Source: Jannaschia seosinensis (GTDB lineage Bacteria; Pseudomonadota; Alphaproteobacteria; Rhodobacterales; Rhodobacteraceae). Taken from it: a DNA stretch of 64,000 nucleotides. Position numbers and translations under genes: made by a program. Location of the stretch: positions 1-64,000 of the forward strand of contig NZ_CYPR01000055.1 of assembly GCF_001408515.1 (NCBI RefSeq), written 5' to 3'. The notes beneath the pieces are model-generated. The model worked only from the letters and a program-made list of their open reading frames with translations, had not been told where the DNA came from and ran no database searches. Of the stretch, positions 1 through 64,000 are shown piece after piece. The number at the start of each line of letters is the position of its first letter. Position 1 is the stretch's first letter.

Positions 1-264
1 GTTTTTCTGACGCTTGACGAAGGGCCTGACGTATTGCGGCGCGATAAGTTTCGCTTCATGGCCGAGCGATTCCATCTCCCGCGCCCAGTAACTGGCGCTA
101 CCGCAAGCCTCGAACACGACAATGCACGCGGGCTGCTCGAACATGAACCGCCGGAACTGCTCCCGCGTCAGCTTCTTCCGGAACTTCACCTGCCCCGTCA
201 TCGAAGCTCCGTGCACTTGGAAAACTCGCTTTGCCAAGTCCACCCCGATCATCGTATCCTTCAT
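1..264 (-). CDS. IS110-family transposase, N-terminal part (cut by window edge)
   Basis: The minus strand from ATG at 264 reads 88 codons without a stop to the window edge. The protein begins MKDTMIGVDLAKRVFQVHG and later shows VFEACGSASYWAREM and KLIAPQYVRPFVKRQKN. These are hallmarks of the RuvC-like DEDD domain of IS110/IS1111 transposases, with the first catalytic Asp in GVDLAK and the Glu in FEACG. IS110 enzymes are site-specific DDE/DEDD recombinases that act without conventional terminal inverted repeats. A GGAGGACGG ribosome-binding site precedes the start. The C-terminal Ser-containing domain lies outside the window, so intactness cannot be judged. Confidence 0.85.
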   Translation of the reverse strand, partial: MKDTMIGVDLAKRVFQVHGASMTGQVKFRKKLTREQFRRFMFEQPACIVVFEACGSASYWAREMESLGHEAKLIAPQYVRPFVKRQKN

Positions 265-348
265 CTCGCCGTCCTCCTCGCTGCGTGGCGTTGAACACCA
301 CGACCATGGCACATTGCGATGCCGTCTGGGGAGGGCGGCAACCATCCC

Positions 349-502
349 ATCTCCAAAGATGTAGGCCCAGGCGTAGCGGCAGTCCTTCGGTGCCCGCGGG
401 CGCGTCCCCTGTTGGCCAACGCGCGCCTCATCTTGGAACCAGACCTCCAGAGGCTTTTCCTTTGCCTCCTCAGGCAGGGCCGTGCGCACCAGTTCTGGAA
501 AG
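349..502 (-). pseudogene. IS630-family transposase, second-frame DDE fragment
   Basis: After the stop of the upstream frame is bypassed, this frame reads FPELVRTALPEEAKEKPLEV followed by WFQDEARVGQQG and TRPRAPKDCRYAWAYIFGD. This is the start of the IS630 DDE catalytic domain, including the first catalytic Asp in WFQDEARVG. Compared with the usual family pattern, the roughly ten residues normally between GQQG and TRPRAP are missing in frame, which looks like a short deletion. Homology stops near 349, so the other catalytic residues are gone and the element cannot encode a working enzyme. Confidence 0.7.
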
Positions 503-991
503 TTTTTTATATAGCTCCTGGGCGTCTGGATCGCTCTGCGGATGACGCGGCCGCGCCGACAGCTTCACGAAGCCGAGCCGGCGGAGGATCGAGCTCATCG
601 TCCGCTCCGCCACGCGAATGCCAAAGCGGCGCTCCACCACTGCGCACAGATCGACCCGCCGCCAGCGCACAACTCCGTCCATCTCCGGGTCCGGCCCCGC
701 TTCGACGATCGCCGCCAGCTCGCTCATCTGCTCCGTGCTGAGCATGGGCGTCCGGCCCGGAAGAGGACGATCGATGAGACCCGACAGCCCCTCCGCATTA
801 TAGCGATGAACCCAGTCGCGCAGGGTCTGCCGATCCATCCCGCAACTCTCTGCCGCCTCCGTCCGTGTCCGCCCGTCGAGCACGAAGGCCAGCGCAAGCA
901 TCCGCCGCGACGCCCTTGCGTCCTTCGCCCGCGCCGCCTCGCGCCGTAGGTCCGCCGCCGACAGCTCCCTACGCGTGATCTCCACCCCCAT
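470..991 (-). pseudogene. IS630-family transposase, N-terminal DNA-binding half
   Basis: The 173-codon frame carries the N-terminal region typical of IS630 transposases. It has a helix-turn-helix around residues 35-65 (TRTEAAESCGMDRQTLRDWV) and a winged-helix segment around residues 100-150 (RFGIRVAERTMSSILRRLG). The frame leaves the family alignment at a run of six A/T base pairs at 503-508 and ends in 14 unrelated residues. The continuation of the family sequence lies in the next frame, as a separate fragment. Some IS630 elements use programmed slippage at such a run, but here the downstream half is also deleted, so I treat the gene as dead. Its start is ATG at 991. Confidence 0.75.
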
Positions 992-1103
992 GCTGATCCT
1001 CCCTCACATCCCAGAGAGAGTGAATCAGCAACTGACACACCTGGGAAGCCCTCACAGAGTCAAAGCCTCCGGCCGTTGGTATAAGTGCTCCGGACTGAAC
1101 AGG

Positions 1104-2780
1104 TCACTCGGCAGCTAGCCTGGTGATAAGGACCGTCACTTCCGGCCGCTTGCCGACCTCATCCTGCGCGATCTTGCGGACGCCCTTGACGATCAGATCC
1201 TCGAGCGCCTCATCGTCGTCGGCGACCTTCCGGCTTATCCGGGCGAGGGCACCGGCAAGATGCTCTTCCATCATGTCGGACAGGGAGGCGGAGCCGCGCA
1301 CCTCTTCGGGGATACCGCGGATATCGACCCAGGTATCCTCAAGCACGTCGCCATCGTCGTCCACCATCACGGCGACCACCACGAGACCGTTCAGCGCGAT
1401 GCGCAGACGGTCGCGAATGACGCCGTCGAACTGTCCCACCAACGCGGAGCCGTCGAGATAAGTGCGGCCGGTTTCGACATGGCCCACCACTTCCGGCTTG
1501 TTGCCGGCCAGGTCCAGCATAGTGCCGTTTGGCGCGACGATCCCGGTCCGGCCGGTCGCTTCGGCCAGCTTGGCGTGCTCGCGCAGGTGCCGGTGTTCGC
1601 CATGCATCGGAATGACGACCTGCGGGTTGGTGATCTCGTGGATCCGCTCCAGGTCGGGGCGGTTGGCGTGGCCCGAGACGTGATACAGCCCGTCATCGTC
1701 GGTCACGACATCGACGCCCATCTCCGAGAAGTTGTTCATGATCCGGGCGACTTCCTTCTCGTTGCCCGGGATCGTCTTGGAGGAGAACAGGAACGTGTCG
1801 CCCTCGCGCATTTCCATGCCGAAATACTTGCCGCGCGAAAGCTGTGCGGAGGCGGCGCGCCGCTCCCCCTGGCTTCCGGTGACGATCAGCATCAGGTTCT
1901 CACGCGGGATATCGGCCGCTTCCTCGGGGCTCACGGTCGGCGGGAAGTCGGTCAGGAGCCCCTCCTCCGTCGCGGCCTCGGTCATGCGGCGCATGGCGCG
2001 GCCCATCAGGCAGACGGAGCGGCCTGCCGCCTCCCCCGCCTTCGCCAGCGATTGCAGCCGCGCGACGTTCGACGCGAAGGTCGTGGCGACGAAGAGCCCC
2101 TTGGACGCGGCCACCAGCGGCCGCAAGTTCGGCGCGACCTGCGCCTCCGACCGGCCGGGATGTCTCGAGAACACGTTGGTCGAATCGCAGATCAGCGCCC
2201 GCACGCCCGGCTTCGCCGCCTCGGCCCAGAGGTCGGGGTCGAATGCCTCGCCTACGATGGGCGACGGGTCGAGCTTGAAATCGCCGGAATGGATTACCCG
2301 GCCCGCGGGGCTGTCGATGACGAGCGCGGCGGATTCCGGGATGGAGTGGGAGATCGGCAGGAAGCTCACGGAGAACGGTCCCGCCGTCACCGTCTCGGGG
2401 AAGGCCGGCGCGGTCCGGACCATTTTCGGGTCCTGCCCCTTTTCGGAAAGCTTGCGGCGCGCGAGATTGGCGGTGAACTTGCGCGCGTGGATCGGCTTCT
2501 TCAGCTGCTGGAACAGGTGGCCGACGCCGCCGACGTGGTCCTCGTGGCCGTGGGTGATGAACACCGCCTCCAGCCGGTCGAGATTGTCCTTGAGCCACGA
2601 GATGTCGGGCAGGATGACATCCACCCCCGGCGTCGTGTCCATGTCCGGAAAGGCGATGCCCAGATCCACGAGGATCAGGCGCTCGCGCCCCTCCGCGCCA
2701 TATCCGTAGACATAGGCGTTCATGCCGATTTCGCCCGCGCCCCCGAGGGGCAGATAGATCAGACGGTTGCGTCCGCTCAT
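1104..2780 (-). CDS. rnj: Ribonuclease J (metallo-beta-lactamase/beta-CASP RNase)
   Basis: The 558-residue protein matches RNase J in length and order: a metallo-beta-lactamase fold with the zinc motif HGHEDH at residues 77-82, a beta-CASP insert, and a C-terminal domain. RNase J has 5'-3' exonuclease and endonuclease activity in mRNA decay and rRNA maturation. The conserved SGHANRPDLERI and IPMHGEHRH segments fit the beta-CASP family. It is the last gene of the long minus-strand nuo-birA-coaX-rnj run. Its ATG overlaps the coaX stop codon by four bases, which implies translational coupling. The 3' side faces the IS remnant, and no terminator hairpin is obvious before it. Confidence 0.93.
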   Translation of the reverse strand: MSGRNRLIYLPLGGAGEIGMNAYVYGYGAEGRERLILVDLGIAFPDMDTTPGVDVILPDISWLKDNLDRLEAVFITHGHEDHVGGVGHLFQQLKKPIHARKFTANLARRKLSEKGQDPKMVRTAPAFPETVTAGPFSVSFLPISHSIPESAALVIDSPAGRVIHSGDFKLDPSPIVGEAFDPDLWAEAAKPGVRALICDSTNVFSRHPGRSEAQVAPNLRPLVAASKGLFVATTFASNVARLQSLAKAGEAAGRSVCLMGRAMRRMTEAATEEGLLTDFPPTVSPEEAADIPRENLMLIVTGSQGERRAASAQLSRGKYFGMEMREGDTFLFSSKTIPGNEKEVARIMNNFSEMGVDVVTDDDGLYHVSGHANRPDLERIHEITNPQVVIPMHGEHRHLREHAKLAEATGRTGIVAPNGTMLDLAGNKPEVVGHVETGRTYLDGSALVGQFDGVIRDRLRIALNGLVVVAVMVDDDGDVLEDTWVDIRGIPEEVRGSASLSDMMEEHLAGALARISRKVADDDEALEDLIVKGVRKIAQDEVGKRPEVTVLITRLAAE

Positions 2781-3550
2781 GTGAAGTCCTTGTTGAATTC
2801 GTGAATGACGGTCAGGCCATGCATCGTGAGGTCGTCTTCGAAGGCGTCGAAGAGGCTCTCGGCCTGTTGGAAAAGCGGGGCGAGCCCCCCGGTGGCGATT
2901 ACTTTCATCGGCCGGTCGCGTTCCGCGCGGATCCGGGCCGAAAGTTCCTTGATGAGGCCGACATAGCCCCAGAATATTCCCGACTGCATGCAGGCGACGG
3001 TGTTGGTGCCGACTACGCGCTGCGGCTGGGTGATGTCCACATGCGGCAGCGCGGCCGCGGCCATGTGCAGCGCCTCGAGCGACAGGTTCACCCCGGGCGC
3101 GATGGCGCCCCCAACATACGCGCCGTCATGGTCCACGACATCGAATGTAGTGGCCGTGCCGAAATCTACAACGATCAGATCGCCGCCATGCCGATCGAAG
3201 GCGCCCGCCGTGTTCACCAGCCGATCGGGCCCGACGGTCGTGCCCGCATCGACACGTGGCGGAACGGGCAAGGCGCAGTCGGGCTTGCCCACGACAAGGG
3301 GACGGGTGTCGAAGTAGCGGTCGCACAGGACCCGCAGGTTGAAGACCACGCGCGGCACGGTCGAGGAAATCACGCATTCGCGGATCGTCACGTCGATATC
3401 GCGCAGGTTCATCGACGTGCGCAGCCAGGCGTAATATTCGTCGGCGGTGCAATGCGCATTGGTGGCACGGCGCCAGGACGCCACGAAGGTGGTGCCGTCC
3501 CAGACGGCGAAGACGGTGTTGGTATTGCCGCAATCGATCGTCAGGAGCAT
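2777..3550 (-). CDS. coaX: Type III pantothenate kinase
   Basis: The 257-residue protein carries the type III pantothenate kinase motifs. These are an N-terminal ATP-binding stretch [19 protein letters not shown], a central GPDRLVNTAGAF loop that supplies the substrate-binding Asp-Arg, and VVDFGTATTFDVV. It phosphorylates pantothenate, the first step of coenzyme A synthesis. It lies between birA (10-base overlap at its start) and rnj (4-base ATGA overlap at its stop), so it is expected to be co-transcribed and partly translationally coupled. A birA-coaX pair is common in alphaproteobacteria. Length and motifs are normal. Confidence 0.94.
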   Translation of the reverse strand: MLLTIDCGNTNTVFAVWDGTTFVASWRRATNAHCTADEYYAWLRTSMNLRDIDVTIRECVISSTVPRVVFNLRVLCDRYFDTRPLVVGKPDCALPVPPRVDAGTTVGPDRLVNTAGAFDRHGGDLIVVDFGTATTFDVVDHDGAYVGGAIAPGVNLSLEALHMAAAALPHVDITQPQRVVGTNTVACMQSGIFWGYVGLIKELSARIRAERDRPMKVIATGGLAPLFQQAESLFDAFEDDLTMHGLTVIHEFNKDFT

Positions 3551-4275
3551 GTCGCCACCCCTTCAAAGAACACATCTCCCGCAGCGACGCGGCGTGGCCC
3601 CGCGGAGGTGCCGAGCATCAGGCAGCCATCAGCGTCGAGATCGTCGAACGTGCCCTGCATTGTCTCGGCCATCGTCCGCACCGTGACCGGCGCGTGCAGA
3701 TTGGCGGCGCGCGCAAGCCAGTCGGCGCGAGTGCGGTCGAAGGGCTGCGCCTCGCGGGCGGCGAAGGCGGGAGCGAGCGCATCGAGCATGGCTTCGGGCG
3801 TGACTCGCAGGCCGGTCGCCTCCATCAGGGAGACGGGGCGGAGGGCGTCGGGCTCGACCGCTTCGGGTCGCGGAGCGGCAAGCAGATTGATGCCGACACC
3901 CAGGACGAGGACGCCCGGCTCGGGGCATTCGAGGAGGATGCCAGCAAGTTTGCCCCCCTCCAGCAGAACGTCATTGGGCCATTTCAGCGCAAGGCCCTGC
4001 ACCCCTAGTGCTGTCAGCGTATCGTGAAGCGCCAGCGACGCGGTGAAGCTGCGCAGCGCCATCCGGGCGGGCCCGTCGCCCGGTCGCCAGATCAGCGAGG
4101 CGGCGAAATTGCCCGATGGCGTGGACCACGCCCGGCCACGGCGACCGCGCGCGGCACTCTGGCGATGCGCCAGGATCCAGGTCGGCTGCGTGGGGGTACG
4201 GCGCAGGGCCTCCGCCGAGGTGCTGTCCACCTCGTCCAGAACGACCCGCGCGATGCCGGCGGGCCAGTCTGTCAC
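3541..4275 (-). CDS. birA: Biotin--[acetyl-CoA-carboxylase] ligase
   Basis: The protein is 244 residues from a GTG start at 4275. The biotin-protein ligase signature GRRGRAW lies at residues 44-50, followed by the lysine motif in [20 protein letters not shown]. There is no N-terminal helix-turn-helix, so this is a monofunctional ligase that cannot act as a DNA-binding repressor. It attaches biotin to carboxylase subunits; the MccA subunit encoded at 27912-29843 is a likely client. GTG is preferred because it overlaps the nuoN stop (GTGA), while the more upstream ATG would extend the protein through arginine-rich sequence antisense-like to nuoN. The stop overlaps the coaX start. Confidence 0.92.
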
Positions 4276-5705
4276 ACCCCGACCAACGTGATTGCGGCCA
4301 CGGCCGCCAGCCCCTCGATCCCGAACATGTTGATGACGCCCAGAACCATGATCAGCGCGGAGACGACCATGGCGAACCACTGCACCGGCGGCATGTCACG
4401 GTCGAGATGCGTCTCTGCCTCGCCGAAATACACAAGGTAGACGATGCGGAGATAGTAGAACGCCCCGATGACCGTCGCGATGACACCCGCGATGGCAAGC
4501 CAGGCGAGCCCCGCCTCGACAGCGGCCTGGAGCACGTAGAGCTTGGCAAAGAAGCCGACCATCGGCGGGATGCCGGCAAGCGAGAACATCAGAACAAGCA
4601 GGCAGAGCGCGGCGCCGGGACGGGCCTTCGAGAGTTGATTGAGCGAGGCGATGTCGGTCGTCTCCCTGCCCTCGCGGCGCATCGACAGGATGAAGGCGAA
4701 GGTGCCGATGTTCATCACCACGTAGATCGCCATGTACAGGAGCATCGCCTGCACCCCGCCGGCCGTCCCCGCGGCGAGGCCCATCAGCGCGTAGCCCATA
4801 TGCGCAACTGACGAGTAGGCCATCAGCCGCTTGATGTCGGATTGTCCGATCGCGGCAATCGATCCCACGAACATTGAGGCTAGCGAGAGGAAGGCGACGA
4901 TCTGCTGCCAGTCGCCGACGATACCGCCAAAGGCGTCGAACACGATTCGCGCGAACATCGCCATGGCCGCGACCTTGGGCGCTGTGGCGAGGAAGGCGGT
5001 GACCGGTGTGGGCGAGCCTTCATAGACGTCCGGCGTCCACATGTGGAACGGCGCGGCCGAGACCTTGAAGGCGAGCCCCGAGAGGATGAACACGAGACCG
5101 AAGAGCAGGCCGAGCGGCGTCTCGCCCGATGCGGCGAGAATGACACCGCGGAATTCCGTCGTCCCGGCAAAGCCGTAGGTCAGCGAGATGCCGTAGAGCA
5201 GCAGACCCGAGCTGAGCGCGCCCAGCACGAAGTATTTGAGCCCGGCCTCCGTCGAGCGGATGCTGTCGCGGCGCATGGAGGCGACGACGTAGAGCGACAG
5301 GGACTGAAGCTCCAGCCCCATATAGAGCGTCAGCAGGTTGCCGGAGGCCACCATCACCATCATGCCGATCACGGACAGCGTGATGAGGATCGGATATTCG
5401 AACTTCATCAGGCCGGCGCGACGCATGTAATCGTGACCCAGCAACAAGACCGCCGCAGCCGACAGAAGGATCGTCACCTGCGCGAAGCGGGAGAACCCGT
5501 CCTTGACGATCATGAACGAGAAGCCGGTGCCGACATCGGGGGAGACGCCGATCCAGAACGCGATGATCGTGAACAGGGCCGCGGTGGTCCACAAAAGCGG
5601 CTTCGCCAGCGCATCCTTGCCCGTGTAGACGGCCACGAGCAGGGCGCCCATGGCGTAGATCGCCAGGATGATCTCGGGCAGGATGATTGTCAGGTCGGCG
5701 CTCAT
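4272..5705 (-). CDS. nuoN: NADH-quinone oxidoreductase subunit N
   Basis: This 477-residue polytopic membrane protein is the ND2-type antiporter-like subunit of complex I and helps pump protons. Family landmarks visible are [17 protein letters not shown], with the conserved Glu, and [19 protein letters not shown] in the discontinuous-helix region. The start is ATG at 5705 ([11 protein letters not shown]); an upstream in-frame ATG at 5894 would add 63 non-membrane residues antisense-like to nuoM and is rejected. It lies 13 bases behind nuoM, and its stop overlaps the birA GTG, so the operon continues into biotin and CoA metabolism. Confidence 0.95.
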
Positions 5706-5718
5706 GGGCACGTCTCTC

Positions 5719-7266
5719 TCAGTGGTCGGCGCCCGCAACGTCGTGCTGGAGCACGAAGTTCGCGGTGGCGACGTCGTAGGTCTCGGCGAGCAACGCGGTC
5801 GTCGGGCCGATGATATCGGTGACGAGGCTCGGATAGACGCCAAGAAGGATGGTGGCGATGACGAGCGGGGCGAAGATCGCCTTCTCCCGTCCATTCATGT
5901 CGGTGATGGAGCGCAGGGACTCCTTGATTAGATCGCCGAACACAACCCTGCGATAGAGCCACAGGGCGTAGCCGGCCGACAGGATCACCCCGGTACAGGC
6001 CACGAAGGCGACCCAGGTGTTGACCTGGAACACGCCGACGAGGGTCAGGAATTCTCCGACGAAGCCGGACGTGCCGGGCAGGCCGACATTGGCGAGGGTG
6101 AACAGCATGAAGACGGCGGCATAGGCGGGCATCCGGTTCACGAGCCCGCCATAGGCGTCGATGTCACGCGTATGCATCCGGTCGTAGATCACCCCCACGC
6201 ACAGGAACAGCGCGCCGGAGATGAATCCGTGGGAAAGCATCTGGAAGATTGCGCCGTCGATACCCTGCCGGTTGGCGGCGAAGATCCCCATGGTGACGAA
6301 GCCCATATGCGCGACCGACGAATAGGCCACGAGCTTCTTCATGTCCTGCTGCATCATCGCCACGAGCGAGGCGTAGACGATGGCGATCGCCGACAGCCAC
6401 AGGACCAGCGGGCCCATGACCTCGGACCCGATGGGGAACATCGGCAGCGAGAAGCGCAGGAAGCCGTAGCCCCCCATCTTGAGCAGGATCGCCGCCAGAA
6501 CGACGGAGCCCGCCGTCGGCGCCTGGACGTGCGCATCGGGCAGCCAGGTGTGCACGGGCCACATCGGCATCTTGACGGCGAAGGACGCGAAGAAGGCCAG
6601 CCAGAGGACGGTCTGCAACCCGCCCACGATGTTGAGGCCGAGCACCCGCATCGGCACCGACGAGAATTCGTGCGCGAGCAGAGCCGGAATATCCGTCGTT
6701 CCCGCGTCGAGATACATCGCGATCATCGCGATCAGCATCAGGACGGAGCCCAGCAGCGTGTAGAGGAAGAACTTGAATGCTGCATAGATCCGGTTCGCCC
6801 CGCCCCAGATCCCGATGATCAGGAACATCGGGATCAGACCCGCTTCGAAGAACAGGTAGAACAGGATCAGGTCGAGCGCGCAGAACACGCCGATCATCAA
6901 TCCCTCAAGCACGAGGAGCGCGATCATGTAATCCTTCACCCGCGTCGTCACCTCCCAGCAGGAGGCGATCACCAGGGGCATGAGGAAGGTCGTCAGCATC
7001 ACGAACAGGACCGAGATGCCGTCAACGCCCATCTTGTATTGCAGGCCGAGAAGCCAGTCGCGCTCTTCGACGAACTGGAAGCCGGGATCAAGCGGCTCAA
7101 ACCCGAAGAGCACGAAGAGCGACACGATGAAGGTGAACGTCGTGGCACCCAGAGCCAGCCATTTGGCATTCCGCCGGGCCGCCTCGTCGTCGCCGCGCAG
7201 GAAGAGCGCCAGGATCCCGGCCGCGATGAGCGGTGTGAACGTGATGATGGAGAGAAGGTTGGCCAT
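5719..7266 (-). CDS. nuoM: NADH-quinone oxidoreductase subunit M
   Basis: The 515-residue ND4-type antiporter-like subunit belongs to the membrane arm of complex I. Diagnostic segments are [17 protein letters not shown], with the conserved acidic residue of helix 5, and [20 protein letters not shown], with the conserved Lys and the broken-helix region. The protein is hydrophobic throughout, consistent with about 14 transmembrane helices. It sits three bases after nuoL and just before nuoN, the standard L-M-N order. Length is normal for alphaproteobacteria. Confidence 0.96.
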
Positions 7267-7269
7267 TCT

Positions 7270-9345
7270 TTAGTTCCCGGCGGCGATCGTCGTCCAGGTG
7301 ATGAGGATCACGATCCCGATGACCATCGCGAAGGCATAGGTGAAGATGTAGCCCGACTGCGCGCGGTTGAGCCATTTGGTGGCGAAGGGCACGAGCCCCA
7401 TGGCGAGACCGTTGATCGATCCGTCGATCACCGTCCCGTCGCCGCGCTTCCACAGGAAGGTGCCGAGGCGCTTGGCGGGACGAACGAAGATGGTGTCGTA
7501 GATCTCGTCGAAGTACCACTTGTGCAGCAGGAACCGATGCAGCGGTCCCAACTGGCCGACCCACTGGCCCGGCAGAGCGGGCTGCCGGATATAGGCGAGC
7601 CAAGCGGCGGCGAAGCCGATGAGCATGGCCACGAAGGGCGAGACCTTGACCCAGACCGGCACGTGATGCGCATCGTCGATGATGTTGTTGTCGGGCCCCA
7701 TGTAGATCGCGCCCGCGCCGGGCGGCGCGTAGGCCACGGGTTCCGACGTCTCGGCCTCGCCGAGTTCGGTGATGTCGCCTGATCCCTCGCCGTGGCCCGC
7801 CGCCTCGGCGACGGTCTCGGTTGCGGGGATGCCGAAGAATTCCTCGATTGCGTGGTCGTCGCCGAAATAGCTGTTGTACCAGACCATGCCCGCGAGGACG
7901 GAGCCGACCGCGAGGACGCCGAGCGGCACCGTCATGACGAGCGGGCTCTCATGCGCGTGATCGTGCGTGTGCCTGTCGCCGCGTGGCGTGCCGAAGAAGG
8001 TCAGGAACATCAGCCGCCAAGAGTAGAAACTCGTGAGCATGGCCGCGATGACCAGCAGCCAGAACGCCGCCGTGTTGCCCGCGAACGCCACCTCGATCAC
8101 GGCATCCTTGGACAGGAAGCCCGCGAAGCCGATATGGGTCAACGGAATGCCGACGCCGGTGATGGCGAGCGTGCCGATCATCATCGCCCAGAAGGTCAGC
8201 GGGATTTTCTTCCGCAGACCGCCATAGTTCCGCATGTCCTGCTCGTGGTGCATCGCATGGATGACCGAGCCGGCCCCGAGAAACAGCATCGCCTTGAAAA
8301 ACGCGTGCGTGAACAGGTGAAACATCGCGACCGAATAGGCGCCCAGACCCGCGGCCACGAACATGTAGCCAAGCTGTGAGCAGGTCGAATAGGCGATCAC
8401 GCGCTTGATATCCGTCTGCACCACGCCGACGGTTGCCGCGAAAAACGCCGTGAGCGCCCCGAGCACGACCACGAAGGTCATCGTCGCATCGGCAAATTCC
8501 ATGATCGGCGACATGCGGCAGACGAGGAACACGCCCGCCGTGACCATCGTCGCCGCGTGGATCAGGGCCGAAACCGGGGTCGGCCCCTCCATCGCGTCGG
8601 GAAGCCAGGTATGCAGGCCGAGTTGCGCCGATTTGCCCATGGCGCCGACGAACAGAAGGAAGGCGATCAGGTTGGCAGCGTTCCAGTCGGTCCACAGGAA
8701 CCGGATTTGCGTCTCGGCTATGGCGGGAGCGGCGGCGAAAACCTCGTCGAAGCCGATCGAGTCGGTCAAATAGAACAGGCCGAAGATGCCGAGCAGGAAG
8801 CCGAAGTCGCCCACGCGATTGACGATGAACGCCTTCATTGCGGCCGCGCCGGCCGACGGCTTGCGCCAGTAGAAGCCGATCAGGAGATAGGAGGCGACAC
8901 CAACCCCCTCCCATCCGAAGAAGAGCTGCAGCAGGTTGTCGGCCGTCACCAGCGCCAGCATCGCGAAGGTGAAGAAGGACAGGTACGCGAAGAAACGCGG
9001 CTTGAAGGTCTCTCCCTCGCGCCATTGCGGATCCTGATCCATGTAACCGAAGGAATAGAGGTGCACGAGCGCCGAGACGGTCGTGATCACCACCAGCATG
9101 ATCGCCGTCAGCCGGTCCAGGCGGATCGACCAGTCGGTGGCGAGCGATCCGCTCTCGATCCAGGACATGAGGAAGATGCGCTGTGTCACGCCATCATGGG
9201 ACAGGAAGACGATCCAGGACAGCAGTGCCACAAGAAACAAGATCGCAGTGGCCGTCACGATGGCGGCCTTCTCGCCGATCACGCGCCAGCCGAACCCGCA
9301 GATCAGCGCGCCGACGAGAGGGGCGAGGAGAATGATGGGTGTCAT
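7270..9345 (-). CDS. nuoL: NADH-quinone oxidoreductase subunit L
   Basis: The 691-residue ND5-type subunit forms the distal end of the complex I membrane arm and carries the long lateral helix. Motifs include [39 protein letters not shown] and [20 protein letters not shown] hydrophilic, acidic stretch around residues 490-545 ([20 protein letters not shown] and following) interrupts the C-terminal helices; loops of this kind vary between species. The start ATG at 9345 lies four bases after the nuoK stop. Confidence 0.96.
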
Positions 9346-9349
9346 GGGT

Positions 9350-9655
9350 TCAGCCCTTCATCCTGTTGACGTCTTCGACGTCGATGGTGCCGCTGTTGCG
9401 GAAGAAGCATACGAGGATGGCCAGCCCGATCGCGGCCTCGGCGGCGGCGACCGTCAGGACGAACAATGTGAAGACCTGCCCCGTCAGATCGCCGAGAAAT
9501 CCGGAGAAGGCGACGAAGTTGATGTTCACCGCCAGCAAAACAAGCTCGATCGACATCAGGATGATGATGATGTTCTTCCGGTTCAGGAAGATACCGAAGA
9601 TGCCGATCACGAAGAGCGCGGCGGCCACGGTAAGGTAGTGTTCGAGTCCGATCAT
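9350..9655 (-). CDS. nuoK: NADH-quinone oxidoreductase subunit K
   Basis: The 101-residue ND4L-type subunit has three transmembrane helices. The two membrane-embedded glutamates needed for proton transfer are visible at Glu37 in [11 protein letters not shown] and Glu73 in [12 protein letters not shown]. Length and order (after nuoJ, before nuoL) are canonical. It follows the nuoJ stop by 70 bases, one of the wider gaps in the J-N block, and that gap shows no other reading frame of note. Confidence 0.96.
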
Positions 9656-9725
9656 CGTCTTCCTTTCGGGGCTGCCACCCGCTTGCGTTCTCTTGCGGCC
9701 CGGACGCGGCTCCGCGCGATCCCGG

Positions 9726-10340
9726 TTAGAGCCCCTGCCCCGGCTTCACGTCGTGCATCTCCATCGCCTTCTCCGGATCGCGCCACATCTGGTGAAGCAC
9801 GTTCTGCCGCTTGACGTCCTTGCGGTGGCGCAGGGTCAGGGCAATCGCGCCGATCATCGCGACGAGCAGGATCAGGCCGGCGAGCTGGAACATCAGGAAG
9901 TACTGGTCGTAAAGCACCAACCCGAGCGAGACGGTGTTGACCGTGGGCGGCACGGGCACGGTGGCGAGACCTTCTGCCATGAGAACGCCCTCGGCCGTTT
10001 CCCACACACCGTAGGCGATGGCGAGCTGCATCAGAAGGACGATCGCGATCAGACCGGCCAGCGGCACGTAGCGCGCCATCTCCGCCTTCAGCTCCGCGAA
10101 ATCCACGTCGAGCATCATCACCACGAACAGGAACAAAACCGCGACCGCACCGACATAGACGATGACGAGCAGCATCGCCACGAACTCCGCCCCGAGCAGG
10201 ACGAACAGGCCCGCCGTCGACAGGAATGTCAGGATAAGCCACAGCACGGAATGGACCGGATTGCGCGAGACCACGGTGAACAGGCCACCGGTCACGGTGA
10301 CGATCGCGAAGAGATAGAATGCGAAGTCGAGCACGGTCAT
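9726..10340 (-). CDS. nuoJ: NADH-quinone oxidoreductase subunit J
   Basis: The 204-residue ND6-type subunit has five predicted transmembrane helices, with the conserved region [20 protein letters not shown] in helix 3, where the pi-bulge is found in known structures. The start is ATG at 10340 ([14 protein letters not shown]). It overlaps the stop of the preceding carboxymuconolactone-decarboxylase-like gene by four bases (ATGA), whereas an upstream in-frame ATG would run through that gene out of its real frame. The C-terminal tail [20 protein letters not shown] is charged and presumably cytoplasmic. Confidence 0.95.
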
Positions 10341-10732
10341 GCGTCGTCCCCCAGAGCATCGTCGGCGAGTTGCATCGCCTTGTTCATCGCCGGCAGGCCC
10401 GCGAACATTCCCATCAGCCCGATCGCCTCGGCGATCTCCTGGCGCGTCGCGCCCTGCGCGGCGGCCTGACGAACGGTCATGCGAATCTGCGCCTCGGCCT
10501 GCGCACCGAGCATGGTCAGCGCGGCCAGCGTCAACAACATCTTGGTCTTGGCGTCCAGCCCCTCGGGGCTGACCCCCTTGCCGGCGAACTGCTCCATCAT
10601 GTCGGCGGGCATGGTCGGCCAGAGCTTTTCGAACCCCTGGGGCGTGAAGTTCTCCAGCGCCGGGTTCATCGTCTTGGCCATGTCCTGCATGTGGGTCATC
10701 CAGGCGGCGAAGGGATTGGCGGGATCGGTCAT
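10337..10732 (-). CDS. Carboxymuconolactone decarboxylase (AhpD-like) family protein
   Basis: The 131-residue protein is inserted between nuoI and nuoJ and joined to both by four-base ATGA overlaps. Its second half ([20 protein letters not shown] and [18 protein letters not shown]) matches the helical core of the carboxymuconolactone decarboxylase/AhpD superfamily. The paired Cys-x-x-Cys of peroxidatic AhpD enzymes is absent: no cysteine occurs anywhere in it. A redox role like AhpD is therefore unlikely. Its exact placement inside the complex I operon suggests an assembly or stability role, which is inference. Function is otherwise unknown. Confidence 0.8.
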
Positions 10733-11223
10733 CTGTAGGGCGCGTCCAGTTCGATATTACGCGCCAGAACGGCCTCCCAGCGGTCGCCGTTATCGAGAAG
10801 CTTCTCCTTGTCGAAGAGCAACTCCTCGCGGGTTTCGGTGGCGAATTCGAAATTCGGGCCCTCGACGATGGCATCGACCGGGCAGGCCTCCTGACAGAAG
10901 CCGCAATAGATGCATTTCGTCATGTCGATGTCGTAGCGCGTCGTCCGGCGGGATCCGTCCTCGCGCGGTTCGGCATCGATGGTGATGGCCTGAGCCGGGC
11001 AGATCGCCTCGCACAGTTTGCAGGCGATGCACCGCTCCTCGCCGTTGGGGTAGCGGCGCAGGGCATGTTCCCCGCGGAAACGGGGCGATTGCGGCCCCTT
11101 TTCGTGCGGATAGTTCAGCGTCGCCTTGGGCGCGAAGAAGTATTTCAGGCCCAGTTTCAGCCCTGCGAACATATCCGTCAGCAGGAAATACTTGACCGAG
11201 CGGGTCCAGTCGATCTGCGTCAT
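10729..11223 (-). CDS. nuoI: NADH-quinone oxidoreductase subunit I
   Basis: The 164-residue 8Fe ferredoxin-like subunit carries clusters N6a and N6b to the quinone site. Two 4Fe-4S motifs are plain: [16 protein letters not shown] and [16 protein letters not shown]. The start is ATG at 11223 ([13 protein letters not shown]), one base after nuoH; the farther upstream ATG would add residues from inside nuoH. The N-terminal amphipathic stretch and the [17 protein letters not shown] segment match the family. The stop overlaps the start of the carboxymuconolactone-decarboxylase-like gene. Confidence 0.96.
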
Positions 11224-11224
11224 A

Positions 11225-12265
11225 TCAAATCCCCAGCATCGTCCAGCGGGCCCAGAACCCGCCGAGAACCTCAAAGCGCGCGAGGAAGGCCACGATCACC
11301 ACCCAGCCGAGCGAAAGCGGCAGGAAGACCTTCCAGCCGATCCGCATGAGCTGATCGTAGCGGAAGCGCGGGACCACGGCCTTCACCAGCGCGAAGAGGA
11401 AGAAGAAAAAGGCCATCTTCGCCACCATCCACAGCGGCGAATCCGGAATGAACGGGATCGGCGACAGCCAGCCCCCGAAGAACAGCAGACTCGTCACCGC
11501 GCAAAGAAGGAAGATCGCGATGTATTCGCCGGCCATGAACAGCAGGAACGGCGTCGAGGAATATTCCACCTGATATCCGGCGACGAGCTCCGATTCGGCC
11601 TCGGGCAGGTCGAAGGGCGCGCGATTCGTCTCGGCCAGACAAGAGATGAAGAACAGGAACACCATCGGGAAGTGCGGCAGCCAATACCAGCCGAAGAAGC
11701 CCCATCCAGTATCCTGCGCGCGCACGATGTCACCGAAGTTGAGCGATCCCGTCGACAGGATCACGCCGATGATGACGAGGCCGATCGAGACCTCGTAGGA
11801 AATCATCTGCGCCGCCGAGCGGAGCGACCCGAGGAAGGGATATTTCGAGTTCGACGCCCAGCCGCCCATGATCACGCCGTAGACCTCGAGCGAAGAGACG
11901 GCGAAGACATAGAGGATGGCCACGTTGATATCGGCCAGAACCCAGGTGTCGCCGAACGGGATCACCGCCCAGGCCACCATCGCCAGAACGAAGGAGACGA
12001 GCGGCGCCAGCAGGAACACAAACCGGTCCGCACCCGCCGGGATCACGATTTCCTTGACGACGTATTTCAGCGCGTCGGCCACCGATTGCAGCAGGCCGAA
12101 GGGCCCGACGACGTTCGGACCCCGCCGCATCTGCACGGCTGCCCAGACTTTCCGGTCGCCATAGACCAGAAAAAGCAGCGAGATCATCACGAACGCCACG
12201 ACCGCAAGGCATTGCGCCAGGATCAGCAGGGTGATGCCCAAAGGGGATGCCAGAAATTCCGCCAT
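11225..12265 (-). CDS. nuoH: NADH-quinone oxidoreductase subunit H
   Basis: The 346-residue ND1-type subunit forms the quinone chamber at the junction of the two arms. Family signatures are [20 protein letters not shown] near the N-terminus and [20 protein letters not shown], the conserved acidic loop. About eight hydrophobic helices are evident. The gene is 20 bases downstream of a lipoprotein gene that separates it from nuoG, and one base before nuoI. Confidence 0.96.
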
Positions 12266-12285
12266 GTCGCGTCCTGTTCACGTCC

Positions 12286-12678
12286 TCATACGGTCGGGAT
12301 GCCCCGCGCGCGACAGTCCTCGACCGCCACATCGGCATCGATCGTCCTCAGGCCACGGGGGGTCGAGGACGAGACGGTGTAAACCGCATCCGCGCTCCAA
12401 ACGCCACCCCGTTCCTCGACCTGCGTGCGTACTTGTCGCGCAAAAGCAAATCCGCGGTCATGCGCGTAGCCCGATACGGCGCATTCCGCATATTCCAGAA
12501 CGTCCCGGCGGTCGCGCGCACCCTTCATCTCGACGACGACTCGGATCAGGTCCTCCGCCAGAAACCGCGCCTCGACGACTCCGCCGTAGTACGGGTCGGG
12601 CGCAACGCGTCCCGGCCGCTCCTCGCCGATGCAGGCCCCGAGGAGCAAAAGCACCACCAGCGGCGCGCAGCGGCGCAT
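12286..12678 (-). CDS. Putative lipoprotein inside the nuo operon
   Basis: The protein is 130 residues from ATG at 12678. The N-terminus MRRCAPLVVLLLLGACIG is a lipoprotein signal with lipobox LGAC, so the mature protein probably starts at Cys16 and is membrane-anchored in the periplasm. The mature part holds two further cysteines (ECAVSGYAHDRG and VEDCRARG) that could form a disulfide. I do not recognise the family. It lies four bases after nuoG and 20 before nuoH, so it is co-transcribed with complex I. A start 11 codons upstream overlaps nuoG and gives a poorer signal peptide. Confidence 0.7.
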   Translation of the reverse strand: MRRCAPLVVLLLLGACIGEERPGRVAPDPYYGGVVEARFLAEDLIRVVVEMKGARDRRDVLEYAECAVSGYAHDRGFAFARQVRTQVEERGGVWSADAVYTVSSSTPRGLRTIDADVAVEDCRARGIPTV

Positions 12679-12682
12679 CCGG

Positions 12683-14701
12683 TCACTCCGCCGCGATCGG
12701 CTGCTCCGCACGGACCTTCGCGAGTTGTGACAGCTCCGCCATGAGTTGCGAGGCGCGGGCGATCGGGTTGCTCAGGTAGAAATCGCGCACCGCCAGCCCG
12801 AAATCGCCCGACTCGAGTCGCGGCAATTCGCCCGCCGGCGCGAAGTCGTTGACCGGCAGCGCATCGAGTTCGGCCAGATGCGGCGCCGCCTCGACCAATG
12901 CGCGACGCAGTTGCGGCAGACTGTCATAGGGAAGCTGATATCCCGCCTCGGCCGACAAAGCGCGCAGGATGGCCCAGTTCTCCTTGGCCTCGCCGGGCGC
13001 GAAGGATGCGCGCAGGGCGAGCTGCGGACGGCCTTCGGTGTTGACGAACAGGCCCTGCTCCTCGGTCCAGGCCGCGCCGGGCAGGATGACGTCGGCGCGA
13101 TGCGCCCCGCGGTCGCCGTGGCTGCCCTGGTAGATGACGAAGGGCCCATCGGGAATGTCGATCTCGTCGGCCCCGAGGTTGTAGATCACGTCCGCCGAGA
13201 GCGCGGCATCGATCCCGCCCTCGTTATACGCCCCCGCATCCATCGCGCCGACACGTCCGGCCGCGTTGTGCAGAATCAGCAGCCCTGCATTCGTTCGCTC
13301 CGCCAAGGTGCGGGCATGGGCCAGAACCGCGGCACCGTCCTCGCCGACTAGCGCGCCGACGCCCAGGATCACCAGCGACGGAACCTCGACGTCGTCCGAC
13401 GACACTCCCTTGCCCATGAGATCGGTCAGCGCGTCACGCCCGGTGCCCACATGCGTGTGATCGTAGGTCAGATCGACCTCTTTCCCGATCAGCGACACAT
13501 CCGCACCGCGCAGCCACGCCTTGCGGATGCGCGCGTTCAGGACGGGCATCTCGACCGCCGGATTCGTTCCGATCAGAATGATGCGCTTCGCCGTGTCGAT
13601 ATCCTCGATCGCTGCGGTTCCGGCATAACCTGCGCGCTCCGTCGGCAGCTTGGCACCGTCGGTCCGGCATTCGGTCACGCCGCCCATCGCATCCATCAGG
13701 TTGCGCAGGGCGAATGCCGCCTCGGTCGGGGCGAGATCCCCGACGAGGCCCGCGACCTTGCGATCCCGCATTGCACCGGCGGCGGCATCGAGCGCCTCGG
13801 GCCAACTCGCCGGGCGCAGCTTGCCGTTCTCGCGGATATACGGCCGGTCCAGCCGCTGGCGCCGCAGACCGTCCCAGACAAAGCGGGTCTTGTCGCTGAT
13901 CCACTCCTCGTTGGTGCCGTCGTGGTTGCGCGGAAGGATGCGCATGACCTCGCGTCCCTTCGTATCCACCCGGATGCTGGAGCCGAGGGCGTCCATCACG
14001 TCGACCGTCTCGGTCTTGGTCAATTCCCAGGGCCGGGCGGTGAAGGCATAGGGCTTGGAGACCAGCGCGCCCACGGGGCACAGGTCGATGATGTTGCCCT
14101 GCAGGTTCGATTTCAGCGTCTCGCCCAGATAGGACGTGATCTCGCTGTCCTCCCCGCGCCCGGTCTGGCCCATCTGGGACACGCCCGCCACCTCGGTGGT
14201 GAAGCGCACGCAACGGGTGCACGAGATGCAGCGGGTCATGTGCGTCTCGATCAGCGGCCCGAGATGGAGGTCGACCGCGGCGCGCTTGGGTTCGCGGTAG
14301 CGCGAGAAATCCACGCCATAGGCCATGGCCTGATCCTGCAGGTCGCATTCCCCGCCCTGATCGCAGATCGGACAGTCAAGCGGATGGTTGATGAGCAGAA
14401 ACTCCATCACCCCCTCGCGGGCCTTCTTGACCATGGGAGAGTTCGTCTTGACCTGCGGCGGCTCGCCATCCTTGCCGGGGCGCAGATCGCGGACCTGCAT
14501 TGCGCAGGATGCGGCGGGCTTGGGCGGGCCGCCCACGACCTCCACGAGGCACATGCGGCAATTGCCGGCGATCGACAGGCGCTCGTGGTAGCAGAAACGA
14601 GGGATCTCGATCCCCGCCTGCTCACAAGCCTGGATCAGCGTCATCTCGGCGGGCACCTCGATTTCGGTGCCGTCGATTACGATTGTCTTGAGGTCGGCCA
14701 T
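12683..14701 (-). CDS. nuoG: NADH-quinone oxidoreductase subunit G
   Basis: The 672-residue peripheral-arm subunit holds several Fe-S clusters. An N-terminal 2Fe-2S ferredoxin domain has [20 protein letters not shown]. The His-ligated cluster motif is [17 protein letters not shown], and a 4Fe-4S site is [15 protein letters not shown] with [13 protein letters not shown]. The remainder is a molybdopterin-oxidoreductase-like domain without cofactor function. There is no extra N7-type cluster loop that I can see, in keeping with mitochondrial-type enzymes. The start ATG at 14701 is 96 bases after the DUF5333 gene. Confidence 0.96.
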
Positions 14702-14797
14702 GGGGCTCGCTCCGGTCGTCTGTCAGCGCGTTCGGATCTCATCTAGCCCGTGCGCGTGCCGGAAGCCAGCACCCCGGGCATTGATCGGGGCGACGGA

Positions 14798-15190
14798 TCA
14801 GCGCGGCGCGAGAAGGCGACCGACCTGCGTGTCGCCCGCGACCTCGCGGCGGCCGACCGCGCAATGCGCCGCCACGTCCCCGCGCGGCGCCCCCATCCGC
14901 GCCAGCCGGTCACGGGCGATGGCCTCCAGCCGGTCCTTTTCGGCGTCGTCGTCGATAAAAGCGTCGATCTCGGCGGCACTGTAACCCATCTCCGCCGCAG
15001 CCCCCCGAAGCGCCAGCAGGTAGCGCAGGCCGCGGATCCGGCGCGGCCCGATATCGGGACAGACTTCGGATATCTCGTAGGCGATGCCGACGTTGATCAG
15101 CCCCTCGGTGATCCCCCGCTCCTGCGCCAGATCGGCAGCGGCGGGCAAAGCCAGAGCGGAGAGGAGAGCGGCAAGGCGAATGGAAGACAT
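14798..15190 (-). CDS. DUF5333 secreted protein (nuo operon accessory)
   Basis: The 130-residue protein has a clean signal peptide (MSSIRLAALLSALALPAAA, probable cleavage after AAA). The body resembles DUF5333, a family I associate with Rhodobacterales nuo operons. Features are ITEGLINVGIAYEISEVCPD, YSAAEIDAFIDDDAEKDRLE and a second cysteine in DVAAHCAVGRRE, so one disulfide is possible. Its function is unknown. Its place between nuoF and nuoG suggests a role connected with complex I, although it would be periplasmic, on the opposite side of the membrane from NuoF and NuoG. Confidence 0.78.
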   Translation of the reverse strand: MSSIRLAALLSALALPAAADLAQERGITEGLINVGIAYEISEVCPDIGPRRIRGLRYLLALRGAAAEMGYSAAEIDAFIDDDAEKDRLEAIARDRLARMGAPRGDVAAHCAVGRREVAGDTQVGRLLAPR

Positions 15191-15285
15191 CTGACATTCC
15201 CGTCATAGGTGCGTGCCGACACAGGTCGGCCCCCAAGACGCGACATTCAATATCGCCCACGCACCTGACGGCTGGTCACCCGATA

Positions 15286-15672
15286 TCAGCGCGTCACGCA
15301 CTGTCCCGAAAGGACGATCGCACCACGCTGATCGACGGCGATCTGTCCAAGCGGCCGGTCGGGCCCCACGAACCACGCGATGTCCGAACCGCCGAACCGC
15401 TCGAGGCAGAAGGCAATCGCCTGTGTGCGACCGGCTTCGACGGCCAAACCGAAGTTCTGCCCGACGGGTGTCACCGCGGTAAAAGCGCGCGGATCGTCGT
15501 CATCCGCGCGAATCCGCGTGCGAAACTGCATCCCGTCGATCGTGGTCGGCGTTCCCCGCAGGCCCCCGCCCCCGCGAAACGGAGAGGTCACGGCCGAAGA
15601 CAGGCTGGCCAGCCGGTCGCAACCAGCCAGCGCCACAATCAGGCCGAGAGCCATCGGCAGGGCGATCTTCAT
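15286..15672 (-). CDS. Putative lipoprotein between nuoF and nuoG
   Basis: The 128-residue protein starts MKIALPMALGLIVALAGCDRL, a lipoprotein signal with lipobox LAGC and Cys18 as the likely lipidated residue. An Asp after the Cys is a classical inner-membrane retention signal in enterobacteria; whether that rule holds here is uncertain. The mature part contains a pair of cysteines (FCLERFGG and SGQCVTR). No family is recognised. It sits 101 bases after nuoF and 95 before the DUF5333 gene, in the same orientation, so it is part of the operon. Confidence 0.7.
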   Translation of the reverse strand: MKIALPMALGLIVALAGCDRLASLSSAVTSPFRGGGGLRGTPTTIDGMQFRTRIRADDDDPRAFTAVTPVGQNFGLAVEAGRTQAIAFCLERFGGSDIAWFVGPDRPLGQIAVDQRGAIVLSGQCVTR

Positions 15673-15774
15673 GCGTGTGCCTCCTCAAGGCCGGACGGAT
15701 GCGGCCGCAATGTCGCGCGCGCGGCGCCGGCAGACAAGAGGCGGACCCGGATGACGTCGATCACCGCGTTCTGG

Positions 15775-17067
15775 TCATTCCGCCGCGACCGGCACCACCT
15801 TCGGGCGCTTGTGCTTGATGCGGTCCTCAATCTCGTCGCGGAAATGGCGGATCAGGCCCTGGATCGGCCATGCCGCGGCGTCACCCAAGGCGCAGATCGT
15901 GTGCCCCTCGACCTGCTTCGTCACGTCGAGAAGCATGTCGATCTCCTCGACCTCCGCCTCGCCGCGCACAAGCCGGTCCATCACCCGCATCATCCAGCCG
16001 GTCCCCTCGCGACAGGGTGTACACTGCCCGCAGCTTTCGTGCTTGTAGAAGGCCGCAAGCCGCCAGACCGCCTTGATGACATCGGTGGAGTTATCCATCA
16101 CGATCACGGCGGCGGTGCCGAGGCCGGATTTCTGCTCCCGCAGATAGTCGAAATCCATGATCGCCTGCCGCATCTCGCTGCCGGGAATCATCGGCACGGA
16201 CGATCCGCCGGGAATCACCGCCTTGAGATTGTCCCAGCCGCCGCGGATGCCGCCGCAATGCTTCTCGATCAACTCCTCGAAGGTGATCGACATCGCCTCT
16301 TCGACCACACAGGGCCGGTTCACGTGACCGGAAATCGCGAAGAGCTTGGTGCCGGCATTGTTCGGGCGCCCGAAGCCCGCGAACCACTCGGCCCCACGGC
16401 GCAGGATGGTCGGCACGACCGCGATGCTCTCGACGTTGTTGACCGTGGTGGGGCAGCCATAGAGCCCCGCGCCCGCCGGGAATGGCGGCTTCATGCGGGG
16501 CATGCCCTTCTTGCCCTCGAGGCTCTCGATCAGGGCGGTTTCCTCGCCGCAGATATACGCGCCGGCGCCATGCGTCAGATAGAGATCGAAATCCCAGCCC
16601 GACTTCGCGGCGTTTTTTCCCAGAAGCCCCGCGTCGTAGGCCTCGTCGATGGCGTTCTGCAGCGCTTCCTTCTCGCGGATGTATTCGCCGCGGATGTAGA
16701 TGTAGCAGGCATGCGCCCCCATCGCAAAGGAGGCGATCAGGCACCCCTCGATCAGCGTGTGCGGATCGTGGCGCATGATCTCCCGGTCCTTGCAGGTGCC
16801 GGGCTCGGATTCGTCGGCATTGACCACCAGATAGGCAGGACGGCCATCGCTTTCCTTGGGCATGAAGGACCATTTGAGCCCGGTCGGGAATCCCGCGCCG
16901 CCGCGCCCGCGCAGACCGGAATCCTTCATGATCTGCACGATCTTGTCGCGGCCCAGCCCGATCAGATCCTTGGTGCCGTCCCATTGGCCGCGCGCCTGCG
17001 CACCCTTCAGCGAGCGGTCCTTCATCCCGTAGATGTTGGTGAAGATCCGGTCCTTGTCCTGCAGCAT
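15775..17067 (-). CDS. nuoF: NADH-quinone oxidoreductase subunit F
   Basis: The 430-residue NADH- and FMN-binding subunit also holds cluster N3. Visible sites are the glycine-rich NADH loop [15 protein letters not shown], the FMN region and [19 protein letters not shown], and the N3 cluster [16 protein letters not shown] with HTICALGD. The start is ATG at 17067 ([14 protein letters not shown]); an in-frame ATG further upstream would read through the DUF5337 gene in the wrong frame. It is separated by five bases from that gene. Length is standard. Confidence 0.96.
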
Positions 17068-17072
17068 GTTCG

Positions 17073-17300
17073 TCACTCCTTGTCGCGGCGCAGCCGCCAG
17101 ATCGTCACCGTCTCCCAGATCGCCCAGCCCATCACGGCCAGCATGGCAATCTCGAACAGGCCCATCCATCGTCCCGGCACCGCATAATACGCACCGATCG
17201 CCTCGCCGAGCACGAAGATCAACGCCCCCGCGATGAGGACGATGGCCACCCGGCGGGACCGGAGAGCAAGGGCGATATCTTGGTCGGAGGGCACCTTCAT
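17073..17300 (-). CDS. DUF5337 small membrane protein
   Basis: The 75-residue protein starts at ATG 17300 ([20 protein letters not shown]). Two hydrophobic helices are clear, at about residues 18-40 ([20 protein letters not shown]) and 45-66 ([18 protein letters not shown]). The short charged N- and C-termini both point to the same side. It resembles DUF5337, a small family I associate with Rhodobacterales nuo operons. It lies between the helix-hairpin-helix protein gene and nuoF. A structural or assembly role in complex I is plausible but unproven. Confidence 0.72.
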
Positions 17301-17360
17301 TCCGGTGCCCTTCAACAGAGAGGAGGCCGGGCCGTCAAGCGGCCCCACCGTCGCAGGGGG

Positions 17361-18407
17361 TCAATGCAGGTTCCTGTCATCGCCCTGCCCGGCCGCGTTC
17401 GTATCGTCGCCCGAGGCCAGCGCGCGCGCCTGCGCGACCCAATCGTCGCGGCTGACACGGCCCTTGAAGCCTTCGAGATGCCGGTCCACCCAAGCGACTT
17501 CATCCTCGCTCCAGTTGGCGATCTGATCGAAATGCCAGATCCCCAACTCGTTGCATTCCGTCTCCAGCTTCGGTCCGATCCCCTTGATGCGCTTGAGATC
17601 GTCGGCCTGTCCGTTGCGGGGGGCGTCGAGCGTGACGGGTTTCTGCCCGGGCCCGTCGGTCACGGTTTCGGCAGCGGGCGCAACGGGATCACCGGCCGGG
17701 GTGGCGCGGTCGCCGGCGGCGGTGCGCGTCGCAGGCTCCGACAATTCGCTGTCGGAGGCGCGCTTTTCCCCCTCACCCGACTCGGCGGCCCGGATCATCT
17801 CCGCATCGGATGCGGGCAACCCCGTATCGTCGTTCCCGCCATAGGGCGTGTGGGTTGCGTCCGTGGCGCTCGCGTCTCGCGCGGCATCGGCGGCGCGAAT
17901 GGAGGTGGGCGAAGTCGGCGTCACAGGCGCACCCGTTCCGCGCAGCGCGTCGTCAGGCGCCACCGCACGCGTCTCGGGCGCGACCGGATCGTCCGGCCCC
18001 CGCGTCGCGTCGGGTATGTCGTCGGCCAGCGCGGCGGGCGGCGCCTTGTCGGAGGCGGGCCCCTCGCCGACCGGCGTGCCGGTCATTGCCTGCGAGGTCG
18101 CGCCGGTGGCCCCGCCACCGGCGGCTGCGCCCCCTCCGGCAACAGTCGGCGGAACCGTGCTGCCGGATGTACGCGCGCCGTCCGTGGCCGACGCGGGCCG
18201 CTCCACGGGCTTGGAGCGGTCACTGTCCTGCCCGTCCGACCCGATCATGCCGATCAGCAGCAGAAGCAGGGCAAAGATCACGATCCCGCCCAGCAGAGAC
18301 CAGAAGAAGCCCCAGCCGATCAGCAGGAACAGAATGAAAGCGACCGCACCTCCGCCGCCGGCATAGGCCCAGCGGTTGCGATGCGCGGTCTCGGCAAAGT
18401 CGGCCAT
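17361..18407 (-). CDS. Membrane-anchored protein with C-terminal helix-hairpin-helix domain
   Basis: The protein is 348 residues from ATG 18407. Two transmembrane segments lie at about residues 19-54 (AVAFILFLLIGWGFFWSLLG and GIVIFALLLLLIGMIG). A low-complexity linker rich in Ala, Pro, Gly, Asp and Thr fills residues 55-260. A C-terminal domain follows (DDLKRIKGIGPKLE, then LGIWHFDQIANWSEDEVAWV). That domain is very similar to the C-terminus of NuoE encoded just upstream. GIGPKLE is the DNA-binding-type hairpin of HhH proteins, but the role here is more likely protein interaction. Function is unknown. An in-frame ATG five codons earlier is possible. Confidence 0.78.
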   Translation of the reverse strand: MADFAETAHRNRWAYAGGGGAVAFILFLLIGWGFFWSLLGGIVIFALLLLLIGMIGSDGQDSDRSKPVERPASATDGARTSGSTVPPTVAGGGAAAGGGATGATSQAMTGTPVGEGPASDKAPPAALADDIPDATRGPDDPVAPETRAVAPDDALRGTGAPVTPTSPTSIRAADAARDASATDATHTPYGGNDDTGLPASDAEMIRAAESGEGEKRASDSELSEPATRTAAGDRATPAGDPVAPAAETVTDGPGQKPVTLDAPRNGQADDLKRIKGIGPKLETECNELGIWHFDQIANWSEDEVAWVDRHLEGFKGRVSRDDWVAQARALASGDDTNAAGQGDDRNLH

Positions 18408-18473
18408 GACGTATCTCCCCATATCGTCCGGGGTGAACCGTCCGTGGCCTCCCCTTGATCCTTACCGGGAAGA

Positions 18474-19763
18474 CTAGCTCTCTTCCCCTTCGAAAAGCAC
18501 CTTAGCTTGTTTGACCCATTCGTCACGCGTCACGCGACCCTTGACGCCTTCGAGTTGCGCATCCACCCACGCCGCTTCGCGGTCCGACCACGAGGCAATC
18601 TGGTCGAAATGCCAGAACCCCAAGTCGTTCAACGTATTTGCCAGCTTCGGGCCGATACCGTTGATGCGCGTCAGATCGTCCGCCACCCCGCCATGCGGCG
18701 CATTAAGCGCCGCGGGCTTGATCGCATCAGCCGGGACGGCCAGCGATTCGGGCGCGGTCTCGGTTCCTTCGGGCTCGCCATCCGAGTCGGTGGTGCCGGT
18801 CACGACAGGGTCCCGCGATCCGGCGTGGAAGTCGCCTTCGCCCTTCTTCTCGGGCGCAACCTCGCCTTCGTCCGGCCGGCCCTTCGCGTCGCCCTCCGAT
18901 CCGCGCACATTGGCATAACCGTCCGACGAATCGCCCCGCTCGCGTGGGGCCGGCTCGTCGTCGAGTGTGCGCCCGCCGGGCCGCCCATCGGGGCCGTCGG
19001 GCTGTCGTCCTGCCTCGCGGGCTGCCGTCTCCGGATGCGGATCGGCCTGTTCGGCGCCCCGCCACGGGGTGCGAAGCGGAACCTCGGTGCCATCGATCCG
19101 CTTCAGCGTGTCGCCGATCTCGGTGGCGAGCGAAACGGAGGCATTGGATTCGTGGTCGCGGTCCGTCGCCTGATCGGTCAGCGCGGTCAGGCCGCCTTCC
19201 GGCTCCGAGGCCCAGCGGTCGTTCTGCGGGCCGGGCGTGGGCACCTCGCCCGCGCGCATCCGCTCCAGCAGGTCGCCCAAGCCCTCTGCGGTCAGGTCCT
19301 CGTAGTAATCCTTGCCGATCTGCGCCATCGGCGCGTTCGAGCAGGCCCCAAGACATTCCACCTCTTCCCAAGAGAGCATGCCGTCCCCGGATATCTCATG
19401 CGGACGCGCCGCGATCTTCTCCTTGCACACCGCCACCAGATCCTCGGAGCCGCGCAGCATGCAGGGTGTCGTCCCGCAAATCTGGATATGCGCGGCCCGC
19501 CCCACGGGCTGAAGCTGGAACATGAAGTAGAACGTCGCGACCTCGAGCGCGCGGATATAGGCGAGGCCCAGCATTTCCGCGATATGCTCGATCGCCGGAC
19601 GCGTGAGCCAGCCCTCCTGCTCCTGCGCGCGCCACAAAAGCGCGATGATCGCCGAGGCCTGCCGCCCCTCGGGATATTTCGTCATCTGCGCCTCGGCCCA
19701 GGCCTGATTGGCGGGGCTGAAGGCGAAGGTTTCGGGCTGATCTCGGTGGAGGCGGCGAAGCAT
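18474..19763 (-). CDS. nuoE: NADH-quinone oxidoreductase subunit E with C-terminal HhH extension
   Basis: Residues 1-180 are a normal 24-kDa-type thioredoxin-like subunit. Its 2Fe-2S (N1a) ligands are Cys96 and Cys101 (CGTTPC) and Cys137 and Cys141 (CLGAC). The protein then continues to 429 residues, nearly twice the minimal length. A disordered acidic linker spans about 180-355. A helix-hairpin-helix domain spans about 358-425 ([20 protein letters not shown], then [19 protein letters not shown]). The same domain ends the next protein of the operon. The start is ATG 19763; upstream in-frame ATG codons would add unlike sequence. Long NuoE forms are known in Rhodobacterales; the domain's purpose is not. 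Confidence 0.93.
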
Positions 19764-19776
19764 CGGACGAATCTCG

Positions 19777-19983
19777 TTATATCTGGCTGAAAAGGGGGCG
19801 GCGCCTGATCGGCAGGCTCTCGAAACATGACCGTACCACGGGCGGTTCGGCACGCGCGCTCAATGCGGCATCCGAACCGGGCAAGTCGCTACCTCCGAAC
19901 GGGATGACGATCGTCATGTCCCGCGCGGTGGCCGGCATGAAAGCGGGCCACGCAGCGGCCCGCCCGCAAGGAGCATCCGGCAT
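19777..19983 (-). CDS. Possible small protein between nuoD and nuoE
   Basis: A 68-codon frame opens with ATG at 19983, inside the nuoD stop codon (TGATG), and fills the gap of about 220 bases before nuoE. A GTG one codon earlier could also be the start. The product is mildly hydrophobic with two cysteines and a prolonged arginine-rich end, and resembles nothing I know. The coupling geometry favours translation. The composition does not clearly separate coding from chance in GC-rich DNA, so this is a weak call. Confidence 0.28.
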
Positions 19984-21215
19984 CACCGGTCAATCTCTCC
20001 GAACACCACGTCGAGCGTTCCGATGATCGCGGCGACGTCGGCCAACTGGTGGCCCTTGGACACATGATCCATCGCCTGAAGATGCCTGTAGCCCGGTGCG
20101 CTGATCTTGGCGCGGTACGGTTTGTTCGAGCCGTCGGAGACCAGATAGATGCCGAACTCGCCCTTGGGATTTTCGGTCGCGGCATAGACCTCGCCCGCCG
20201 GAACGTGGAACCCTTCAGTATAGAGCTTGAAGTGATGGATCAGCGCCTCCATCGACGTTTTCATGTCGCTCCGCGAGGGCGGCGTGACCTTGCCGCGCGC
20301 CAGAATGTCCCCCTGCCCCGCCGGCTCGCGCAGCTTGGCCACGGCCTGCCGCATGATCGACACCGACTGGCGCATCTCCTCCATCCGCACGAGATAGCGG
20401 TCGTAGCAGTCGCCGTTCCGGCCCGTGGGAATCTGGAACTCGAACTCGTTGTAGAGCTCATAGGGCTGCGCCCGGCGCAGATCGTAGGCCAAGCCCGAGC
20501 CGCGCGCCATGACGCCGGTGAAGGCCCAATCCATCACCTCCTGCTCCGAGACGATGCCGATATCGACGTTGCGCTGCTTGAAGATACGGTTCTCGGTCAG
20601 CAGTTCGTCGATGTCGTCGAGGACCGACGGCACGTGGTCGCACCAAGCCTCGATCTCGTCGAGAAGACCCGCCGGCAGGTCCTGATGAACACCGCCGGGG
20701 CGGAAGTAGGCCATGTGCATGCGCCCGCCCGAGGCCGCCTCGCAAAAGACCATCAGCTTCTCACGCTCCTCGAAGCCCCAGAGCGGCGGCGTCAGCGCGC
20801 CCACATCCATCGCCTGCGTCGTGACGTTGAGCATGTGCGACAGGATCCGCCCGATCTCGCAAAACAGGATGCGGATCAGCGAGGCCCGGCGCGGCACTTC
20901 GACCCCGGCCAGCCGCTCGATCGCGAGGCACCACGTATGCTCCTGGTTCATCGGCGCGGTGTAATCGAGCCGGTCCATGTAGGGCAGGTTCTGCAGGTAG
21001 GTGCGGCTCTCCATCAGCTTCTCGGTCCCGCGATGCAGCAGGCCGATATGCGGATCGCACCGCTCCACGATCTCGCCGTCAAGCTCCAGCACCAGACGCA
21101 GCACGCCATGCGCCGCCGGGTGCTGGGGGCCGAAGTTGATGTTGAAGTTGCGGATTTTCTGCTCGCCGGTTCGGGCGTCTTCATATCCGCGCGGGTTCAG
21201 ATCGCCGTCCATCAT
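19983..21215 (-). CDS. nuoD: NADH-quinone oxidoreductase subunit D
   Basis: The 410-residue 49-kDa-type subunit lines the quinone cavity and descends from the large subunit of NiFe hydrogenases, without the metal site. It shows [20 protein letters not shown] near the N-terminus, [12 protein letters not shown], and the quinone-site residues in this loop (the His of QHPAAHG and a Tyr in [10 protein letters not shown]). NuoC and NuoD are separate genes here, as in mitochondria-like enzymes. The start ATG-ATG at 21215/21212 overlaps the stop of the small membrane protein gene upstream. Confidence 0.96.
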
Positions 21216-21424
21216 GTCGTGCTCCGCGTTTTCGGTTCACTGAATGCGAGGATCCAGATCAGGATGAGCGCCCCGAGCGGAATGATCGCCACGAGAGAGA
21301 TCCAGGAGGAATAGCCGAACTTCGGCAAGAGCTTCCAGAACGGAACGACCACAAGCGCCAGCATCACGATCAGGAACAGCAGGCCGGGCACACCCATCAT
21401 GCCCACATTGTCCGTCATCATCAT
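21212..21424 (-). CDS. Small two-helix membrane protein between nuoC and nuoD
   Basis: The protein is up to 70 residues from ATG 21424, directly after the nuoC stop, with three consecutive ATG codons available. It ends overlapping the nuoD start. Two hydrophobic segments are evident: [19 protein letters not shown] and [31 protein letters not shown] loop joins them. The perfect packing on both sides and clear membrane character argue for a real gene. I do not recognise a family. It may be a Rhodobacterales-specific complex I accessory or assembly factor; that is inference from position only. Confidence 0.7.
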
Positions 21425-22030
21425 CTACTTGCCCTCGCCTTTCTCGTCGCCGGGAAGCACGTATTCCGCACCCTCCCACGGAGACATGAAGTCGAACTGG
21501 CGGTATTCCTGCGTCAGGTTCACCGGCTCGTAGACGACGCGCTTCTGCACTTCGTCGTAACGCACCTCGGTATAGCCCGTCGTCGGGAAATCCTTGCGCA
21601 GCGGATGACCGCGGAATCCATAATCCGTCAGGATGCGCCGCAGGTCGGGATGCCCGGAGAACAGGATGCCGAACATGTCGAACACTTCCCGCTCGAACCA
21701 GTTGGCCGCCGGATAGACCGGCACGATCGAGGGGACGATCTCCTCCTCACGCACGAAGGTCTTCACGCGAATCCGCTGGTTTCTGTACATCGACAGCCAG
21801 TGATAGACGACGCAGAAGCGCCGCTCGTCGCCCGGATAGTCGATCGCGGTGATGTCGATCAGCGTGGTGAAGCGGCATTGCTCGTCGGTCTTCAGGAATT
21901 CCGCCAGCGCAGGCAGATCCGAAGGCGACGCTTCGATCGTCAGCTCGTCGCGCACGATATGATGCCCCGAGACAAGCTCGGGCTGGCGCAACTCGATATG
22001 GGCGGCAAGTTCTTCGAGTTGTTCGTTCAT
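21425..22030 (-). CDS. nuoC: NADH-quinone oxidoreductase subunit C
   Basis: This 201-residue subunit of the connecting fragment is the 30-kDa type. The family signature [20 protein letters not shown] is followed by [20 protein letters not shown], with the conserved acidic and aromatic residues. The start ATG 22030 overlaps the nuoB stop by four bases, and the stop abuts the next small gene. The protein is soluble with no bound cofactor. Length is normal for a free-standing NuoC. Confidence 0.96.
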
Positions 22031-22560
22031 CGCACCAGGGTCCCCGTCCGCCGGATCTTTCGCTGCAATTGCAGCAGCCCGTAAAGCAGCGCCTCCGCCG
22101 TCGGCGGGCAGCCCGGCACGTACAGGTCTACCGGCACGATCCGGTCGCAGCCGCGCACCACGGAATAGCTGTAGTGATAATAGCCGCCGCCATTCGCGCA
22201 GGATCCCATCGACAGGACGTAACGCGGCTCGGGCATCTGGTCGTAGACCTTGCGCAAGGCCGGCGCCATCTTGTTGGTCAGCGTCCCGGCAACGATCATC
22301 AGGTCCGACTGGCGGGGGGATGCGCGGGGCGCCGTGCCGAACCGCTCCATGTCATAGCGCGGCATGGCGGTGTGCATCATCTCGACCGCGCAGCAGGCCA
22401 GCCCGAACGTCATCCAGTGCAGCGAGCCGGTGCGCGCCCAGTTGATGATGTCCTCGGTGGAGGTCAGCAGGAAGCCCTTGTCCTGCAACTCTCTGTTGAG
22501 AAGCTGCGTTCCATGCTCCTTGTCCGCCCCGGCCGTGTTCATTCCGGTTTGCACGCCCAT
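22027..22560 (-). CDS. nuoB: NADH-quinone oxidoreductase subunit B
   Basis: The 177-residue PSST-type subunit holds cluster N2, the last electron donor to quinone. The ligands are seen in [14 protein letters not shown] (adjacent cysteines), [12 protein letters not shown] and [15 protein letters not shown]. The start ATG 22560 ([14 protein letters not shown]) is chosen because a strong AGGAGG lies seven bases before it; the in-frame ATG 21 codons earlier has no such site. The gene follows a 395-base gap after nuoA, and its stop overlaps nuoC. Confidence 0.96.
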
Positions 22561-22955
22561 GATGTCCTCCTGGCAGGTGCCGCCGCGGGCCGGTACGCTC
22601 GCGGCCTCACTCCTGCAACGCATCTAGACGCGCCCGGGCCGGATATCAACGCGACGATCCGCGCGTCGTCGCCTGCGGCGGGAGCCGTGGAGCAGGTCTT
22701 GATCAGAGCCTGCGCATACGGGCGCGGATCGCCACGAGATGCCCTTAGATCGTGTGAGGGCGCCACAACAGATCGATCACGGCCCAAAGCACGTCACAAA
22801 ATTGCGGGCGCTGACGATACGCCCGCGCCTCCCCCGCGCGGAATTCTCGCCGAAAGAATGACCAAAGCTTTGGAGCACAGACGTCGCCACATCAGCGAGA
22901 CAGCCAAGATCACTCAGCCCCCGAAAGGACCGCGCGCCATCTCAAGCCTCTGGCC
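22561..22955 (-). other. Intergenic gap between nuoA and nuoB
   Basis: This 395-base stretch breaks the otherwise compact operon. I find no convincing gene in it: short frames exist on both strands but lack recognisable sequence. It contains a candidate promoter near its nuoB end. Local runs such as GCCCGCAATTTTGTGACGTG are less GC-rich than the surroundings. The region could hold an internal promoter and leader, or the remains of a lost gene. Confidence 0.5.
22622..22649 (-). promoter_or_regulatory. Candidate internal promoter ahead of nuoB
   Basis: On the minus strand, TTGATA (22649-22644) is followed after 16 bases by CTAGAT (22627-22622). The spacing and boxes fit a housekeeping sigma factor. 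The -10 box lies about 60 bases before the nuoB start. It would allow expression of nuoB onward independently of nuoA. The call rests on sequence pattern alone. Confidence 0.35.
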
Positions 22956-23321
22956 TCACTCCCAGTCGAGCGCGCCCTTCTTCCATTCGTAGGCGAAGCC
23001 CACCGTCAGGACCGTCAGGAAAACCATCATCGACCAGAACGCCGCATCCGTCAGACCGGCGAAGCTGACCGCCCAGGGAAACAGGAACGCGATCTCGAGG
23101 TCAAAGATGATGAACAGGATGGCGACGAGGTAGAAACGCACGTCGAACTTCATGCGTGCGTCGTCGAACGCGTTGAACCCGCATTCATAGGCCGACACCT
23201 TCTCCGGATCGGGCGCGCGCACCGCGATCAGCGCCGCCGCCGCGATCAGCACGAGGCCGAGACCCACGGCCACGCCAAGGAAGATCATGATCGGCAGGTA
23301 TTCGATCAGCAGGAATTCCAT
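22956..23321 (-). CDS. nuoA: NADH-quinone oxidoreductase subunit A
   Basis: The 121-residue ND3-type subunit has three transmembrane helices. The conserved cytoplasmic loop after helix 1 is present as [20 protein letters not shown], containing the Cys that reports the active/deactive transition in mitochondrial enzymes. [15 protein letters not shown] forms helix 2 with conserved acidic residues. The start is ATG 23321 ([12 protein letters not shown]) with CGGAGG just upstream. It is the first gene of the operon. Confidence 0.96.
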
Positions 23322-23349
23322 CGCGGCCTCCGCATTTCGTGCCCTTCGG

Positions 23350-23378
23350 GTTCTAGGAGGATGCGCCGGGGCGGTCAA
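23350..23378 (-). promoter_or_regulatory. Candidate main promoter of the nuo operon
   Basis: On the minus strand, TTGACC (23378-23373), a 17-base spacer and TAGAAC (23355-23350) form a good sigma-70-type promoter. The -10 box ends 28 bases before the nuoA ATG, which gives a leader of about 20 bases containing the ribosome-binding site. The -35 box begins about 22 bases after the stop of the upstream SH3-protein gene. No operator is obvious. Confidence 0.55.
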
Positions 23379-23400
23379 CGACCCAAGGCGGACGCGGCCC

Positions 23401-24108
23401 TCAGGGAATGTCGATCCGCCGGATCCCCATCAGCGTCATCTTGACCCATGCGCCGTCGCGGCCCGACCCGTCGAGCCGGCACCACGTCTCCGCCACGTCG
23501 CAGACGTCGATACGCCCCCCCTCGCCGGGTTGCAGCTCTCCGACCGTCTCGTAATCCGTTCCGGGCCCCGCCCGCAGATTGACGATCCCGGGCGTGACGT
23601 TGCGAAATGCCTGCGTGGTGGAGAACATGCGCGGCACCATCGTCACCACGTCCGGCACCACCACGCCGGGCACCGGGAGGACCGGGGTCTGCAAGATGTC
23701 CGGGGTGCGCTCCAGCCGCGTCCCCGTCTCGATGCCCGCGCGGAGGCTCTCCGGCGCGTCCTCCAAATCGGGTGCCGGATCGGGCGCGGGGCCTGGCAGG
23801 ACCTGCTCGAAGATCGGCGCTTCCGGCAGGATCGGCTCCGCCTCCGGGCCACGTCCGACCACGTTTGACATGCCGCTCATCTGGACCCAGCCCCATTTCG
23901 TGTCCGTCGAGACGAGGCACCATTCCGCCCCCTCCACACAGCGGCCCAGTTCCGCCTCCTCTCCCGGCACGAGGCGCCCCAGAACCCGGAACGTCGTTCC
24001 CGGCCCGTCATGCAGAGCCGCGGAAAAGATGTCGTCGTTGCGTACGCTCTGCGCCGCCGCGGGCACGGCGAACAGGCAAGCGAGAAACAGGAGAAGCAGT
24101 CGGGTCAT
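23401..24108 (-). CDS. Secreted protein with two bacterial SH3-like domains
   Basis: The 235-residue protein has a signal peptide ([20 protein letters not shown]). It contains two SH3b-type repeats. The first spans about residues 28-80 ([20 protein letters not shown], ending [19 protein letters not shown]). The second spans about 172-225 ([20 protein letters not shown], ending [16 protein letters not shown]). A proline-rich acidic linker joins them. Each repeat has a Cys pair. Bacterial SH3 domains of this kind often bind cell-wall peptides, which agrees with the lytic transglycosylase gene next door. No catalytic domain is present. Confidence 0.8.
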
Positions 24109-24194
24109 GGAATTCCTTGATCGGAGGTGCGGCGGATGCCCCTTGATCCTGGCCGCCCCGCCCGGACAGGCAAGGCGGACAGGGTGTTATCCGA

Positions 24195-25328
24195 TCACAG
24201 CATCCGCAGGAGCGCCACCGACGGCTCTCCCGTGACCGGCAGGCCGCGCGCGCGCTGGAAGGCTTCGATGGCGCGGCGGCTGTTCGGTCCGATCACGCCG
24301 TCGTCGCCCCCGGTATCGTATCCGGCCGCCGTCAGACCTCGCTGCAACTGCACCCGCTGCGATTTGACCATGCCGTAGCGATCCGGCCCGAACTCGGCGC
24401 GCAACGGCCCCGCCCCGGCGATCCGCTGCGCCAGATACCCCACGCCCAAGGCATAGGCGTCGGAATTGTTGTAACGCTTGATGATCCCGAAATTCGGCCC
24501 CGTCCGGAAGGACGGCCCGCCCGGATCCGGCGTCAGGTCGCCGCCCGCCGCCTCGTCGGCCCAAGCGCTCCCGCGTCGCCAACCCGCATCGCGCAGATAG
24601 GCCGCCGCCGAAGCCAGCGCATCGGCCGGATCCTCCGACCAGATGTCGCGCCGCCCGTCGCCGTCGAAATCGACCGCGGACTGCAGGTACGAGGTCGGGA
24701 TGAACTGGGTGTGCCCCATCGCACCCGCCCAGGATCCGGTCATCCGGTCGGGCGTCGTATCGCCCGATTGCAGGATGCGCAGCGCCGCAACCAGCTGCTG
24801 CTCGAAGAAGCGGCCCCTCCGCCCGTCATAGGCGAGCGTCGAGACGGCGCTGATGACAGGAATCTCGCCGCGCCGCGTGCCGTAATTGCTCTCCACGCCC
24901 CAGATGGCCGTGACGATCTCGGCGGGCACGCCATACCGCGCCTCGATCGCCTCGAGCGTCGGGCGCCACCGCGCGAATGCGGCCCGGCCGTCGCGCACCT
25001 TGGTCTCGTTGGCGACGATGTTGAGGTAATCCTCGAAGGAACGGCGAAACTCCGTCTGGTTCCGGTCGCGCGCCACTACGCCGGGCACGAAGCCCTGCCC
25101 CCTGAACGCGCGGTCGAACGTCTCGGCACGGATCCCCTGGCTCAGCGCACGGCCCCGGAATCCCGCGACCCAGTCCGACCAGCCCGCCGTCGCCCGCGGG
25201 ATCAGGTCCGGGTCCTGGGCCCGCATCCCCGGCCGGGCCGAGGTCGAGGGCGCATCGGCACAGGCCGAAAGTGGTGCGGCGGCCAGCATCAACGTAAACG
25301 TGCGGCGCGAGATGACGGAGGAGAACAT
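24195..25328 (-). CDS. Lytic murein transglycosylase (MltB/SLT-2 family) with peptidoglycan-binding domain
   Basis: The 377-residue protein carries an N-terminal export or lipoprotein-like signal (LAAAPLSACADA). An MltB-type lytic transglycosylase domain spans about residues 45-300. The catalytic Glu is in IVTAIWGVESNYGTRRGEIP, and the substrate groove is in WAGAMGHTQFIPTSYL. A C-terminal peptidoglycan-binding type 1 domain lies at about 315-375 (QLQRGLTAAGYDTGGDDGVI and RAIEAFQRARGLPVTG). It cleaves glycan strands to 1,6-anhydromuropeptides in the periplasm. The preceding arginine pair in SSVISRRTFTLM is Tat-like but not definitive. Confidence 0.9.
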   Translation of the reverse strand: MFSSVISRRTFTLMLAAAPLSACADAPSTSARPGMRAQDPDLIPRATAGWSDWVAGFRGRALSQGIRAETFDRAFRGQGFVPGVVARDRNQTEFRRSFEDYLNIVANETKVRDGRAAFARWRPTLEAIEARYGVPAEIVTAIWGVESNYGTRRGEIPVISAVSTLAYDGRRGRFFEQQLVAALRILQSGDTTPDRMTGSWAGAMGHTQFIPTSYLQSAVDFDGDGRRDIWSEDPADALASAAAYLRDAGWRRGSAWADEAAGGDLTPDPGGPSFRTGPNFGIIKRYNNSDAYALGVGYLAQRIAGAGPLRAEFGPDRYGMVKSQRVQLQRGLTAAGYDTGGDDGVIGPNSRRAIEAFQRARGLPVTGEPSVALLRML

Positions 25329-25458
25329 GCCCGGATACCCTTCTGATGAGGAATTGCCGCCAGACTACGCGACGCGGCCGGATCGACAAGCACAAGCGCA
25401 CCCGCCGGCGGCGTTCCGTCGCGCCCGCCGTCCCGAACCCCGCCCGCAGCCTACGCCG

Positions 25459-26226
25459 TCACTCCGTCCAGCGCGGCTTGCGTTTGTCGAAGAACGCACC
25501 GACGCCTTCTGCCGCTTCGTCGCCCTCCCATCGGGCGGCCAGCGCGGCGATACTGTCCTCAATGGCGGCATCGTCGATCACCGGGCCCAACCGCCGGGCC
25601 AGCCGCTTCGCATCCGCAACCGCCCCCGGCGCGCAGGACAGGTAGGGCGCCACCTCCGCCTCCACCGCCGCGTCCAGCTCCGCCTCGGGCACCGCGCGCG
25701 CCAGAACGCCCAGACGCACCGCCTCCGCGGCATCGAACCGGCGCGCCGACATGAAGACCCGCCGCGCCACGCCCTCGCCCAGGCGTGCGATCACGTAGGG
25801 CCCGATCGTCGCGGGAATCAGTCCCAGCCGCGTCTCGGTCAGGCCGAACATGGCCGCCTCGGCCCCGATGGCCACATCCGCGACACAGCAAAGGCCGACG
25901 CCGCCGCCAAAGGCCGCACCATTCACGCGCGCGATCAGCGGGACCGGCATTTCGTTGAGCGCGCGCAGCATGTAGGCCAGCCGCCGCCCCTCCCGCGTCC
26001 GACCCTCGGCATCCGCGTCGAACTGCGCCCGCATCCAGCGCAGGTCCCCACCCGCACAGAACGACCGCCCCGCTCCGGTCAGCACCACGACCCGCGCATC
26101 CGGCGCGGCGGCGAAGGCGGTCAACTCGTCCATCATCGCCGCCGACATGGCATTGTGCGTCTCGGGCAGGTTCAACGCCACCGTCGCCACGCCGCGCCCG
26201 TCACGCGTCACCTCGATCGTCTCCAT
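25459..26226 (-). CDS. liuC: Enoyl-CoA hydratase, probably methylglutaconyl-CoA hydratase
   Basis: The protein is 255 residues from ATG 26226 (METIEVTRDGRGVATV); four extra codons upstream are possible. It has the crotonase fold with oxyanion-hole segments FCAGGDLRWM and NGAAFGGGVGLCC. The run FGLTETRLGLIPATIGPYVI is characteristic of the methylglutaconyl-CoA hydratase/AtuE branch. In leucine breakdown this enzyme hydrates 3-methylglutaconyl-CoA to HMG-CoA. It is the last gene of the ivd-mcc-hmgL run, 114 bases after hmgL, which fits that step. The exact substrate is inferred from context. Confidence 0.85.
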   Translation of the reverse strand: METIEVTRDGRGVATVALNLPETHNAMSAAMMDELTAFAAAPDARVVVLTGAGRSFCAGGDLRWMRAQFDADAEGRTREGRRLAYMLRALNEMPVPLIARVNGAAFGGGVGLCCVADVAIGAEAAMFGLTETRLGLIPATIGPYVIARLGEGVARRVFMSARRFDAAEAVRLGVLARAVPEAELDAAVEAEVAPYLSCAPGAVADAKRLARRLGPVIDDAAIEDSIAALAARWEGDEAAEGVGAFFDKRKPRWTE

Positions 26227-26340
26227 CACGCCTCCCATTCCGGCACGGGCCGCCCCGCCGCCTCCCAGTCAACCGACACTATCCGCCGCAAAACGTTCGC
26301 GCACCGATGCCATCCACGCCCGGCGCATGCGCAACCCGTG

Positions 26341-27195
26341 TCAGCCACCGCGCATCGCCCGCGCCATCGCCGCCGCCTCGGCCACGATCGCGGCATCGAG
26401 GCCCGTTGCATGCCCGTTCGCCTCCAGATGCGCCATCAGCCGCTCCGTCGCGACATTGCCCGCCGCACCCGGGGCGTAGGGACAGCCGCCCAAGCCCCCC
26501 ACAGCGGCATCGAAGACGCGCAATCCGCGCGCCAGCGCCACGTCCACGTTGTCGAGCGCCCGGCCCGACGTGTCGTGGAAATGTCCGGCCAAAGCCGCGG
26601 CATCCGCCTCACCCAGAACGGCGTCGAGCATCGCGTCCACCGCCTCCGGCGTCCCCCGCCCGATCGTGTCGCCAAGGCTGATCTCGTAGCAGCCAAGCGC
26701 CCGCAGCGACGCCACCACCCGCGCCACATCCGAAGGCGGCACCACACCGTCAAACGGGCAATCCGTCACGCAGGACACGTAGCCCCGGACCGCCATCCCG
26801 TCGGCCTTCGCGGCCTTGGCCACGACGGCGAACCGCTCCAGGCTCTCCGTGATCGACGCGTTGAGGTTCGCCTTCGAAAACCCCTCAGAGGCCGAGGCGA
26901 AGATCGCCACCTCGTCGGCGCCCGCATCCCGCGCGCCCTCATAACCGCGCAGGTTCGGGGCGAGCGCGGCATACCGCACGCCCGGCGCACGCGCGATCCC
27001 GGCCATGACCTCGGCGCCGTCAGCCATCTGCGGAACCCATTTCGGGCTCACGAAGCTGGCCGCCTCGATCCGCCGGAACCCCGCGCGCGACAACGTGTCG
27101 ATCAGGGCGATCTTGTCGGCCGCCGGTATTTGGCGCTGCTCGTTCTGCAGACCGTCCCTTGGGCCGACCTCGAAGATTTCGACGTATTCGCTCAT
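26341..27195 (-). CDS. mvaB: Hydroxymethylglutaryl-CoA lyase
   Basis: The 284-residue TIM-barrel enzyme splits HMG-CoA to acetyl-CoA and acetoacetate, the last step of leucine catabolism. Key residues are visible: VGPRDGLQNE near the N-terminus (metal-binding Asp and catalytic Arg), GHFHDTSGRALDN (metal-binding His pair), and GGCPYAPGAAGNVATE, which carries the catalytic Cys of the HMG-CoA lyase signature. The start overlaps the stop of the glutathione transferase gene by four bases. The symbol hmgL or liuE is also used for this gene. Confidence 0.94.
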   Translation of the reverse strand: MSEYVEIFEVGPRDGLQNEQRQIPAADKIALIDTLSRAGFRRIEAASFVSPKWVPQMADGAEVMAGIARAPGVRYAALAPNLRGYEGARDAGADEVAIFASASEGFSKANLNASITESLERFAVVAKAAKADGMAVRGYVSCVTDCPFDGVVPPSDVARVVASLRALGCYEISLGDTIGRGTPEAVDAMLDAVLGEADAAALAGHFHDTSGRALDNVDVALARGLRVFDAAVGGLGGCPYAPGAAGNVATERLMAHLEANGHATGLDAAIVAEAAAMARAMRGG

Positions 27196-27839
27196 GCCGG
27201 CACCTCGTAGAATTCCCTGTCGTAGAGCCCTTCTTCCACCGGAAAGGCCGGCCGCGCCTCGCAGCGGGCAAGCCAGTCAACCATCGCGCCGCGCGCACCG
27301 ACGCGGTGGAACCGGCGGGCCATGATCGCGGCCTGCGCCACCGCGATGTCGGCGGCCGAGAACTCCGCGAGGAGCCAGCCCGTCGTCCCCTCCCGCGCAA
27401 GCCGCATCTCGACCGCATCGAAGCACTTGCCCACCCGCGCCGCCTCCAGCTTGCACACGACCGGCGAGCGCATGGCCGCATCGCGCAGCATCAGGTGCTG
27501 CTGTGTCAGGGCTGCTGCGTGCTGGCTCATCGTCTCGGCGAAATGCAGCCAGATCAGGAAATCCGCCCGCTCGGCCTCGGCGGCCCCGCGCCCCAGCCGG
27601 GCATCGGGAAATCGCTCGCAGAGCAGCTCGATGATCGCCCCCGTCTCCCAGTAGGCCCGCCCGTCCATCTCCAGCGCGGGCACGCGCCCCACCGGGTTCA
27701 GCGCGAGGTATTCCGCGCTCCGCAGCGTCTTGTCGAACGGCCAGACACGAACCTCGTGCTCCAGCCTGAGTTCGCGGAGCAGCCACAGCACCCGCTGCGA
27801 CCGCGATTGCGGAACGTGGTGAAGGACGATCTCAGACAT
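27192..27839 (-). CDS. Glutathione S-transferase family protein
   Basis: The protein is 215 residues from ATG 27839 (MSEIVLHHVPQSRSQRVLWLL). The N-terminal thioredoxin-like GST domain has the Ser-Arg-Ser-Gln active-site region and the cis-Pro loop NPVGRVPALEMDG, followed by the glutathione-binding WETGAIIELL. The C-terminal helical domain spans about 90-205. It lies inside the leucine operon, overlapping the HMG-CoA lyase start. Its physiological substrate is unknown. A role in protecting against reactive acyl intermediates would be speculation. Confidence 0.85.
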   Translation of the reverse strand: MSEIVLHHVPQSRSQRVLWLLRELRLEHEVRVWPFDKTLRSAEYLALNPVGRVPALEMDGRAYWETGAIIELLCERFPDARLGRGAAEAERADFLIWLHFAETMSQHAAALTQQHLMLRDAAMRSPVVCKLEAARVGKCFDAVEMRLAREGTTGWLLAEFSAADIAVAQAAIMARRFHRVGARGAMVDWLARCEARPAFPVEEGLYDREFYEVPA

Positions 27840-27911
27840 CCGGCTTCCTTTTCCGCTTCGAAAACACGCCAAGACGGACCGGAGGCTGCCCCCTCGCCTC
27901 GATGCCGCCGG

Positions 27912-29843
27912 TCAAACGTCCAGCCGGATCAGCGCGGCGCCCGCCTCGACCTGCGCGCCCGCCTCGGTGAGAACCTCCGCCACAACCCCGTCATGCGGCG
28001 CACGCAGCGTGTGCTCCATCTTCATCGCCTCCAGCACGGCCAGCCGGTCGCCCGTGGCGACCTCGGCTCCGGCTTCGACGAAGACCGCCTTCACCAGGCC
28101 CGGCATCGGCGCCACGACCACGCCGTCCGACGCCCCGGCCGCAGAGGCCACCGAGAGCGGGTCCGGCACCTCGAACGTATGCGCATCGCCCCAGAACACG
28201 GTGACAGAGCCCTCGCCCGCCGCGACCTCGGCCGCGACGCGCGCGCCGTCCACGCGCCAGCCATCGGCCGCCCGCGCAATCTCGTGGCGGGCCTCATCGA
28301 CTTCCACCGCATAGCACCCGCCGCCCAATCCGGTGACCCGCGCCGAAACATCCTCGCCGCGCCAGGACAGCCGCGCCGTCCAGACGAGCGGCGCCCAGAG
28401 GTGGAACCCCTCGGCCGCGACGTTGCCCGTCAGGCCCAGCGCTCCGACCGCGGCCAGCGCCCTTACCGAGGTGGGCGGGTCCATCCGCGCGGTCAGCGCC
28501 GCGACATCGCGATCGATCAGCCCGGTATCCACCTCGCCCGCCGCAAAGCCCTCATGCCCGGCCAGCGCGCGCAGGAAGGCGAGGTTCGTCACCGTCCCCG
28601 CAACCTGCGTCTGCGACAGCGCCCGATCCAGCGCCCGCAGGGCCGCACGTCGCGTTGGCCCATGCACGATCAGCTTGGCGATCATTGGGTCGTACCAAGG
28701 CGAGATCACATCCCCCGCGCGCACGCCGGTTTCGGCACGCGCGCCTTCGGGAAACCGCAAGTGGGTCAGCGTTCCGGTCTGCGGCAGGAACCCATTCGCC
28801 GCATCCTCGGCATAGAGGCGGGCCTCGAAAGAATGTCCGGTGATCGACAGATCCTCCTGCCGCGCAGGGAGGTCCTCACCGGCGGCCACGCGAAGCTGCC
28901 ACTCCACCAGATCGATCCCGGTGATCGCTTCGGTCACCGGATGCTCAACCTGAAGCCTCGTGTTCATTTCCATGAAGAAGAACCGGTCGGGGCGGAGCCC
29001 GTCGGTCGCGTCCACGATGAACTCGACCGTTCCGGCGCCGGAATAGCCGATCGCCTCGGCGGCGCGCACGGCGGCCTGCCCCATCGCGTCGCGCATCTCG
29101 GGTGTCATGCCCGGGGCGGGCGCCTCCTCGATCACCTTCTGGTGGCGACGCTGGAGCGAGCAATCCCGCTCGAAGAGATGGACGGCGCGCGTTCCGTCGC
29201 CGAAAACCTGCACCTCGATATGGCGGGGCGTGGCGACGAATTTCTCGATGAGGACGGCCTCGTTGCCGAAGGCCTTGGCCGCCTCCGAACGCGCCGCGTT
29301 CAGCGCATCGGCGAAATCGGCTTCGGCATCGACGCGCCGCATGCCCTTGCCGCCGCCGCCGGCGACGGCCTTGATGAGAACCGGCCACCCGATCTTCGCG
29401 GCCTCCTGCGCCAGGCGGACATCGGCCTGATCGACGCCGTGGTACCCCGGCACGACGGGCACCCCGGCCTCTTCCATCGCCTTCTTGGCCGCATCCTTGA
29501 GGCCCATGGCCCGGATCGCGTCGGCCGAGGGGCCGATAAAGGTCAGCCCGGCCGCCGTGACCGCCTCGACGAAGTCGGGATTCTCGCTGAGGAACCCGTA
29601 GCCCGGGTGGATCGCCTGCGCCCCGGTGGCGTGCGCGGCCGCGATGATGGCGTCGCCGCGCAGGTAGCTTTCGGCGGGCGCGGCGCCGCCCAGCGACACC
29701 GCCTCGTCGGCCATCGCCACGTGCCGCGCATCGCGGTCCACGTCGGAATGCACCGCCACGGTCGACACGCCGAGCCGCCGGCACGTATCGATCACGCGGC
29801 AGGCGATCTCGCCCCTGTTGGCGATAAGGATCTTGGCGAACAT
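27912..29843 (-). CDS. mccA: Methylcrotonyl-CoA carboxylase, biotin-containing alpha subunit
   Basis: The 643-residue protein combines a biotin carboxylase and a biotinyl carrier domain. The first has an ATP-grasp fold; the glycine-rich loop VAGGGGKGMRRVDAEADF and FMEMNTRLQVEHPVTEAITG are visible. The biotinyl lysine is in VLEAMKMEHTLRAP near the C-terminus. It carboxylates biotin for transfer to 3-methylcrotonyl-CoA by MccB in leucine degradation. Acyl-CoA carboxylase alpha subunits are similar to one another; the MCC assignment rests on the paired mccB, ivd and HMG-CoA lyase genes. The start overlaps the stop of the upstream unknown gene (TGATG). Confidence 0.92.
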   Translation of the reverse strand: MFAKILIANRGEIACRVIDTCRRLGVSTVAVHSDVDRDARHVAMADEAVSLGGAAPAESYLRGDAIIAAAHATGAQAIHPGYGFLSENPDFVEAVTAAGLTFIGPSADAIRAMGLKDAAKKAMEEAGVPVVPGYHGVDQADVRLAQEAAKIGWPVLIKAVAGGGGKGMRRVDAEADFADALNAARSEAAKAFGNEAVLIEKFVATPRHIEVQVFGDGTRAVHLFERDCSLQRRHQKVIEEAPAPGMTPEMRDAMGQAAVRAAEAIGYSGAGTVEFIVDATDGLRPDRFFFMEMNTRLQVEHPVTEAITGIDLVEWQLRVAAGEDLPARQEDLSITGHSFEARLYAEDAANGFLPQTGTLTHLRFPEGARAETGVRAGDVISPWYDPMIAKLIVHGPTRRAALRALDRALSQTQVAGTVTNLAFLRALAGHEGFAAGEVDTGLIDRDVAALTARMDPPTSVRALAAVGALGLTGNVAAEGFHLWAPLVWTARLSWRGEDVSARVTGLGGGCYAVEVDEARHEIARAADGWRVDGARVAAEVAAGEGSVTVFWGDAHTFEVPDPLSVASAAGASDGVVVAPMPGLVKAVFVEAGAEVATGDRLAVLEAMKMEHTLRAPHDGVVAEVLTEAGAQVEAGAALIRLDV

Positions 29844-30481
29844 CAGGAAATCTCCATCACGTCTTTAACGGCCTGCGGCAGGGGCCATGCCTCCGGGTCG
29901 CCGCCCTCGGCGGCAAGTTCGGGATGCAGGCGCAGATCCAGCGACGCGAGCGCCGCATCGGTCGCCTTCTGCACGCGCGCGATCTGCGTCTCCAGAATCG
30001 CGGGGCCGTCCGGATCTGGCGCATCGCGCCCGCGCCCCGCCGCCAGACCCGCGGCCCCGATCAGCACGCTGACCGCGAGGCCCGCAGGCGTGGCGCGCAT
30101 CGCCAGAAGCGTCCCCTGCGCCGCGAGCGTCAGGACCAGGCCCATCCCCTGTCGCGCCTCGCGGTCGGACGGGACCTCACCGTCGGCGTCGAACTGGGCG
30201 CGCGCCGCGTCGATCTCGGCCGTCACGATCCGGCGCAGCGTCTGGCGCAGACCCGTCCGATCCACGTCGGCACGCCCGGACCAGACGACCAGACGCGGCA
30301 CGCCCTCGTGCGCCGCGGCCACGAAAGCGGCGAAGTCGAAAATCGTCTCGTAATAATCCGGTCGGTCGTCGGGATGGATCAGCCAGACCGACACCTCGGA
30401 TCCCGTCAATCCGCCCGACGCGACCCGCGGAACGCGCGTCGGGCCGGGGCGCGGCCCCCAAGGCGGAACGGCGGCGTTCAC
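29843..30481 (-). CDS. Unassigned protein between mccB and mccA
   Basis: The protein is 212 residues if translation starts at GTG 30481, which overlaps the stop of a short upstream frame (GTGA). An in-frame ATG at 30562 would add 27 arginine-rich residues with weaker codon bias. The middle has a small hydrophobic stretch (TPAGLAVSVLIGAAGLAAG) that could be a membrane helix. Otherwise the protein is soluble-looking (SVWLIHPDDRPDYYETIFDF at the start). I recognise no family. The one-base overlap with the mccA start shows tight coupling, so it probably serves the carboxylase or its pathway. Confidence 0.65.
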   Translation of the reverse strand: MNAAVPPWGPRPGPTRVPRVASGGLTGSEVSVWLIHPDDRPDYYETIFDFAAFVAAAHEGVPRLVVWSGRADVDRTGLRQTLRRIVTAEIDAARAQFDADGEVPSDREARQGMGLVLTLAAQGTLLAMRATPAGLAVSVLIGAAGLAAGRGRDAPDPDGPAILETQIARVQKATDAALASLDLRLHPELAAEGGDPEAWPLPQAVKDVMEIS

Positions 30482-30573
30482 GGCTTGGTCCCGCCGGATG
30501 CAGCCCCGCCGCGCAGGGTCAGGCCGACCGCGCGCACCTGGCTCCGGGCGATATGCGGGCAAAGCCGTCGCAT
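30478..30573 (-). CDS. Candidate 31-residue small protein downstream of mccB
   Basis: ATG at 30573 lies two bases after the mccB stop (TGACGATG). It opens a frame that ends in TGA overlapping the GTG start of the next gene. The peptide begins MRRLCPHIARSQVRAVG and ends GGAASGGTKP. Most of its codons have G or C in the third position, like the flanking genes, and more consistently than the competing frame in the same interval. It has no recognised motif. It could be a genuine small protein or simply a coupling leader. Confidence 0.35.
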   Translation of the reverse strand: MRRLCPHIARSQVRAVGLTLRGGAASGGTKP

Positions 30574-30575
30574 CG

Positions 30576-32189
30576 TCACATCCGGAACACGCCGAAGCGC
30601 GTCTCCTCCACGGGCGCGTTCAACGCCGCCCGCAGCGACAGCGCCAGCACGTCGCGGCTCTTGCGCGGATCGACGACTCCGTCATCCCAAAGCCGGGCGG
30701 AGGCATAGAGCGGATGCGATTGCCGGGCGAACATCTCCTCGGTGGGACGCTTGAAGGCGGCCTCCTCCTCGGGCGACCATTCCTGGCCCGCCCGCTCCAT
30801 CGCGTCGCGCTTGACGGTGGCCAGAACGCCGGCCGCCTGCGCGCCGCCCATGACCGAGATGCGCGAATTGGGCCACGTCCACAGGAAACGCGGCTGATAG
30901 GCGCGCCCGGACATGCCGTAATTGCCCGCCCCGAAACTGCCGCCCACCAGCATCGTCACCTTGGGTACGGAGGTCGTGGCCACCGCCGTCACCATCTTGG
31001 CGCCGTGTCGGGCGATGCCCTCGTTCTCGTATTTGCGACCGACCATAAAGCCCGTGATGTTCTGCAGGAACACCAGCGGGATCGCGCGCTGCGAACACAG
31101 CTCGACGAAATGCGCGCCCTTCTGCGCGGCCTCGGAAAACAGGACTCCGTTGTTGGCGACGATCCCGACCGGCATCCCCCGCACATGCGCGAACCCGGTC
31201 ACCAGCGTCTCGCCGAACCGCGCCTTGAACTCGTCGAAGCGCGATCCGTCGACCAGCCGGGCGATCACCTCCCGGATGTCATAGGGCGTCGAAAGGCTCG
31301 CCGGAACGACGTCCAGAATCTCCTCGGGATCGTAAAGGGGCGGATCGGAATCATCCGATTCCAGTATGTTACGAGAATTACCCATGGGTAATCCGAGGCT
31401 GCGCACCGCGTCGCGGGCAAGGGCCAATGCATGCGCATCGTCCTCCGCCAGATAATCCGCCACCCCCGACAGACGCGTATGCACGTCGCCGCCACCCAGA
31501 TCCTCGGCCGTCACGACCTCGCCCGTCGCAGCCTTCACCAAAGGCGGCCCGGCAAGGAAGATCGTCCCCTGCTCGCGCACGATGATCGACACGTCCGACA
31601 TGGCGGGCACATAGGCGCCGCCCGCCGTGCACGACCCCATGACCACGGCGATCTGCGCGATGCCCTTGGCCGACATCCGGGCCTGGTTGTAAAAGATGCG
31701 CCCGAAATGGTCGCGGTCCGGAAACACCTCGTCCTGATTGGGCAGGTTCGCCCCGCCGCTATCGACGAGGTAGATGCAGGGCAGTCGGCACTCCTCGGCG
31801 ATCTCCTGGGCGCGCAGGTGCTTCTTGACGGTGACGGGATAGTAGGTGCCGCCCTTTACCGTCGCGTCGTTGCACACGACCATGACCTGCCGCCCGTGGA
31901 CGACGCCGATCCCCGCGATCGCACCGCCGCCGGGCGCCGCACCGTCATACATGCCGTGGCCCGCGAAGGCGCCGACCTCCAGAAAGGGCGAGCCGGGATC
32001 GAGCAGGTTCGCCACCCGTTCGCGCGGCAGCATCTTGCCGCGGGAGAGGTGACGGGCGCGTGCCTTCTCGCCACCGCCCGCCGCCGCGGCCTCGGCCGCC
32101 TCACGGATATCTGCCAACGCGCCGAGATGCGCCTCGCGGTTGGCGCGCGCCTCCTCGGAATTGGGGATGAGGGCGGACGTGAGCTTCAT
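30576..32189 (-). CDS. mccB: Methylcrotonyl-CoA carboxylase, carboxyltransferase beta subunit
   Basis: The 537-residue protein has two crotonase-fold carboxyltransferase halves. Typical segments are [20 protein letters not shown] near the N-terminus, [20 protein letters not shown], and the oxyanion-type [15 protein letters not shown]. The C-terminal half has [20 protein letters not shown] and [20 protein letters not shown]. It transfers carboxyl from biotin of MccA to 3-methylcrotonyl-CoA to give 3-methylglutaconyl-CoA. The start overlaps the upstream gene (ATGA). High identity to known MCC beta features makes this assignment firm among acyl-CoA carboxylases. Confidence 0.94.
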
Positions 32190-32620
32190 GGAGCCCCCCT
32201 TGATGTGTTGCGCTGTGTCATCGGTTCATCCCCTCGGGTGTGGTCATCGACGAGGGCACGATACGGCGTGACGCCATGTTGCGCGTCAGACCCGATCCGG
32301 CAAAAGGTCGGGGCATGAGGCCGTCGGGACGGGTCCGGAAGACCGATATGCAACGGATCGTCGTATTCTTCGACAAGCCGGTGAGGCCCGAAACAGGCAG
32401 TTTGCCCCGGAGAGAGTTCGGCGTAGGGACCCCCATCCGTTTCGCCGCGCCCTGTCGAAGCCTCGCCGTACAAGGCCGCCACATGCCAGGCCTCAACTTG
32501 ATCCTCAATCGACCTGCGCCGCTCCGCCTGCCGATCGAGGTTCACATAAAAAACCGGTCCCGCATTCCGGACACAAGTCGGCGGAGCTATAAGCCCGATA
32601 TCTGATCCCGTTCGGTTCAT
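32186..32620 (-). CDS. Small ORF resembling the N-terminus of family 25 glycosyltransferases
   Basis: The frame is 144 codons, joined by ATGA overlaps to the DUF1622 gene before it and mccB after it. Residues 26-45 read [20 protein letters not shown], which matches the opening of GT25 (LPS glycosyltransferase) proteins. Residues around 73-85 ([15 protein letters not shown]) recall their next conserved block, usually LTPGE-GC-SH. The downstream Glu-Asp-Asp motif and the rest of the roughly 250-residue domain are missing. This may be a truncated relative, a decayed gene kept in frame, or a new small family. Activity as a transferase is unlikely. Confidence 0.45.
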
Positions 32621-33033
32621 TCGCTCAAATCCTTTTTCACCTGTTCCAGTTCCCGGTCGAGGAAAAAGGAGATGAGCGAGCGGATGATGACCAGCAGCCC
32701 GAGGAAGACGAGATCGATCATCGCGAGGCTGAGCGCGGTGTGGATGATGTCGGACACGATCAGCAGCTCGAGCCCGCCCAGAATATAGCGTCCGAGCTCT
32801 ACCCGCTCGCCGTTGACGATGCGCACGCGCTGCATGCTGTCGCGGGTGATCTCGGCGTGCAGGAAGCCTACGATGAAACGGACGGCACCGATCACGAGGA
32901 TCAGACAGGCGAAGACGTCGATTGTGACCACGCCCCATTCGAGCGCGGTCACCAACCAGTCCAGCTGCTCGTGCAGGAAGCTTGCCTCGCGCTCGTAGGC
33001 CAGCCAGCCTTCGAGGGTGTCCCTGTGCTCCAT
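32617..33033 (-). CDS. DUF1622 family membrane protein
   Basis: The 138-residue protein has three hydrophobic helices at about residues 35-57 (VTIDVFACLILVIGAVRFIV), 82-100 (YILGGLELLIVSDIIHTAL) and 103-124 (MIDLVFLGLLVIIRSLISFF). It has a charged C-terminus ([13 protein letters not shown]). This pattern matches DUF1622, a widespread small inner-membrane family of unknown function. It begins directly after the stop of the secreted-protein gene, and its stop overlaps the next start. Membership in the leucine catabolic operon is unexplained. Confidence 0.8.
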   Translation of the reverse strand: MEHRDTLEGWLAYEREASFLHEQLDWLVTALEWGVVTIDVFACLILVIGAVRFIVGFLHAEITRDSMQRVRIVNGERVELGRYILGGLELLIVSDIIHTALSLAMIDLVFLGLLVIIRSLISFFLDRELEQVKKDLSE

Positions 33034-33510
33034 TCAGCGCGGCCCCAGCACGTCGTGAACGACATCGGCAACGGCGGTGATGGCACGCAAGCGCGCCGTC
33101 TCCGCCAGAAGCTCGCAGACCGCACCCGCGCTCACCTCCTCGGAAAGGTGCGTCATCAGATCGCGCTCAAGGTCGCCGTCGGCGCAGGCGCCGGTGCCGT
33201 CTTCCTTGAGATACAGCCTGTAGGCCTCCACGAGGCGATTGCCCTCCGCCTCCGGCAGCCGCGCCGCGGCGGCATCGACCATGTCCGCGGAGAAGGTTCC
33301 CGCGACGGCGGCAGCGCGTTCGCTCAAGGTCTGGCTGGCCTGCACGACGCAGGCGGTTGCGGGGGCCGTGTCGCAACGCGCCAGCGCCTCGCGCAAGCAG
33401 GCCTGCTCCGCGCCGGCGGTGCCGGCCGTTTCGATGACGCAGGCGGCGGGATCGTCCTGCGCGAGCGCGGGCACGGGCAGAAGGAGAGCGAGGAGCGCGA
33501 GCACCCTCAC
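33034..33510 (-). CDS. Secreted cysteine-rich protein of unknown function
   Basis: The 158-residue protein has a signal peptide ([18 protein letters not shown], cleavage likely after ALA). The mature part has six cysteines spaced through a helical, alanine-rich body ([51 protein letters not shown]). This suggests three disulfides in the periplasm. It is not a family I can name. Its ATG overlaps the stop of ivd, and its stop abuts the DUF1622 gene, so it is translated from the ivd operon. Confidence 0.7.
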
Positions 33511-34670
33511 CCCATCGCTCCCATCAATTCCCGACCCACCAACATGCGGCGGATTTCGGATGTGCCCGCCCCGATCTCCATCAGCTTCGCGTCGCGGAAG
33601 ATGCGGCTGACCGGCGTGTCGTTCATGAAGCCCGCGCCGCCCATGGCCTGCACCGCCTGATGGGCCTGCTTCATCGCCTCCTCGGACGCGTAGAGCACAC
33701 AGGCGGCGGCGTCCTGTCGGGTCACCTGTCCGCGGTCACAGGCCTTGGCAACCTCATAGACATAGGCCCGCGCGGAATTCATCGCCGTGTACATGTCGGC
33801 AATCTTGCCCTGCATGAGCTGGAACGAGCCGATGGGCGATCCGAACTGCTTGCGCTCGGCGAGGTAGGGCATCACCTCGTCGAGACAGGCCGCCATGATG
33901 CCGGTGCCGATGCCCGACAGGACCACGCGCTCGTAATCGAGGCCGGACATGAGGACGCGCACGCCGCCGCCTTCCTGCCCCAGCACGTTTTCGAACGGAA
34001 CCTCGACATCCTCGAAAACCAGTTCCGCGGTGTTCGAGCCGCGCATGCCGAGCTTGTCGAAATGCGGCGAGGCGGAGAAGCCCGCCATCGACCGCTCGAT
34101 TAGAAAGGCGGTAATGCCCTTCGAACCGGCATCGGGATCGGTCTTGGCATAGACCACCAACGTCTCTGCGTCGGGTCCGTTGGTAATCCAGTACTTGGTG
34201 CCGTTGAGGATGTAGCGGTCGTTGCGCTTCTCGGCGCGCAGCTTCATCCCGACGACGTCCGACCCCGCCCCCGCCTCGGACATGGCCAGCGCGCCGACAT
34301 GCTCGCCGGAGATCAGGCCTGGCAGATATTTCGCCTTCTGCTCCGCATTGCCGTTCAGCGCGATCTGGTTGACACAGAGATTGCTGTGGGCGCCGTAGCT
34401 CAGCGAGACGGAGGCGGAGGCGCGGGCGATCTCCTCGATGGCGACGGTATGCGCGAGATAGCCCATTCCCGCACCGCCATCGGCCTCGGGCACCGTGATG
34501 CCGAGGAGGCCCAGCTCGCCCATCTCGGTCCACAATTCCCGCGGGAAATCGTTGTCGCGGTCGATCTGCGCGGCCATCGGCTTGACGCGATCCTGCGCCC
34601 AGCGATGGACCATCTCGCGCAGCGCCGCGACGTCCTCGCCCAGATCGAAGTTCATGCTCGCGTTGAACAT
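33507..34670 (-). CDS. ivd: Isovaleryl-CoA dehydrogenase
   Basis: The 387-residue acyl-CoA dehydrogenase starts at ATG 34670 ([17 protein letters not shown]) with a GGGAGGGGAAG ribosome-binding region. The FAD-binding signatures are [18 protein letters not shown] and the C-terminal [20 protein letters not shown]. The isovaleryl-specific catalytic Glu is in the helix [17 protein letters not shown], as in known isovaleryl-CoA dehydrogenases. It oxidises isovaleryl-CoA to 3-methylcrotonyl-CoA, the substrate of MccAB, and passes electrons to ETF. It is the first gene of the catabolic operon and lies just behind a perfect palindrome. Confidence 0.94.
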
Positions 34671-34688
34671 CCGCTTCCCCTCCCAGGA

Positions 34689-34706
34689 ATTGAACAAGCG
34701 TTCAAT
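34689..34706. promoter_or_regulatory. Perfect 18-bp palindromic operator upstream of ivd
   Basis: ATTGAAC and GTTCAAT form a perfect inverted repeat separated by AAGC, 18 bp in all. It ends 18 bases before the ivd ATG. The half-site TGAAC...GTTCA looks like operators of TetR-type regulators of acyl-CoA catabolism. On the ivd strand, TATCTATT directly precedes the palindrome and could be the -10 region, so a bound protein would block transcription. No regulator gene lies next to it in this window. Confidence 0.6.
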
Positions 34707-35078
34707 AGATAGCGTGTGGCCGCGCCGCCGTCCAGCGGGTGCGCGCCTCAATCAGGTTAGGCTCGAAGGTCCGCCGCCAGCAAGGGCGACCTCGTGCGCG
34801 AGATTCCGTCCGGGTCCCGCATGATTTGTCTTGTCGAGGTCAGGGCATGTGCGGGCCGATCGGGCAGCCGCAGCGTCTTGGCCGGCATTGCCTCCGAGCC
34901 GGTCCATGAGAGCCGCGCCGAAGCCGGAGACAGGGGATTACACCGCAAGCAACCGCCGGTGCCCCCAGATGCGGCGGTTTCGCCCGAAACGGCGGGACCA
35001 AAGGCCGCTGCGAGATGGATCCTGCCGGCCGCGGCACGCTTCGAGCGAAGCGGCACGTCCGGCCGAGACCCGTCGGCT
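34707..35078. other. Intergenic region between gph and ivd
   Basis: About 370 bases separate the gph stop from the ivd operator; both genes are on the minus strand. I see no protein or RNA gene here. Short open frames on each strand are arginine- and proline-rich and look like GC-driven chance frames. Upstream promoter elements of ivd are expected near 34707-34750. Confidence 0.4.
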
Positions 35079-35750
35079 TCAGAGCCCGACCACCTGCAGC
35101 GCGGTTTCGAGCTGCGAATAATCCTGCAGCAGCGCATCGGGCCGCAGATCGGCGACATTGCCCGCGCCCGGTCCGAAGGTGACGAGGATGCAGGGCAAGC
35201 CCGCCTCATGCGCCGTTTCCCGATCGGTTTCGGTATCGCCGATCATCGCGGCGCGCGACATGTCGCCGCCCGCCTCGCGCACCGCCTCGATCAGATGGTC
35301 GGGATGCGGCTTGCGCACCTCCAGTCGGTCGGCGCCGACGAGGCTGTCGAACAGGTCGCTTGCATCGAGGGCATCCATCAGCTTCCGCGCCAGCCCCTCG
35401 GGCTTGTTGGTGCAGATGCCAACGGCATCACCCGCCGCGCGCAGGCGGCGCACCGCGTCGAGCGCGCCGGGATAGAAGACCGTGTGCGTGCAAATGTCGC
35501 GCTCATAAGCGTCGAGCAGCGGCTGGTAGCCGGCGTCGACCTGCGCCTCGTCCACCTCGCCCTTGCGCGAGAAACCCAGCCGCAGCATCGCCCGCCCGCC
35601 CCGGAGGGCCGTCGCCCGATCCTCGTCGGCCTGCGGGTCGAGGCGGATATCGTGGCCGAGTTCGGCAAAGGCAGCATTGGCCGCCGCTATGAGATCCTGC
35701 GATGTGTCGCACAGGGTCCCGTCGAGGTCGAAGATCACGCATCGTTTCAT
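35079..35750 (-). CDS. gph: Phosphoglycolate phosphatase-like HAD hydrolase
   Basis: The protein is 223 residues from ATG 35750. HAD motif I is FDLDGTLCDTSQDLI with the nucleophilic Asp. Motif II is the Thr in GICTNKPEGLARKL. Motif III is RKPHPDHLI with the Lys, and motif IV is AAMIGDTETDRETA. The alpha-helical cap between motifs I and II is of the Gph type. It is expected to remove phosphate from 2-phosphoglycolate made during DNA repair or oxygenase side reactions, though HAD specificities vary. It is divergent from glmU, with 81 bases between them. Confidence 0.87.
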   Translation of the reverse strand: MKRCVIFDLDGTLCDTSQDLIAAANAAFAELGHDIRLDPQADEDRATALRGGRAMLRLGFSRKGEVDEAQVDAGYQPLLDAYERDICTHTVFYPGALDAVRRLRAAGDAVGICTNKPEGLARKLMDALDASDLFDSLVGADRLEVRKPHPDHLIEAVREAGGDMSRAAMIGDTETDRETAHEAGLPCILVTFGPGAGNVADLRPDALLQDYSQLETALQVVGL

Positions 35751-35776
35751 CTGGGCATCCTTTTGCGGTAGCCGGG

Positions 35777-35804
35777 TTGCGGCAGGTCCCCGTGCGGGTA
35801 GAAC
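35777..35804 (+). promoter_or_regulatory. Candidate promoter of glmU-glmS
   Basis: TTGCGG (35777-35782), a 16-base spacer and TAGAAC (35799-35804) lie 27 bases before the glmU start. The -10 box is identical to the one proposed for the nuo operon. A GAGGGAAAGGG purine run follows as ribosome-binding site. The pattern is suggestive only. Confidence 0.4.
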
Positions 35805-35831
35805 GGCGGACGACTGAGGGAAAGGGCCACC

Positions 35832-37181
35832 ATGCCGACAGCTTTGATCGTTCTCGCCGCCGGGCGCGGTAGCCGGATGCTGTCGGACCGGGCCAAGGTT
35901 CTGCACGAGGTGGCCCATGCGCCGCTTCTGGCGCATGCGCTCCGGGCAGGGGAAAGCATCGCGCCCGAGCGGACGGTGATCGTCGCGGGCCATGACGGCG
36001 ACGCGGTCGTGGCCGCCGCGCGCGCGCATGATCCCGGCGCCGTCGTGGTGCGCCAGACGGAGCAGCTCGGGACAGCGCATGCCGTCGCGCAAGCGCGCGA
36101 TGCGCTGGCCGGATTCGAGGGCGACGTGATCGTTCTTTATGGCGATACGCCCTTCATCCGGCCCGCGACGCTCGAGTCGATGCTGGCTGCGCGGACGGCC
36201 GGCGCCGACGTCGTCGTCCTCGGCTTCGAGGCCGCCGATCCGGGCCGCTATGGCCGTCTGGTGGCACAGGGCGACCGGCTGGAGCGGATCGTGGAGGCTA
36301 AGGACGCCTCGGCCGAGGAATTGTCGATCCGGCTGTGCAATTCCGGTGTGATCGCCGCCGATGCAGGTGTTCTCTTCAGCCTGCTCGACCAGGTCGGGTG
36401 CGACAACGCGGCCGGGGAATATTACCTCACGGACATCATCGCGCTGGCCCGTGCAGGCCGCATGTCGGCGCGGCTCGTCACCTGCCCCGAGGCGGAAACG
36501 ATGGGTGTGAACACGCGCGCAGACCTTGCCGCCGCCGAGGCCGCTTTCCAGCGGCGCATGCGCGACGAGGTGATGGCGACGGGCGCCACCCTGACCGCGC
36601 CCGAGACGGTATTTTTCGCCCACGATACGATTGTCGGTCATGACGTCGTGATCGAGCCGAACGTCGTGTTCGGCCCCGGCGTGACGCTCGAGGATGGCGC
36701 GGTGATCCGCGCCTTCAGCCATCTGGAAGGATGCCGCGTCGCGGGCGCCTGCGTGGTGGGGCCCTATGCGCGCCTGCGCCCCGGTACCGAACTTGCGCGC
36801 GGCGCGCGGGTCGGAAACTTCGTCGAGGTGAAGGCCGCGCGGATCGCCGCGGGCGCGAAACTCAACCACCTGAGCTATGTCGGCGATGCCGATGTGGGCG
36901 CGCGCGCCAATATCGGCGCCGGGACGATCACCTGCAACTATGACGGCGTCTTCAAACACCGGACCGAGATCGGCGCGGAAGCCTTCATCGGATCGAATAC
37001 CGCACTGGTCGCGCCGGTCCGTGTGGGCGCGGGGGCCATGACCGGGTCGGGCAGCGTGGTGACCGAGGACGTGCCGGACGGGGCGCTGGCACTGGGCCGG
37101 GCGAAGCAGATCAACAAGGACGGCCTTGCGGCGCGGCTGATGGCCCGTCTGCGGATGGCCAAGACGCGGGAGCGCAACTGA
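35832..37181 (+). CDS. glmU: Bifunctional N-acetylglucosamine-1-phosphate uridyltransferase/glucosamine-1-phosphate acetyltransferase
   Basis: The 449-residue two-domain enzyme makes UDP-GlcNAc for peptidoglycan and lipopolysaccharide. The N-terminal pyrophosphorylase domain begins with LIVLAAGRGSRMLSDRAKVL, has QLGTAHAVAQARDAL, and carries the metal-binding VLYGDTPFI. The C-terminal left-handed beta-helix acetyltransferase domain (from about residue 255) has hexapeptide repeats and the conserved GNFVEVKAARIAAGAKLNHL and GAGTITCNYDG. It is directly followed by glmS after one base, so the two steps of the pathway are co-expressed. Confidence 0.96.
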   Translation: MPTALIVLAAGRGSRMLSDRAKVLHEVAHAPLLAHALRAGESIAPERTVIVAGHDGDAVVAAARAHDPGAVVVRQTEQLGTAHAVAQARDALAGFEGDVIVLYGDTPFIRPATLESMLAARTAGADVVVLGFEAADPGRYGRLVAQGDRLERIVEAKDASAEELSIRLCNSGVIAADAGVLFSLLDQVGCDNAAGEYYLTDIIALARAGRMSARLVTCPEAETMGVNTRADLAAAEAAFQRRMRDEVMATGATLTAPETVFFAHDTIVGHDVVIEPNVVFGPGVTLEDGAVIRAFSHLEGCRVAGACVVGPYARLRPGTELARGARVGNFVEVKAARIAAGAKLNHLSYVGDADVGARANIGAGTITCNYDGVFKHRTEIGAEAFIGSNTALVAPVRVGAGAMTGSGSVVTEDVPDGALALGRAKQINKDGLAARLMARLRMAKTRERN

Positions 37182-37182
37182 C

Positions 37183-38988
<1,806 letters not shown>

Positions 38989-39227
38989 GATGGAAAGCCG
39001 GCGCGCCCGACAGACAATGGTTCGTGGCGGATCTATTGCCCAGAGCAAAGTATGGATCGCTCGCGAAGTGTCGCCGACAGTACTGCATTAGCGATCGAAC
39101 TGTGACTGCCGCGGGCGCGGACCTGATGGGGCCCCGCCTGTGAGACATCTCGGGCGGGCGCGCGGTCGGCCGACAGGTATTCGGCAGGGCCGTGTGTTGG
39201 CACGAGTCAGACGCATCTACAGAACGC

Positions 39228-41624
39228 TCAGACTGCAAACACATTCTTTGCCGAACCTGGCCAGTCCGCACGCTCCGATATTTCCGCCGCATCCCGAGCG
39301 AAACGGGCTTCGTCTTCTTTCGTCGCCATACCTGAATACACGCCGCGCCGCCCCTCTGCCGCGACCTCGTCGGAGAGAACAGGAATGCCTTCAAAGGCGG
39401 AAACGATCGCGGCAAGTGCGGCGGCTTGCGCATGAAGCGCCTCGGTCGCGGCCGCCGTGTTTTCGAAGATGACGGCGTTGGCCTGCGTCTCGTCGCCGAG
39501 TGCGGCGGTCGAGGCATCGATCTCGGAAATGGTGCAGGCCTGCTGCTTGGCCGACAGCGCGATGCCATCCATGCGTTCGGCGGTCCGGTCCACCCCCTCG
39601 GAGATATCGGCCAACGCCGCCCCGAGATCGTCGACCAGCTTTCCGCCATTGTCGACCTGACGAGCGCTGTCGGCAATGAGGTCGGATATGTTGCGTGCCG
39701 CCGCCGCGGACCGTCTGGCGAGATCGCGCACCTCGGTTGCGACGACGGCGAACCCCTTGCCCGCCTCCCCCGCCCGCGCAGCTTCGACCCCGGCATTAAG
39801 CGACAGCAGGTTCGTCTGGAATGCGATGTCGTCGATGAGATGCGTGATCTTGGAAATTTCGGCGGACGCGTCGCGGATTCCATGCATCGCCGCAACCGTC
39901 CGTTCCAGAACCACGTGGCTGGCCCGAACGCGTTCGCGCATCTCGCAGATATTGCCGTTGGCGAGTTCGGCCGTGTCGGCGGTCTCTCCCACGGCGGATG
40001 AAAGGGCACTGGTGGCGGCGGCCGTCTCTTCGAGGGAGGCGGCGTTACGCTCCGTCCGATCGGACAGATCCGCGGCCGCACTTGCCAGTTCGGCGGCGGA
40101 ATGGTCGATGGTGCGGCTGCTGCGGTCAATGCGGCCGATGACTGTCGCGAGGCTTTCGGCAGTGGCGTTCACGGTTTCGCGCATGACCTCGAAGATCCCG
40201 GCGCCGGATCCGGTCATGCGATGGTCAAGCTGCCCCGCCGCCAGTGCCTCAAGCGCAGTGCGCACCTCGTTGAGATTGCGTTCGGTCACCTCGCCGATGC
40301 GGTTGAGACCGCCGCAGATATCCGCGATGGCGCCTTCCTTGCCCTCGGGGTCGAGACGCTGGCCGAAATCACCCTCGGCACAGGCGACGACAACGGCAGA
40401 GATCTCCTCTACCACCGCATTTTCCTTCGCAAGCTGCGCCTCGCGGAGAGCCAGACTCTCGGCGGCGGTCCTCTCCTTTTCCTCAGACCGGATCCGCTCG
40501 TACTCCGCGGCCTCGTGTTCGGCCGCGCGGCGTGCCGTCTCGCGCTCGTCGGCCGCTTCCTTTTCGCGGGCAAGGACGCGATCGCGAAAGCGCGCGATGG
40601 CAGCCGCCACATCGGTGACCTCGGTATAGCGGACATTCGCCATACCGGCATCCGCCCGCCCTTCCGCTAGTGAACAGATCACCTGCGCAGTCTGATGCCA
40701 CGGCTCGCGGAGGCGCCGCGCGACGCGGACCGAAAAGAGCAGCGCAGCCACCAATGTCGCGAGGACGAGACCGATGCAGACGTAAAGCAGACGCCGGTTC
40801 GTGGCCGCGATTTCGGCCTTGCGGGCGGTGACCTCGTCTTCGATCGCGACGACGGCATCGTCGAGACGCGGTTCGATATCCGCGAGGAAGGAAACCACGT
40901 CGCGTCGGGCCGCACGCTCCTGCCGATACGTCGTCGCGTAGCGCCACATGGCGATCTGGTAACTCTCGAGCGCGGAGAGGGCCTCCTCGCGCCGCATGGA
41001 GGAAGGAAATTCCGCCGACGGCCGTGCGCGAAACGCGTCGATGACGGCGTTGAGACGCTCGAGATGGATGGGATTGCCGGTCAGGAAGAAGTCGTTCTGA
41101 TGAACCTGCATTTCCAGGGTCAGCCGCCGCAGGATCGGCGCGCTGCCTCGGCTCAGCGGGCGCTCGGCCGCTTCGATCGCCTCGCGGACCTCCCCCTCCA
41201 GGCCGCCACTTCGATCAAGGCCAAGTGTCTCGTTCCGGTCCAGCAGCACGCCGAAGGCCGAACCGTAACGTTGCAGCGGCTCGCGCAACGCGGCGAGACT
41301 GTCGGTAGCCCTGCTTTCCAGCCCGGCGATGCGAGACTCGATCTCGTCGACCTGCGCCGTGAGGCGCTTGAGGACCTCGGCATGCCGCTCGGCCTCGGCC
41401 ATGTCATGGGTGAGCAGAAAGTTCATTTCGGCCCGCTTGGCCGCCATGAACTGCGCCTCCAGGGCGTCGGTGCCGGCATGCAACTCCTCCCACCGGGCGA
41501 TTTCCGCAGCGGCCTGCGCATCCAGGTGGGCCTTGAGGAGAAACGCCGCGGCAACGATCACCAGCGTGCCGAGTGGCAAGAAAACAAGCTTGCGGATGTC
41601 GTGGGCAATCGAATGTACGGCCAT
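39228..41624 (-). CDS. Methyl-accepting chemotaxis protein
   Basis: The 798-residue receptor has one transmembrane helix near the N-terminus (about 13-30). A long periplasmic helical domain of about 240 residues and a second transmembrane helix ([20 protein letters not shown]) follow. A HAMP-like region comes next, then a coiled-coil linker rich in Glu and Ala, a second HAMP-like unit ([20 protein letters not shown]), and the signalling domain. The conserved hairpin tip is [20 protein letters not shown], followed by [20 protein letters not shown]. No CheR-binding pentapeptide is seen at the C-terminus. The ligand is unknown. It converges on glmS and diverges from lysC. Confidence 0.92.
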
Positions 41625-41987
41625 GGGAATCTCGTATTGACGGTAGACCGACTCGTAGCGGCGAAAGCTGAACGGTTTCTTACTGATACGCGTCTGCTCA
41701 CAGGTTGCCGCAGAAGCCGGGCGCCCTCTTCACGACATCCTATGGATCTCGGCCATGAGCATCCGGAAACGGCGTCAGGTGCTAGGTCTGCAAGCTAAGG
41801 CCGGCACGGCGGCGCCCGCTCCGTTACGTCGGTTCCTGAGACGGATCGGCATTCCTGCTGGGCAAAACCATGGGCGTGCCAGACCTGCCTGACCCGCGCC
41901 GCCCTCACCGCATAGCCCTGCCAAATCCGGGCCGCTTGCGCCTCCCTGCGCACGTCGCTATCGCGGCACCGGTCCCGGAGGAGAGAC
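41625..41987. other. Divergent intergenic region between the chemoreceptor gene and lysC
   Basis: This 363-base region carries the upstream signals of two divergent genes. A GGAGGAGAGAC ribosome-binding site sits just before the lysC ATG. I find no protein gene, RNA gene, lysine-riboswitch-like structure or clear promoter. Short frames on both strands look like chance. Confidence 0.4.
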
Positions 41988-43232
41988 ATGGCGCGTCTAG
42001 TGATGAAATTCGGCGGCACTTCCGTCGCCAATCTCGACCGTATACGCCGGGTGGCCAAGCGCGTGGGCGTGGAGGTCGCCAGAGGCTACGACGTGATCGT
42101 CGTCGTCTCGGCCATGTCTGGCAAGACCAACGAATTGGTGGGTTGGGTCGGCGAGGCCGGAGGCGCGCTGCATGACGCGCGCGAATACGATGCCGTGGTC
42201 TCCTCGGGCGAGAATGTTACGGCGGGGCTTCTGGCGCTGACGCTTCAGGGGAACGGGATTGACGCCCGCTCGTGGCAGGGCTGGCAGGTGCCGTTGCGCA
42301 CCAATGCCGCCCATTCGAGCGCCCGGATCGCGGAGATTCCGACCGCCAACCTCGATGCAAAATTTGCCGACGGCATGAAGGTGGCCGTGGTGGCGGGATT
42401 CCAGGGAATCAGCCCCGAGGGCCGGATCACCACACTGGGCCGGGGCGGGTCGGACACGACCGCCGTGGCCTTTGCGGCCGCCTTCGGTGCGGAGCGTTGC
42501 GACATCTATACCGACGTGGACGGCGTCTACACGACCGATCCGCGCATCACGTCGAAGGCACGCAAGCTGGACCTCATCGCCTTCGAGGAGATGCTGGAAC
42601 TTGCCTCTCTGGGGGCCAAGGTGCTGCAGACGCGGTCGGTGGAGCTTGCCATGCGGTACCGGGTTCGGCTGCGCGTGCTGTCGAGTTTCGAGGAAATGGA
42701 CGAGAACGCAGGGACGCTGGTCTGTGCCGAGGAGGACATCGTGGAAAGCAACGTGGTTGCGGGCGTGGCGTTCAGCCGCGACGAGGCGAAGATGACGCTG
42801 GTCAGCGTGGCCGACCGGCCGGGCGTATCGGCGGCGATCTTCGGGCCTCTGGCCGAGGCGGGCGTGAATGTCGACATGATCGTACAGAACATCGCCGAGG
42901 ACGGCCGGACGGACATGACGTTCTCGCTGCCGGTCGATCAGGTGTCGCGCGCGCAGGTGGCGATGGAGGCGGCCAAGGCCGACGGGACGGTCAACTTCCA
43001 CGACCTGATCGCCGACGAGGGTGTCTCGAAGGTCTCGGTCGTGGGGATCGGGATGCGGTCGCATGCCGGCGTGGCCGCGCGGATGTTCAAGGCCCTATCC
43101 GACGAGGGGGTGAACATCAAGGTAATCACCACGTCGGAGATCAAGATCTCCGTCCTGATCGATCGCAAATACATGGAGCTGGCCGTGCAGGCGCTGCACG
43201 ATGCGTTCGAACTCGAGGTGGCGCGCGCCTGA
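41988..43232 (+). CDS. lysC: Aspartate kinase
   Basis: The 414-residue protein has an amino-acid kinase domain beginning MARLVMKFGGTSVANLDRIR, with RGGSDTTAVAFAAAFGAERC and CDIYTDVDGVYTTDPRI. Two C-terminal ACT domains span about residues 265-410 (VSVADRPGVSAAIFGPLAEA and VVGIGMRSHAGVAARMFKAL), where lysine or threonine feedback would bind. It makes aspartyl phosphate for Lys, Met, Thr and diaminopimelate synthesis. The ribosome-binding site is strong. It is followed by ptsP after 278 bases, a pairing often seen in alphaproteobacteria. Confidence 0.96.
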   Translation: MARLVMKFGGTSVANLDRIRRVAKRVGVEVARGYDVIVVVSAMSGKTNELVGWVGEAGGALHDAREYDAVVSSGENVTAGLLALTLQGNGIDARSWQGWQVPLRTNAAHSSARIAEIPTANLDAKFADGMKVAVVAGFQGISPEGRITTLGRGGSDTTAVAFAAAFGAERCDIYTDVDGVYTTDPRITSKARKLDLIAFEEMLELASLGAKVLQTRSVELAMRYRVRLRVLSSFEEMDENAGTLVCAEEDIVESNVVAGVAFSRDEAKMTLVSVADRPGVSAAIFGPLAEAGVNVDMIVQNIAEDGRTDMTFSLPVDQVSRAQVAMEAAKADGTVNFHDLIADEGVSKVSVVGIGMRSHAGVAARMFKALSDEGVNIKVITTSEIKISVLIDRKYMELAVQALHDAFELEVARA

Positions 43233-43510
43233 TCCCTTCGGGACGCGAACCGGGCCAGGCGTTTCTCCTCCTCGATTTGATCCTCGCTGTTCCGGCATCG
43301 CCCGCGGGGCGGTAACGCGGCGCATGGCCACCGTCAGACTTGTTTCTTGTCGAGGCTGGGGCCACGATCAGCTCCCGCTCGGGCTGATCGCAACCCGAGG
43401 CCGACCTCACGCCGCCGATTGCCGCGCATCAGACGGACTCTCCGCGCCTGACCCGGATCATCGCCTCTCCCCATCCGTGCACGGCTCCGCTATGGGGGTG
43501 CCGGACGAGG

Positions 43511-45757
43511 ATGGGGGCCGCGATCGTGCCAGCGCCGAACGACAGTGACAGCCGACGGCTCCTGCGGCGGCTTCAGGCCGTCATGGCCGAGGAGGCGCAA
43601 GGGCAGGAGCGCCTCGACCGCATCGTGGAACTCGTCGCCACCTCGATGTCGACCGAGGTCTGCTCGATCTACCTGCACCGCGACGTTGAGACGCTGGAGC
43701 TTTGCGCGACGCGGGGGCTCAACGCGGAATCGGTGCATGTGACGCGGATGCGCGTGGGCGAAGGCCTCGTGGGCCGGGTCGCGCGCCGCCGCGCGCCGCT
43801 CAACACCGCCGATGCGCCCGGAACGCGCGGCTTCCGCTACATGCCCGAGACCGGCGAGGAGGTCTTCTCCAGCTTCCTCGGCGTGCCGGTGCAGCGGCTG
43901 GGCGAGCGGCTCGGCGTGCTGGTGGTGCAATCGAAGGACGCGCGCGAATTCACCGAGGACGAGGTTTACGCGCTCGAGGTCGTGGCCATGGTCCTCGCCG
44001 AGATGACCGAGCTCGGTGCCTTCACCGGTGAGGGCGAGGCCCTGCGCCCCCGCCACAAGGAGCAGGTGCTCCTGCGCGGCGTCACCGGACAGGAGGGCGC
44101 GGCCGAAGGGGTCGTCCACCTGCACGACCCGCGCGTGGTCATCACAAATCCCGTCTCCGACGATCCCGAGGGCGAGATGCTGCGGCTTCACGGGGCCGTG
44201 GACGAGCTGCGTATTTCGGTGGACCGGATGCTGTCCGCCGCATCGGGCGACCGTGCGCAGACCGAGGTGATCGAGGCGTTCCGCATGTTCGCCTATTCGC
44301 GCTCGTGGCTGCGCCGGATGGAGGACGACATCAATGCCGGCCTGACCGCCGAGGCCGCCGTGGAAAAGGAGCAGACGGCCACCCGCGCGCGCATGAACGG
44401 CGCGGAGCCTTATCTGCGCGACCGTCTGGCCGATCTCGACGATCTGTCGAACCGGCTGTTGCAGATGCTGACGGGCCAGGGTCCCGACCGGGCCGTCCTG
44501 CCGGACAATGCCGTTCTGGTCGCGCGCAATATCGGTCCGGGGGAATTGCTCGATTACGGGCGGCGGCTCAAGGGCGTCGTGCTGGAGGAAGGATCCGTCG
44601 GCAGCCACGCAGCGATCATCGCGCGGGCCTGGGCCATTCCGCTGGTGCTTCAGGCGCGCGGCGTGACGATCGAGGCGCTGTCGGGCGATCCGATCCTGGT
44701 GGATGGCGATCAGGGTGTCGCGCATCTGCGCCCCGACGAAATGGTGCGCTCCGCCTTCCGCGAGAAGCTCGCCATGGCCGAGCGGGACCAGCAGCGTTAC
44801 GCCTCGATCCGCGAACGGCCCTGCGTGACGCGCGACGGCGCCCGGATCGCGTTGTTGATGAATGCGGGACTGATGGCCGACCTGCCGTCGCTCGTCTCCT
44901 CGGGGGCGGAAGGCGTGGGGCTGTTCCGCACGGAGCTGCAGTTTCTTACCCGAAACAAGGTGCCCCGGCGCGGCGAACTGGCCAGCCTCTATGCCCGCGT
45001 GCTCGACGCCGCCAACGGCAAGGCCGTGACGTTCCGGACGCTCGACATCGGATCGGACAAGGTGCTGCCCTACATGAAGGCGACCGAGGAGCCGAACCCG
45101 GCGCTTGGCTGGCGGGCGATCCGGGTGGGGCTCGACAAGACGGGCGTGATGCGGATGCAGCTTCAGGCGCTGCTGCGGGCGGCGAATGGCCGGCCGATGG
45201 ACATCATGTTCCCGTTCATCGCGCAGCTCGAGGAATTCCTGGAGGCCCGCGCCCATCTGACGCGCGAGATTCACCGCGAGACGTCGCTCGGCCACGTCCT
45301 GCCGGCCACGATCCGGGTGGGCGCAATGCTGGAGACGCCGTCGATGGCATTCGCGCCGCGCACGTTCTTCGAGGCGGCGGACTTCATCTCCATCGGCGGC
45401 AACGACCTCAAGCAGTTCTTCTTCGCCGCCGACCGCGAGAACGAGCGCGTGCGCCGGCGCTACGACACGCTCAACGTCAGCTATCTGTCGCTGATCGAGC
45501 AGATTGTCGGACGCTGCGACGAGACCAAAACGCCCCTGTCCTTTTGCGGGGAGGATGCCGGCCGCCCCGTCGAGGCCTTGTGCTTCGCGGCAATGGGCCT
45601 GCGCTCCCTGTCGATGCGGCCGGCGAGCATCGGGCCGGTAAAGAACATCCTGCTGAAATCCGACCTGTCCGAAGTTCGTACCGTGATCAACGCCGCCCGC
45701 GAGGCGGGAGAGCAATCGGTGCGCGGCGCGGTGATGGAATATCTGCGCGGCCGCTAG
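43511..45757 (+). CDS. ptsP: Phosphoenolpyruvate--protein phosphotransferase with GAF domain (EI-Ntr)
   Basis: The 748-residue nitrogen-PTS enzyme I has an N-terminal GAF sensor domain at about residues 30-165 (STEVCSIYLHRDVETLELCA, LGVLVVQSKDAREFTEDEVY). The phosphohistidine domain has its active His in EEGSVGSHAAIIARAWAIP, and the PEP-binding barrel has GLFRTELQFL and ISIGGNDLKQFFFAADREN. It takes phosphate from PEP and passes it to NPr in a regulatory cascade that in relatives senses glutamine through the GAF domain. The start ATG 43511 is accepted, although a later Met is possible. The stop overlaps the stop of the converging gntR gene. Confidence 0.94.
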   Translation: MGAAIVPAPNDSDSRRLLRRLQAVMAEEAQGQERLDRIVELVATSMSTEVCSIYLHRDVETLELCATRGLNAESVHVTRMRVGEGLVGRVARRRAPLNTADAPGTRGFRYMPETGEEVFSSFLGVPVQRLGERLGVLVVQSKDAREFTEDEVYALEVVAMVLAEMTELGAFTGEGEALRPRHKEQVLLRGVTGQEGAAEGVVHLHDPRVVITNPVSDDPEGEMLRLHGAVDELRISVDRMLSAASGDRAQTEVIEAFRMFAYSRSWLRRMEDDINAGLTAEAAVEKEQTATRARMNGAEPYLRDRLADLDDLSNRLLQMLTGQGPDRAVLPDNAVLVARNIGPGELLDYGRRLKGVVLEEGSVGSHAAIIARAWAIPLVLQARGVTIEALSGDPILVDGDQGVAHLRPDEMVRSAFREKLAMAERDQQRYASIRERPCVTRDGARIALLMNAGLMADLPSLVSSGAEGVGLFRTELQFLTRNKVPRRGELASLYARVLDAANGKAVTFRTLDIGSDKVLPYMKATEEPNPALGWRAIRVGLDKTGVMRMQLQALLRAANGRPMDIMFPFIAQLEEFLEARAHLTREIHRETSLGHVLPATIRVGAMLETPSMAFAPRTFFEAADFISIGGNDLKQFFFAADRENERVRRRYDTLNVSYLSLIEQIVGRCDETKTPLSFCGEDAGRPVEALCFAAMGLRSLSMRPASIGPVKNILLKSDLSEVRTVINAAREAGEQSVRGAVMEYLRGR

Positions 45758-46521
45758 CGCACCGTTTCCTGCGCCAGCCGCAGGCGCGCGACAATTTCAT
45801 GCGCGTCCGCCTCTCGTTGATCGCGCAATGCCGCGCGGACGAAGGCGAGGTGATCGGCCACGGCCTCGCGCGCGGCGTCGGGGTCGCGCATCTGGATCGC
45901 GGTGTTAATCGCCCGATGCTGGTCGAGAAGGGCGGCGCGGGTCGTGTGCTGCCGGAACATCACAGCACGATTGTAGAACACGCCCTCCCGCAGCAGGTCG
46001 ATCATCGAGCGCATCATGTGAAGCATGACGACGTTGTGGCTCGCCTCGACGATGGCCATGTGGAACTCGGCGTCGAGCCGGGCCTCTTCGGCGGCGTCGG
46101 GGCCCTCATGCGCGGCCTCCATCCGCCGAAAGATCGCGGCGATCAGCGCGAGATCCGTGTCGGAGCCCTGACGCGCGGCGCGGGCGGCGGCGATCCCCTC
46201 CATGTCTTGCCGAAACGAGATGTAGTCGAGCAGCGCATCCTCGTGGCGCGCAAACAGCCGCGTCAGCGCAGGCGAGACGGCGTGGCCCAGAACGTCGGAC
46301 ACGAAGATCCCCGCCCCCGCCCGCGTCTCTAGCAGCCCCTGCGCCTGAAGCTCCGCCACCGCCTCGCGCAGGCTGGGACGGGAGACGCCCAGCCGTTCGG
46401 ATAATTCCCGCTCCGGCGGCAACCGGTCACCGGCCCGCAAAACCCCCTGCAGGATCAGATGCTCGATCTGCCGCACGACGGCGGCGGCAAGCCTTTCGGA
46501 GGTGATCTTCTGGAACGGCAT
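45754..46521 (-). CDS. GntR/FadR-family transcriptional regulator
   Basis: The protein is 255 residues from ATG 46521 (MPFQKITSERLAAAVVRQIE). The N-terminal winged helix-turn-helix is classical (GDRLPPERELSERLGVSRPS, EAVAELQAQGLLETRAGAGI). The C-terminal FCD domain (about 95-235) has the metal and ligand pocket residues in AEFHMAIVEASHNVVMLHMM and ADHLAFVRAAL. This is the FadR/PdhR/LldR branch that senses small carboxylates. It lies at the end of the pobA-pcaHG-BKACE operon and may regulate it in response to a pathway acid. It converges on ptsP with overlapping stops. Confidence 0.88.
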   Translation of the reverse strand: MPFQKITSERLAAAVVRQIEHLILQGVLRAGDRLPPERELSERLGVSRPSLREAVAELQAQGLLETRAGAGIFVSDVLGHAVSPALTRLFARHEDALLDYISFRQDMEGIAAARAARQGSDTDLALIAAIFRRMEAAHEGPDAAEEARLDAEFHMAIVEASHNVVMLHMMRSMIDLLREGVFYNRAVMFRQHTTRAALLDQHRAINTAIQMRDPDAAREAVADHLAFVRAALRDQREADAHEIVARLRLAQETVR

Positions 46522-46604
46522 CGGGTCTCCGCGCGGAAATCGTCGGGAAGATAAGGCCATGGCGGAGGATGGGCCAGATGCGATGACACCCGGCCGCGCA
46601 TCCG

Positions 46605-47438
46605 TCAGCCGCGCGCGGTAAGGCCGAGCAGCGCGCGCGCCTGCTCCGGCGTGGCGACGGGCCGATCGTGACGCTGCGCCACCTCGACCGTCCGGCGCAC
46701 GAGTGCGGCGTTCGACGGGGCAAGCGTGTCGCGATCCAGCCGCACGTTATCCTCCAGCCCGGTTCGCGCATGGCCGCCCGCGGCAATGGCCCATTCGTTG
46801 AGCTCGAGCTGGTGTCGCCCGATCCCGGCGGCGCACCACGGCGCATCCCCGAAGAGGTGCCGCTTGGTGGTGAGCATCGCGTCGAAGGCCACGCGGTCAG
46901 CCGGCATGGCGTTCCGCACGCCCATCACGAACTGGCAATAGGGCCTTTGCGGCAGGCGTCCATCCGCATGCAGCGCGGCCGCCTGAAACAGATGCGAAAG
47001 ATCGAAACACTCGATTTCCGGCACCACCCCGTGGGCGGCCATCTCGGCGGAGAGCCAATCGACCAGGTCCGGCGGATTCTCGTAAACGCGCGTCGGAAAG
47101 TTGTTCGACCCGACCGAGAGCGAGCACATGTCCGGCCGCAACGGGATCATCCCGCCCCGCTCGCGCCCCGCCCCCGACCGCCCGCCGGTCGAAAGCTGCA
47201 CGATCACGCCGGGGCAATGGCGCTCCAGCCCCTCCTTGAGGGCGGCGAAGCGGTCGGGATCCGATGTCGGCGTCTCGTCGTCATTGCGGACATGGGCGTG
47301 GATGATGGACGCGCCGGCCTCGAAGGCCTCGTGGCTGGATTCGATCTGTTCGGCCACGGTGACGGGCACGGCCGGGTTGTCGGATTTGCGCGGCACCGAG
47401 CCCGTGATGGCACAGCAGATGATGACCGGATCAGACAT
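46605..47438 (-). CDS. BKACE-family (DUF849) beta-keto acid cleavage enzyme
   Basis: The 277-residue TIM-barrel protein belongs to the family of 3-keto-5-aminohexanoate cleavage enzyme. The zinc-binding pair is ASIIHAHVRNDDETPTSD, with a third ligand region in VPEIECFDLSHLFQA. Substrate-loop segments are VQLSTGGRSG and HARTGLEDNVRLDR. Members condense a beta-keto acid with acetyl-CoA to give acetoacetate and a new acyl-CoA. Here it is translated directly after pcaG (8-base overlap). A substrate from the protocatechuate branch, such as 3-oxoadipate, is therefore attractive, but this is inference. Confidence 0.85.
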   Translation of the reverse strand: MSDPVIICCAITGSVPRKSDNPAVPVTVAEQIESSHEAFEAGASIIHAHVRNDDETPTSDPDRFAALKEGLERHCPGVIVQLSTGGRSGAGRERGGMIPLRPDMCSLSVGSNNFPTRVYENPPDLVDWLSAEMAAHGVVPEIECFDLSHLFQAAALHADGRLPQRPYCQFVMGVRNAMPADRVAFDAMLTTKRHLFGDAPWCAAGIGRHQLELNEWAIAAGGHARTGLEDNVRLDRDTLAPSNAALVRRTVEVAQRHDRPVATPEQARALLGLTARG

Positions 47439-47988
47439 CGAGAAACACCGTCTCGTTGTCGCCCTGCAGGTAAATATCCATATGAAACCCCTCCGGCGTG
47501 GTGCGCGCGATCATCGTCCCGGCCCGCTCACCCGCAAGCCGCAGGACCGAATCGGCGGCGTTCGCCTCCGCCTCGTCGTCGAAATAGGCGCGGGTATGCA
47601 GGCCGAGATTGATGCCCCGCGCGACGATCCAGAGCGACAGATGCGGCGCCTGTCCGTCGACCGCGCCCGGCTTGATCGTGTCGAAGCGGAATGCCCCCGT
47701 CCCACCGTCGGACGGTTGCCGCCCCCAGCCGGTGAAGCCGTTCGAGGGGCCATGATTTCCCTGCCCGTCCGCCTGCCAGACCTCGATCAGCGCGTCGCAT
47801 AACGGGGCGCCCTCGCCGTCGAACACCGCGCCGGTAAAGGCGATGCGCCGCCCCGCCGGCTCTCCCGTCACCATGACGGAGCCGGGATCGACGCCGCCAT
47901 ACATGTCCTCCAGCCCCGCGAAGGACGGCACGCAGCCGATGTGAACGTAAGGCCCGGCCGTTTGCGACGCAGATTCCTTCAACACCAT
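47431..47988 (-). CDS. pcaG: Protocatechuate 3,4-dioxygenase alpha subunit
   Basis: The 185-residue subunit begins with SASQTAGPYVHIGCVPSF, the typical alpha-chain opening, and contains CDALIEVWQADGQGNHG and GFHMDIYLQGDNETVFLDV at its end. The iron ligands (Tyr, Tyr, His, His) are in the beta chain; the alpha chain lacks them and shapes the active site. It starts one base after the pcaH stop and overlaps the BKACE gene. Together PcaGH opens protocatechuate to 3-carboxy-cis,cis-muconate. Confidence 0.94.
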   Translation of the reverse strand: MVLKESASQTAGPYVHIGCVPSFAGLEDMYGGVDPGSVMVTGEPAGRRIAFTGAVFDGEGAPLCDALIEVWQADGQGNHGPSNGFTGWGRQPSDGGTGAFRFDTIKPGAVDGQAPHLSLWIVARGINLGLHTRAYFDDEAEANAADSVLRLAGERAGTMIARTTPEGFHMDIYLQGDNETVFLDV

Positions 47989-48714
47989 TCAGGTCCCCTC
48001 CATCCGGTTCTCGAAGATCGTCGCGTCCCGCCCGCGCAGGACGATGTCGAAGCGGTAGGCGCGGATATCCATCGGCACCGTCGCTTCCATGTCCAGCCGC
48101 GCGACCAGCCGGTCCACGGCATCCGCGCGCGGGATCGACTGCACGATCGGACAGAGCGGAATGTGCGGATCGCCCTCGAAATACATCTGCGTGATCAGGC
48201 GCTGCGCGAAGCCGTCGCCGAAGACCGAGAAGTGGATATGCGCCGGCCGCCAATCGTTCCCGCCATTGGGCCAGGGATAGGGGCCCGGCGCGACCGTCCG
48301 GAAGGCATAGGCCCCGTCCGGTCCGGTCACGCAACGCCCGCAGCCGCCGAAATTCGGGTCGAGCGGGGCAAGATAGCCGTCCTTCTTGTGGCGGTAGCGG
48401 CCGCCCGCATTGGCCTGCCAGATCTCGATGAGCTTGCCCGGCACCGGGCGCCCCCCTTCATCCAGAAGGCGTCCGTGGACCACAATGCGCGCGCCCTGCG
48501 CCGTCTCACCGGGGCGGGCGTAATTGATCAGGAGATCGGCATCGTCCGGCCCGATGCCGTCCTGCCCGAAAACCGGCCCCGTCAGCTCGCTCGCTGTATG
48601 GTCGAAACGCAACGGTGCATGCCGCGGTGCGCGCAGAACCGAGGAGCGATAGGCCGGGGCCAGCGCCGGGGGGTGCCAGTCACGGTCGCGGGGGGCGATT
48701 TCGGGAAGGGTCAC
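47989..48714 (-). CDS. pcaH: Protocatechuate 3,4-dioxygenase beta subunit
   Basis: The 241-residue iron-binding subunit is clear from [20 protein letters not shown] with the first ligand Tyr, [20 protein letters not shown] with the second Tyr and the ligand histidines, and [12 protein letters not shown]. It cleaves protocatechuate intradiol with oxygen. The N-terminal beta-chain motif [17 protein letters not shown] is present. It follows pobA by one base, so 4-hydroxybenzoate is hydroxylated and ring-opened by products of one transcript. Confidence 0.95.
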
Positions 48715-48715
48715 A

Positions 48716-49903
48716 TCACATCTCCAGCGGCAGGCCGACGTAATTCTCCGCCATGCTGCGCGAAGCAGCCTCGGATTGCCGGATATACTCGAATTCCGCG
48801 CGCTGCATCTTCTTCTCGAAGGGCGAATGTTCGGGAAACTGGTGCATGAGCATCGAAAGTTGCCACGAAAACCGCTCCGCCTTCCAGACCCGCGCGAGGG
48901 CGATCTCGGAGTAACGGTCGATCAGGTCCGTCTCCCCCGAGCGATAGCGCCGGACAAGCCCGCGCGCCAGCACGCGCACATCGCCAACGGCGAGGTTCAA
49001 TCCCTTGGCACCCGTCGGCGGCACGATGTGGGCGGCGTCCCCCACGAGGAAAAGGTTCCCGTAGCGCATCGGCTCGGCCACGAAGGAGCGCAGGGGCGCG
49101 ATGGATTTCTCGAAGGACGGGCCGGTCTGCAGCTCCGCAGCGGTTTCGGGACCGATCCGGCGGCACAACTCCTTCCAGAAGCGGTCGTCGGACCAGTCAT
49201 CCACATCGTCCGACAGGTCGCATTGTATGTAGTAGCGCGACCGCGTCGCGGATCGCATCGAACAGAGTGCGAAGCCGCGTTCGTGATTGGCATAGATCAG
49301 CTCGTGGCTGACCGGCGGTCGTTCGGTCAGCACACCGAGCCAGCCGAAGGGATAGACCCGCTCGAACGTCCGCAGCACGTCCGCGGGAATGGCCTTGCGG
49401 GAGACGCCGCGAAACCCGTCGCAGCCGGCGATGTAGTCGCACTCGATCCGCACGGACCGCCCCTCGTGGCGCAGATGAACGACCGGGCGGCGCTCCTTCA
49501 GGTCGGTCGGGACCACGTCGTCCACCCCGAACAGGAAGGTCTGCCCGTCCGCGACACGCTGCGCGAAAAGATCCTTGGTGACCTCGGTCTGGCCGTAGAC
49601 CATCACCGTCTTCCCCGTCAGCCCGGCAAGATCGATTCGGTGGCGATCGCCGTCGAAGGCGAGATCGAAGCCGGAATGGGGCAGCCCCTCCGCCATCATG
49701 CGCGCGCCCGCCCCGGCCTCGACCAGCGCGTCGACGGTTCCCTGCTCCAGCACGCCGGCCCGGATACGCGCCTCGATATGGGTGCGGGTCTGGCGGTCGA
49801 CGACGATGGAGGAGATGCCCTCCTGGGCAAGCATCTGCGATAGGAGCAGACCGGCAGGCCCTGCCCCGATGATGCAGATTTCGGTGGTCAGGGTGCGGGT
49901 CAC
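48716..49903 (-). CDS. pobA: 4-hydroxybenzoate 3-monooxygenase
   Basis: The protein is 395 residues from GTG 49903 ([17 protein letters not shown]), matching the usual length of about 394. An ATG 59 codons upstream would add sequence unlike the family. The FAD-binding [18 protein letters not shown], the conserved [14 protein letters not shown], and [20 protein letters not shown] define a group A flavoprotein hydroxylase. It converts 4-hydroxybenzoate to protocatechuate using NAD(P)H and oxygen. It heads the pobA-pcaHG operon and is divergent from an AraC regulator. Confidence 0.94.
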
Positions 49904-50066
49904 GGGCGTCTCCGGCTCGGAAAATGTGCAAAGCGGCGCGGGGGCATGGCCGGGCATTCGCCCGCAAAGGCGGCAAAGGTCATCTCGGCGATCCTGAGTT
50001 CGGCCGACACGGGCCTCTTCCCGGCGCGTTCGGCCACAATCTGTCTCCCGTCGCGCCGGCGCGCAA

Positions 50067-50095
50067 TGGACAGCCGGCATCGATCATTGCACTAT
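50067..50095 (+). promoter_or_regulatory. Candidate promoter of the AraC regulator gene
   Basis: TGGACA (50067-50072), a 17-base spacer and CACTAT (50090-50095) precede the araC-type ATG at 50102 by only a few bases. Transcription would begin at or just before the start codon, giving a nearly leaderless message. The pattern is modest and unconfirmed. Confidence 0.3.
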
Positions 50096-50101
50096 CCGAC
50101 C

Positions 50102-51001
50102 ATGACGGACCGAAAACCCGGATACGCCGCGGCACGGTCGGTGCCGACTTATGAGCTCTACGGAGAATTGCTGTCGGGCATTTCCGGCGATCCCGTCCAT
50201 CACGAGGCGATCCGCGACCGCAGCCGTCGTCACGGCTGGACGATCCAGGCCCACCGGCACGAGAACCTCGCCCAGATTTTCGTCTTTCACAGCGCTGGCG
50301 TGACCTTCCGCGCAGGCGAGCTGGAGCACCGGACGACCGGCGCTGTTGCCCTGCTGGTGCCTGCCGGTCTGCCCCACGCCTTCCGCTTCGACGAGGGCGT
50401 CGCGGGCGATGTCGTCAGCCTGCCCTTGTCGGCGTTGCGGCCGGAAATTCGGGACATGGTCGCAGGCGGCAGCCCGTTTCTCCATCCGGGCGGATCGCCC
50501 GCCTTCGATGGCCTCGCCCAGATGGTCGCACAGATCGCGCGGCTCTTTCGGGACTACGGGCCCGGTCGCGCGGCCCTTCTGCGCAGCCTCGCCGAAGCCG
50601 CGATCCTCTATTTCGGCGTCGACCAGCCGGCGGTCGGAATTGCCGGACCGGACGCGGCAGCAGGGGACCGGACGCGGGACGAGCATCGCGCCTCGGAGTT
50701 CTGCACCCGCGTCGAGGAGGCGTTCGCGCAGGATTTGAGCGTCGGTGATTATGCGGCGCTTCTGGACATTTCGCCCACACATCTGACGCGCCTGTGCCGC
50801 CACCATCTGGGGATCTCGCCGGCCCGGCTGATCACACAGCGGCGCATGCTGGAAGCGAAGCGCCTGCTGCGCTTCACCCAGCACGGCGTCGCGGCCATCG
50901 GGCTCCGCTGCGGCTACAAGGACGCCGCCTACTTCGTCCGCGCCTTCACACGGGAAATCGGGCGCTCACCCGGTCGCTGGCGGGATGAAGCGCGCGGCTG
51001 A
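50102..51001 (+). CDS. AraC-family regulator, probably of pobA (PobR-like)
   Basis: The protein is 299 residues from ATG 50102 (MTDRKPGYAAARSVPTYELY). The N-terminal cupin ligand-binding domain (about 20-150) has HGWTIQAHRHENLAQIFVF and LLVPAGLPHAF. The C-terminal double helix-turn-helix of the AraC type spans about 205-295 (SVGDYAALLDISPTHLTRLC, YKDAAYFVRAFTREIGRSPG). It diverges from pobA across about 200 bases and has the size and context of AraC-type PobR regulators, which activate pobA with 4-hydroxybenzoate. The effector is inferred from position. Confidence 0.87.
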   Translation: MTDRKPGYAAARSVPTYELYGELLSGISGDPVHHEAIRDRSRRHGWTIQAHRHENLAQIFVFHSAGVTFRAGELEHRTTGAVALLVPAGLPHAFRFDEGVAGDVVSLPLSALRPEIRDMVAGGSPFLHPGGSPAFDGLAQMVAQIARLFRDYGPGRAALLRSLAEAAILYFGVDQPAVGIAGPDAAAGDRTRDEHRASEFCTRVEEAFAQDLSVGDYAALLDISPTHLTRLCRHHLGISPARLITQRRMLEAKRLLRFTQHGVAAIGLRCGYKDAAYFVRAFTREIGRSPGRWRDEARG

Positions 51002-51376
51002 CAGCGGGCGACGGTGCGGGAGGTGTGGCGAAAGGCGAGAAGGATTTGAAGGGATTGTAACGCCAGCCAGTCCAACGTCCGCCTCGTCCAGATCAGCGGC
51101 ATCGCCCCCGACATGCGCAAGACCATGATATGGGCGATGGGAATGGTCCTCCGATTTATGTCGGCATCCCGGCGGCGCGACCGCCAAAGGTTCCGCACAA
51201 GTGCCACGCCGGAGACTACAGGGCCCCTTCCATGCAGGGACCACAAAAGAACGCGCCGGAATTGAAAACGGCCGCACGCCCCCACAGGCGAACGGCCGCT
51301 TCCAATTTCTCACCTGCGACTGCTCAGGTGAGGCCCCGGCCAAGTGGCGGGGCCTCCTCCACAAGCGAAGTCGCAA
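51002..51376. other. Convergent intergenic region between the AraC gene and the OmpA-like gene
   Basis: About 375 bases lie between two converging stop codons. I see no protein or RNA gene. The right end holds a strong inverted repeat that may terminate the OmpA-like gene. Short frames with arginine-rich products appear accidental. Confidence 0.4.
51330..51356 (-). terminator. Hairpin downstream of the OmpA-like lipoprotein gene
   Basis: GAGGCCCCG (51330-51338) and CGGGGCCTC (51348-51356) form a perfect nine-base-pair stem with a nine-base loop, starting 20 bases after the stop codon. A weaker six-pair repeat (CACCTG/CAGGTG) follows. There is no U-tract, so termination efficiency is uncertain, but a stabilising or terminating 3' structure is likely. 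Confidence 0.5.
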
Positions 51377-52024
51377 TCAGGTGGTCGGCGTGATCACGAT
51401 CTCGACACGGCGGTTGAGCTGCTTGCCCGCCGCGGTCTGGTTCGACGCGATCGGCTGGCTCTCTCCGCGGCCGATCGGCACCACGCGGCCCGAGGAGACG
51501 CCCTGCTCGAGCAGCACTCCGGCCACAGCACGGGCGCGGCGCTCGGACAGATCCTGGTTATAGGCCGCGGAGCCGTCGCTGTCGGTATGACCGATGACCT
51601 GCACGGTGGTGTTGGGATATTGCTGCAGGTTGCGGGCCAGCGCGCGGATGTCGCCCTGCAGGTCGGGCCGCAGGTTGGCGCTGTCGGTGCCGAACAGGAT
51701 GTCCTGCGGCATCGTCACGATAAGCTGCGAACCGGTGTTGTTGATGCTAATGCGGTCGTCGCCCAGCTGCGCGCGAAGGTCGGCGGCCTGACGGTCGAGC
51801 CGCTGGCCGATGCCCGCACCGACGAGTCCGCCGATCGCGGCGCCGGCGGCGATTTCGTCCCTCCGGCTGCCTTCGCCCAGAATGGCACCGGCGGCCGCGC
51901 CGACGCCCGCGCCGATCAGCGCACCGTTACGCGTGCGGTTCGGTTCGCCCGGCGGCGACTGGACGCAGCCGGCGAGGATGGTGGCGGCGGCAAGGCCGGC
52001 GATGAGGGGGGTCCTGATGGTCAT
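51377..52024 (-). CDS. OmpA-family peptidoglycan-associated lipoprotein
   Basis: The 215-residue protein has a lipoprotein signal (PLIAGLAAATILAGCVQSP, lipobox LAGC). A glycine-zipper segment spans about residues 35-72 (GALIGAGVGAAAGAILGEGS, AGAAIGGLVGAGIGQRL) and probably inserts in a membrane. A C-terminal OmpA/MotB domain (about 100-213) has the peptidoglycan-binding signature TTVQVIGHTDSDGSAAYNQD and SERRARAVAGVLLEQGV. It is an outer-membrane anchor of the Pal/YiaD type. It is monocistronic by appearance, with a hairpin after the stop. Confidence 0.9.
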   Translation of the reverse strand: MTIRTPLIAGLAAATILAGCVQSPPGEPNRTRNGALIGAGVGAAAGAILGEGSRRDEIAAGAAIGGLVGAGIGQRLDRQAADLRAQLGDDRISINNTGSQLIVTMPQDILFGTDSANLRPDLQGDIRALARNLQQYPNTTVQVIGHTDSDGSAAYNQDLSERRARAVAGVLLEQGVSSGRVVPIGRGESQPIASNQTAAGKQLNRRVEIVITPTT

Positions 52025-52212
52025 GTCTCGTGTCTTCCCGGTGTTGGTTGCGCCATGGGCGCGCGGTCTGGCGGATTTGCGAGCGCAGAGAGATCACGCC
52101 CGGTCCACCCGTTCCACCCCTCGCGCATCCGGCCTGGCCCTTGCGCGGGGCTCCGCCGCAGATGAAGCGCACGGGCGGCGATAGGCAATAGCAGTCGCGT
52201 GAAAAGCTTAAT

Positions 52213-53070
52213 TCACTCCACTGCGGTTCGCCCGCTCTCCCAAGCCAGAAGCGCGCGCTTGACCGGCAAACCCCAATGGTAGCCCCCAAGCCCCCCCGAC
52301 TTGCGCAAGGCGCGATGACAGGGGATCAGCCAACTCACTGGATTGCGGCCGACGGCCGTGCCCACGGCGCGGACGGCCTTGGGATTGGCGATGGCCGAGG
52401 CGATTTCGCCATAGGTCGTCACGTGACCGGAGGGGATGCGCATCAACGCCTCCCACACCTTGATCTGGAACGGCGCACCGATCAGGTGCAGGCGGGCCTC
52501 ACCCTCCAGCCGGCCCAGCGCCTCGACGAAGGGCGCGATGGCGGCGCGGTCCTCGTGGTGGGTCGCCTCGGGCCAGCGCGCGGCCATGTCCTCGAGCGCC
52601 GCCGCCCGCCCCGTCTCGGCCGCGAAGGCCAACCCGCAGATCCCGCGGTCCGTCCCCATGACCAGCATCTCGCCGAACGGCCCGTCGAACCAGCCATGCC
52701 GGATCGTCAGACCGGCGCCGTTTTTGGCATAATCGCCCGGCGACATTGCCTCCCACCGGATGAACAGATCGTGAAGCCGTCCGGTCCCCGACAGACCGGT
52801 CTCCATGGCCGTCTCCAGCGTCGAGAACCGCTCCGCCAGCAGCACCTTGGCATGGCCGAGCGTCAGGTATTGCGCGAACCGTTTCGGGCTGACCCCGGCC
52901 CAGGCCGAAAAGACCCGCTGGAAATGGGCGGGGCTGAGGTTCATCTCGGCCGCCAGCGCCTCGAGCGAGGGCGGCGCGTCGGCCCGCGCATCGATCGCCG
53001 CGATGGCGCGGCGCATCAGCGCGTAATGATAGCGGCTTTCGGTCTCGGCCACGGGAGGTTCGACGGACAT
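52213..53070 (-). CDS. Ada-like protein: AraC-type DNA-binding domain plus O6-methylguanine-DNA methyltransferase
   Basis: The protein is 285 residues from ATG 53070 (MSVEPPVAETESRYHYAL). An AraC-type helix-turn-helix domain spans residues 15-105 (LAAEMNLSPAHFQRVFSAWA). The methyltransferase domain spans about 120-280, with RIPSGHVTTYGEIASAIANP and the active-site Cys in SWLIPCHRALRKSGGLGGYH. Classical Ada has an extra N-terminal zinc domain that removes methylphosphotriesters and triggers activation; it is missing here. The protein can repair O6-methylguanine, but its trigger as a regulator is unclear. It diverges from nth. Confidence 0.88.
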   Translation of the reverse strand: MSVEPPVAETESRYHYALMRRAIAAIDARADAPPSLEALAAEMNLSPAHFQRVFSAWAGVSPKRFAQYLTLGHAKVLLAERFSTLETAMETGLSGTGRLHDLFIRWEAMSPGDYAKNGAGLTIRHGWFDGPFGEMLVMGTDRGICGLAFAAETGRAAALEDMAARWPEATHHEDRAAIAPFVEALGRLEGEARLHLIGAPFQIKVWEALMRIPSGHVTTYGEIASAIANPKAVRAVGTAVGRNPVSWLIPCHRALRKSGGLGGYHWGLPVKRALLAWESGRTAVE

Positions 53071-53182
53071 CTGCGCAATTCCTTTCCGGGCCGACCCTAT
53101 CTGCGCCCCACGCCCCGCGCGACCCGGAAGCTGCGGGATCGGCGTCTTGCCCCCCATGTCGCCACGCGCCAAAAGGTGCCTC

Positions 53183-53836
53183 ATGGCCAAGCTCCCTCCA
53201 CCCCTGCCCTACAACACGCAGCGCGAAATCTTCGCCCGCTTCCAGGCCGCCGAACCCGAGCCGAAGGGCGAGCTGGAACACGTCAATGCCTACACGCTCG
53301 TCGTGGCCGTCGCGCTTTCGGCACAGGCCACCGATGCCGGCGTCAACAAGGCCACACGCGGTCTTTTCGCCGTCGCGGACACGCCGCAGAAAATGCTCGA
53401 TCTCGGGCTGGAAGGGCTGACGGAGCACATCAGGACCATCGGCCTTTACCGCAACAAGGCCAAGAACGTCATCGCGCTCAGCCGCATCCTCGTCGAGGAG
53501 CATGGCGGCGAGGTCCCCTCGTCGCGCGCCGCGCTTCAGGCGCTACCGGGTGTGGGGCGCAAGACCGCGAATGTCGTGCTCAACATGTGGTGGGGTCATC
53601 CGGCGCAGGCCGTCGACACGCACATCTTCCGCGTCGGCAACCGCACCCGCATCGCACCCGGACGCGACGTCGACGCCGTCGAGCGCGCCATCGAGGACAA
53701 CGTGCCCGCCGAATACCAGCGCCACGCCCATCACTGGCTGATCCTGCACGGCCGCTACACCTGCATCGCCCGTCGCCCGAAATGCGGCGCCTGCCTGATC
53801 GCCGATCTCTGTCCCTACGAAGACAAGACGGTCTGA
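53183..53836 (+). CDS. nth: Endonuclease III
   Basis: The protein is 217 residues from ATG 53183, preceded by AAAGGTG as ribosome-binding site; an ATG 12 codons earlier is possible but less well placed. The helix-hairpin-helix LPGVGRKTANVVLN carries the catalytic Lys. The catalytic Asp is in AVDTHIFRVGNR. The C-terminal 4Fe-4S cluster has C-x6-C-x2-C-x5-C spacing (CIARRPKCGACLIADLC). It is a DNA glycosylase/AP lyase that removes oxidised pyrimidines. Placed opposite an Ada-like gene, it forms a small DNA-repair neighbourhood. Confidence 0.95.
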   Translation: MAKLPPPLPYNTQREIFARFQAAEPEPKGELEHVNAYTLVVAVALSAQATDAGVNKATRGLFAVADTPQKMLDLGLEGLTEHIRTIGLYRNKAKNVIALSRILVEEHGGEVPSSRAALQALPGVGRKTANVVLNMWWGHPAQAVDTHIFRVGNRTRIAPGRDVDAVERAIEDNVPAEYQRHAHHWLILHGRYTCIARRPKCGACLIADLCPYEDKTV

Positions 53837-53919
53837 GTCCGTCTCTGCTTCCCCAATACCTCACGGCGGTCCGGCGGTGTGAACCCCCCGGCGCCCGCCA
53901 CAAACGCAAAGGCCGCCCC

Positions 53920-54906
53920 ATGACCCAGACCTACGACGTGATCGGCATCGGCAACGCCATCGTCGACGTCATCTCGCACGCCCCCGACATGTTCCTCGGG
54001 CAGATGGGGATCGAGAAGGGCATCATGCAGCTCGTGGAGCGCGAACGCGCCGAACTGCTCTATTCCGCCATGTCCGACCGGATCGAGACGCCGGGCGGGT
54101 CGGTCGCGAACACGCTGGCGGGGATCGGCGCGCTCGGCCTGTCGACGGCGTTCATCGGCAAGGTCAACGACGACGCGCTCGGCCGCTTCTACGCCGAGAC
54201 GATGGCCGCCTCCGGCACGGCCTTCCCGAACCCGCCGCGCCCCGCCGACCTGCCGACCTCCCGCTCGATGATCTTCGTCTCTCCCGACGGCGAGCGGTCG
54301 ATGAACACGTATCTCGGCGCGGGTGCGGATCTGGGACATGCCGACGTGCCGGACGTGTTCGGCGGCGGCGGGATCCTGTTCCTCGAAGGCTATCTCTTCG
54401 ACAAGGACGAGGGAAAGACCGCCTTCGCGGAGGCCGCCGCCCGGATGAAGGCCGCCGGCGGGCGATCCGCCATCACGATCTCCGACCCCTTCTGTGCCGA
54501 ACGCCACCGCGACGATTTCCAGCGCCTGATCGCCGAGGACATGGACATCGCCATCGGCAATGCCGTCGAGTGGATGACGCTCTACAAGACGGACAATCTC
54601 GACCGCGCAATGGGCATGGCCGCAGAGGTCTGCGAAACCGTGGTCTGCACCCGCTCGGGCGACGATGTCTGGGTCCGGTCCGGCGAAACCCGTGTGGTTG
54701 CGCCGGTCACGCGCGCGCAGGTGGTCGATGCGACCGGCGCGGGCGATCAGTTCGCCGCCGGCTTCCTCTTCGGGCTGGCCCGCGGGCACGATCTGGAGGT
54801 TTCGGCGCGCATGGGCGTCGTCTGCGCCCGCGAGGTGATCGGCCATGTCGGCCCCCGCCCCGTCGTGGACCTGACCGCGTTGTTCAAGGCCGAAGGTCTT
54901 GCCTGA
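53920..54906 (+). CDS. PfkB-family carbohydrate/adenosine kinase
   Basis: The protein is 328 residues from ATG 53920 (MTQTYDVIGIGNAIVDVISH). It has the ribokinase fold with the N-terminal sugar-contact region RIETPGGSVANTLAGIGALG and the C-terminal PfkB signature VVDATGAGDQFAAGFLFGLA, with the catalytic Asp. Rhodobacterales homologues are usually called adenosine kinase. The neighbouring genes give no pathway clue, so the sugar or nucleoside substrate is not certain. It is 83 bases after nth on the same strand. Confidence 0.86.
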   Translation: MTQTYDVIGIGNAIVDVISHAPDMFLGQMGIEKGIMQLVERERAELLYSAMSDRIETPGGSVANTLAGIGALGLSTAFIGKVNDDALGRFYAETMAASGTAFPNPPRPADLPTSRSMIFVSPDGERSMNTYLGAGADLGHADVPDVFGGGGILFLEGYLFDKDEGKTAFAEAAARMKAAGGRSAITISDPFCAERHRDDFQRLIAEDMDIAIGNAVEWMTLYKTDNLDRAMGMAAEVCETVVCTRSGDDVWVRSGETRVVAPVTRAQVVDATGAGDQFAAGFLFGLARGHDLEVSARMGVVCAREVIGHVGPRPVVDLTALFKAEGLA

Positions 54907-54962
54907 CGCCCCCCGACGGCGTGGACCGGCCCCGGCACGCGAGATTCCGCAACCACCCTGAA

Positions 54963-54987
54963 CCTCCACGGCGGACACGCGTGGAGG
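54963..54987. terminator. Perfect hairpin between the converging kinase and slyX genes
   Basis: CCTCCACG (54963-54970) and CGTGGAGG (54980-54987) form an eight-pair stem with a nine-base loop in the short gap between two converging genes. The position fits a bidirectional terminator, but neither side has a T-rich tract. It may instead be a 3' stabilising structure. Confidence 0.4.
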
Positions 54988-54993
54988 GCCTCC

Positions 54994-55185
54994 TCACCAA
55001 TGCGGCGGGCGCTGATCGGCGAGCGGAACCGTGCCGCCGGAGGATTCCGCCTCCGCCGCCCGCTCCATCAGAAGGCGGACCCGGCGCTCCAAGACGGCGA
55101 TCTGGTCGGCCTGCCGCACGACCACGTCCGACAGGTCCTCGATCGTCCGGGTCAGGTGAGCGATGCGTTCTTCGAGATGTTCCAT
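54994..55185 (-). CDS. slyX: SlyX family protein
   Basis: The protein is 63 residues from ATG 55185 with a GGAG ribosome-binding site nearby. The sequence opens [20 protein letters not shown] and continues as one coiled coil with heptad leucines and valines ([20 protein letters not shown]). It ends with [10 protein letters not shown], the conserved C-terminal pattern of SlyX proteins. SlyX is a small coiled-coil protein of unclear function. It is divergent from hisS and converges on the kinase gene. Confidence 0.88.
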
Positions 55186-55296
55186 GAGGGTCTCCTGACT
55201 GGTTTTGCGCCCGGCGCGCGGACGCCCGGCGGGACACGTGGCTTGTGCGCCCGGGGCGCGGGCACTAAGGACGCGGGCGACGAAAAGGACCCGCGC

Positions 55297-56781
55297 ATGG
55301 CAAAGAAAGACAAGCCCCGCCGCCCCAAGGCGCAGACGCCGAAGGGCTTCCGCGACTATTTCGGCGCCGAAATGACCGCGCGCAAGGCCATGCTCGACGC
55401 GATCGCCGAGGTCTATGCGCTCTATGGATTCGAGCCGCTGGAAAGCTCCGCCGTCGAGACGGTCGAATCCCTCGGCAAGTTCCTCCCCGATGTCGACCGC
55501 CCGAACGAGGGGGTCTTCGCGTGGCAGGAGGGCGACGAGGACGGCGACTGGCTGGCGCTGCGCTACGACCTGACGGCACCGCTCGCCCGCGTCTACGCCC
55601 AGCACCGCAACGACCTGCCCACCCCCTACCGCCGCTACGCCATGGGCCCCGTGTGGCGCAACGAAAAGCCGGGGCCGGGGCGCTTCCGGCAGTTCTACCA
55701 ATGCGACGCGGATACGGTCGGAACCGCCAGCGTCGCGGCGGATGCCGAAATGTGCGCGATGCTATGCGATACGCTTGAGCGGGTGGGCATCGCGCGCGGC
55801 GAATATAAGGTTCGGGTGAATAACCGAAAGGTTCTGAATGGAGTCTTGGAAGCCGCTGGACTTTGGAATCCAAAAGAGCCTGAAAAAGACGCAGAACGCC
55901 GCGGGATAGTCATGCGAGCTATCGACAAGTTCGATCGCTTGGGTCGTGACGGTGTCCTTGCAATTCTCCGCGAAGGGCGGCTTGACGAAAGCGGCGACTA
56001 CACGCCCGGGGCCAATCTTTCTTTTGAGCAACGCGAGAGGATAATGGTCCTCTTCGGCGATACAAATCATGCGGACAACTTCGCTGCCCTCGATTTCTTT
56101 GCAGAGAAGTCTGAAACAGGAAAGCGAGGAGTTGAGGAGCTAAAGGAAATTCACGATTTGCTGCGTGAACAAGGCTACGGCCCCGACCGCATCATCATCG
56201 ACCCATCCGTCGTCCGTGGCCTTGGCTACTATACCGGCCCGGTCTTCGAGGCCGAACTGACCTTCGAGATCGCCGACGAGAAGGGACGCCCGCGCCAGTT
56301 CGGCTCCGTCGCCGGCGGTGGACGCTACGACGATCTGGTCACGCGCTTCACCGGACAGCAGGTGCCCGCCACCGGCGTGTCGATCGGCGTGGACCGTCTG
56401 CTTGCCGCGCTGGCCGCCAAGGGGCGGATCGACCGCACCCCGTACGGCCCCGTCATCGTCACCGTGATGGACCGCGACCGGATGGCCGATTACCAATCCA
56501 TCTGCGCCACGCTTCGCCAGGCAGGAATCCGGGCGGAGGTCTATTTGGGCAACCCCAAGAACTTCGGCAATCAACTCAAATACGCCGACAAGCGCGGCAG
56601 CCCCGCCGCGATCATCCAGGGCACCGACGAGGCGGCGCGCGGCGTGGTACAGGTCAAGGACCTGATCCTCGGCGCGAAGATCGCCCAGGAGGCCAGCCTG
56701 GAGGAATGGAAAGAGAACCCGTCGCAGACGGAAGTGCCGCGAGACGAACTCGTTCCCTTCCTTCAGAACCTTCTGAAATGA
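55297..56781 (+). CDS. hisS: Histidine--tRNA ligase
   Basis: The protein is 494 residues from ATG 55297 ([20 protein letters not shown]). Class II motif 2 is [20 protein letters not shown]. The histidine-binding loop is [20 protein letters not shown], and motif 3 is [15 protein letters not shown]. The C-terminal anticodon-binding domain starts near residue 385. Alphaproteobacterial HisRS can be of a divergent type paired with unusual tRNA-His. A block from about 55801 to 56165 (residues about 169-290) is much less GC-rich and uses different codons from both ends, yet stays in frame. The stop overlaps hisZ (ATGA). Confidence 0.95.
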
Positions 56782-57869
56782 TCGAAACCGCCGACCGACG
56801 CCGCGCCGCCGAACTGCTCGGGCGGTTCGAGGCGGCCGGCGCGCAGCCGGTCGAGACGGCGATCCTGCAACCGGCGGGCACGCTGCTCGACCTCTATGGC
56901 GAGGATATCCGCGCCCGCGCCTTCGTCACCACCGACCCGCTTGCGGGCGAGGCGATGCTGCGCCCGGACTTCACCGTCCCCGTCGTGCAGGCCCATATGG
57001 CGAACGGCGCCGCCCCCGCGCGCTACTGCTATGCCGGCGAGGTCTTCCGGCGGCAGGAAACCGACGAGGGCCGCCCGCGCGAATATCTTCAGGTCGGGTT
57101 CGAGATCTTCGACGGCGGCGATCCGGCGGCGGCGGATGCGGAGGTGTTCGATCTGCTGCGCGCGGCGTTGGCCGAATGGTCGCCCGTCGCGGCGACCGGC
57201 GATCTCGGCCTGCTCATCGCGGCTGTCGAGGGGCTGACCACGTCGGAGCGCCGCCGCACCGCGCTGCGCCGTCATATCTGGCGCCCCGTCCGGTTCCGGC
57301 GCCTGATGGAGCGCTTCGCGGGCCGTGCGGAGGTCCGTGCGGAGCGCGCCGCCCTGATCGCGCAACTCGACGATGCGGCGGCGGAGACCCTGATCGCCGG
57401 GGCCGGTCCGTTGGTCGGTCTGCGCGGCGAGGGCGAGATCGCGGCGCGCCTGACCGCCCTGCGGGAGGATCGCGAGGTGCCGCCCATCTCCGCGGCCGAG
57501 GCGGAGGTGATCGATACGCTCCTGTCTCTCGACACCATGTTGGCCGATGCGCTCGCCCCGATCCGCGACCTCGCTGCCGACCTGCCCGCTCTCGGTCCCG
57601 CGGCCGACCGGCTGGAGGCGCGAGCCGAGGCGCTGTCGCGGCGCGGGCATGATCCCGCCACCCTGCCCTTCGCACCCGCCCATGGACGCACCGCGATGGA
57701 ATATTACGACGGCTTCGTCTTTACGCTGTCCGCGCCCGGACGCCCGGACTTGCCTGCCCTGGCAACCGGCGGGCGCTACGATGCGCTGACGGCGGCGCTT
57801 GGCGGGGGCCGCGCCGTGCCGGCCGTGGGTGGCGTCATCCGGCCCGGACTGCTGGGAGAACCCGGATGA
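56778..57869 (+). CDS. hisZ: ATP phosphoribosyltransferase regulatory subunit
   Basis: The 363-residue HisRS paralogue is needed by short-form HisG. Class II core motifs survive ([58 protein letters not shown]). The aminoacylation-specific features and the anticodon-binding domain are gone. It binds HisG in an octameric complex that starts histidine synthesis. The start overlaps the hisS stop, and its stop overlaps the hisG start, so the three are translationally coupled. Confidence 0.94.
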
Positions 57870-58558
57870 TCCGCCTCGGCGTTCCCTCCAAGGGCCGGTT
57901 GATGGAGCGGACCTTCGACTGGTTCGGCGTCCGTGGCCTGACCCTGTCGCGCACGGGGTCGGACCGCGAATATGCGGGCCGGGTCGAAGGCGCCGATATC
58001 GCGCTCGTGCTGCTGTCGGCCGGAGAGATCCCGCGCGAATTGTCGGCGGGACGGATTCATCTCGGCGTCACCGGCAGCGATCTCGTGCGCGAAAAGCTGG
58101 TCCGCTGGGACATGCAGGTCGAGACCGTGGCACCGATGGGCTTTGGCCAAGCGGACCTGATCCTCGCCGTTCCCAAGGCGTGGATCGACGTGGACGACCT
58201 CGACGACCTCGACGCCGCCGCCGCGCAGTTTCGCGCCATCCACGGCCACCGTCTGCGGATCGCGACGAAATACCACCGCCTTGTGCGGGAATTCCTGCGC
58301 GCCAACGGGGTGGCCGATTACCGCCTCGTGGACAGTCAGGGCGCGACCGAGGGCACTGTGCTCAACGAGACGGCGGAGATGATCGCCGACATCACCTCCA
58401 CCGGCGAGACGCTGCGCGCCAACCACCTGAAGATCCTGTCGGACGGTCTGATCCATTCGAGCCAGGCAACCCTGTTCCGGTCCCTGCGCGCGGATTGGAC
58501 GGCGGAGGACCGGGCGGAGTTCGATCGCATCGCGCCCCACCTGACCGCGGCGCCCTGA
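57866..58558 (+). CDS. hisG: ATP phosphoribosyltransferase catalytic subunit (short form)
   Basis: The 230-residue enzyme has the short HisG architecture without the C-terminal regulatory ACT-like domain and so depends on HisZ. The opening [20 protein letters not shown] and the phosphate loop DSQGATEGTVLNETAEMIAD are diagnostic. It joins ATP and PRPP in the first step of histidine synthesis. The start overlaps hisZ by four bases. It converges on the DUF938 methyltransferase gene with a gap of three bases. Confidence 0.95.
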   Translation: MIRLGVPSKGRLMERTFDWFGVRGLTLSRTGSDREYAGRVEGADIALVLLSAGEIPRELSAGRIHLGVTGSDLVREKLVRWDMQVETVAPMGFGQADLILAVPKAWIDVDDLDDLDAAAAQFRAIHGHRLRIATKYHRLVREFLRANGVADYRLVDSQGATEGTVLNETAEMIADITSTGETLRANHLKILSDGLIHSSQATLFRSLRADWTAEDRAEFDRIAPHLTAAP

Positions 58559-58561
58559 TCG

Positions 58562-59215
58562 TCAGAGCCCGCTGATGCGCGGGACGCGGCCGAAGATCAT
58601 CAGGTTGTTGGCCGGCATCTCGACCCGTTCGACTGCAAGATTGAGCACCATCATGACCGTCTCCACGGCATCGGCATCCTTGTAGCCGATCGCCGGATCC
58701 TGAGCCCGCAGGCTCGCGTCGAAAGTGCGATCCGCCTCGCCCGCCGGGATGCCATCACGCAGGAACGGGCCGTAGATCGCGAGAATCCCCCCGGGCGCCA
58801 GCGCACGCGACGCCTCGTCGAGGAGGACCGAAAGCTCCGCATCCGAAATGAGGTGCAGCAGGTTCACGGCCAGAACCATGTCCGACGCCCCCGCTACCGC
58901 CCAGCCGCGGGTGCAGGCATTGATGTCGCCGGCGTCGGATACATTCGGCAAACCCCGGCAATGCAGGTCGATCGATACCCGCCGAACCGGGTCGGGATCG
59001 GTCGGATGGAACCGCAGGTCGGGCCGGTGAGCGGCCAGCGCCGCCACGTGCTGTCCGCTTCCCGACGCCAGTTCGAGGACATCGCCGGCGCGCGGCAATC
59101 GCGGCAGAAGCGCATCCAGGATCGGCTGCGTGTTGCGCGCCGCAGCCGGCGCGTGAAGACGGCCCTCCGCATCCGGCGGCGTGGCCATGTCCGGCGTAAC
59201 GATACGGCGGATCAT
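58562..59215 (-). CDS. DUF938 family SAM-dependent methyltransferase
   Basis: The protein is up to 217 residues from ATG 59215, which overlaps the stop of the oxidoreductase gene. An ATG nine codons later (MATPPDAEGRLHAPAAARNT) is an equally good start. The SAM-binding loop VLELASGSGQHVAALAA and later PDLRFHPTDPDP identify a class I methyltransferase fold of the DUF938 type. The substrate is unknown. It is in the same orientation and coupled to the upstream DAO-family gene. Confidence 0.82.
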   Translation of the reverse strand: MIRRIVTPDMATPPDAEGRLHAPAAARNTQPILDALLPRLPRAGDVLELASGSGQHVAALAAHRPDLRFHPTDPDPVRRVSIDLHCRGLPNVSDAGDINACTRGWAVAGASDMVLAVNLLHLISDAELSVLLDEASRALAPGGILAIYGPFLRDGIPAGEADRTFDASLRAQDPAIGYKDADAVETVMMVLNLAVERVEMPANNLMIFGRVPRISGL

Positions 59216-60312
59216 GCAAAGCGGCCCGGGTCCAGCGCCTTGACCATTGCCGCATCAAGCTCCGGCGTCCGGCCCGCCACGAGATCGGCCAGCAGACCGG
59301 CGGCCGCCGGGGCCGTCTGGAACCCATAGCCCCCTTGGCCCGCGAACCACCACAGGTCGGGCAGGTCGGCCCGGCCGATGGCGAGGCAGCGGTCTGGCGT
59401 GAAGGTCCGCAGCCCCGCCCAGGTGGAAAGCGGTCGCGTGACCGGCTCGGTCACATGGGCCTGATAGCGGTCAAGCCCCTCGGCCAGCGTCATGTCGTCG
59501 GCGAAGGCATCCATTGGCAATGAGGGCGCCTCCTCCGCCGGGGAGACGATGAGGGCTCCGGCATCGGGCTTGGCATACCATCCTTCGCCCGCGCCCATCA
59601 CCATGGGCCAAGACCGCACATCATGCCCGCCCGGAGCGGCGATACGGGCCATCGACCGGCGCAGGGGCGTCAGACCGAGCGGCGCGGCACCAGCCAACGC
59701 GGCCACCCCATCCGCCCACGGGCCTGCCGCGATGATCACCGCCCGCGCCGTGATTTCCGCGTCACCCGCTTGCGCGCGCCAGCCGCCCGTGACCCGCTCC
59801 AGCGCAGTGAGGCGGCGGCCCGTCTCGGTCGCACCGGCGCTGCGGATCGCGCGAAGCCCAGCCTGGAGAAGCGCATCGGTATCGATGTCGCGCGCGCCCT
59901 CGTGATAGGCCGCGCGAGTCACGTCCTCCGACAGGATCGGCAACATGGCCCGGGCCTCGGCGGGATCGATCCGCGACAGGGACATCTTTTTCAAATCCGC
60001 CTCGAAGACGCCGGCCTCGCTGTCGCGCGCGACGATGAGGAATCCGCGCGGCGAAAGCCAACCGCCCGCCTCGTGCGCGGCGCGCGACGCCCGGTTGAGC
60101 GCGACGACAGGCTGCAGACCGTAGCTCTCCTCGAACAAGGCGGCGGACCGGCCCGAGGCATGGTACCCGAACGCCTCCTCCGCCTCCCACAGCGTCACCC
60201 GCCCGAGCGCACAGAGTGCCGCACCCGCTGCAATTCCGGCCACACCGCCGCCAATAATCAGAAAATCCGTGTCCACTTGCGGACATTCACACGATGACCC
60301 GATGCCAGACAA
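59212..60312 (-). CDS. FAD-dependent oxidoreductase of the DAO family
   Basis: The protein is 366 residues from ATG 60312; a GTG 13 codons later (VDTDFLIIGGGVAGIAAG) is an alternative, since FAD-binding domains usually begin there. The dinucleotide-binding GGGVAGIAAGAAL and the C-terminal WFAGQGGYGFQTAPAAAGLL mark a D-amino-acid-oxidase/glycine-oxidase-type flavoprotein. It probably oxidises an amino acid or related amine with oxygen or a quinone. The exact substrate cannot be told. The neighbouring aldo/keto reductase and methyltransferase genes do not define a pathway. Confidence 0.82.
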   Translation of the reverse strand: MSGIGSSCECPQVDTDFLIIGGGVAGIAAGAALCALGRVTLWEAEEAFGYHASGRSAALFEESYGLQPVVALNRASRAAHEAGGWLSPRGFLIVARDSEAGVFEADLKKMSLSRIDPAEARAMLPILSEDVTRAAYHEGARDIDTDALLQAGLRAIRSAGATETGRRLTALERVTGGWRAQAGDAEITARAVIIAAGPWADGVAALAGAAPLGLTPLRRSMARIAAPGGHDVRSWPMVMGAGEGWYAKPDAGALIVSPAEEAPSLPMDAFADDMTLAEGLDRYQAHVTEPVTRPLSTWAGLRTFTPDRCLAIGRADLPDLWWFAGQGGYGFQTAPAAAGLLADLVAGRTPELDAAMVKALDPGRFA

Positions 60313-60358
60313 GCAAAGGGATGCGAAACGTATCGAGAAAGGCGGACTTGCCGTCCCG

Positions 60359-61294
60359 TCAGCCGACCTCCTCCAGCCGATCGGTCGCGGGTGGCGGCGC
60401 GGGAGCCAGCGCCGAAAGCCGAGCGTAGAGCTCGGGGTCGAGCGTAAGCCCCATGGCCGCGAGGGACGGGGCGAGCTGCTCTGCGTTCCGCGCGCTCACG
60501 ATCGGGGCGGTCACCGCCGGATGCGCGGCGGCCCAGGCCACGGCGAGCGTGGCGGGATGCTGGCTGACCTCGGCCGCGATTTCGGACAGGCCGCGCGCGG
60601 CGGCGTGCATCCATTCGGGCCCGTAACGTCGGGCATAACGCGTGTCCTCCGTCAGCCGCCCCGTTTCGCCGGACCCGTACTTGCCCGACAGAAGCCCCCC
60701 GCCCAGCGGCGAATAGGGCGCAACGGCCAAGCCTTCGGCCCGCGCCATCGGCAGGATCTCCACCTCCGCCTGCCGCTTCACGAGGTTGTACATCGGCTGG
60801 AGCGCATCGATCCGGGTGCCGAAGGACGCGGTCACCGATTGCGCCTTCATCACCTGCCAGGCGGCGAAATTGCTGACGCCAATGTGCCGGATGGCGCCCT
60901 CCGCCTGAAGGCTGGCCAGCGTCTCGAAGCTCTCCTCCAGCGGCGTGTCGTCGTCCCACCGATGCAGGTAGAACAGGTCGATCACGTCGAGCCCCATACG
61001 CGACCGGCTCTCATCGAGGCTCGACAGGATATTCGCGGAAGCGCCGCCGCCCGCGAAATTCGCCTTGGTGGCAACGATCACGGCATCGCGCTCGCCCGCC
61101 AGAAACCGGCCGAGCAGCGTTTCCGACGCTCCGTCCGTATAGACATGGGCGGTATCGAAGAAGTTGATCCCCGCCGCCCGCGATGCATCGTACATCGCGC
61201 GTGAAGCGGCTTCATCGGCCCGGCCGCCGAACTGCATTGCGCCGAAGCAAAGCGCCGAAAGTGCGGCGCCGTCGAGAGAGGTTATCTGGGTCAT
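60359..61294 (-). CDS. Aldo/keto reductase
   Basis: The protein is 311 residues from ATG 61294 (MTQITSLDGAALSALCFGAM). The AKR catalytic tetrad is visible: Asp and Tyr in NFFDTAHVYTDGASETLLGR, Lys in AVIVATKANFAGGG, and His in DVIDLFYLHRWDDDTPLEES. The NADPH-binding C-terminal part has PIVSARNAEQLAPSLAAMGL. It is a TIM-barrel NADPH-dependent carbonyl reductase of unknown substrate. Upstream in-frame ATGs would add over 100 non-family residues and are rejected. It lies 46 bases before the DAO-family gene. Confidence 0.88.
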   Translation of the reverse strand: MTQITSLDGAALSALCFGAMQFGGRADEAASRAMYDASRAAGINFFDTAHVYTDGASETLLGRFLAGERDAVIVATKANFAGGGASANILSSLDESRSRMGLDVIDLFYLHRWDDDTPLEESFETLASLQAEGAIRHIGVSNFAAWQVMKAQSVTASFGTRIDALQPMYNLVKRQAEVEILPMARAEGLAVAPYSPLGGGLLSGKYGSGETGRLTEDTRYARRYGPEWMHAAARGLSEIAAEVSQHPATLAVAWAAAHPAVTAPIVSARNAEQLAPSLAAMGLTLDPELYARLSALAPAPPPATDRLEEVG

Positions 61295-61637
61295 GGGGAC
61301 GATCCTGCACCATGCGCGCCGCCGATAACAGGGCCTCTTCCATCCGGCTGCCAAGCGGCCGTGGATCTTGAGGCTCCCGATGAAGCCCTGTTCGAAAACG
61401 AATGCGAGCCCGCGGCCTAGTCGCCCCACATGATTACTACTGCACAGGCGATCCGACGGAATCCGGCGTGTCATGCCTGCGAGGCGACGGCTCAACGTCT
61501 TCTGGCTGGCGACGCTGGTGCGCCTGTCGGTGTCGGCTTGAGCGAGATCGGCAAAACCCAAGAGCCAGCTCAACACCCACGTGCTCGATAAATGCGGCGG
61601 CTCCGTCAAATCCGACAGGACAGCCCCGCCGCCGATG
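61295..61637. other. Intergenic region upstream of the aldo/keto reductase gene
   Basis: About 340 bases separate the aldo/keto reductase start from the terminator of the BMP-type transporter. A frame continues upstream of the reductase, but its residues resemble nothing and its composition looks like chance. Promoter elements for the reductase operon are expected here; I did not find a convincing pair of boxes. Confidence 0.4.
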
Positions 61638-61663
61638 AAAAAAGGGCGCCCCGCAGGACGCCC
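61638..61663 (-). terminator. Intrinsic terminator of the BMP-type transporter operon
   Basis: On the minus strand, GGGCGTCC and GGGCGCCC pair over eight positions (one G-U wobble) around a TGCG loop, directly followed by TTTTTT (61643-61638). This is a textbook Rho-independent terminator, about 22 bases after the stop of the binding-protein gene. Confidence 0.88.
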
Positions 61664-61685
61664 CCGGTGTCGAAACGCGGTCGGA

Positions 61686-62774
61686 TCAGTTCGGAATATC
61701 GCCCGAGATGCCCTCGACGTAGAAGTTCATGCTCAGCAGGTCTTCGTCCCGCGCGACCTCACCCTCGTTCAGCCAAACGCTGCCGTCCTGCTTGTTGATG
61801 GGTCCGGTGAAAGGGTGGTATTCCGACGCCTTCATCGCAGCGATCAGCGCTTCGGCCTCGGTCTTGACGTCCTCGGGCACGGCGTCGGTGATCGGCCCTA
61901 TGACGACTTCGCCCTCGGCCATGCCGCCCCAGGAGCCCTGCTGCTCCCATGTGCCGTCGATGACGGCCTGCACCCGGTCGATGTAATAGGGCGACCACTC
62001 GTCGATGATCGACGCCACGCGCGGGGTCGGGGCGAATTCCGACATGTCCGAAGCCTGCCCGAAGGTGAAGACGCGGCCGCCATTCTCGTTGGCCTCCTGC
62101 GCCGCGGCCTGCGGGGCGGTGGAATCGGTGTGCTGCAGGATCACGTCGACGCCTTGGTCGATCATGGCGCGCGCGGCATCCGCCTCCTTGGCGGGGTCGA
62201 ACCAGGTATAGGCCCAGGTCACGACCATCTCGACATCCGGGTTCACCTTCTTGGCGTGCAGGTAGGCGGAGTTGATGCCCTGGATCACCTCGGGGATCGG
62301 GAAGGAGCCGATATAGCCGATCTTGTTCGTCTCGGTCAGATGGCCCGCAATCGTGCCCAGCACCGCGCGGCCCTCGTAGAAGCGTGCGTCGTAGGTGGAC
62401 ACGTTCGGATGCTCGCGCTTGTAGCCGGTCGCATGCTCGAACTTCACGTCGGGAAATTTGGCGGCGACGGCGTTCGTCGCGTCCATGAACCCGAAGGAGG
62501 TGGTGAAGATGATGTCCGCCCCGCCCAGAGCCATCTGCGTGATCGCACGCTCGGCATCGGCACCCTCGGGCACGCTCTCCTGATAGACGGTCTCGACCTG
62601 ATCGCCGAAATACTCCTCGACGGCGAGACGTCCTTCGTTGTGCTGATAGGTCCAGCCGCCGTCGCCAATCGGCCCGACATAGATGAAGCCGGCCTTGACC
62701 GGATCGTCCTGCGCCATGGCCCCGGAGGCCAGGCCGAGCGTCAGGGCTCCGGCCAGAAATGTCGTGAATCTCAT
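61686..62774 (-). CDS. BMP-family ABC transporter substrate-binding protein
   Basis: The protein is 362 residues from ATG 62774 (MRFTTFLAGALTLGLASGAM), with a GGGGAGAA ribosome-binding site; further upstream ATGs lie in unlike sequence. A signal peptide is cleaved around AMA-QDD. The mature start KAGFIYVGPIGDGGWTYQHN is characteristic of the Bmp/PnrA (TmpC) family that binds nucleosides or related purines. It is the last gene of the importer operon, 28 bases after the permease gene, and is followed by a strong terminator. The ligand is inferred from family only. Confidence 0.92.
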   Translation of the reverse strand: MRFTTFLAGALTLGLASGAMAQDDPVKAGFIYVGPIGDGGWTYQHNEGRLAVEEYFGDQVETVYQESVPEGADAERAITQMALGGADIIFTTSFGFMDATNAVAAKFPDVKFEHATGYKREHPNVSTYDARFYEGRAVLGTIAGHLTETNKIGYIGSFPIPEVIQGINSAYLHAKKVNPDVEMVVTWAYTWFDPAKEADAARAMIDQGVDVILQHTDSTAPQAAAQEANENGGRVFTFGQASDMSEFAPTPRVASIIDEWSPYYIDRVQAVIDGTWEQQGSWGGMAEGEVVIGPITDAVPEDVKTEAEALIAAMKASEYHPFTGPINKQDGSVWLNEGEVARDEDLLSMNFYVEGISGDIPN

Positions 62775-62802
62775 GTGGTTCTCCCCAGTGGTGACCCGCC
62801 TC

Positions 62803-63732
62803 TCAGGCGGAGGCGTGGAACGGTTTGCCGAGATCGGCAGGCGCATTGGCCCGCCCCCCGGCGCGCCCCGATATGAGCACGAGCACGACGATCGTGACAA
62901 GGTAGGGGGCGGCACTCAGCAACTCCACCGGCAAACGGGCTCCGGCCGTCTGAAGGTTGAGCTGCAGCACCGTGATGCCGCCGAACAGATACGCCCCGAT
63001 CAGAACCCGCTCCGCCCGCCAGGATGCGAAGACGACGATGGCCAGCGCGATCCAGCCCGCGCCCGCCGTCATGCCCTCGGTCCATTGCGGCACGCGGACA
63101 AGGCTCAGATACGCGCCGCCGAGACCTGCGCAGGCTCCGCCGAACAGGACGGCCAGCATCCGAACGCGCCGCACGTGGTAGCCCAGCGCATGCGCCGCGT
63201 CGTGGCTTTCGCCCACCGCACGCAGGATCAGGCCGGCGCGGCTGTAGCGCAGAAAGGCCCACACGCCCGCAACCAGCGCGAGCGACAGGTAGACGATCGG
63301 ATCGTGCCCGAAGATGATCCGCCCCACCACCGGCAGGTCCGACAGCGGCCCCAGATCGACACGCCGCAGCGTCTGCGCCTTGATGCCGACATATCCCTGC
63401 CCCAACAGGCTCGACAGACCCAGCCCGAACAGCGTCAGCGCCAGCCCCGTCGCCACCTGGTTCGACAGCAGATACTGCGTCAGAAACCCGAAGAGCGCCG
63501 CCATCGCCGCCCCGCCGATTGCCGCCACGAGAAAACCCGCCCAGGGCGATCCCGTCTCGACCCCGGCGACGAACCCGCAGATCGCCCCGGTGATCATCAT
63601 CCCCTCGACCCCGAGGTTCAGCACCCCGGCCCGCTCGACGACCATCTCGCCGATAGCGGCCAGCAGGATGGGCGTTGCCGCAACCATCAGGGACGCGATC
63701 AGCAGGGTGAGGGAGATCGAGGAGAGGTCCAT
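62803..63732 (-). CDS. ABC transporter permease (BMP/nucleoside importer type)
   Basis: The 309-residue membrane protein has about eight to nine hydrophobic helices. The opening AATPILLAAIGEMVVERAGV, then LNLGVEGMMITGAICGFVAG, is characteristic of the second permease of BMP-type importers and of branched-chain-type permeases. GYVGIKAQTLRRVDLGPLSD and RAVGESHDAAHALGYHVRRV, the coupling region, follow. It pairs with the other permease encoded at the right edge to form the membrane channel. It starts 171 bases after that gene's stop. Confidence 0.92.
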   Translation of the reverse strand: MDLSSISLTLLIASLMVAATPILLAAIGEMVVERAGVLNLGVEGMMITGAICGFVAGVETGSPWAGFLVAAIGGAAMAALFGFLTQYLLSNQVATGLALTLFGLGLSSLLGQGYVGIKAQTLRRVDLGPLSDLPVVGRIIFGHDPIVYLSLALVAGVWAFLRYSRAGLILRAVGESHDAAHALGYHVRRVRMLAVLFGGACAGLGGAYLSLVRVPQWTEGMTAGAGWIALAIVVFASWRAERVLIGAYLFGGITVLQLNLQTAGARLPVELLSAAPYLVTIVVLVLISGRAGGRANAPADLGKPFHASA

Positions 63733-63903
63733 CAGACAGGCTTTCGGGCAGAATTGGCAATTGTGTCGCGCAAATCGCGGTGCGAGCAGGCAGGCGACCC
63801 ACGGCGGCAGAGGACAATGTTTACGCCCAAGGCGACACCCGGAACTTCGGCGACCGGTTGCGGGAGCGTCTCACCGCGCGACGTCCGTTCTCCGCAAATG
63901 ACC

Positions 63904-64000
63904 TCACGCCACGGCCCCGCGTCCGATCTGGATCCGGAAATTCGTCAGCACGTCCACCGCCAGAAGGAAGAACAGCAGCATTCCCTGAAACGCCGAGATC
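63904..64000 (-). CDS. ABC transporter permease, C-terminal end (cut by window edge)
   Basis: The minus strand reads FQGMLLFFLLAVDVLTNFRI, then QIGRGAVA and a TGA at 63904-63906. This is the last transmembrane helix and tail typical of the first permease of BMP-type importers. Only 31 codons are in the window; the rest, and presumably the ATP-binding gene, lie beyond the right edge. Confidence 0.78.
   Translation of the reverse strand, partial: ISAFQGMLLFFLLAVDVLTNFRIQIGRGAVA

Follow-up and report, generated by a model that had tools for sequence, protein, structure and literature searches.

The window analyzed here (64,000 nucleotides, positions 1 to 64,000 of contig NZ_CYPR01000055.1 of Jannaschia seosinensis) contains on its forward strand a gene for a class IIa histidyl-tRNA synthetase (HisRS), hisS (55297–56781), encoding a protein of 494 amino acids. 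Its assignment to HisRS is based on the presence of both the catalytic domain (Pfam tRNA-synt_His, PF13393, 1.1e-37) and the anticodon-binding domain (HGTP_anticodon, PF03129, 2e-11), along with matches to HisRS entries of the PDB, and a structure search likewise returned HisRS chains at the top (3net_A, Z 29.4, rmsd 9.4, 395 aligned). This is the single HisRS match in the 3.83-Mb genome. Directly 3′ of hisS, with no gap, lie two genes that we take to be hisZ-like (56778–57869, forward strand), presumably a paralogue of HisRS, and hisG-like.

Between two genus-like flanks on the forward strand (codons 1–168, 55297–55800, GC3 of about 0.87, and codons 293–494, 56173–56778), hisS carries a low-GC block covering codons 169–292 (55801–56172, forward strand). 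In 120-base windows along the gene, GC falls from 0.67–0.74 to 0.46–0.58 between 55740 and 56219 before rising again, and GC3 is 0.87, 0.51, and 0.84 for codons 1–167, 169–289, and 291–494, respectively. In a two-edge maximum-likelihood model, the block is delimited by codons 169 and 292 with a gain of 30.1 log units, while gains in 60 shuffles of the same gene averaged 4.7 and did not exceed 8.9; GC3 within these edges is 0.50 vs 0.86 elsewhere in the gene. The first-pass annotation had described a sharply bounded segment in an intact reading frame, with about half of the bases at 55801–56160 being G or C, and these measurements bear it out: the GC of that interval is 0.511, compared to a window mean of 0.668 (SD 0.035, 360-base windows), and the frame is open throughout. 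Over 360 bp, GC is nowhere in the window lower than in this block, the next lowest non-overlapping stretch being at 0.572.

In alignments, the block corresponds to the insertion domain of HisRS, located between what we take to be the motif-2 half and the ‘RGLGYYTG’ part of the enzyme, and it includes a hypervariable loop (codons 246–288, 56032–56160, forward strand) which is longer and of different sequence in many relatives. The AF2 model predicts the block to be mostly helical, with 10-residue pLDDT values of 84–93 except at residues 251–270 (65 and 80). For the long form of a Limimaricola gene (L028), part of the extra residues is modeled as added helices, with pLDDT values of 84–90 up to residue 280 that drop to 68 and 53 at residues 281–300 (pTM of the two models: 0.66 and 0.63). 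Many flank residues are invariant across 40 aligned HisRS proteins, variable alleles included, and these presumably include the catalytic motifs. Since the rest of the protein, with its conserved motifs, stays native, tRNA charging would be expected to persist in variable HisRS.

The distribution of such blocks was evaluated in a set of hisS genes combining 80 loci from a scan of named genomes, 20 genomes of the genus, 30 loci similar to the window’s middle, 100 loci from 144 matching genomes in a one-per-genus sample of the family (retrieved using just the N-terminal part of the protein and picked roughly from the top of the list), and one viral contig, with one genome per species throughout. 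After removal of three incomplete loci (L012, L149, L186) and merging of identical genes, 207 distinct hisS remained. Blocks were called at a change-point gain > 10 with a lower GC3 in the middle, a model that misses replacements of host-like composition. On this basis, a low-GC3 block occupies the insertion domain in 48 of the 207 genes, one of them from a phage, and it often exceeds the usual length. The samples share some taxa, and the named-genome one may be biased by its closeness to the window. By sample, the frequencies are 16/79 in the named-genome sample, 21/89 among the distinct genes newly contributed by the genus-level sample (22/98 if all complete loci are counted, duplicates included), and 0/23 in the sample picked by similarity to the window’s middle. 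Middles without a block measure 117–124 aa in 151 of 159 genes and are longer in the other 8, and those with a block measure 119–174 aa; the window’s own allele shows no length gain.

Within the genus, a low-GC block is present in 13 of the 20 genomes, and the 13 low-GC middles differ from one another; in the other seven, the middle is high in GC, being short in six and long in one (L095). When J. formosa (L004) is added, the block is found in 14 of 21 distinct genus hisS, with at least five state changes on the flank tree. The pattern that the first-pass annotation had considered as evidence against transfer, the same block with a congruent phylogeny in all close relatives, is thus not what is seen. 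All 14 relatives from other alphaproteobacterial families have short middles, so that the short middle is probably the ancestral form; one of them (L287) includes a low-GC3 stretch (gain 17.8). This gene is the C24 copy of two HisRS-like genes in genome G501 (C24 and C51), and its GC3 is low at about codons 275–331. Across the 207 genes, two core types can be recognized at residues 200–246, ‘RAIDK’ (151 genes) and ‘RTIDKF’ (48 genes, often with GA.IDGVGL), with eight genes of other types, and both core types are scattered over genera and sister species. In one further locus (L200), the hisS frame extends to 651 aa, and GC3 is low in the tail past reference residue 494.

Comparisons of closely related genes indicate that the middle is exchanged between otherwise similar hisS. 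Nucleotide identity between L091 and L097 is 90.7% in the flanks, 59.9% at codons 170–240, and 42.5% at codons 241–290, and the corresponding values for L004 and L094 are 89.0%, 70.1%, and 40.9%. Limimaricola L028 is 91–92% identical in the flanks and 54–57% in the loop to four other loci (L016, L019, L020, and L021) and is 46 codons longer, while the window’s hisS has flanks 84% identical to those of L003, with bins spanning codons 181–285 being 33–51% identical. The same replacement is seen in another order in Shinella zoogloeoides and Shinella sp. PSBB067 (L312:8001-9641 and L313:4001-5470): flank identity in hisS is 96%, while the middles (457 nt vs 319 nt) yield no blastn match at E 1e-3, and GC3 per 20 codons is 0.2–0.5 in the 457-nt middle vs 0.75–1.0 outside of it. 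The Shinella hisS middle is thus a recent replacement.

More broadly, loop identity does not follow flank identity when variable alleles (n = 56, defined by a block or a middle > 127 aa) are compared, unlike in canonical ones. For variable pairs, loop identities were 21.2, 22.5, 22.2, and 21.8% at flank identities of 75–80, 80–85, 85–90, and 90–95% (638, 663, 127, and 18 pairs, respectively), vs 55.2, 55.4, 61.2, and 74.2% for canonical pairs in the same classes. The separate flank and middle trees which the first-pass annotation had suggested as a check are also in conflict: flank data reject a grouping of L003, L088, and L097 (AU test, p 0.00076), and middle data reject both a grouping of L091 with L097 (p 0.0038) and monophyly of the genus (p 0.026), although these p values are optimistic because the groups were picked after the trees had been seen. 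Grouping L004 with L094 was not rejected (p 0.148), and the middle tree gives the window’s own middle no firm place due to its long branch. Sedimentitalea L025 and a locus of the genus (L098) share a loop 75% identical over 65 aa, with flanks 78% identical at the amino acid level; since the loop DNA is no closer than the flank DNA, a recent transfer between the two is not supported. Taken together, these data show that replacement has been recurrent at one site in hisS.

Searches for a source of the replaced DNA returned distant sequences. Across 394 genomes of the family, the best-scoring among the matches listed to the window’s segment was 58% identical over 122 aa, partial matches reached up to 65% aa identity among the matches listed, and none represented a close donor; a DNA-level search of plasmids and phages with the window’s block gave zero matches. 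For the middle core of the window’s hisS, the nearest sequences are canonical alleles from other genera, the best being L033 (67% nucleotide identity). For the Shinella block, no donor was detected among plasmids and phages, and besides itself this search recovered only an edge of 38–53 bases in Sinorhizobium, Methylobacterium, Pseudorhodobacter, and another Shinella. In the phage collection, 18 matches to the window’s HisRS were obtained, all < 60% identical, and four scans of viral contigs revealed just one phage contig with this HisRS type. On this contig, IMGVR_UViG_3300025759_000462 (L314), hisS (7956–9524) and tyrS (9748–10998) lie side by side, and the other genes include DnaB, ThyX, PhoH (66% identical to that of Roseobacter phage CRP-603), a UvsX-like protein, an endolysin, and an exonuclease. 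The contig has a GC of about 0.30–0.49 vs about 0.5–0.66 over most of its host-like hisS and tyrS, and GC3 is low in the middle of the phage hisS (gain 13.1). Uptake of synthetase genes by a phage is thereby shown. With hisS flanks just 80% identical to those of the nearest bacterial genes in the set, this phage is not a direct donor.

Variation of this kind is limited to certain genes. No low-GC3 block was found in the 73 hisZ scored (8 of 81 were skipped), including the one in the window, while 15 hisS from the same loci had one. Among the 20 genus genomes, serS displayed no block (0/20, maximum gain 7.8), thrS a single weak one (gain 10.1, the rest ≤ 8.4), and tyrS also a single weak one (12.5, near the N-terminus, the rest ≤ 7.5), so that at gain > 10 the controls amount to 0/73, 0/20, 1/20, and 1/20. 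By contrast, 7 of 20 aspS (L349–L355; the survey covered the genus only) had gains of 18.8–49.5 and carried 54–87 aa of extra low-GC sequence, mutually different and at one fixed site, vs 586–590 aa and gains ≤ 7.8 in the other 13. This site is probably located in the GAD domain: in one protein, the half before the site matches GAD with an E-value of 8.5e-5, just under the Pfam cut-off, and a second insert-bearing protein yielded no GAD match. For the beta subunit of glycyl-tRNA synthetase (glyS beta), 15 of 20 genus genes (L436–L455) had gains ≥ 17 around one site before an ‘F.HDRLK’ motif, two others reached 9.3–9.6, and three were without block. In 29 loci from the wider family (L456–L484), five clear blocks occurred at the same site (L477, L472, L481, L461, L465), not counting L483, in which the block is a masked stretch (100 N); a block in L464 is at another site. 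AspRS and GlyRS beta of the genus thus vary in the same manner as HisRS, each at a single fixed site. No block is present in the window’s own aspS (gain 3.6) or glyS (gain 4.5).

A scan of 1.6 Mb from one genus mate (G002; 1,407 called genes, 1,324 scored) placed hisS, aspS, and glyS at the top among genes passing a flank filter; of these, hisS and aspS were on pieces included on purpose, and glyS was an unplanned match in contig C12. Only three of the 1,324 genes exceeded a gain of 20: hisS (42.2), aspS (28.0), and an ORF with a chromate-transporter domain (26.8), whose block lies upstream of the domain and fails the flank filter. This ORF is the sole gene of C12 (1.16 Mb) that scored above glyS (19.8), the top flank-filtered gene of that contig. 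Below glyS were ORFs of 601 aa (17.0) and 189 aa (16.6), both without Pfam match, an ABC ATPase ORF (16.4) and a TetR ORF (15.0), both with the block upstream of the domain, and an ORF of 1128 aa (15.1). Genes of the same genome that we named cysS, valS, alaS, and ileS by their motifs showed no strong block (gains 3.0–8.4, highest for valS). With SerRS, ThrRS, and TyrRS near clean and these four lacking a strong block, tRNA synthetases in general are not affected. Separately, one class I synthetase, probably ValRS based on frame length, is length-variable over 10 genus genomes, its match span being 1986–2328 nt and split in four (G019, G006, G008, and G009 vs six others), while that of another one is 1950–2067 nt.

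Several explanations may be considered for these patterns. Exposed loops could simply tolerate any sequence, with AT-biased mutation and random insertions creating the blocks and no antagonist involved, which would be consistent with the location of the variable sites outside of catalytic motifs and with a block GC3 that partly tracks the host (r 0.59). We consider this rather unlikely, as canonical alleles are constrained at the very same loop (55–74% identity), the window’s low GC3 extends into the conserved core at 169–245, sister pairs with 89–96% identical flanks have very different middles, and the best flank-filtered interior blocks of the G002 scan are hisS, aspS, and glyS (the first two included on purpose). 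Escape from codon selection alone, as raised in the first-pass annotation, leaves both the edges inside conserved sequence and the tree conflict unexplained. The annotation’s main proposal was a past recombination with a lower-GC donor. Replacement of the insertion domain is upheld by the sharp edges, the tree conflict, and the mosaic sister genes; a single transfer from a lower-GC relative with nothing further, for which the edges, the composition, and the proximity of the window’s middle core to canonical alleles of other genera could be cited, is improbable and largely refuted, since blocks recur at the same site (48/207 hisS; 22/98 family genomes, in different genera) and similar ones exist in aspS and glyS of genus mates.

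The in-frame character of the inserts and their fixed sites in three genes would also fit selfish DNA elements inserting at permissive gene sites, in the manner of Rickettsia palindromic elements, which are likewise found in frame at surface sites of conserved genes. Those elements share a common sequence, however, while inserts of hisS, aspS, and glyS (n = 40, 7, and 18) gave 0 cross-gene pairs at E < 0.01 and 43 within-gene pairs, which argues against one mobile element; the homologous hisS core is replaced too, and the window’s allele has no length gain, making this explanation highly improbable. We find equally little to recommend a co-evolution with tRNA, in which the insertion domain would follow changes in tRNA identity. 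The HisRS insertion domain contacts the tRNA acceptor stem in HisRS–tRNA structures, and one such structure (4rdx) is among the matches listed for the window’s HisRS, but tRNA identity would be unlikely to differ between sister species with 90–96% identical synthetase flanks, and HisRS, AspRS, and GlyRS beta vary in different sets of genomes. Finally, a promoter or structured RNA might hold the block AT-rich, given the hisZ- and hisG-like genes directly downstream. This can be given almost no credence: an Rfam search of 54800–58600 gave zero matches at E up to 1, the middle is short and high in GC in 6 of 20 genus mates, and carrier loops are just ~22% identical.

Overall, we lean towards the window’s block being one allele of a hypervariable HisRS insertion segment, repeatedly replaced in related alphaproteobacteria and likely under pressure from an antagonist. 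Homologous recombination over the conserved parts of hisS would bring in segments from a diverse pool, for which synthetase-carrying phages may be one carrier, and selection for a changed surface would keep alleles diverse. A changing surface might in turn allow escape from proteins docking on accessory domains, such as phage effectors or translation-blocking toxins. Patches in three tRNA-charging enzymes suggest an arms race between synthetases and some antagonist, and antagonists of synthetases are probably what drives replacement of the exposed accessory domain, although we know of no antagonist that hits HisRS, AspRS, and GlyRS together. One candidate connection is that HisRS, AspRS, and the phage TyrRS charge queuosine tRNAs, which are targets of colicin E5-type nucleases; this was dropped as a main explanation, since it leaves GlyRS beta unaccounted for and hardly any tyrS of the genus has a block. 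Extending the antagonist-driven reading, we would tentatively propose, as a possibility that we do not yet lean towards, that HisRS, AspRS, GlyRS beta, and possibly ValRS of Rhodobacteraceae and relatives carry hypervariable surface cassettes, exchanged horizontally, as a protection against synthetase-targeting agents, either phage-borne or bacterial, with phages encoding HisRS and TyrRS joining the conflict and moving cassettes, resulting in an immunity-like polymorphism within the translation machinery.

Parallels exist for parts of this pattern. As in mosaic penA and pbp2x of Neisseria and Streptococcus, hisS is an essential gene that probably acquired foreign segments by homologous recombination, with sharp edges and tree conflict. 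In penA and pbp2x, however, the exchange affects the catalytic domain, to which the drug binds, and a known antibiotic selects for it, whereas in hisS it affects a lower-GC, length-variable accessory domain, and several synthetases show it. Target-recognition-domain swapping in type I restriction hsdS similarly combines a conserved frame with an exchanged segment whose similarity ignores species relatedness, but hsdS is a defence gene, while hisS, aspS, and glyS encode essential enzymes. Across the titles and abstract openings covered by a literature search, no description of such swapped synthetase segments was found. Antagonists of synthetases are nonetheless plausible in view of known toxins: HipA acts on GltX and HipT on TrpS (PMC8262856). 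These kinases resemble the proposed antagonists in being toxin–antitoxin proteins that attack tRNA synthetases, but the targets named for them there are GltX, TrpS, and (disputed) LysS rather than HisRS, AspRS, and GlyRS, and the excerpted text of that account describes no hypervariable target segment (PMC8262856).

In practical terms, hisS, aspS, and glyS are ill-suited as phylogenetic markers for these bacteria. More fundamentally, tRNA synthetases are textbook examples of conserved proteins, and a hypervariable, replaced segment at a fixed site in three of them, with controls nearly clean, suggests that the translation machinery is under a strong pressure which has gone unrecognised. Toxins or phage proteins of a new, synthetase-targeting family are perhaps behind this pressure, and the variable domain may serve as bait for finding such synthetase-targeting agents.
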